Assembly: GCA_012520205.1 (NCBI GenBank)
Contig: JAAYOT010000228.1
Span: 1 to 33,300, forward strand
DNA from: Clostridiales bacterium
Lineage (GTDB): Bacteria; Bacillota; Clostridia; Clostridiales; Clostridiaceae
DNA length: 33,300 bases
Direction of reading: 5' to 3'
Shown here: piece by piece, positions 1-33,300 of the stretch
Numbering within the stretch: position 1 is the first letter of the stretch
Layout of the letters: each line of letters begins with the position of its first letter
Notes under the pieces: model-generated
Database searches by the model: none
What the model saw: only the letters and a program-made list of their open reading frames with translations
Told to the model about the DNA's origin: nothing
Position numbers and translations under genes: made by a program

Positions 1-2
1 TA

Positions 3-215
3 GGAGAAGTTGTTGTAGCAGATACAAAGGCTAACTTAGAAGCAAGAGTAGAAGCAGAATATGGTGCAACTCAAGGAAAGAAAGATTTAGCAACTTTAGC
101 TAAGAAATTAGACCTAGATGCAATCCATGACACAGTTCACGAAATGTGTAAAGACGAAGCTAGACATGGAAAAGCATTCTTAGGATTATTAAACAGATAC
201 TTTGGCGATAAGTAA
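3..215 (+). CDS. Rubrerythrin family protein, C-terminal part (5' truncated by window edge)
   Basis: Frame 3 reads [70 protein letters not shown]; the E-x6[12 protein letters not shown] helix is typical of rubrerythrin. Confidence 0.8.
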
Positions 216-220
216 GCTTA

Positions 221-285
221 TCTCAATTCACAATGCATAATTCAAAATGCACAATTGAGGAGGATTTTCAGGTAAGCTGAAAATC
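221..285. repeat. Dispersed intergenic repeat copy (caattcacaatgcataattcaaaatgcacaattgagga) plus hairpin
   Basis: Shares its core, inverted, with 3302-3338; followed by gattttcag-gtaag-ctgaaaatc hairpin. Confidence 0.65.
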
Positions 286-300
286 TTAAAATAAAAAAGA

Positions 301-347
301 CCCTATCAAAATGATTTTTAAAATCACTTTGATAGGGCTTCTTTTTT
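301..347 (+). terminator. Rho-independent terminator after the rubrerythrin gene
   Basis: ccctatcaaa...tttgataggg stem followed by cttctttttt. Confidence 0.75.
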
Positions 348-510
348 ACCCTTTCTTCTAATGATTTTCCCTTAATTATGTTATAAGTTAAGCCTAATAA
401 AATTAGCAACCCAGCAATTATTTTTCCTATTGAAAGTGTATTGCCAGAAAAATAGTATATAACAATTCCAGCAGGAATTTGTAAATCCTTGATACTAGGT
501 ATATGATAAA
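347..510 (-). pseudogene. Decayed C-terminal remnant of a membrane transporter (DMT/EamA-like)
   Basis: Minus-strand frame without a start codon reads IKDLQIPAGIVIYYFSGNTLSIGKIIAGLLILLGLTYNIIKGKSLEERVKKK, resembling the last two TM helices and basic tail of an EamA-type permease. Confidence 0.35.
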
Positions 511-596
511 TATGGTTAGATTAATAAAATAAAGTTTGATAGAAATGCAATAAATCTGTATAATTGTTATGAATTACAATGGATGGAGTGAATAAT

Positions 597-1262
597 ATGA
601 GATTAAGGAAGAAACCATGGGCTAGGCCTGAACTTGAGAAATGTGATTTTTTTATAACAAATCCAAAGAATAATAAGGGGAAATGGGCGTCAGAGTTTAA
701 AAATAAGGAAAACCCCATTTATCTAGAATTAGGCTGTGGAAAGGGTACTTTTATAGCTGTTCACGGTGCAGAAAATCCAAATATAAATTATATTGCAATA
801 GATATAAAAGACGAGGTTTTAGTTTTAGCTAAAAGAAATATAGAAAAAGCATATGAAGAAAAAGGCAGAGAAGTTGATAATCTGAAATTAATGGCTCAAG
901 AAATCGCTTTAATATCAGATGCTTTTAGCAGTGAAGATAAAGTAGACAGAATATATATTAATTTCTGTAATCCATGGCCAAAAGAAAGACATAAGAAAAG
1001 AAGATTGACTCATACAAGGCAATTAAATAACTATAGAGAGTTTTTAGTTGATGGTGGAGAAATTTATTTTAAAACAGATGATGATGAATTATTCCAAGAA
1101 TCCTTAGAATATTTTAAAGAAGCAAATTTTAATATAGAGTATATAACTTATGATTTACATAAAAGTGATTTCCTTGGTAATGTTGAAACTGAGCATGAAA
1201 GAATGTTTACAGAGCAGGGAATCCCTACTAAATTCTTAATTGCCAAGAAAATTAAAAATTAA
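597..1262 (+). CDS. trmB: tRNA (guanine-N7-)-methyltransferase TrmB
   Basis: ORF 579-1262; likely start ATG 597 ([13 protein letters not shown]) after ggatgga RBS. Motifs [37 protein letters not shown]. Confidence 0.92.
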
Positions 1263-1273
1263 AGAGCTGCTAC

Positions 1274-1307
1274 AAAAAAAGAAGGTTGTCCGCAATCTTC
1301 TTTTTTG
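1274..1307. terminator. Bidirectional terminator between convergent trmB and the aminotransferase gene
   Basis: aaaaaagaaggttg-tccg-caatcttctttttt stem-loop with A/T tracts on both sides. Confidence 0.75.
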
Positions 1308-1321
1308 AAACAGCCCAATTT

Positions 1322-2617
1322 TTATATTATCTTTGTAATTAGCTCAACAGTATTTAAGAATATTTCCACTTCATTGATAGAATTATATAATCCAAAGCTT
1401 GCCCGTACCATTCCAGATAACTTACAGTAGTTACTTCTAGAATAATCATTAGATTTATTGCTATGGGAATGTAATAATCTATTTACATATGGATGGGCGC
1501 AAAAGGCTCCTTGCCTAACTGCTATTCCACGTAAGGTTGCCAGATATTTAGCTGTATCTATATCATAAAGCCCTTCAATATTAAATATTACTATACCAAG
1601 CCTATCTGATATATTATGATTATCACCATAGGTTATAACCTTTTTTATAGAATTCAATCCATCTAGAGCTACTTTTAATAGTTTTCTTTCATTTTCCTCT
1701 ATACTCTTAAAGCCTATTTTCTTTACTTCCTTCATAGCTTGAACCAAAGCTATTACACCAAGGAAGTTTGGGCTGCCAGCCTCATTTTTTTCAGGAGGAG
1801 GTAAATAAACTTCAAAATCATCGAAAACTCTATCTACAGTTCCTCCGCCTTTATAATCACTGTTTAATCTTTCGAAAGTTTCCTTAAGTCCTATAATAGC
1901 ACCACTACCAAAGGGAGCATAGATTTTATGGGCAGAAAATACTAGGAAATCTATTGCTTCAAGCTCATTTTCAGGATACATGTTTAATTCTTTATGAGCT
2001 ACAATTTGAGCACCATCTACAATTAGCTTAGCATTATAACTGTGAATTAGTTTTGCAATAAAAGATAAGTCGTTAACATAACCAGTAACATTAGAAGCTG
2101 CTGTTAAAGTCACATATTTTACCTGGCCCTTATATTTTTCTAATAAGTATTCTAGTTCATCTAGTTTTAATCGGCCATCCTTATCTACTTCAACATATTT
2201 AATATCACATTTTCCCCTCCAAGGAAGATCATTTGAGTGGTGTTCCATTCTTGTTGCAATAACGATATCAGTTTTCTTTTCAATTAAGATATTTGAAAGT
2301 CTATTAATACCTTCAGTAGTGTTACCTACGAAAATAACTGTGTACTTATCTTTTGGAGCATTAAAAAAATCTAAAATATAATCTCTACATTCATGGTACT
2401 TATGTGTAGAATACTCCGATTTTTGCCCTGTACCTCTTCCTATGGCACCATATAATTCACAAGTTTTAGCTATTTCTTTTAGAACACTTTTAAAAACTGG
2501 AGTTGTGGCAGCATTATCAAAATTAATAGGAAATATTTCTTTATTATTTAAAATTGGAACTTTCTTATCAAGACCAATAAATAAATTTCTTAAAGGATTA
2601 TCATTAGAATCGTACAT
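1322..2617 (-). CDS. Aminotransferase class V / cysteine desulfurase-like protein
   Basis: 431 aa; FDNAATTP, TRMEHHSN, DGAQIVAHKEL, SAHKIYAPFGSGAI (PLP Lys), QGAFCAHPYV (candidate active Cys). Confidence 0.85.
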   Translation of the reverse strand: MYDSNDNPLRNLFIGLDKKVPILNNKEIFPINFDNAATTPVFKSVLKEIAKTCELYGAIGRGTGQKSEYSTHKYHECRDYILDFFNAPKDKYTVIFVGNTTEGINRLSNILIEKKTDIVIATRMEHHSNDLPWRGKCDIKYVEVDKDGRLKLDELEYLLEKYKGQVKYVTLTAASNVTGYVNDLSFIAKLIHSYNAKLIVDGAQIVAHKELNMYPENELEAIDFLVFSAHKIYAPFGSGAIIGLKETFERLNSDYKGGGTVDRVFDDFEVYLPPPEKNEAGSPNFLGVIALVQAMKEVKKIGFKSIEENERKLLKVALDGLNSIKKVITYGDNHNISDRLGIVIFNIEGLYDIDTAKYLATLRGIAVRQGAFCAHPYVNRLLHSHSNKSNDYSRSNYCKLSGMVRASFGLYNSINEVEIFLNTVELITKII

Positions 2618-2763
2618 AGCATTACCTCCTGTATATTCTATATTCTATTCACTTAATAATAGGTTGGTGCTATTAACCTGATATTAGAAAGTTCCAATCT
2701 TTAAGGAAACATATATAATTTATAAACATATACTTATATTGGAACATTTTTGGGAGGAAATAA

Positions 2764-3216
2764 ATGAAAAATAAAGAAGATAAACATATAGTTGAAAATG
2801 ATGACTTAAAATTTATACCTATGGATGCATGTCCGAATTTCTTAGATAATAATGATACATGGTACCTAGTAAAAAATTTAAGTAATTCAGGCCTATATGG
2901 ATTTGCAAATAACTTTTTATTTGATTTTGCAAAGCCCTATCCAAAAGAAATATATGATGACGAAGCCTTTCCAAGCTGTAAAATAACAGAGGATGAACCA
3001 ATTCATATTAAAATACTAAGAGAATTTGACTTATTAATTGATGATTATGAAGATACTAGGGGAAAGAAATCAAGTGTAGAAAAAATATTTAAAAAAATAG
3101 AAGAAAAAGAGGAATCCATAATGAAGGTACTAAAATTATATAACATACCTTATCCTGTTGCTTCTTTAATAGTCAAGAAAATAATAAGCTTAACTTTAAA
3201 ATACAAAAAAGATTAG
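2764..3216 (+). CDS. Hypothetical protein (150 aa, no recognised family)
   Basis: ATG with gggagg RBS 6-8 nt upstream, followed by a terminator; no motif recognised. Confidence 0.7.
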   Translation: MKNKEDKHIVENDDLKFIPMDACPNFLDNNDTWYLVKNLSNSGLYGFANNFLFDFAKPYPKEIYDDEAFPSCKITEDEPIHIKILREFDLLIDDYEDTRGKKSSVEKIFKKIEEKEESIMKVLKLYNIPYPVASLIVKKIISLTLKYKKD

Positions 3217-3248
3217 TCAGCCCTGGGCTGACAATTGACTAATAAGAT

Positions 3249-3277
3249 AAAAACGCCTATGTTTTAGGCGTTTTTTG
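3249..3277 (+). terminator. Rho-independent terminator
   Basis: aaaaacgcct-atgtttt-aggcgttttttg. Confidence 0.8.
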
Positions 3278-3298
3278 TTTTTCAGATATCTGAAAAAC
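3277..3298. repeat. 22-bp perfect palindrome
   Basis: gtttttcagat|atctgaaaaac, directly after the terminator and next to a dispersed repeat copy. Confidence 0.85.
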
Positions 3299-3301
3299 TA
3301 C

Positions 3302-3338
3302 CTTAATTGTGAATTATGCATTTTGAATTCTGCATTGT
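3302..3338. repeat. Dispersed intergenic repeat copy (inverse orientation)
   Basis: Reverse complement reads caatgcagaattcaaaatgcataattcacaattaag, matching the 221-262 core. Confidence 0.65.
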
Positions 3339-3348
3339 TTTTGTCGGT

Positions 3349-4128
3349 TTATCCGACAAAAACATGGCTTATTGGTATAACACAAATTCCAAGAAATAAG
3401 GAAACAGCATAAATCTTATTATATCTATAGGATTTTGCAGTAGGAATAAGCTCCATAAAGGAAATGTATAACATTATTCCTGCTACTAATAAAAAGGTTA
3501 TTGATAATATAGTTTCGTTTATGTATGGTTTTAAGAATAGAAAGGCAGTAAGGGCGCCAAGGGGTTCAGCAATTCCAGATATAAGGCAATATTTGAATGC
3601 TTTGAGCCTGCTGCCTGTTGAATAATAAATTGGCAAAGAAATAGAAATACCCTCGGGAATATTATGAAGAGAAATTGCTAAAGCCACGGATACTCCCAGG
3701 GAGATATTTTCATAACCAGAAATAAAGGTTGCAATTCCTTCAGGGAAATTATGAATCATAAGGCCTATCATTGAAATTAAACCAACTCTAAACAAATTTT
3801 TTGAAGAAGTCTTTTTATTTTTAACTACATTATTTTGGTCAAGAAGTTTATCAACTAAAGCTGTAATTATAGCTCCTGAAATTAGAAAGGTTAAGGAAGC
3901 TAATATTCCAATAAGATTTCCATAATTTTTGCATAGGTTATCCATAGAAGCCATAAAAAGGTCTATAAAAGAAACAGTCATCATAACTCCAGCAGAAAAT
4001 GCTAATGAAAATGTAATTAATTTTTCTTTATTAAAATTGGTAAAAAAGACTACAAATGCACCTAAAACTGTTGATAATCCTGCTATTAACGAAAGCAGCA
4101 GGGGAATTATTGTATTATTTTCAAACAT
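3349..4128 (-). CDS. ZIP-family metal transporter (ZupT-like)
   Basis: 259 aa multi-TM protein with both ZIP signatures HNFPEG and HNIPEG. Confidence 0.9.
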   Translation of the reverse strand: MFENNTIIPLLLSLIAGLSTVLGAFVVFFTNFNKEKLITFSLAFSAGVMMTVSFIDLFMASMDNLCKNYGNLIGILASLTFLISGAIITALVDKLLDQNNVVKNKKTSSKNLFRVGLISMIGLMIHNFPEGIATFISGYENISLGVSVALAISLHNIPEGISISLPIYYSTGSRLKAFKYCLISGIAEPLGALTAFLFLKPYINETILSITFLLVAGIMLYISFMELIPTAKSYRYNKIYAVSLFLGICVIPISHVFVG

Positions 4129-4216
4129 AAAGTACCTCTCTTAATATTTACTCATTATAAATTATATTATTTTAGGGAATATCTATGAATAATAATAAAT
4201 TTTTTTATAAAAAGTA

Positions 4217-4258
4217 TTTACAAGATGTAAACTCGGTATTATACTGGTGTATATACAC
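4217..4258 (+). promoter_or_regulatory. Sigma-A-type promoter with 12-bp palindromic candidate operator
   Basis: TTTACA (4217-4222) - 17 nt - TATACT (4240-4245), followed at 4247-4258 by the perfect palindrome GTGTATATACAC covering the expected +1. Confidence 0.6.
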
Positions 4259-4273
4259 TTAAGGAGGGGTAAA

Positions 4274-4792
4274 ATGAATAATACAAGAATTAAAAAAATG
4301 GTACTAGCTGGATTATTAGTGGCATTATCACTTATTATTCCTATTTCATTTGGATTTTTAAAAATAATTGTAGGGCCATTTACGGCTACATTAGCATCCC
4401 ATGTTCCTTTATTTATTGCTATGCTAATTTCTCCAAAGGTAGCTGTAATAGTTGGACTAGGTTCCACCATTGGTTTCTTTATAACATCAGCACCTGTAGT
4501 GGCACTTAGGGCGGCAACTCATATTATTGTTGGATATTTTGGAGGAAAGATATTTAGTAAAAATGAAAATTACAAGGGAGCTATAGCTGCTACTGCACCA
4601 ATTCATGGTGTTCTAGAGGGACTAGCTATAATACCTTTTGGAATTGATTCCTATACAATAGTTTTAATTACTATAGTAGGAACAATGGTACATCACTGCA
4701 TTGATGCCTTTCTTGCATATTTAGTAGCAAAATCATTAAGCAAGGCTCAGGGAAAAAAAACTATTTCCTTTTTAAATGAAAAAGCAGCATAG
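4274..4792 (+). CDS. ECF transporter S component, probable niacin type (NiaX-like)
   Basis: ATG 4274 after aaggagggg RBS; small hydrophobic protein with GPFTATLASHVPLFIAMLISPKVAVIVGLGSTIGF and a RAATHIIVGYFGG segment. S-component fold call is firm; substrate is tentative. Confidence 0.7.
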   Translation: MNNTRIKKMVLAGLLVALSLIIPISFGFLKIIVGPFTATLASHVPLFIAMLISPKVAVIVGLGSTIGFFITSAPVVALRAATHIIVGYFGGKIFSKNENYKGAIAATAPIHGVLEGLAIIPFGIDSYTIVLITIVGTMVHHCIDAFLAYLVAKSLSKAQGKKTISFLNEKAA

Positions 4793-4868
4793 GGCCAATT
4801 TACAATTAGCAATTAACAATTAAGGAAAATTGCTAACTTTGTTGAAAAGTTAATAATATGAATGGAAA

Positions 4869-4899
4869 AGATTGTTGTAGCCTTCAACAGTCTTTTTTT
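4869..4899 (+). terminator. Rho-independent terminator
   Basis: agattgttg...caacagtct stem followed by ttttttt. Confidence 0.75.
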
Positions 4900-5033
4900 A
4901 TATTAGATTTTTTTTAAGTCACTATTTAGAAATAATATCTAATAAGGAATTCTAATAATCTTCAATAATTAAAGTTGAAAATAATGTATAATATAAAATA
5001 AATACAATGAAAACTGAAAAATGGGGTGATTTA

Positions 5034-6203
5034 ATGAAGATTTTTCACATGGGGGACTGGCATATAGGAAAACTTGTTAATGGTTTTTATATGACTGAGG
5101 ACCAGGAGTACATTTTAGAAGAATTATTTAAGGTCATAGAAAAAGAAAAGCCAGATTTATTAGTAATAGCAGGAGATTTGTATGATAGATCAATACCACC
5201 CGTACAAGCAGTTGAGCTACTAAATAAAACTTTTGAAAAAATAGTAATAGATCTAAGAACACCTGTAATTGCCATAGCTGGTAATCATGATAGTAATGAA
5301 AGATTAGATTTTGGAAGTTCTTTATTAAGAAGAAGCGGCTTATATATTGTAGGAAATCTTAAAAGAAATATAGAAAAAATTCTTTTAGAAGATGAGTTTG
5401 GAAAGGTGAATTTTTATCCCATACCTTTTGCTGATGCACCAGTTGTAAGGGATTTATATGAAGATGAAAATATAAAAACTCCAAATGATGCAATGAAAAG
5501 AATAATAGATGAAATAAATAAAGATTTAAATGAAGAAGAAAGAAATATTGCAATTGCCCATGGCTATGTAACAAAAATAAGAGAGGGAAACTTTGAAGAA
5601 CTAGTTGAGTCAGATTCAGAAAAGCCAATTTCTATAGGAGGAACAGACTTTATAGATGAAAAGCTTTTTGAAAAATTCAACTATACAGCTCTTGGTCATT
5701 TACATGGTCCCCAAAAAGTAGGAAATGAAAAAATAAGATATTCAGGATCTTTAATGAAATATTCCTTCTCAGAAGTTAATCAAAAAAAGGGGATAAATAT
5801 AATCAATTTAGATTCAGAAGGCAATGTTGATGTAAGCTTTTATAAGTTAAAGCCTAAAAGGGATTTTAGAATTATAGAAGGTTATCTTGAAGATATAATA
5901 AATGATTCTACAAAGGATGATTTAAGTAAAGAAGACTATATTAAGGTAATATTAAGGGATAAAGGTGAAATCTTAGATCCAATGTCTAAGCTTAGGACTG
6001 TTTATCCAAATGTGATGGAGCTAGTGAGAGAAGAAAGATTAAATAAGCAAGGTTCAGAAAGAAAAATAGCTGACATAAGGGGAAAATCCACCTTAACCTT
6101 ATTTAAGGATTTTTACAAAGATATAGTTGGTGAAGAATGTACCAGTGAAGAATTAGAAATTATTACGAATATAATGGACAAAGCTAAGGGGGAAGAGTAT
6201 TAA
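5034..6203 (+). CDS. sbcD: Nuclease SbcCD subunit D
   Basis: Start ATG 5034 (MKIFHMGDWHIGK); metallophosphoesterase motifs GDWHIG, AGDLYDR, GNHDS, ALGHLHGPQ. Confidence 0.93.
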   Translation: MKIFHMGDWHIGKLVNGFYMTEDQEYILEELFKVIEKEKPDLLVIAGDLYDRSIPPVQAVELLNKTFEKIVIDLRTPVIAIAGNHDSNERLDFGSSLLRRSGLYIVGNLKRNIEKILLEDEFGKVNFYPIPFADAPVVRDLYEDENIKTPNDAMKRIIDEINKDLNEEERNIAIAHGYVTKIREGNFEELVESDSEKPISIGGTDFIDEKLFEKFNYTALGHLHGPQKVGNEKIRYSGSLMKYSFSEVNQKKGINIINLDSEGNVDVSFYKLKPKRDFRIIEGYLEDIINDSTKDDLSKEDYIKVILRDKGEILDPMSKLRTVYPNVMELVREERLNKQGSERKIADIRGKSTLTLFKDFYKDIVGEECTSEELEIITNIMDKAKGEEY

Positions 6204-6204
6204 T

Positions 6205-9200
6205 ATGAAGATAAAAAAATTAATAATATCAGCTTTTGGACCATATGCAGAAAGACAAGAACTAGATTTTGAAGAAAATCTTAAAGAAAAAAATATATTT
6301 GTAATAACAGGTAATACAGGAGCTGGTAAAACAACAATTTTTGATGCCATTAACTTTGCCCTTTTTGGAGAAGCAAGTGGAAGTGAAAGGGACGGAAAAA
6401 CTTTAAGAAGTGACTTTGCCTCTCCAGAAACTAAGACAGAAGTAGAGTTATGGTTTTCTATGAGAAATAAGGATTACTATGTAAAGAGAGCTCCTCAATA
6501 TTATAGGAAAAAGCAAAGAGGAGAGGGGCTTACAGAAAATAAGGCCAGCGCAGAATTAAAGCTTAAGGATAAAACTATAACAGGAGTTAAAGAAGTTACT
6601 AAAGCAATAGAAGAGATTTTGGGCATTAACTCAGAACAATTTAAGCAATTGGTTATGATTCCCCAAGGTGAATTTAAGAAGTTATTAAATTCAGATAGTG
6701 ATAAAAAAGAAGAAATATTTAGAAAAATATTTGGAACAAAGGTATTTTCAGATATTCAGCAAAATATTAAAAATCAAGCTAATGAATTAAAAAGAAATAT
6801 AGAGCTTATTCAAAGGGATAGGGAAAATAATATTAGATCCTTTATGGTAGATGATGAAAATATAGCCTTAAAGGCAATGATAGAAGGAAAGGATATAAAT
6901 TTAGCTGAAATAATAAAAGCCTTTGAAGAAGAAATAAGTTCTGATGAAGAAAAGATTTCAAATTTAAAGGATGAATTAGATAAAATTCAAGAGGAAATAG
7001 AGGTTTTATCTAAGGAATTAGCAGTAATAAATGAAAATAATAAAAAGTTAGAAAAAAAGGATTCAATAAAGTTAGAATTTGAAAAATTAACCTCTCTAAA
7101 GAGTAATTACAAAGAAAAGTCCCTTGTCCTAGAAAAAGCCAAAAAGGCGTTAAAGCTAGATTTTTATGAAAAAGATTATAGATATAAAAAATTCCTATAT
7201 GATGGAATAGATTCAAACTTAAAAGAATCTATTAAAAAGATAGAAAAGTATAAAAAAGACTATGACTTAGCTTATAAGAGCTTTCAAGAAGAAAAAAACA
7301 AGGAAGAAGAAAAAAATACTTTATTAAGTAAATTAACTGAAATAGATAAATTAAAAGATAAGGTTTCTAAGTATGAGGAAAAGAAAAGTAAAGTTAATAA
7401 ACTAAAGACTCTTGTATTAAACTTAGAAAAAACTATTAACGATATTAATTTAGAAATAAAAAATAATAGTGAGTTAATAAATAAATTAGGAACAGAGTTA
7501 GAAAATATAAATAGTTTAAAAAATAAAAAGAATGCCTTAGAAATAAATGCTCTTAACCTAAATAAGAAAAAAGAGGATTTAGATAAATTATTAAACTCTT
7601 TAGAAAGCTATAAGAGGGAAAGCAGTAACCACTCAAAGTTATCCTTAGTTTACGAAGAGGCCGATAAAGCCTATAAAGATGCAAAGAATAATTATGAAAA
7701 TTTAGAAGAAACCTTTAGAAGAAATCAAGCAGGAATACTTGCTAAAAACTTAATAGAGGGAGAAGCCTGCCCAGTATGCGGTTCAGAGCATCATCCAAAT
7801 TTAGCAGTTTTAGATAGTGAAGTTGTAGATGAAAAATTAGTAAAAGAAGCAAAAGCTAAGGCAGATAAATTATATGATGCTAGGGAAGAATATTATAGGG
7901 ATTTATCTAAAATAAATGCAAATTTAGAATCAAATAAACAAGAAATAATTATTCCTTCATTAATGAAAATATTTGATAAAAATAATTTTGAAGATGCATC
8001 CCTAGAAATTGAGAAGGTTTCAGATCTAATAAATGAAAATAAATTTGAGCTAATAAAAACTAAGAGGGAAATAGAAGAAATAGCTAAATTAGTTGATAAG
8101 GAAGAGGAAAAAACTGGAGATAAGAAAAATAAAGAAGCTAGAAACGATAAGTTAAGAAATGACTTAGAAGAAAAAAATAAAGAGCTTTTATCCTATAAAG
8201 AAAACCTAAAAATAGAAGAAACTAACCTGAAAAATATTGAAGAAGAATTTAAGGGGGATGTTAAATCCTGTAATGAGCTTGAAATTATAAGAAGAGAAAT
8301 AGTATCTAAATTAGAAGTATTAAAAAAGAATTATGAAAAAGCAGAAGCAGAATATAATCAATTAAAATCTAATTTAGATAAAGAAAATGGAAATAAACAA
8401 TCCTTAGAAAATAGGTTAATAGAAACAAAAAAAGAATTAGAAGAATCTATTGAAATATTTAGAGAGAAAACTTTAGCCTTAGGCTTCAAAGATGGTCGTG
8501 ATTATAAAAACAGCCAGCTTAAAGAAGTAGAAATAGAAGCTTTAGAAAAGGAAATAAATAATTATAATAATAATTTAGCTAATACAGAAAAATTATTAAC
8601 AGATATAACTAAGGAATGCCAAGGTCTTGTTAAAAAGGATATTAAGGAATTAGAACTTAAAATTGAAAATTATAAAGGAGAAAAATTAAAGGTACAGGAT
8701 AATGAGAAAAAGCTATATTCAAAAATAGAACAAAATATAAAACTATTAGAAAAGATTAAAAAGAATAATGAATTAATAGAAAAGGATGAGAAAAAATATA
8801 GCACAATAGGAAGGCTGTCAAAAATTATTAATGGTGATAATGGTAGAAGAATAAGTTTTGAAAGATATGTACTAGCCTCTTATTTCGAAGATATAATTAC
8901 AGCAGCAAATTTAAGGCTTTCAAGAATGAGCTGTAATAGATTTGAGCTTCTAAGAAAGGAAGAGGTAGGAGATAAGAGAAAGGGACAAGGGTTAGATCTA
9001 GAAGTATTTGATAACTATACAGGAAAATCTAGAGATGTAAAAACCTTATCTGGTGGAGAATCCTTTAAAGCATCTTTATCAATGGCTCTAGGATTAGCTG
9101 ATGTTGTTCAGGCTTATTCAGGTGGAATACAGTTGGATACTATTTTTGTTGATGAAGGCTTTGGAACCTTAGACTCAGAATCTCTAGATAATGCTATAGA

Positions 9201-9333
9201 ATGCTTAGTTGAACTTCAAAATGATGGAAGAGTAGTAGGTATAATATCTCACGTACAGGAATTAAAGGATAGAATAGATTCAAAGATAGTTATTACATCT
9301 ACTAATAAGGGAAGCAAGGCGGAGTTCAATTAA
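6205..9333 (+). CDS. sbcC: Nuclease SbcCD subunit C (SMC-like ATPase)
   Basis: Walker A GNTGAGKTT, zinc hook CPVCG, signature LSGGESF, Walker B IFVDEGFGTLD, long coiled coils; immediately downstream of sbcD. Confidence 0.95.
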   Translation: MKIKKLIISAFGPYAERQELDFEENLKEKNIFVITGNTGAGKTTIFDAINFALFGEASGSERDGKTLRSDFASPETKTEVELWFSMRNKDYYVKRAPQYYRKKQRGEGLTENKASAELKLKDKTITGVKEVTKAIEEILGINSEQFKQLVMIPQGEFKKLLNSDSDKKEEIFRKIFGTKVFSDIQQNIKNQANELKRNIELIQRDRENNIRSFMVDDENIALKAMIEGKDINLAEIIKAFEEEISSDEEKISNLKDELDKIQEEIEVLSKELAVINENNKKLEKKDSIKLEFEKLTSLKSNYKEKSLVLEKAKKALKLDFYEKDYRYKKFLYDGIDSNLKESIKKIEKYKKDYDLAYKSFQEEKNKEEEKNTLLSKLTEIDKLKDKVSKYEEKKSKVNKLKTLVLNLEKTINDINLEIKNNSELINKLGTELENINSLKNKKNALEINALNLNKKKEDLDKLLNSLESYKRESSNHSKLSLVYEEADKAYKDAKNNYENLEETFRRNQAGILAKNLIEGEACPVCGSEHHPNLAVLDSEVVDEKLVKEAKAKADKLYDAREEYYRDLSKINANLESNKQEIIIPSLMKIFDKNNFEDASLEIEKVSDLINENKFELIKTKREIEEIAKLVDKEEEKTGDKKNKEARNDKLRNDLEEKNKELLSYKENLKIEETNLKNIEEEFKGDVKSCNELEIIRREIVSKLEVLKKNYEKAEAEYNQLKSNLDKENGNKQSLENRLIETKKELEESIEIFREKTLALGFKDGRDYKNSQLKEVEIEALEKEINNYNNNLANTEKLLTDITKECQGLVKKDIKELELKIENYKGEKLKVQDNEKKLYSKIEQNIKLLEKIKKNNELIEKDEKKYSTIGRLSKIINGDNGRRISFERYVLASYFEDIITAANLRLSRMSCNRFELLRKEEVGDKRKGQGLDLEVFDNYTGKSRDVKTLSGGESFKASLSMALGLADVVQAYSGGIQLDTIFVDEGFGTLDSESLDNAIECLVELQNDGRVVGIISHVQELKDRIDSKIVITSTNKGSKAEFN

Positions 9334-9372
9334 GGATTAACAGATAACAAATAACAAGGGATAAGAAGTAAA

Positions 9373-9418
9373 AAGTAAGTTGTTTCATAAATTGTTTATG
9401 AGCAGCTTGCTTTTTTGC
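9373..9418 (+). terminator. Rho-independent terminator after sbcC
   Basis: aagtaagttgtttcataaa / tttatgagcagcttgctt stem then tttt. Confidence 0.7.
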
Positions 9419-9538
9419 TATAAAAAGAGATAAGAATATTTTTAAAAATGCTTCTTTTTTCTTTATTAAGGAATATATAAAGATATATGGATTTATTAAA
9501 TAAAAATATTTAAGAAAAATAAAAAAATATTCATTCCT

Positions 9539-9580
9539 GTAACCTCTGTTACCGATTCTTCTGTAAAAACTGGTTATAAT
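9539..9580 (+). promoter_or_regulatory. hcp promoter with candidate Crp/Fnr-family (HcpR-like) activator site
   Basis: GTAAC-CTCT-GTTAC at 9539-9552; TATAAT -10 at 9575-9580; no good -35 hexamer at the expected spacing. Confidence 0.6.
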
Positions 9581-9644
9581 GAGTATATCAAATGAACATT
9601 TTGAAATAATTAATTTTTAAATATATTTAAGGAGGCTATTTTTT

Positions 9645-11282
9645 ATGGAAAATAAAATGTTTTGTTTCCAATGTCAAGAAACAGCAGGATGTACAGGATG
9701 TACAAAGTTTGGAGTATGTGGAAAGTCACCAGACCTTGCTAGAATGCAAGACTTATTAGTATATGTAACAAAGGGATTATCAGATGTTACAACTAGACTT
9801 AGAAAAGAAGGAAAAGAAGTTTCAGCTGAAGTTAACCACTATGTAACTATAAACCTATTTACAACAATAACTAATGCTAACTTTGATGATGAAATATTCT
9901 ACGATAGAGTAAAAAGAGTATTAGAAATAAAAGAAGAATTATTAAATCAATTATCAAACAAAGAAGGTTTATCAGAAGCTGCATTATGGACTGCTTCAAC
10001 AAGAGAAGAATATGATGCAAAATCAACAGAAGTTGGTGTATTAGCAACTAAAGATGAAGATGTAAGAAGCTTAAGAGAACTTATAACTTATGGATTAAAA
10101 GGTTTAGCAGCATACATGAAGCATGCTAACGAACTAGGCTATGATAACGAAGAAGTTAGTGCATTTATGCAAGAAACTTTAGCTAAGTTATTAGATGATA
10201 ACTTAACAGTAGATGAATTAGTTGCTTTAACTTTAGAAACAGGTAAAGTTGGGGTAGACGGTATGGCTCTATTAGATAGCGCTAATACTGGAACTTATGG
10301 AAACCCTGAAATAACAAAGGTTAATATAGGTGTTAGAAATAACCCAGGTATCTTAGTTTCAGGTCACGACTTAAAAGACTTAGAACAATTATTAGAGCAA
10401 ACAGTGGGAACAGGAGTAGATGTTTATACTCACTCAGAAATGTTACCAGCTCACTACTACCCAGCATTCAAGAAATATGATCACTTTGTAGGAAACTACG
10501 GAAATGCATGGTGGAAACAAAAAGAAGAATTCGAAAGCTTCAATGGACCAATTTTAATGACTACTAACTGTATAGTACCTCCAAAGGAAAGCTACAAGGC
10601 TAGAGTATTCACAACTGGAGCTGCTGGATTCCCAGGATGTAAGCATATACCAGGAGTAGATGGAGAAAAGAAAGATTTCTCAGAAATAATTGAACTTGCT
10701 AAAACATGCAAGGCTCCAACAGAAATAGAAAAGGGAGAAATCATTGGTGGATTTGCTCACAACCAAGTATTTGCACTTGCTGATAAAGTTGTAGATGCTG
10801 TTAAGTCAGGGGCTATTAAGAAGTTCTTCGTAATGGCTGGATGTGACGGTAGAGCTAAATCAAGAAACTACTACACAGATTTTGCAAAAGCATTACCAAA
10901 AGATACAGTTATCTTAACTGCAGGTTGTGCAAAATACAAATATAACAAATTAGACTTAGGAGATATCGGTGGAATCCCAAGAGTTCTAGATGCAGGACAA
11001 TGTAACGACTCATACTCATTAGCATTAATTGCATTAAAACTTAAAGAAGTATTCGAATTACAAGACATTAATGATTTACCATTAGCATTCAACATTGCAT
11101 GGTATGAACAAAAAGCTGTTATAGTATTATTATCATTACTATACCTTGGAGTTAAGAATATCCACTTAGGACCAACTCTACCAGCATTCCTTTCACCAAA
11201 TGTTGCTAAAGTACTTGTTGAAAACTTTGGAATTGGCGGAATCACAAACGTAGAAGACGACTTAAAAATGTTCTTAGGTTAA
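9645..11282 (+). CDS. hcp: Hydroxylamine reductase / hybrid cluster protein
   Basis: 545 aa; N-terminal [20 protein letters not shown] cluster motif, [30 protein letters not shown]; aaggagg RBS. Confidence 0.96.
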
Positions 11283-11292
11283 TTTAAATATT

Positions 11293-11336
11293 AAAGAAGT
11301 CTGCTTTACTAACTATTTAGTTAAGCAGGCTTCTTT
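11293..11336 (+). terminator. Terminator after hcp
   Basis: aaagaagtctgctt...aagcaggcttcttt stem-loop. Confidence 0.65.
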
Positions 11337-11339
11337 AGT

Positions 11340-11564
11340 TTAAAAGAATATAGTAAAATAAAAAGTAGGAAGACTCCATTTGGTGGACTAGTATTAGCTT
11401 TTACATGGGGAGCTTTTCATTTTATTTCTAGGCTTAAAGGTATAGAAATTTGGAATGGAATATCATGTATGATATTTTCAGTACTAAGTGGAATAGCCTA
11501 TTTAAAATTGAAGAAGAGATTAGGATATTCATATATTTTTGTTGTATTAGGCTATTTATTATGA
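11340..11564 (+). pseudogene. Decayed C-terminal remnant of a CPBP (CAAX protease-like) membrane protein
   Basis: Open frame without a start codon: KTPFGGLVLAFTWGAFHFISRLKGIEIWNGISCMIFSVLSGIAYLKLKKRLGYSYIFVVLGYLL*; WGxxHF plus following TM pattern resembles CPBP C-terminal motifs. Confidence 0.45.
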
Positions 11565-11681
11565 TTTGGCTGCAAATTATAAGCAGAAGGATTTACTAAA
11601 TATAGTTAAAGAATAAAAGGTAAAGGAATAGAGAATAAAAAATTATATAATATTTTTGGTTAGGTTTTGAAAGGAAAAGAT

Positions 11682-12350
11682 ATGATAAAAACATTACAAA
11701 GGGCTAGATTTTTTAAGGATATTAAAGATGATGAAATACAGAAAATTTTAGATGAGGAAGTTTATATAGTAAGATCCTATAATAAAGGGCAAATAATTGC
11801 TAATCAAGGTGAGCCCTGCAATAGTTTATCTATAATAATAGAAGGAAGAACTGTTGTACAAAATGTATATGAAAATGGGAAGGTGCTAACTTTAGCAAAC
11901 CTTAAGGAAAGTGATGCTTTTGCAGAGGCAATAATATTTATAAAAGAGGGAACTTATCCTTCTACAGTTATGGCTGTAGAAAATTGTAAAATAATTTCTT
12001 TCCCTAAAAAAACTATTTTAAATATAATGAAGAATAATACTAAATTTACTGAGAATTTCTTAGGATTACTATCTCAAAAACTAGTAAACCTAAATAAAAA
12101 AATAAAACTAATAGAATTAGATACAATAAGGAGAAAAATATGTAAGCTGCTATTAGATAACTATAAGGCAAAGGATTCGTTAGTACTAAAGATAAAATCA
12201 AAAAAGGAACTGGCAGAAGAGATGGGAGTAGCAAGGCCTTCTCTTTCTAGAGAATTAATTAGTATGAAAAATGATGGCCTTATTGATTTTAACTTAAAAG
12301 AAATAAGAATATTAGATTTAGAAAAATTAGAAGATGAATTCTTTGATTAA
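11682..12350 (+). CDS. Crp/Fnr-family transcriptional regulator (HcpR-like by context)
   Basis: cNMP-binding-type beta roll plus C-terminal HTH (SKKELAEEMGVARPSLSRELISMKNDGLI); downstream of hcp. ORF track start is 11667; ATG 11682 has a better RBS. Confidence 0.85.
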   Translation: MIKTLQRARFFKDIKDDEIQKILDEEVYIVRSYNKGQIIANQGEPCNSLSIIIEGRTVVQNVYENGKVLTLANLKESDAFAEAIIFIKEGTYPSTVMAVENCKIISFPKKTILNIMKNNTKFTENFLGLLSQKLVNLNKKIKLIELDTIRRKICKLLLDNYKAKDSLVLKIKSKKELAEEMGVARPSLSRELISMKNDGLIDFNLKEIRILDLEKLEDEFFD

Positions 12351-12360
12351 TATATAAGAA

Positions 12361-12401
12361 AAGATATTTTGCAAAATTATGCTGCAAGGTATCTTTTTTT
12401 G
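12361..12401 (+). terminator. Rho-independent terminator
   Basis: aagata..ttgca...tgcaa..tatctt followed by ttttttg. Confidence 0.65.
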
Positions 12402-12450
12402 TTAATTTCATAAAAATTTACTTTTAATTTAAAAAATAGGGGAGTTTTGA

Positions 12451-12479
12451 TTGACAATTCTATATGAAAATAATAGAAT
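12451..12479 (+). promoter_or_regulatory. Sigma-A-type promoter for the ACT/UPF0210 gene pair
   Basis: TTGACA (12451-12456) - 17 nt - TAGAAT (12474-12479). Confidence 0.65.
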
Positions 12480-12535
12480 TAAAAGTAAAAATTTAGCGAG
12501 TTAAATTGTTAATTAAAAGTGAGAGGGGATAAAAA

Positions 12536-12805
12536 ATGAAAGGAATTTTAACTGTAATAGGAAAAGACAAGGTAGGAATAATTGCAGGAATAAGCAATGA
12601 ATTACTTAAATTTAATATCAATATTTTAGATGTAAACCAAACTATAATGAATGAGTATTTTACAATGATAATGATGCTTGATTTAGAAAAAGCTTCTAGT
12701 AGTTTTGATTTAATAAAAGAAGGTTTAATTTTAAAGGGAAAAGAACTTGGGGTAGATGTTAAGATTCAGAGAGAAGAAATATTTAATTCAATGCATAGTT
12801 TATAA
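12536..12805 (+). CDS. ACT domain-containing protein (UPF0237 type)
   Basis: 89 aa; [50 protein letters not shown]; gagaggg RBS. Confidence 0.9.
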
Positions 12806-12825
12806 TAGGGATTTGGAGGATAAAA

Positions 12826-14181
12826 ATGAATACTAATAATATTTTAGAAACAATAAAAATGATTGAAGAAGAAAATTTAGATATAAGAACTATTACCATG
12901 GGGATTTCTTTATTAGACTGCATTGATTCAGATGGAGAGAAGGCTAGAGAGAAAATATACAATAAAATAATCACTTCTGCAAAAGATTTGGTAAAAGTAG
13001 GCAAAGAAATAGAAAATGAATTTGGCATACCGATAGTTAATAAGAGAGTATCTGTAACCCCAATTTCAATAATAGCTGGAGCTACAAATGAAGAGGATTA
13101 TGTTAAGTTTGCAGAAACTTTAGATAAAGCGGCAGAACATTTAGGAATAGATTTTATAGGGGGATTTTCAGCTTTAGTTCAAAAGGGATATACAAAGGGA
13201 GATAAAATATTAATAAAGTCAATTCCAGAAGCCCTTGCAAAAACTAAAAAGGTATGTGCATCAGTAAATATAGGTTCCACTAGAAGTGGAATTAACATGG
13301 ATGCTGTAAAAGAAATGGGGCAAATTATTAAGAAAACTGCTGAGTTAACAAAAGAAAGTAAGGGTTTTGGATGCGCTAAGTTAGTTGTATTTTGCAATGC
13401 AGTAGAGGACAACCCATTTATGGCAGGAGCCTTCCATGGAGTGGGGGAAGCAGATAAAATAATAAATGTTGGAGTAAGTGGTCCTGGAGTTGTTCAAAGA
13501 GCATTGCAAAAGGTAAAAGGAGACCCCTTTGATGTAGTAGCTGAAACAATAAAGAAAACAGCCTTTAAAATTACCAGAATGGGACAATTAGTAGCAAAGG
13601 AAGCATCAAAAAGACTTGAAGTACCTTTTGGAATTGTAGATTTATCATTAGCACCAACACCAGCTATAGGTGACTCTGTAGCTCATATACTTGAAGAAAT
13701 GGGCTTAGAATCTGTAGGAACTCATGGTACAACAGCTGCTTTAGCATTATTAAATGATGCTGTTAAAAAGGGTGGAATTATGGCCTGCAGTCATGTTGGA
13801 GGGCTAAGTGGAGCCTTTATTCCGGTGTCAGAAGATGCAGGTATGATTGATGCAGTATTAAAGGGAGCAATAAATTTAGAAAAACTAGAAGCAATGACGG
13901 CTATTTGCTCTGTTGGATTGGATATGATAGCAGTACCAGGAGATACATCAGCAGAAACTCTGGCTGCAATGATAGCAGATGAGGCGGCAATAGGCATGAT
14001 AAATAACAAGACAACAGCAGCTAGAATAATACCAGCACCAGGATGTACAGTTGGGGATATGGTAGAATTTGGCGGACTTCTAGGCAGGGCACCTGTAATG
14101 AAGATTAATGAAAATTCTTCAAAATTATTTATTGAAAGAGGTGGAAGGATACCAGCACCTGTACATTCATTTAAAAACTAA
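12826..14181 (+). CDS. UPF0210 (DUF711, PFL family) protein
   Basis: 451 aa; [42 protein letters not shown]; immediately downstream of the ACT protein as commonly seen. Confidence 0.9.
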
Positions 14182-14206
14182 ATAAGTTGCAAATTAAAAA
14201 ATATAT

Positions 14207-14242
14207 AAAAAGAGAAAGTAGAAATAAAATGCTTTCTCTTTT
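14207..14242 (+). terminator. Rho-independent terminator
   Basis: aaaagagaaagt...gctttctctttt stem-loop. Confidence 0.65.
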
Positions 14243-14518
14243 AATTTCAAAATTTAAATATAAATCTAGAAAACTTGTATTAAGAGATGGGAAAAAGCCA
14301 AAAATAATAGAATATTAAGGATCTTGTATATGTTTTTCTAATTAGAGTGCAATAATATAAAATATTATTGAAATCGATATAAAAACTAAACTTTAATAAC
14401 CGATAATAAATATTAAGTAGTATTTTAAGTTTCGAAAAAATAATTGTTTGAAGAAAAGTTTTGTGGTAAAGTATTTATAAGTGTGCAAAAAAATATATGC
14501 TAATTTGGAGGGATAAAT

Positions 14519-15688
14519 ATGGTAGAAAAGATTATAGATAATATTTACTGGGTGGGAGTTAAAGATCCAGGTTTAGAAGTATTCGATATAATAATGGAAA
14601 CAAAAAAAGGAACTACTTATAATTCTTATTTAATAGATGATGAAAAAATAGCCATAATCGATAGTGTGAAAACAGGCTTTCATGAAGAATTTGTAAAAAA
14701 TATTACTTCTATTATTGGTGATAGAGAAGTTGATTATATTGTTGTTCAACATACAGAATTAGATCATAGCGGATCATTAATTAAATTAATAGAAAAATAT
14801 CCTAAGGCAAAGGTTGTTGGAACAAAAGCAGCATTAAATTACTTGAAAAATATTTTAAATAAAGATTTTAATAGTGAAGATGCAAAGGGGGAAATCAGCT
14901 TAGGAAAAACAAGTCTTAAATTTATACCAGCACCAAATTTACATTGGCCAGATACAATGTTTACTTATGTAGAAGAGAGAAATCTTTTATTTACATGTGA
15001 TTTTACAGGTTCACATTACTGCCCGGAAGGATCAATTACTTCAAGTTTAAATGAAGATTACTTTGTTGAAATGAAATACTATTTTGATTGTATAATGGGA
15101 CCATTTAAAAAATTTGTATTAATGGCATTAAATAAAATAGAAGGATTGAATTTTGATATAATTGCTCCAAGTCATGGTCCAGTACATATGAATAATATTG
15201 AAAAAATCCTTAATTTATATAAAGAATGGGCTGCTGAAGTTAAGGTTGATAATAAAAAAGTAGAAATATTTTATATTTCAGCTTATGGCAACACAGAATT
15301 CATGGCTCAATTTTTAAAAGATAAGCTAGAAGAGAAGGGGTTTAAAGCAGATATAACTGAAATAACAGAAGTTCCATTAGAGGAAAGTGTTAAAAAGCTA
15401 GAAGCAGCTAAGGGTATTATGATTGGTTCACCAACAATAAATCAAGATGCTGTAAAACCATCTTGGGATTTACTATCCTTAATTAGCCCAGTTGTTAATA
15501 GAGGAAAAGCTGCCTTAGCCTTTGGTTCATATGGCTGGAGCGGAGAAGGTGTAAAGATGATTACATCAAGGCTTAAAGAATTAAAACTTAAGACTGTGGA
15601 TCCTGGTATAGCATTCTGCTTTGTTCCTTCTGAAGAAGATTTAAAAAGAGCAGAGGAAGCAGTAGATAAGTTCATTGAACTTATGTAG
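14519..15688 (+). CDS. fprA: FprA family A-type flavoprotein (flavodiiron protein)
   Basis: 389 aa; diiron-site [16 protein letters not shown]-terminal flavodoxin domain [22 protein letters not shown]; taatttggagggataaat RBS. Confidence 0.93.
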
Positions 15689-15711
15689 AAAAGTGCTAAT
15701 AAACAGGCTAC

Positions 15712-15750
15712 GATAAATAGGATATGCTTATTTCGCATATCCTATTTATC
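15712..15750. terminator. 16-bp perfect hairpin downstream of fprA (probable transcript end, no U tract)
   Basis: gataaataggatatgc-ttatttc-gcatatcctatttatc. Confidence 0.55.
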
Positions 15751-16004
15751 TTCGCCAAGTTTTATTTGCCACGTATACTATCAATTCAATTAACAATTGA
15801 GGATGAAACTACCGTGTAATTTCTGAAATATAGATTTTCCATAACTATGCATTGTGCATTGTACATTAAAAAATAATTAATAACTCTTTTTATTAAAAAA
15901 ATGTTCCCTAAATAACACCTTTTAGAATATCTATATAATAAACAATAAAAAAGGGGGGAACTGCTTCTTAATAATTGCTTAGGCAAATTATAAAGTGGGA
16001 ATTT

Positions 16005-18314
16005 ATGAAAAAAGAGTTGAAGATAAATGATGTTAAATATAATTTTGATTTTAGCGGTGATGACAAAAATAACCCTACAAGTATTAATATATTTGAGTCT
16101 GAATTTAAAAAGATCGGAAGGGCTCTTAATATTGATAAGGAAGGGTATAACCTTTATTTAATAGATACCTTTTCAAAGGATAAGATAATTGAATTAAAGA
16201 AATATATAGAGGAGCAGTACAAATATCTAGAACCTCCAAAGGATATTTGTTACGTTATATATGAAGATTCAAAAAAACCAGAAGCTCTATTTGTTAACAA
16301 TGGTAATGGAAGAAAATTAAAAAAAGCTGTTGAAGAAATAAAAAATCGCTATTTAGAAATAGTAGAAGATTTTTATAATTCATCATCAGATAATAGAAAA
16401 GAAGATTTAATAGATGAAATTCAAAATAAGCGAAGTAATTATATAAATGAATTAATAGAAAGTGCCAGAGTAGAAAACTTTGAAGTTAAAGTAACTAATA
16501 AGGGATTTGCATTTATTCCTCTTGTAGATGGGAAAATAATTACAGAAAAGCAGTATGATGATTTAAGCAATTTAAGAAAAGAAGAAATAGTAGTAAAAGC
16601 TAATAAACTAAAGAAAAAAGCAGAACACATATTGGCAAAGCTTAAAGAAATTGAATCTATATCTATGAAAAAGTTAAGGGAGCTATATACAGATTTCCTA
16701 ACCAATCAAATGGAAGTTTATAAAGATGAAGCACTATTGGAATTTATTGATGATGATAATGCTTATGAATTTTTAGAAAGACTTTTTTTAGTTATAGAAA
16801 GGAAAATTATTGACTGTTATAATATTGATGTAGATGAGGATGAAGAGGAGCTATATAAGATAATTCATAAAAATAATATTCATCTGCTTGTTGATAACAG
16901 TTTGGTATTAAATCCACCTGTAATATATGAGGAGGATCCAAGTGTAAATAATCTTATAGGGTTTATTGAATATGAAAACAATAATGGAGTATATTCAACA
17001 GATATTTCACTGATAAATTCAGGAAGTATTTTAAGGGCAAATAATGGATGTTTAATTATTAGTATGAATTCCTTAGCTAGTAATTTTAATGCATATCTCC
17101 AGCTTAAAAAAGTATTATTAACTAATAAAGTAAATTTCGATGTTTCAAAATCCTATATAGAATTGATTTCTATAAATGGTTTGAAGCCGGAACCTATTCC
17201 AATAAAATTAAAAGTTATATTAATAGGAAACCAAGAATCTTATGATATTTTATATAACTTAGACGAGGATTTTAGAAGATTATTTCCTCTTAGGGCTGAA
17301 TTTAAGTCTGTAATTGAATTAAATAATGAATCAAAAAAATATGCCATAGCCTTAGCAAACAAAGTTGTTAAGGAAAATTCCTTAAATATACTTTCAATGG
17401 AGGCTTTAAATGAAATAATAAAGTATCTATCTAGGAGGGCAAATGATAGAAGTAGGATAAGCATTGAAGAAAGAGAAATAGAAAAATTAATTTTACTAGC
17501 TAATGATAGAGCAAAAAATAGGAAAGCATCAATGATTGAGAGAGAAGATATTATAGAAATTGCCTATGAAAGGGAAGTAATAGAGGAGGAATATGATAAA
17601 TTATATAAAGAAAATAAAATATTAATTACTGTAAACAAAGAGAAAGTAGGAGTAATTAATGGACTTGCTGTAATAGATACTGGATATTATTCCTTTGGAA
17701 AGCCAATGAGGATAACCTGTGTTGCCCAAAGTGGTAATGGAAGAATAATTGATATTCAAAAGGAAAATAAGCTAAGTGGTAAAATACATGAAAAATCAAT
17801 TAGTATATTAAAGGGACTTTTAAATAATTTAATTAGTCCCTATGAAGAATTACCAGTAGATTTTTATTTAAGTTTTGAACAAACTTATGGATTAATAGAT
17901 GGGGATAGTGCATCTATTGCAGAAGTTATTTGTATATTATCAGCCTTAAGTAAAAGGCCTATAAAGCAAAATATAGCAGTTACAGGTTCAGTAAATCAAC
18001 TGGGGGAAGTTCAACCTATTGGAGGAGTAAATGAAAAAATAGAAGGATTCTTTAGACTGTGTAAATTCATAGATAGAGTTAAAGATAAAGGTGTCTTAAT
18101 ACCAGGCTTCAATAAGAAGGATTTAGTGTTAGCCCCTGAAGTTGAAAAAGCAGTAGAAGAGGGAGAATTTCATATTTATATAATGGATACCCTAGAGGAT
18201 GCAATAGAAACATTAATTCTTCATGAGGGAGAAACCTTGGAAGAGTTCTTTGAAGATATTAAATTAGAGATTGATAGGTATAAGAAAGGAAGGGAGGAAG
18301 GGTCTAATAATTAA
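16005..18314 (+). CDS. Lon-like (S16) serine protease with degenerate AAA+ ATPase region (LonC/COG1067-like)
   Basis: Likely start ATG 16005. Protease domain has Ser in DGDSAS and Lys in GGVNEKIEG; AAA+ remnants GSILRANNGCLIISMNSL and LIGNQESYDILYNLDEDFRRLFPLRAEF; no Walker A. Confidence 0.87.
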   Translation: MKKELKINDVKYNFDFSGDDKNNPTSINIFESEFKKIGRALNIDKEGYNLYLIDTFSKDKIIELKKYIEEQYKYLEPPKDICYVIYEDSKKPEALFVNNGNGRKLKKAVEEIKNRYLEIVEDFYNSSSDNRKEDLIDEIQNKRSNYINELIESARVENFEVKVTNKGFAFIPLVDGKIITEKQYDDLSNLRKEEIVVKANKLKKKAEHILAKLKEIESISMKKLRELYTDFLTNQMEVYKDEALLEFIDDDNAYEFLERLFLVIERKIIDCYNIDVDEDEEELYKIIHKNNIHLLVDNSLVLNPPVIYEEDPSVNNLIGFIEYENNNGVYSTDISLINSGSILRANNGCLIISMNSLASNFNAYLQLKKVLLTNKVNFDVSKSYIELISINGLKPEPIPIKLKVILIGNQESYDILYNLDEDFRRLFPLRAEFKSVIELNNESKKYAIALANKVVKENSLNILSMEALNEIIKYLSRRANDRSRISIEEREIEKLILLANDRAKNRKASMIEREDIIEIAYEREVIEEEYDKLYKENKILITVNKEKVGVINGLAVIDTGYYSFGKPMRITCVAQSGNGRIIDIQKENKLSGKIHEKSISILKGLLNNLISPYEELPVDFYLSFEQTYGLIDGDSASIAEVICILSALSKRPIKQNIAVTGSVNQLGEVQPIGGVNEKIEGFFRLCKFIDRVKDKGVLIPGFNKKDLVLAPEVEKAVEEGEFHIYIMDTLEDAIETLILHEGETLEEFFEDIKLEIDRYKKGREEGSNN

Positions 18315-18378
18315 TAATTAGCAATTAAGGATTAAAAAGTGTAGAAGCTTGTCAAGCAATCTTTTAAGTCCACAGTTC

Positions 18379-18412
18379 ACAGTGCACAGTTTCATCCTTA
18401 ACTGTGCACTGT
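18379..18412. repeat. Perfect 13-bp stem hairpin within a dispersed intergenic repeat region
   Basis: acagtgcacagtt-tcatcctt-aactgtgcactgt. Confidence 0.85.
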
Positions 18413-18501
18413 AAATTTTGTCCTATGAATTGATAAATTAGCCTTCATTCAATAATGTGCATTGAAAAATGTATAAATTACATAAAAATGGAATAAAGTA
18501 T

Positions 18502-18531
18502 TTGACTAAGCATAAAATAGTATGTTAGAAT
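18502..18531 (+). promoter_or_regulatory. Candidate spoIIA operon promoter
   Basis: TTGACT - 18 nt - (TGT)TAGAAT, extended -10 type; sigma-factor assignment uncertain. Confidence 0.45.
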
Positions 18532-18599
18532 TATGGAAAAAGAAGGAAAATGATAAAGGAGGTGTAAGCTCTAGGTAACGTAAACTTAGGGCAGTTTAT

Positions 18600-18935
18600 A
18601 TGTATCTTAAGTTCGATAAAAATGAAGACAAATTAATTGTTACGTTGATGGGAGAGCTTGATCATCATAGTGCTGAAGAAGTACGAGTGAAGATAGATGA
18701 TAGAATAGATAGAGATAACATAAAGAAAGTTATATTAAATTTTAAGGGTGTAACCTTTATGGATAGTTCAGGAATTGGTGTAGTTATAGGAAGGTATAAG
18801 AAAATGCAAAATAGAGATGGTAAGCTTTGTGTTGCAGAAATAAATAAGAGTGTTGGCAAGGTTTTTGAAATATCAGGCATATATAAAATAATTAATATCC
18901 ATAATAGCTTAGATGAAGCAGTTGAGAGTATTTAG
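18600..18935 (+). CDS. spoIIAA: Anti-sigma F factor antagonist SpoIIAA
   Basis: 111 aa STAS protein; phosphoacceptor motif FMDSSGIGVVIGRYK; first of spoIIAA-spoIIAB-sigF. Confidence 0.95.
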   Translation: MYLKFDKNEDKLIVTLMGELDHHSAEEVRVKIDDRIDRDNIKKVILNFKGVTFMDSSGIGVVIGRYKKMQNRDGKLCVAEINKSVGKVFEISGIYKIINIHNSLDEAVESI

Positions 18936-18950
18936 TGGAGGGGTTTAAAT

Positions 18951-19382
18951 ATGGTAGATAATAAGGTTTGTATAGAATTAATGAGCAAATCCCAAAATGA
19001 GGGCTTTGCAAGGGTTGCAATTGCAGCATTTGTATCCCAGCTAGACCCTACAATTGAGGAATTATCTGATGTAAAAACAGCGGTATCTGAAGCTGTAACA
19101 AATTCTATAATTCATGGTTATGAAAATAGAAAAGAGGACATAATTAGAATAGAGGCTACTATAAGCGGCAATGAAGTAACTATAACAGTTGAAGATTTTG
19201 GAGTTGGAATAGAGGATGTAAAACGAGCTATGGAACCATTATATACATCTAAACCAGAGTTAGAAAGATCAGGTATGGGCTTCACTGTTATGGAAACATT
19301 TATGGACAGCTTAGAAGTAGTAAGTAAAGAAGGTAAAGGTACTAAAGTTGTAATGAAGAAGAAATTCAACTCAGTAAGTTAG
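18951..19382 (+). CDS. spoIIAB: Anti-sigma F factor SpoIIAB
   Basis: 143 aa GHKL kinase; [33 protein letters not shown]. Confidence 0.95.
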
Positions 19383-19391
19383 GTGAAGTAT

Positions 19392-20147
19392 ATGGAAAAT
19401 GGTATGATGAGGAAAGAGGCGTATAATTATGATGATAATTCAAAATTAATACCCTTAGCTAAATCAGGCGATCAAGAAGCAATGAACAAAGTAATAGAAA
19501 TGAATCTTCCTCTTGTAGCATCAATAACTAAAAAGTTCCTTAATAGAGGATATGAATATGACGATATCTTTCAAATAGGCTCTATAGGCTTAATTAAGGC
19601 TATAAATAACTTTGATGGAAGATTTAATGTAAAATTTTCTACTTATGCTGTGCCAATGATAGTTGGTGAAATAAAAAGATTCCTTAGAGATGATGGAATA
19701 ATCAAAGTGAGCAGAAATGTTAAAACCTTAGCTAGAAAGCTTCACTTTGATAGGGAAAAGTTAACTAAAAAATTGAATAGGGAACCTACAATTGAGGAAC
19801 TATCAGAGGAATCTAAAGTAGATAAAGAAGAAATATTATTTGCCCTAGAATCTGCTAATAGTATGCAATATTTATATGATACTATTCATCAAGATGATGG
19901 TGCACCAGTTCTTCTTATTGATAAGTTAAGTGAAAAAGGTGAAGATGACAGTGAAATGATAAATAGAATTGCCTTAAAGGAAGCATTAAGAAGCTTAGAT
20001 GAGAAATCAAGGCAAATAATAATGCTTAGATATTTTAAAGATAAAACTCAGGTTCAGGTTGCTAAAATGTTAGGAATAAGCCAGGTACAGGTTTCAAGAA
20101 TTGAGAAAAAGGTTTTAGGAATCATGAAAGAAAAATTAGAAGAATAA
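19392..20147 (+). CDS. sigF: RNA polymerase sporulation sigma factor SigF
   Basis: Sigma-70 regions: YDDIFQIGSIGLIKAINNFD, KFSTYAVPMIVGEIKRFLRDDG, VAKMLGISQVQVSRIEKKVL; ATG 19392 follows aggtgaa RBS. Confidence 0.95.
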   Translation: MENGMMRKEAYNYDDNSKLIPLAKSGDQEAMNKVIEMNLPLVASITKKFLNRGYEYDDIFQIGSIGLIKAINNFDGRFNVKFSTYAVPMIVGEIKRFLRDDGIIKVSRNVKTLARKLHFDREKLTKKLNREPTIEELSEESKVDKEEILFALESANSMQYLYDTIHQDDGAPVLLIDKLSEKGEDDSEMINRIALKEALRSLDEKSRQIIMLRYFKDKTQVQVAKMLGISQVQVSRIEKKVLGIMKEKLEE

Positions 20148-20210
20148 TTTAAAAATACAAAAGAAAATATGGAGAAAATTATGAAAAAATATAATATAAA
20201 AGTGGAGTGA

Positions 20211-20248
20211 AAGTCAATTGAATTTTAAATAAATTCAGTTGACTTTTT
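20211..20248 (+). terminator. Rho-independent terminator between sigF and spoVAC
   Basis: aagtcaattgaattt...aaattcagttgactttttattt. Confidence 0.75.
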
Positions 20249-20328
20249 ATTTGCCAAAAAATATCAGTATTTTAAGGAATAAGATTTGGAATAATAAAAT
20301 TAAACATATTTAGAAAGGAAGTATAATA

Positions 20329-20799
20329 ATGCCTAAAAAGAAAAATATGAATGAAAGTGAAATTATGAAGGAATTTCAAACTATTACAAAAGAAACAGAA
20401 CCAAAACCTAAAATTTTAAAAAATTGTATTAATGCTTTTTGGATAGGAGGATTAATATGTGTAATTGGTCAAATAATAAATATGCTTCTTCTTAAATATG
20501 GTGGTTTTGATGAAGAAACAACAAAGATGTTAGTACCAGCAATTATGGTTTTTATAGGTGCTTTTTTAACTGGAATAGGTGTATATGACAGAATAGCAAC
20601 TTATGCAGGGGCAGGAACCCTAGTTCCAATTACAGGATTTTCAAATTCAGTTGTTTCTCCTGCTATGGAATTTAAAAAAGAAGGCTTTATATTTGGAGTT
20701 GCAGCAAAAATGTTCATCATAGCAGGACCAGTTTTAGTTTATGGAATAGGGAGCTCAGTTCTTGTGGGCATAATATATTATTTGATACAAAGATTTTAA
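20329..20799 (+). CDS. spoVAC: Stage V sporulation protein AC
   Basis: 156 aa; FWIGGLICVIGQ, GIGVYDRIATYAGAGTLVPITGFSNSVVSPAMEFKKEG. Confidence 0.95.
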   Translation: MPKKKNMNESEIMKEFQTITKETEPKPKILKNCINAFWIGGLICVIGQIINMLLLKYGGFDEETTKMLVPAIMVFIGAFLTGIGVYDRIATYAGAGTLVPITGFSNSVVSPAMEFKKEGFIFGVAAKMFIIAGPVLVYGIGSSVLVGIIYYLIQRF

Positions 20800-20814
20800 G
20801 AAAGGGGATTAGAT

Positions 20815-21852
20815 ATGGATAATGCAAAAAAAAGAGTAGGAATTCAAACTGTAAAAATGAAAAATCCTCCTAAAATAATTTCTACTTATTCTATAGTAGG
20901 TCCCAAAGAAGGAGAAGGGCCTCTTGGTCAATATTTTCATGAGGTGGTAACAGACGATACTTTAGGTAAGGACAGCTATGAAAAGGCTGAAAGCGAATTA
21001 TTTTATCAAACAGTATCTAAGGCTATAGAAAATGCAAATTTAAAAGAGGAAGATATTAATTATATTTTTGCGGGAGATTTATTAAACCAGTTAACTTCTA
21101 CTTGTTTTGCTGCAAGAGATATAAATATACCTTTCTTTGGTTTATTTGGAGCATGCTCAACAATGACAGAGTCTTTGAGTTTAGCTTCAATGTTAATAGA
21201 TGGAGATTTTGCAGATTATACGGTAGCAGCAACAGTATCTCATTTTAGTTCTTCAGAAAGACAATTTAGATTTCCGCTAGAATATGGTTCTGTAAGATAT
21301 CCTACATCCCAGTGGACAGTAACAGGATCAGGAGCCATGGTTTTAGGGAAGGAAGGTAACTTCCCTGAGGTAACTTATGTAACTACAGGATTAGTAAAAG
21401 ATTATGGAATTAAGGATTCAAATAATATGGGAGCAGCAATGGCGCCAGCTGCTGTGGATACGATTGTAAAGCATCTTCAAGATACAGGAAGGGGAGAAAA
21501 ATATTATGACGCTATTGTAACAGGAGACTTAGGAAGAGTAGGAAAGGAAATAACCTTACAATTACTAGAGAAGCAAGGTTATAATATTAGAGATATTTAT
21601 TATGATTGCGGAGATTTAATATTTGATGATGAGAAACAAGGTACAAATTCAGGCGGTAGTGGATGTGGATGTTCAGCCAGTGTAGCTTGTTCATATTTCT
21701 ATGGAAAATTAATAAATAAAGAGATAAATAAGTTACTTCTTGTTTCAACAGGAGCATTAATGAGCCCAACCTCTACTCAACAGGGAGAAAGTATTCCAGG
21801 AATTGCCCATGCTGTAGCAATTGAGTTTAATAATAATGGAGGTGAAAAATAA
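20815..21852 (+). CDS. spoVAD: Stage V sporulation protein AD
   Basis: 345 aa thiolase-like fold protein; FGLFGACSTMTESLSLASMLIDG, GGSGCGCSASV. Confidence 0.96.
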   Translation: MDNAKKRVGIQTVKMKNPPKIISTYSIVGPKEGEGPLGQYFHEVVTDDTLGKDSYEKAESELFYQTVSKAIENANLKEEDINYIFAGDLLNQLTSTCFAARDINIPFFGLFGACSTMTESLSLASMLIDGDFADYTVAATVSHFSSSERQFRFPLEYGSVRYPTSQWTVTGSGAMVLGKEGNFPEVTYVTTGLVKDYGIKDSNNMGAAMAPAAVDTIVKHLQDTGRGEKYYDAIVTGDLGRVGKEITLQLLEKQGYNIRDIYYDCGDLIFDDEKQGTNSGGSGCGCSASVACSYFYGKLINKEINKLLLVSTGALMSPTSTQQGESIPGIAHAVAIEFNNNGGEK

Positions 21853-22208
21853 TGGAGTATTTAAGTGCCTTTATAGTGGGAGGTTTAATATGTGTAGTTG
21901 GGCAAATTATCTTAGATACTACAAAACTTACTCCAGCTAATATATTAGTTACTTTTTTACTTATAGGAGTTGCATTAGGTGCCTTTGGATTATATGATAA
22001 ATTAATAGAAATAGGCGGTGCTGGTGCATCAGTTCCTTTGCCTAGTTTTGGTAACTCCTTAGCTAAAGGGGTTATGAAAGCAGTAGATGAGAAAGGAATT
22101 GTAGGAATATTAACTGGCGGAATAGAAGGAACTGCATCAGGGGTAACTGCAGCAGTATTTTTTGGTTATTTAGCAGCAGTATTATTTAATCCAAAGACAA
22201 AAGCTTGA
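21852..22208 (+). CDS. spoVAE: Stage V sporulation protein AE (SpoVAEb)
   Basis: 118 aa; FIVGGLICVVGQIILDTTKLTPANILV; start overlaps spoVAD stop (TAATG). Confidence 0.95.
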   Translation: MEYLSAFIVGGLICVVGQIILDTTKLTPANILVTFLLIGVALGAFGLYDKLIEIGGAGASVPLPSFGNSLAKGVMKAVDEKGIVGILTGGIEGTASGVTAAVFFGYLAAVLFNPKTKA

Positions 22209-22244
22209 TAAAATATTTGGTATAATATAGTATAGAAAGAACTG

Positions 22245-22299
22245 GAACATTGAAAAAATAAAAATTTCATTTATATTTTCAATGTTTCGGCTTTTTTTG
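22245..22299 (+). terminator. Rho-independent terminator after spoVA operon
   Basis: gaacattgaaaa...ttttcaatgttt stem, then ctttttttg. Confidence 0.75.
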
Positions 22300-22452
22300 T
22301 AGAAATTTAATTATAATAATTGTAAAATTAAAATGTATAATTATGTTTAATTTTCTCATTTTCTATAGTTTTGATAAAATAAATTATTATTAGCAGAAAT
22401 AGTTTTGGTAATTCTTACAGAAACAAAGAAATATTTACGGGGGAGGGGTAAA

Positions 22453-24951
22453 ATGAAAAAATATTATGGTGAAAGCTGGTCTAAGGTAGTAGAACTATTG
22501 GAAAGTAATATTTATAGTGGCTTAAATCAAGAACAGTGTAATATAAGAAAAAGTGAGTTTGGAGATAACTTGATAAATTTACCCTATACTAGGAGTAATC
22601 TTCAAATTTTTCTTGATTTATTTAAAGAAAAATACATATATATTTATATTTTGTTCTTAATGTTTTTTTTACTAAACAAGTTTTATATAATAGGAATTAT
22701 TTCTTTTATAATATTAATGTTTTATTTAGGAGTAAAATTTCATAATGAATTTTCTAGTAAAAAAGAAATGGAGCTTTTACAAGGGTTAAATACCTCTCAA
22801 GTTTTAGTATTAAGAAATGGCGTAGAAAGGCTTATTGAAGCTGAAAACTTAGTAAAGGGAGATATTGTTTATTTTAGAAAAAATTCTGTTATTGGTGCTG
22901 ACATTAGAATTATAGAAAGTAAGGATTTAAAAGTTGATGAAAGAAACATAACTGGTGATAACTTATTGAAAAACAAGTATTCAATAAAAATGGATGAAAA
23001 GCCAAATTCTATAGGAGAAATAAACAATATAATTTTTAGAGGATCAGTAGTAAAAGAAGGTTCTGGTAGTGGAATTGTAATAGAGACTGGTAACAATACT
23101 CAATTAGGTAAAGTATTAAGTAGATTAAAAACTTTCAAAAGAAAAAATGATATTATTGTAGAAAAAATAGAAAATGCTTTATTCAAGGCTGGAGTATGCC
23201 TAGCCCTTATACAAATTATATTAATTGTAGTTTTTCCAGGAGGATTAATTAATAAACTACCTTTAATGGCAAACTCTTTCTTTGCTATGATATGTATATT
23301 TGTACCTTTAATTATTATATATTATGAAAAATATATAAAAAGTGAACTTATTAATAATTACGGTATAGAGTTAATGAATTTTTCTTCATTAGGGCTGTTA
23401 AAGGATATAAAAATACTCTTTTTAAAAAAGCTTGGTACAATTACTAAAAACGAATTATATGTTGATAAAATCTACACCAATGACCAAATTTATTTTTCTA
23501 AAGATGCTGATGTTAATGATATAAATATTAGAAGAATGTTAGATATATCAATGCTTTGCAACAATGCTAAATATAATATTGATAACAATTGGAGTAAAGG
23601 TGACATATTTGAGATAGCCTATTTAAAATATGCAGTTAGCAAATCTATTTTTAAAGGAAATATAGAAGGTAAAAATAGAAGAATATTTGAAATACCAAGA
23701 GATGTAAATAAAAAGATGGCAGCATCTATTAATAAAAATAGAAAGGGATACAGGGCGAATATTAGAGGTGAATTAGATACAATATTAGATGCTTGTACAA
23801 GCATTTTATTAAATGGTGTAGAAAAAGAATTAACGTCAGAAGATATAATGAAAATAAAGCTAGTAGATCTTAATTTTTCAAAGGAGGGGCTTATTACTGA
23901 GGCCTTTGCATATAGAAGCTTTAATTATGAACCTTCGGAATCTGAAAACATTGAGAGCAACCTTGTGTTTGTAGGTATTGTGGCTATGGAAAACCCTATA
24001 ATAGATAACATTGCTGATGAAATTAATAATCTTAAACAAAAGGGTGTTTTACCAATTATATTTACTGATGATAATAAAATGGCAGCACAGGTATTGGGTA
24101 AAAAGATAAAGCTAATATCTTCGGAGGAACAAGTAACGTCAAGCCAGGAACTTGAGATGTTGGAAAAAGAAGAATTTTTAAAGAGAGTTTCAAAAACCAG
24201 GATATACTGTCAATTGACTCAGGAGCAGCAGTATGATCTTGTATCTTTATATAATGAAGATGGGTATAACTTTGCAATAGAAGGAGAAACCTTAGCAGAT
24301 GTTTCTTTAATTAATTTATCCAAAATGGGAATATTTAAGGGCAAGGTATCTATGATACTAAAAAAACTAGGGGATATCTATACCCATAATAGTTCAATTC
24401 AAAGCTTTTTAAATCTTGTAAAAGAAAGTAAAGCTGTTTATGAATCAATTGATAGAGGTATTTCAATATATGTAATTACATTATTAGCAGAGATACTATT
24501 TTTTAGCTTTAATCAGCTTTCGAATAATAATTATGTAGTTGAATATTATATAGTTATATTTTTAAATTTATTCTTATTAACACCTATTATATTAGTAAAT
24601 ATGATATATGGAAAATATAAGACCAATGATAATAAAATCATATTAAGAGGGGCCTTATTTTCAGTATTGCCTTTAATTTTAGTCTATTTAGGAAACAAAA
24701 ATGCTGAAGTCCTTGGCTATATTTTAATATCTTTAATGCTCTTTTTTGACACAGTTTTAAATTGCACTCTTATTAAAAAGGGAGATTATAGAGGATTAAA
24801 ACTTATATTAATTTTTATATTGCTTTCTATATTAACAGGTGGAGCATTAATTTTTATAAAGGCGTATACATATTTATTAATGGATTTACTAATATTAGCT
24901 GCAATAATATTAATATTCTTAATATCTGAAATAATTATAAGAAAATGGTAA
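22453..24951 (+). CDS. P-type ATPase-like protein (P2/cation type) lacking catalytic motifs; candidate pseudoenzyme
   Basis: ORF 22405-24951, likely start ATG 22453 (MKKYYGESWSKVVELL) after gggagggg RBS. P-type ATPase architecture (GLNQEQCNIRKSEFGDNLI N-term; DERNITGDNLL actuator; KKLGTITKNEL in place of DKTGTLT; C-terminal TM bundle). Confidence 0.85.
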   Translation: MKKYYGESWSKVVELLESNIYSGLNQEQCNIRKSEFGDNLINLPYTRSNLQIFLDLFKEKYIYIYILFLMFFLLNKFYIIGIISFIILMFYLGVKFHNEFSSKKEMELLQGLNTSQVLVLRNGVERLIEAENLVKGDIVYFRKNSVIGADIRIIESKDLKVDERNITGDNLLKNKYSIKMDEKPNSIGEINNIIFRGSVVKEGSGSGIVIETGNNTQLGKVLSRLKTFKRKNDIIVEKIENALFKAGVCLALIQIILIVVFPGGLINKLPLMANSFFAMICIFVPLIIIYYEKYIKSELINNYGIELMNFSSLGLLKDIKILFLKKLGTITKNELYVDKIYTNDQIYFSKDADVNDINIRRMLDISMLCNNAKYNIDNNWSKGDIFEIAYLKYAVSKSIFKGNIEGKNRRIFEIPRDVNKKMAASINKNRKGYRANIRGELDTILDACTSILLNGVEKELTSEDIMKIKLVDLNFSKEGLITEAFAYRSFNYEPSESENIESNLVFVGIVAMENPIIDNIADEINNLKQKGVLPIIFTDDNKMAAQVLGKKIKLISSEEQVTSSQELEMLEKEEFLKRVSKTRIYCQLTQEQQYDLVSLYNEDGYNFAIEGETLADVSLINLSKMGIFKGKVSMILKKLGDIYTHNSSIQSFLNLVKESKAVYESIDRGISIYVITLLAEILFFSFNQLSNNNYVVEYYIVIFLNLFLLTPIILVNMIYGKYKTNDNKIILRGALFSVLPLILVYLGNKNAEVLGYILISLMLFFDTVLNCTLIKKGDYRGLKLILIFILLSILTGGALIFIKAYTYLLMDLLILAAIILIFLISEIIIRKW

Positions 24952-24974
24952 AACTTATAATGAGGTGATGCCAT

Positions 24975-26663
24975 TTGAATTATAATCATAGAATAAATAT
25001 ACTACTATATGTATTTTTATCATTTATATTTGGAACATATACCTATGTTTTATATAAGGAAAGCAAATGGCTAGCAGTAATTATTGCTAGCTGTTTTTTT
25101 ATTATATTAATACTTTATAAGGGAATAAGGTTTTCCTTATTGCTTATGATTTTTTTTCTTGTACCAATAATAAATAATTATAATTACTATAATATTAGCT
25201 TTAGTGAAAAAGAAGAAGTTAGAATAGTAAGTTTAAATTCTTATGGGGCAGTTGGAAATATTAAAGGAAGAACTGTTTATTTATCTGGAAATATAAAAGG
25301 TATTTCCTCAGGAGATAAAATAATAGTCAAAGGCAGCTTTGATAAAGATATTAACAAGGAAAAAGGAATAGTAGGAAGTTTTTTGGTAGAGAGTTATAAG
25401 GAGTTAAGGGGAGATTTCATTAGTAAAGTTTATAAATTAAGAGAAGAAATTTTTGATGCTATAAGAATTAAACTAGGCTATAGGAGGGCGGCAATAATCA
25501 CATCCATATCCTTTGGTTATACTGAATATCTAGATAATAGTGATGAAATAGATATGAAAAAACTTGGTATATTACATGCTATATCAGTTTCAGGTTTACA
25601 TATGGCAATAGTTTATTCAATAATAAAAAAGTGTTTTGGAGAAAAGGCTGCTGCTATAATATCTATTTTTTATGTTATTTTTACTGGGGCAGCCCTATCT
25701 ACCATTAGATCTTATATAATGATGCTTACAACAAGTCTTTCAATGAGTTTTAAAAGAAATTATAATCCCTTAGCAGGTTTATCTTTAGGAGGAATAATAA
25801 TTATATTATTTAAGCCTTATAGTATATTTAATATAGGTTTCCAATTAAGCTTCTTAGCTACCTTAGGAATAATACTATACAATAAAAAAATAAATAAGAG
25901 GCTCTATAAGCTGCCTAAATATATAAGAGAAGGTACAGCAATATGCATTTCATCACAAATATTTACTTTTCCAGTATTGGTTTATACTTTTAAAGAATTT
26001 TCCCTAGGATTTTTATTAGGAAATTTAATAGTAGTTCCCTTTATGAATATCATAGTTGTTTTGGGAAATTTATTGCTTTTATCTTTAAAAATCAGACCTT
26101 TATTTAATTATTTAATATTTATTTCTTATTATATAAGTAGAATTATTGATATTTTAACTGAATTATTAAATAAGATAACTCCAAATATAATTTATTTAAA
26201 TGAATACCTTGCAAAATTTTATATTATCATAATGATAACAATTTACTTTTATAAGAAAAATATAAAGAGAATAATAGTATTACCTCTTTTGGGCTTAATT
26301 TATATTTTTAATCTTTTATATAGTCCTTACCCTAAAATTGAATATTATCAAGAAGGGGCAATTTCTATTAGTTATAAAACTTCTAAAAAATTATTTTATA
26401 TAAAAAATAATATAAAATCAGAAAAAATTGAAAAAGTAACTATGGCAAAGGAAGAATATAAAAATTTTAATAATATTAATATAGAAAATAAATATAAATT
26501 AAAAAAATATAACAATGATTTGCTCTTAGAATGTTATAATAAAAAATATTTGTTGAAGATATCTAAAGATAAAAATCTAGAGGGATATGATATAATAGAC
26601 CTTAAGAATGGAATCTACAGCAAAATAGTTTTAATTAAAGATAAAGTTATGCCAGTTTATTAA
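24975..26663 (+). CDS. comEC: ComEC/Rec2 family protein, without C-terminal metallo-beta-lactamase domain
   Basis: TTG start with tgaggtga RBS; competence motif AISVSGLHMAIVY, GAALSTIRSYIMM, FQLSFLATLGI. Confidence 0.85.
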   Translation: MNYNHRINILLYVFLSFIFGTYTYVLYKESKWLAVIIASCFFIILILYKGIRFSLLLMIFFLVPIINNYNYYNISFSEKEEVRIVSLNSYGAVGNIKGRTVYLSGNIKGISSGDKIIVKGSFDKDINKEKGIVGSFLVESYKELRGDFISKVYKLREEIFDAIRIKLGYRRAAIITSISFGYTEYLDNSDEIDMKKLGILHAISVSGLHMAIVYSIIKKCFGEKAAAIISIFYVIFTGAALSTIRSYIMMLTTSLSMSFKRNYNPLAGLSLGGIIIILFKPYSIFNIGFQLSFLATLGIILYNKKINKRLYKLPKYIREGTAICISSQIFTFPVLVYTFKEFSLGFLLGNLIVVPFMNIIVVLGNLLLLSLKIRPLFNYLIFISYYISRIIDILTELLNKITPNIIYLNEYLAKFYIIIMITIYFYKKNIKRIIVLPLLGLIYIFNLLYSPYPKIEYYQEGAISISYKTSKKLFYIKNNIKSEKIEKVTMAKEEYKNFNNINIENKYKLKKYNNDLLLECYNKKYLLKISKDKNLEGYDIIDLKNGIYSKIVLIKDKVMPVY

Positions 26664-26679
26664 GGAAGGGTAGGTTAAG

Positions 26680-27711
26680 TTGATAAATTTTGATGCACTA
26701 GAAGGAGAAATAAAAAAGGGAAATATAAGTAATTCATATGTTTTTTGTGGATTAGATGAGGAATTAATTAAAGAAGGGGTAAGTTTAGTAGTTAATTCTG
26801 TTGTTGATAAATCAATGATGGATTTAAATTATATTAGATTAGATGGTCTTAATACAAATTTTGATGAAATTTTAAATGCCTGCGAAACAATGCCCTTTAT
26901 GGGAGAAAAAAAAGTAGTTCTTATATATAGGGCTGAATTTTTAAAGGATAAAACTGATAGTTCCCTTACTAAATTATATAAAGAAATAGAGAAATATTTA
27001 AAGGATCTTCCCCCTTACACTATTTTAATTATGTATCATTTATTCAATGATAAAAGGAATACACCCAAAAAGAGTAGAAAGATAACTGCTTTAGATAAAA
27101 TTTCTAAGGTTGTTCATTTTGATAGATTAAAAAAAGATAGATATTACAAGAAGGTAGAGGAAGTATTTAAAAAGAGAGGCAAGGAAATTAAAAAGGTAGA
27201 AGCAAGATATTTTGCAGAAAAGGTACCAAATAACTTTGATATTATTAATAGGGAAGCAGATAAGATAATAGCTTATACTGAAGGTAGGGAAATAAGTAAA
27301 AAGGATATAGATAAATTAGTCTTAAAATCCAGTGAAGATGACATTTTTGATTTAATAGATTTAATTTCCATGAGAAAAGCAGAAAGAGCAATAGATTTAT
27401 TAGATGAATTATTATTTAAAAATGATCAGCATATGCTTATAATAACAAACATAGAAAATAATTTTAAAAGATTATATGAAATAAAAGTCTTGAAAAATAA
27501 AGGTTACAATGTTTCTAATATTGCAAGTAAATATAAATTACCTACTTTTGTTTGTGAAAAATTAATAAATCAAAGTAATAAATTTTCATTAAAGCAATTA
27601 AAAGAAATTTTAGATATTTGCTTAAAAACAGAAACTTCATTAAAATCTAGCAGTAATGATAAAACTATGGAATTAGAATTAATGTTATTTAATATTTTTA
27701 TGGTAAAATAA
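26680..27711 (+). CDS. holA: DNA polymerase III delta subunit
   Basis: 343 aa; SYVFCGLDEELIKEGV, MPFMGEKKVVLIYRAEFL, KSSEDDIFDLIDLI; TTG start. Confidence 0.9.
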   Translation: MINFDALEGEIKKGNISNSYVFCGLDEELIKEGVSLVVNSVVDKSMMDLNYIRLDGLNTNFDEILNACETMPFMGEKKVVLIYRAEFLKDKTDSSLTKLYKEIEKYLKDLPPYTILIMYHLFNDKRNTPKKSRKITALDKISKVVHFDRLKKDRYYKKVEEVFKKRGKEIKKVEARYFAEKVPNNFDIINREADKIIAYTEGREISKKDIDKLVLKSSEDDIFDLIDLISMRKAERAIDLLDELLFKNDQHMLIITNIENNFKRLYEIKVLKNKGYNVSNIASKYKLPTFVCEKLINQSNKFSLKQLKEILDICLKTETSLKSSSNDKTMELELMLFNIFMVK

Positions 27712-27712
27712 T

Positions 27713-27740
27713 AGCCGATCCAAGAGGATCGGCTTCTTAT
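27713..27740. terminator. Terminator between convergent holA and rpsT
   Basis: agccgatcc-aaga-ggatcggct followed by tcttattt. Confidence 0.75.
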
Positions 27741-27744
27741 TTAA

Positions 27745-28008
27745 TTACGCCATAGCGTTTAATTTTGCAGCTAATCTAGATTTTTTTCTAGCTACCATGT
27801 TCTTATGAATTACTCCTTTTTGAGCAGCCATGTCTAAAGACTTAACTACTTGTGGGAAAAGAACCTTAGCTTCTTCTGCATTGTTTGAAGCAAGAGCTGC
27901 TTCGAATTTCTTTATAACAGTTTTAACTGCTGATTTAACCATTCTGTTTTGAGCCGTTTTTGTTGCTGTAACTTTAATTCTCTTTTTTGATGATTTAATA
28001 TTTGCCAT
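27745..28008 (-). CDS. rpsT: 30S ribosomal protein S20
   Basis: 87 aa [30 protein letters not shown]...; gggggtga RBS on minus strand. Confidence 0.97.
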
Positions 28009-28092
28009 TCTAATTCACCCCCTTAATGCTTTTATAGGGTCTCTTTGCAGCTTTGGGGAAATCTGCGTTCGAGTTCGTTTTTAACATACTAG

Positions 28093-28121
28093 ATTATATC
28101 ATTGAAAGTTTAGAAGTTCAA
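28093..28121 (-). promoter_or_regulatory. rpsT promoter
   Basis: Minus strand TTGAAC (28121-28116) - 17 nt - TATAAT (28098-28093). Confidence 0.7.
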
Positions 28122-28181
28122 GTATTAAATTATTATATTGTGGGAAAATAAGAAATGATAATGAATTGTGGAGGTATTTCA

Positions 28182-29156
28182 ATGATTAGCATAAGAACTG
28201 ATTTAGCAATAGAAGCTCGTGATATGTACACGCAGGAAAATAAAAGAGAGTTAGATGGAGTCATAGTAAAAGAAGAACAAGATGAAGATGTAAAAATAAC
28301 CACTGTAACCATTGAAAGTGATGAGGCTGGAAAGGAACTAGGAAAATCCAAAGGAAATTATATTACAATAGATTTTCCAGAAATGACTTATTATGAAACG
28401 GAAATTATGGATAAAGTTTCCCATGCCTTAAAAAAATCCTTAAGTGATCTTATAGATGCACCTCATGATAAGCTTGCTTTAGTAGTTGGATTGGGAAATA
28501 GAAGGGTAACTCCAGATTCACTAGGACCTAAGGTTACAGAAAAAATCATGGTTACTAGACATATAAAGCAGTTAATGCCAGAAGCAATTGATGAATCAGT
28601 TAGGCCTGTTTCTTGTATTGCACCTGGAGTACTAGGAGTTACAGGTATAGAAACTGGTGAAATAGTAAAATCTCTTGCTGAGAAATTGAAACCTGATATA
28701 GTTATTTGTATTGATGCTTTAGGGTCAAGAAAACTTGAAAGAGTAAATAGAACTATACAAATAAGTGATACTGGAATAGCACCTGGGGCAGGGGTTGGGA
28801 ACAATAGAATGAAAATTAACGAAGATTTTATAGGAGCAAAAGTAATTGGTATAGGAGTTCCTACCGTTGTTCATGCGGCAACAATAGCAAACGATGCCCT
28901 GGATTTATTATTAGATGAGCTAATAAAAAAATCAGAAGAAGGAACAGACTTTTATAAAATGTTAAATTCCCTAGATAGAAATGAAAAAAATAATTTAATA
29001 AGAGAGATATTAGACCCATCCATTGGAGATTTAATGGTTACCCCAAAGGATGTAGATATTATAATGGATTCCTTATCAAAGGTTATAGCAAATGGAATTA
29101 ATATGGCAATTCAGCCTAATTTAGATATGGAAGATATAAATGCATTTATGAGTTAA
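28182..29156 (+). CDS. gpr: Germination protease (GPR)
   Basis: ATG 28182 (MISIRTDLAIEARDMY); VVGLGNRRVTPDSLGPKV, CIDALGSRKLERVNRTIQISDTGI; tggagg RBS. Confidence 0.95.
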   Translation: MISIRTDLAIEARDMYTQENKRELDGVIVKEEQDEDVKITTVTIESDEAGKELGKSKGNYITIDFPEMTYYETEIMDKVSHALKKSLSDLIDAPHDKLALVVGLGNRRVTPDSLGPKVTEKIMVTRHIKQLMPEAIDESVRPVSCIAPGVLGVTGIETGEIVKSLAEKLKPDIVICIDALGSRKLERVNRTIQISDTGIAPGAGVGNNRMKINEDFIGAKVIGIGVPTVVHAATIANDALDLLLDELIKKSEEGTDFYKMLNSLDRNEKNNLIREILDPSIGDLMVTPKDVDIIMDSLSKVIANGINMAIQPNLDMEDINAFMS

Positions 29157-29181
29157 AAAAAATATTAAATTATTAATAATT

Positions 29182-29226
29182 ATGTAACTCTCCTAATATA
29201 TATAAATAGAGAAGGGGGAGTTACAT
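29182..29226 (+). promoter_or_regulatory. Hairpin sequestering the spoIIP ribosome-binding site
   Basis: atgtaactctcc (29182-29193) pairs with ggggagttacat (29215-29226): 11 Watson-Crick pairs plus one G-U; stem contains the SD and abuts the TTG start at 29227. Confidence 0.7.
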
Positions 29227-30312
29227 TTGTATTCATTAAGAGAAACAATACCTAAAAAGCAAAAAAAGAAAAGAATAAATACAAAAAGTGGTTTTGACAT
29301 AGGATATATAATTCTTTTATTAGGAATTCTAATATTTTTAATAAGATTTATAGGCATTGTAAATAAATATGAACAATTAAGCCGATTTGTTCATATTAAC
29401 TTGTTAAACTATAGTATGCCTGTTGTGAAAACACAAATTTATGATGAAAATAATTTTAATGATGACGATATTTCCTTTAAAAATGCTGTATTAGAAAGTG
29501 TAGGCTTAAAAGGCATAAGTGCTTATAGAATAATAGGAAAAGAGTTAGGGATATTTTATACTGGTCTCCAAAACTTATTAACTGATTTACCTATAGCTAA
29601 TATAAAGCCGTTTTCCTTAAAAAAAGAAAGTATTGCAACTATAAGTGAAGAAGAATTGGCTGAATTAAACAAAGTAAGTCCTGCCTATGATGAAAGCTTA
29701 AAGAAACCATTAGATAATTCGAAACCAGAAGTTCTAATATTTCATACCCATGCAATAGAAAATTATGCAGAGGTAGGAGAGTTAACAACAGACAGTAATT
29801 TTAATGTAGTTGGAGTTGGTGAGGTTTTAGCCAAGGAGTTAGAAGAAGGTTATGGAATATCTGTAATTCATGACAAAACTAACCATAGTGTTTCATATAA
29901 TGATAGTTATAAAAGATCAAATGAAACTTTAAATAGTTACTTACAAGAATATGGAGACTTTAAACTTATAATAGATTTGCATAGAGATAGTGTTACAAAT
30001 AAAGATGCAGTTACTGTAAATTTAAATGATCAAAACTTAGCTAAACTTATGTTTGTACTAGCAGAAAACAGTCAAAGATATGCTGCTAATCAAGAGTTGG
30101 CAAATAATTTATTAAATATTTCAAATTCCCTATTTCCAGGGTTAATGAAAAATAATTATATTTATCCAGTAGGGGCTACTGCGGTAAATCATAGTCTAAG
30201 TGATAATTTTGTTTTAATAGAAGTTGGGGCGAATATAAATGAGGCACAGGAAGCAAAACTATCTGCAAAGTATATTGCAAGAATAGTTGCTGAATATATA
30301 AATGGTGAATAA
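29227..30312 (+). CDS. spoIIP: Stage II sporulation protein P
   Basis: 361 aa; N-terminal TM; VLIFHTHAIENY, LIIDLHRDS, VLIEVGANINEAQEAK; TTG start; downstream of gpr. Confidence 0.95.
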   Translation: MYSLRETIPKKQKKKRINTKSGFDIGYIILLLGILIFLIRFIGIVNKYEQLSRFVHINLLNYSMPVVKTQIYDENNFNDDDISFKNAVLESVGLKGISAYRIIGKELGIFYTGLQNLLTDLPIANIKPFSLKKESIATISEEELAELNKVSPAYDESLKKPLDNSKPEVLIFHTHAIENYAEVGELTTDSNFNVVGVGEVLAKELEEGYGISVIHDKTNHSVSYNDSYKRSNETLNSYLQEYGDFKLIIDLHRDSVTNKDAVTVNLNDQNLAKLMFVLAENSQRYAANQELANNLLNISNSLFPGLMKNNYIYPVGATAVNHSLSDNFVLIEVGANINEAQEAKLSAKYIARIVAEYINGE

Positions 30313-30375
30313 TTGAATAAAAATCTAAAAAATGAGCATCCTTTAGATAGCGAAAAAAATCTAGGGGGTGCCCTT

Positions 30376-30828
30376 TTGTTTAATAAGAAAATTTTAAGTG
30401 GTATAATTATATTTTTTATAATAGTATTATTAGGTTTTATTAAAATAAATATAATTAATACTAAGGCCTTGTCACCAACAGGTGAAGGGGATAATAATTA
30501 TGAAATGATAAGTAATGAATTTGGAGAAGATTTTGAGGAATTTATTAATGATGGAGCGGAGATAAAAATATATGCTCCTACTGAAGAAGAGGAGAAAATT
30601 ACAGTAAAAATAGTTGATAAGGAAGTTTATATTAATAACGATAATACATTTTTAAATAAATTCAAGGAAGCTGGACAGTCTGCCTATAATAAAATTTCAA
30701 AAATTACAGATAAAGTAATGGATAAACTAAATATAAATGATAAAAATAATATAGAAGATAATAATAAATCTAATGAAAAAGATGATTTAGATAAGATTGT
30801 TGATGAGTTTATAAAGGATATGGAGTAG
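30376..30828 (+). CDS. Hypothetical single-pass membrane protein
   Basis: ORF track 30313-30828; in-frame TTG 30376 preceded by gggggtg RBS gives MFNKKILSGIIIFFIIVLLGFIKINII..., with charged low-complexity C-terminus. Confidence 0.65.
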   Translation: MFNKKILSGIIIFFIIVLLGFIKINIINTKALSPTGEGDNNYEMISNEFGEDFEEFINDGAEIKIYAPTEEEEKITVKIVDKEVYINNDNTFLNKFKEAGQSAYNKISKITDKVMDKLNINDKNNIEDNNKSNEKDDLDKIVDEFIKDME

Positions 30829-30864
30829 AAAAGTTAGATAAAAAGCATAGATTACACATTTATG

Positions 30865-30895
30865 TTGACAGTTCTCCAGTGTGATGTGATATAAT
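30865..30895 (+). promoter_or_regulatory. lepA promoter
   Basis: TTGACA (30865-30870), 19-nt spacer, extended -10 TGATATAAT (TATAAT 30890-30895). Confidence 0.6.
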
Positions 30896-30961
30896 TTACT
30901 TTGATTTAATATAATGGGGGTGAAATAGCTATTTAGCTTGCTTATAGCTAATAGTTTAAAT

Positions 30962-32767
30962 ATGAGTGATAACAGACAAAAATATATTAGAAATTTTTCA
31001 ATAGTTGCCCACATAGATCACGGCAAATCAACCCTAGCAGACAGGCTACTAGAAGCTACAGGTACTCTTACTCAAAGAGAAATGGAAGAGCAGACTTTAG
31101 ATAATATGGAAATTGAAAGAGAAAGAGGAATAACAATTAAGTCTACAGAAGCAAGGCTTGTTTACACAAGAGAAAATGGAGAGGAATATATTTTAAATTT
31201 AATAGATACTCCAGGACACGTAGATTTTACATATGAAGTTTCAAGGAGTTTAGCAGCTTGTGAAGGTGCAGTTTTAATAGTTGATGCAACACAAGGTGTT
31301 CAAGCCCAAACTTTAGCAAATTGTTATTTAGCTTTAAATAATGATTTAGAAATAGTTCCTGTAATAAACAAAATAGATTTACAATCTGCAAGACCAGAAG
31401 AGGTAAAGGATGAAATAGAAGATATAATTGGAATAGAGGCTTCAGAGGCTCCAATGATATCGGCTAAAACAGGACTAAATATAAAAGACGTATTAGAAGC
31501 AATAGTAGAAAATGTTCCAGCACCAAATGGTGATGAAGATGCTCCCCTAAAGGCTCTTATATTTGATTCTTACTATGATAGTTATAAGGGCGTAGTATCT
31601 CATGTAAGAATATTTGATGGTGTAGTTAAGCCAGGAACCAAGATAAAATTAATGGCCACAAATAAAGTTTACGAAGTAACTGAAGTTGGAGTTTTTACTC
31701 CTAAGCCATTAGTAACAAATGAATTAAGAGCTGGTGAAGTTGGTTATATTGCAGCTTCTATAAAAAATGTTAGGGATGCTAGAGTTGGAGATACAATAAC
31801 AAGTGCTGATAATCCAATTGAAGAACCATTACCAGGATATAAACCAGCTATACCTATGGTTTATTCAGGTATTTATCCTGTTGATGGAGCAAAATATCAA
31901 GAGTTAAAGGAAGCTTTAGAAAAGCTACAAATAAATGATGCAGCTTTAAATTTTGAACCTGAAACATCTATTGCATTAGGTTTTGGATTTAGATGTGGTT
32001 TCCTAGGCTTATTACACATGGAAATTATCCAAGAAAGAATTGAAAGAGAATTTAATTTAGACATCATAACAACAGCACCATCGGTTATATATAAAGTAAT
32101 GAAGACAAATGGTGAATTAATAGAACTTACAAACCCAACTAATCTTCCGGAAGCTACAGAAATTGAATATATGGAAGAACCAGTTGTAACGGCTAGTATT
32201 ATTGCACCATCTGATTATGTTGGAGCAGTAATGGAATTATGTCAAGAAAGAAGAGGAATCTTTATTGACATGCAATACTTAGAAGAAACTAGAGTTTCAA
32301 TAAATTATGATATTCCTTTAAATGAAATTGTATATGACTTCTTTGATACTTTAAAATCTAGAACAAGAGGTTATGCTTCTCTAGATTATGAATTAAAGGG
32401 ATATGCACAAACTGAACTAGTAAAACTAGATATACTTCTAAATGGAGATATAGTAGATGCCTTATCTATGATTGTTCCAAAAGAAAAGGCTTATGGAAAG
32501 GGTAGGGCAATTGCAGAAAAGCTAAAAGAAATAATTCCAAGACAAATGTTTGAAGTACCAGTGCAAGCTGCTGTTGGTTCAAAGATAATAGCAAGAGAAA
32601 CTATTAAGGCAATGAGAAAAGATGTTCTTGCTAAGTGTTATGGTGGAGATATTTCAAGAAAGAAAAAATTATTAGAAAAGCAAAAAGAAGGAAAGAAGAG
32701 AATGAGACAGATTGGATCTGTTGAAGTTCCACAAGAAGCATTCATGTCTATTTTAAAAGTAGATTAA
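30962..32767 (+). CDS. lepA: Elongation factor 4 (LepA)
   Basis: [41 protein letters not shown]; alternative TTG start 30938 in frame. Confidence 0.95.
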
Positions 32768-32771
32768 TAAA

Positions 32772-32814
32772 CTAACAAAGGGCTAAGATTATAATAATCT
32801 TAGCCCTTTGTTAG
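32772..32814. terminator. 20-bp perfect hairpin downstream of lepA (bidirectional transcript end)
   Basis: ctaacaaagggctaagatta-taa-taatcttagccctttgttag. Confidence 0.7.
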
Positions 32815-32885
32815 ATAACTATAAGAGTAAGGTGGTAATAATAATATATTATATTAAAGAAAAGAAAAAAATGTGAAGCTTTTTA

Positions 32886-33300
32886 TTATTTTAAATAAAC
32901 CTTTTCTATATAATCATAAGTTTTAGACATGTCATAAGAATTAGCTATGGATTTTAAGTAGGGAATATATTTATATTCATCTAGATCTATAAATTTTGGT
33001 ATTCTGGGATTTACCCTATAATAATTAGAGTTTAATATTTCCTTACAATAGATATCATCTAAATCGGCCATTCCATCCATGAGTAGAGATAAAATTGGAG
33101 ATTTCATTTTATTAAAGGGATTAAAGGCCCATTGAAAAAGTCCCCAGTTTTTATTTTTTCCATTTATCCTTTCAGGAATATTCCCAGTACCTATAGACAG
33201 GATTTTAATATCACCTATATTGTAGATTTTCTTATAAGCTTTATATACAAATAGTAGAGAAACAGCAGTAGGAGAATTAGCCACAACCCCTCCATCAATA
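32886..33300 (-). CDS. Patatin-like phospholipase, C-terminal part (truncated at window edge)
   Basis: Minus-strand frame continues past the track start: IDGGVVANSPTAVSLLFVYKAYKK...ILSIGTGN; DGG is the patatin catalytic Asp motif. Confidence 0.75.
   Translation of the reverse strand, partial: IDGGVVANSPTAVSLLFVYKAYKKIYNIGDIKILSIGTGNIPERINGKNKNWGLFQWAFNPFNKMKSPILSLLMDGMADLDDIYCKEILNSNYYRVNPRIPKFIDLDEYKYIPYLKSIANSYDMSKTYDYIEKVYLK

Follow-up and report, generated by a model that had tools for sequence, protein, structure and literature searches.

Lon proteases that work independently of ATP have been characterized mainly from Thermus and Meiothermus. The LonA, LonBA, and spore LonB/LonC proteins (TIGR02902/TIGR02903) of Firmicutes contain the S16 protease domain and have intact AAA+ sites. 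MtaLonC/TTC1975 (LonC, MEROPS S16.007; PDB 4fwd) is a soluble protein without a transmembrane insert and combines an AAA_32-type degenerate ATPase module with a Ser/Lys Lon protease domain. It is hexameric, lacks ATPase activity, and needs no ATP to degrade unfolded proteins; the hexamer binds six ATP-gamma-S without hydrolyzing them, and the Walker-B Glu is missing (PMC3391209). MtaLonC keeps a Walker-A-like GPPSLGK and the Walker-B Asp.

Escherichia coli YcbZ (b0955; L120:2540-4300) also contains AAA_32 and Lon_C domains but no P-loop, and its Walker B region reads GGILIISL, without acids. It is nonetheless annotated as a putative ATP-dependent protease. With respect to translation, phage T4 genes 25 and 38 contain RNA structure between the Shine-Dalgarno (SD) sequence and the AUG that brings the effective spacing down into a usable range, and destabilizing this structure lowers translation initiation (PMC3014915).

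A LonC-type protease and its former nucleotide site

The window is the whole stretch of DNA analyzed here, 33,300 nucleotides from a Clostridiales bacterium; features of its protease locus are collected in Table 1. The protease gene begins with ATG and encodes 769 residues (P0001), and its translation agrees, residue for residue and in its coordinates, with the segments quoted in a preliminary description of this DNA. That description had reported a Lon-family protease with an intact Ser/Lys dyad. Both residues lie within the Lon_C domain (PF05362), as in Lon family S16, and both are present in all 71 full-length ortholog copies.

Table 1. Features of the protease locus, in positions of the window.
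Feature	Position	Strand	Basis
CDS of the P-loop-less LonC-type protease P0001	16005..18314	+	AAA_32, Lon_C, and MtaLonC matches
AAA_32 (LonB-like AAA) domain, residues 304-433	16914..17303	+	PF13654, 5e-39
Lon_C protease domain, residues 544-738	17634..18218	+	PF05362, 1e-12
Catalytic Ser635 (in DGDSAS)	17907..17909	+	kept in 71/71 orthologs
Catalytic Lys678 (in GGVNEKIEG)	18036..18038	+	kept in 71/71 orthologs
Former P-loop, now motif D54-T-F-S-K-D-K60 (family consensus D-x-[FY]-S-K-[DE]-K)	16164..16184	+	ortholog counts
Walker-B Asp position, residue 353	17061..17063	+	Arg in 63/72 orthologs; Ser in P0001
Position aligned near sensor-1, residue 409	17229..17231	+	Asp in 65/72 orthologs; Asn in P0001
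Conserved promoter-like element GTTCCCTAAA-N12-GAATATCTATATAATA	15903..15940	+	upstream conservation in the family
Strong Shine-Dalgarno AAGGGGGG, 47 nt from the ATG	15951..15958	+	
Hairpin in the leader, separating SD from ATG (outer stem: CTGCTT 15961-15966 paired to AAGTGG 15993-15998)	15961..15998	+	
spoIIAA (18600-18935), spoIIAB (18951-19382), sigF (19383-20147)	18600..20147	+	neighbors outside the protease system
Inverted repeat between protease gene and spoIIAA (21-nt arms, terminator-like, weak T tail)	18371..18420	+	

Several features point to a LonC-type protein. The segment DGDSAS fits the LonB-like active-site consensus [D/E]GDSA found in LonC, the LonA N-domain is absent from the Pfam scan, and no membrane segment or insert is apparent in the sequence as judged by eye. 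The non-functional AAA+ motifs characteristic of LonC are seen here as the absence of both the P-loop and the Walker-B acid. By inspection of the MtaLonC alignment, VEKAV at residues 713-717 matches the helix-5 insertion pattern of LonC (phi-X2-A-phi), and CKFIDRVKDKG aligns in place with the first LonC insertion but does not agree with its published consensus at every residue. The LonC_helical model (PF20437) scores 16.4 bits on P0001, against a Pfam cut-off of 24 bits. The best match to a solved structure is MtaLonC (4e-66), over residues 293-759, and the N-terminal 290 residues align weakly.

The signature of ATP-dependent LonA, LonB, and LonBA proteins (GxxxxGK[ST] plus hhhhDE) is absent from P0001, which lies far below the cut-offs of the NCBIfam models of LonA, LonB, and the spore Lon proteins; LonA, LonBA, and spore LonB/LonC are encoded by separate genes in the window's genome. 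That genome (G000) contains a single AAA_32 protein, P0001, and five other Lon_C-domain matches. The models that do recognize these proteins take their names from ATP-dependent or LonB-like proteases, so automatic naming would mislead. Named relatives found in a search of genome contigs with P0001 are limited to Caproiciproducens sp. MSJ-32 (87%) and Clostridium gallinarum (64%); going by the closest named relatives, the family is Clostridiaceae. An AlphaFold2 model with two loci as input had a mean pLDDT of 41.8 and was set aside.

The P-loop is missing, as the preliminary description had proposed. Residues 46-61 (16140-16187) read EGYNLYLIDTFSKDKI where relatives have the P-loop, and GxxxxGK[ST] occurs nowhere in P0001. 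The stretch aligns without gaps onto the P-loop of relatives (for example, GYNIYVSGNNGCGKRS in L033 versus GYNLYLIDTFSKDKII). Across orthologs gathered from the window's genus and family, G....G[KR] occurs at this site in 0/72, compared with 42/43 P-loop-type relatives (other families or paralogs) from the same order and phylum. The sequence that replaces it is itself conserved among the 72 orthologs: D54 in 65, Phe or Tyr at 56 in 66, S57 in 63, K58 in 48, Asp or Glu at 59 in 56, and K60 in 58, with Lys or Arg at position 60, that of the Walker Lys, in 65. The contrast between the two groups far exceeds chance, and the P-loop-less protease is a real feature.

Two other positions of the site are changed in most orthologs (Table 1), and we infer from the alignment that the second, residue 409, corresponds to sensor-1. 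R353 and D409 covary (Fisher p 0.0036, uncorrected for relatedness). P0001 has changed both, to S353 and N409; relatives 87% identical to it retain R353 and D409.

Two readings of this region in the preliminary description stand in part. The Walker-B strand GCLIISMNSL (residues 348-357, 17046-17075) indeed lacks the acidic pair, but this trait is common to the AAA_32/LonC group: the Walker-B Asp occurs in only 11 of the 43 P-loop relatives and the catalytic Glu in none. Since most P-loop relatives also lack the acid, its absence is not diagnostic. Likewise, RRLFPLRAEF (residues 424-433) is a conserved segment, but its arginine-finger character did not hold up. Arg430 is Lys in 33 of the 43 P-loop relatives, and the segment is therefore a conserved structural one rather than an intact Arg finger.

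P0001 resembles MtaLonC in domain composition, solubility, LonC-type protease-domain features, and the absence of a transmembrane insert. Unlike MtaLonC, which binds nucleotide, the P0001 family has lost the P-loop glycines and has Asp/Arg/Asp at the site in most orthologs. P-loop-bearing LonC-like proteins of other families in the order (L033 and L036, for example) match P0001 in domain order and length and share the deoC-LON-ychF-mraZ context, but keep GxxGxGK[KRT] and, in some, the Walker-B Asp; L033 also passes the LonC_helical model (7e-14). YcbZ differs in being shorter (586 residues) and distant and in lacking the DxFSK[DE]K motif.

Origin of the P-loop loss and gene context

An IQ-TREE phylogeny built from 87 proteins unites the P-loop-less group as a single clade (SH-aLRT 100), whose long stem (0.87) arises within P-loop-bearing members of the same order (supports 97 and 99). 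This tree, which supersedes a rooted FastTree with a deeper placement of the group, shows a single loss of the P-loop, on the long stem branch and before the sampled genera split. AU tests rejected neither a direct orthology with the gene of the order-mates nor an older paralogy (p 0.51 and 0.68), and both placements put the loss inside the order. Synteny favors direct orthology, because P-loop-bearing order-mates and most genera of the family have the same context: deoC precedes the gene and ychF-mraZ-mraW-ftsL follows it, names that we take from our own reading of the cluster sequences. In one genus (g43; three genomes, L078-L080), the P-loop is absent and an acid is still present at Walker B; thus, the P-loop may have disappeared first.

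P-loop loss is not confined to this family. YcbZ belongs to another lineage, so its loss was probably independent. The P-loop has also disappeared from L118, a distant AAA_32 Lon protein within the phylum (GYNIFCVGDEDTNMEDEI). Based on these two proteins, the P-loop was probably lost several times among AAA_32 Lon proteins.

The group is under purifying selection, with dN/dS of about 0.08 overall; the protease domain has a value of 0.05, and the former ATPase part ranges over about 0.07-0.11. These values argue against decay, and the combination of new motifs with low dN/dS indicates that selection preserves the former ATPase domain for a function other than ATP turnover.

Two genera (L084, about 4800-4850; L152, about 2127) have a frame break at a nearly identical place, around residue 538-540, between the lid and the protease domain. 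Each lies at or near an A-run and could represent an error, slippage, or a real gene split. In the spoIIAA-positive genome G166, the first ~99 residues of the copy (L153) are in another frame than the rest.

The window's genus and roughly ten more have a spoIIA-sigF-spoVA block after the protease gene, in place of ychF-mraZ. Adjacency to spoIIA is therefore a derived rearrangement in one sub-lineage, and deoC and ychF-mraZ-mraW are the ancestral neighbors. Within the window, spoVAC/spoVAD/spoVAE (20329-22208) come straight after sigF, and a germination protease gene (Peptidase_A25, gpr) is found further downstream (28155-29156).

Proposed mode of action and its alternatives

P0001 is probably a LonC-type, self-compartmentalizing Ser/Lys protease that acts independently of ATP and whose AAA+-like module serves as a passive gate or scaffold. 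The protein is best read as an ATP-independent Lon-like protease, since its nearest solved relative, MtaLonC, acts without ATP. By analogy with that protein, six subunits most likely enclose a chamber. The AAA+-like module would neither bind nor hydrolyze ATP; as a scaffold and a passive gate at the entrance, it would let only unstructured or unfolded polypeptides diffuse into the chamber, to be cut there, probably without energy. In this family the nucleotide pocket was rebuilt once, with the P-loop giving way to DxFSK[DE]K, the Walker-B Asp to Arg, and sensor-1 to Asp; these residues perhaps make up a network of charges that keeps the ring assembled in the absence of nucleotide. One family of mostly spore-formers has abolished the P-loop once and conserved the result, a natural test of a nucleotide-free AAA+ ring.

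The preliminary description had offered partner dependence beside ATP independence. For partner dependence to hold, another AAA+ unfoldase or a P-loop-bearing paralog would have to power a mixed ring. P-loop-bearing AAA_32 paralogs are present in several genera of the family, but most genera have the P-loop-less copy only, P0001 is the lone AAA_32 protein of the window's genome, and gene neighborhoods contain no conserved unfoldase, making such an arrangement very unlikely. Where they occur, these paralogs (L089-L096) are at unrelated sites and lack the conserved promoter-like element. A somewhat better case, but still an unlikely one, can be made for a pocket that acts as an allosteric switch, binding a nucleotide (but not hydrolyzing it) or some other anionic ligand. 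MtaLonC binds nucleotide without hydrolyzing it (PMC3391209), and the position of the Walker Lys is still Lys or Arg in most orthologs; however, MtaLonC itself retains GPPSLGK, whereas in the P0001 family hardly any ortholog retains a P-loop glycine, and in 65/72 the first of these glycines has become Asp, an exchange that would repel phosphate. That the protein is a decaying Lon relic with a drifting ATPase part is scarcely credible. The long branch leading to the group and frame-disrupted copies in G071, G078, and G166 could be read in this way, but dN/dS is low over all domains, the new motifs have become fixed, and the two catalytic residues never vary.

A further alternative holds that the protease is dedicated to sporulation, acting for example on SpoIIAB/SigF or other forespore proteins, and we regard it as possible, if rather doubtful. 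The preliminary description had drawn a sporulation role from the position of the gene beside spoIIA, and the gene does adjoin spoIIA-sigF-spoVA in 11 genera. Because this arrangement is derived from a deoC/ychF-mraZ context, adjacency alone says little about function, and in the window spoIIAA is set apart from the protease gene by 286 nt that include a terminator-like hairpin and a promoter-like site. The protease gene also has its own promoter-like element. Co-occurrence is better evidence than adjacency, and a weaker link to sporulation remains: the gene is present in 173 of the 186 family genomes with spoIIAA versus 1 of the 10 without (196 genomes; Fisher p 5e-9, uncorrected for relatedness), although the genomes without spoIIAA come from no more than about 3-4 independent lineages. 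The single genome with the gene and without spoIIAA is an 81%-complete draft. Thirteen genomes with spoIIAA, several of them at least 94% complete, lack the gene, which is therefore not required for sporulation. Our literature search found nothing on clostridial LonC in sporulation.

Leader hairpin and upstream promoter-like element

The strong SD sequence of the protease gene lies far from its ATG, with a predicted hairpin between the two (Table 1). By hand count, 40 ortholog leaders have an SD-ATG distance of 28-72 nt and a predicted helix between in each, whereas in the other 31 the SD is 3-12 nt from the ATG, with no helix and nothing between. Removal of the helix leaves an effective spacing of 8-16 nt in all but two of the 40 (3 nt in L058 and 20 nt in L025). 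These leaders thus have the arrangement of a split SD, in which an RNA helix between the SD and the AUG gives a usable spacing.

Folding of one or a few representatives per lineage gave a mean z-score of -3.1 and a combined p of about 3e-20 against dinucleotide shuffles, a value that overstates independence, as the lineages are related. The acceptance rule of this test, that the helix enclose the insert and leave an effective spacing of up to 14 nt, was set after the pattern had been seen. Across 19 aligned leaders, the outer stem is 99.1% paired, and all pairs together are 96% paired, falling to 36-65% when slid. One stem pair is changed on both sides (UA to CG), and stem sequences are wholly different between lineages (for example, L054, L070, L084, and L085). 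The hairpin of the window is modest by itself (z about -2 for the insert and -0.8 with flanks), so the case for it rests on comparison.

In the window's lineage, translation probably starts from an SD that the hairpin brings near the ATG, as the comparison of leaders and the function of the phage T4 structures suggest. The likeness to T4 genes 25 and 38 lies in the shortened effective spacing; here, unlike in the phage, the gene is chromosomal and the predicted hairpin persists in many genera while its stem sequences change. The leader hairpin looks like a split ribosome-binding site on a chromosome, broadly supported by comparison, and it may be more novel than the P-loop loss. A limited literature search found no report of it, and Rfam has no match in the window.

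Two other accounts of the distant SD were considered. A leader peptide was rejected, since the leaders share the helix and not a start codon. An in-frame TTG at 15975 is not favored as the true start; it lies 16 nt from the SD, and the extension is unconserved in most relatives.

Ahead of the gene in most of the family is a fixed-spacing element, GTNCCTAAA-N12-GAATATTAATATA[AG]TA, and a related -10-like element, GAATATT(A)TATA, precedes the P-loop-bearing gene in order-mates. At two or fewer mismatches in 14 genomes, the element has a single match in the window's genome, at the protease gene. Six of the nine same-genus genomes searched contain it once each, upstream of the protease gene in every case, and one further, chance-like match occurs in an order-mate genome. 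No regulon was identified for the element among the 14 genomes, and a strict promoter pattern gave almost no matches.

Taken with the pocket, these upstream features allow a more specific reading, which we put forward tentatively as less likely than its opposite. The pocket may be a nucleotide-free charged staple (D54-R353-D409) that keeps a passive protease permanently assembled, expressed from a gene-specific promoter element; in the spoIIA-adjacent lineage, the hairpin-bridged ribosome-binding site may act as a translational switch, such as a heat- or stage-dependent off-switch upon hairpin melting.

Short repeats of the TGTGCA type at 18371-18420 and at about 15850-15868 of the window (ACAGTGCACAGTT...AACTGTGCACTGT; CATTGTGCATTGTACATT) resemble a dispersed intergenic repeat.
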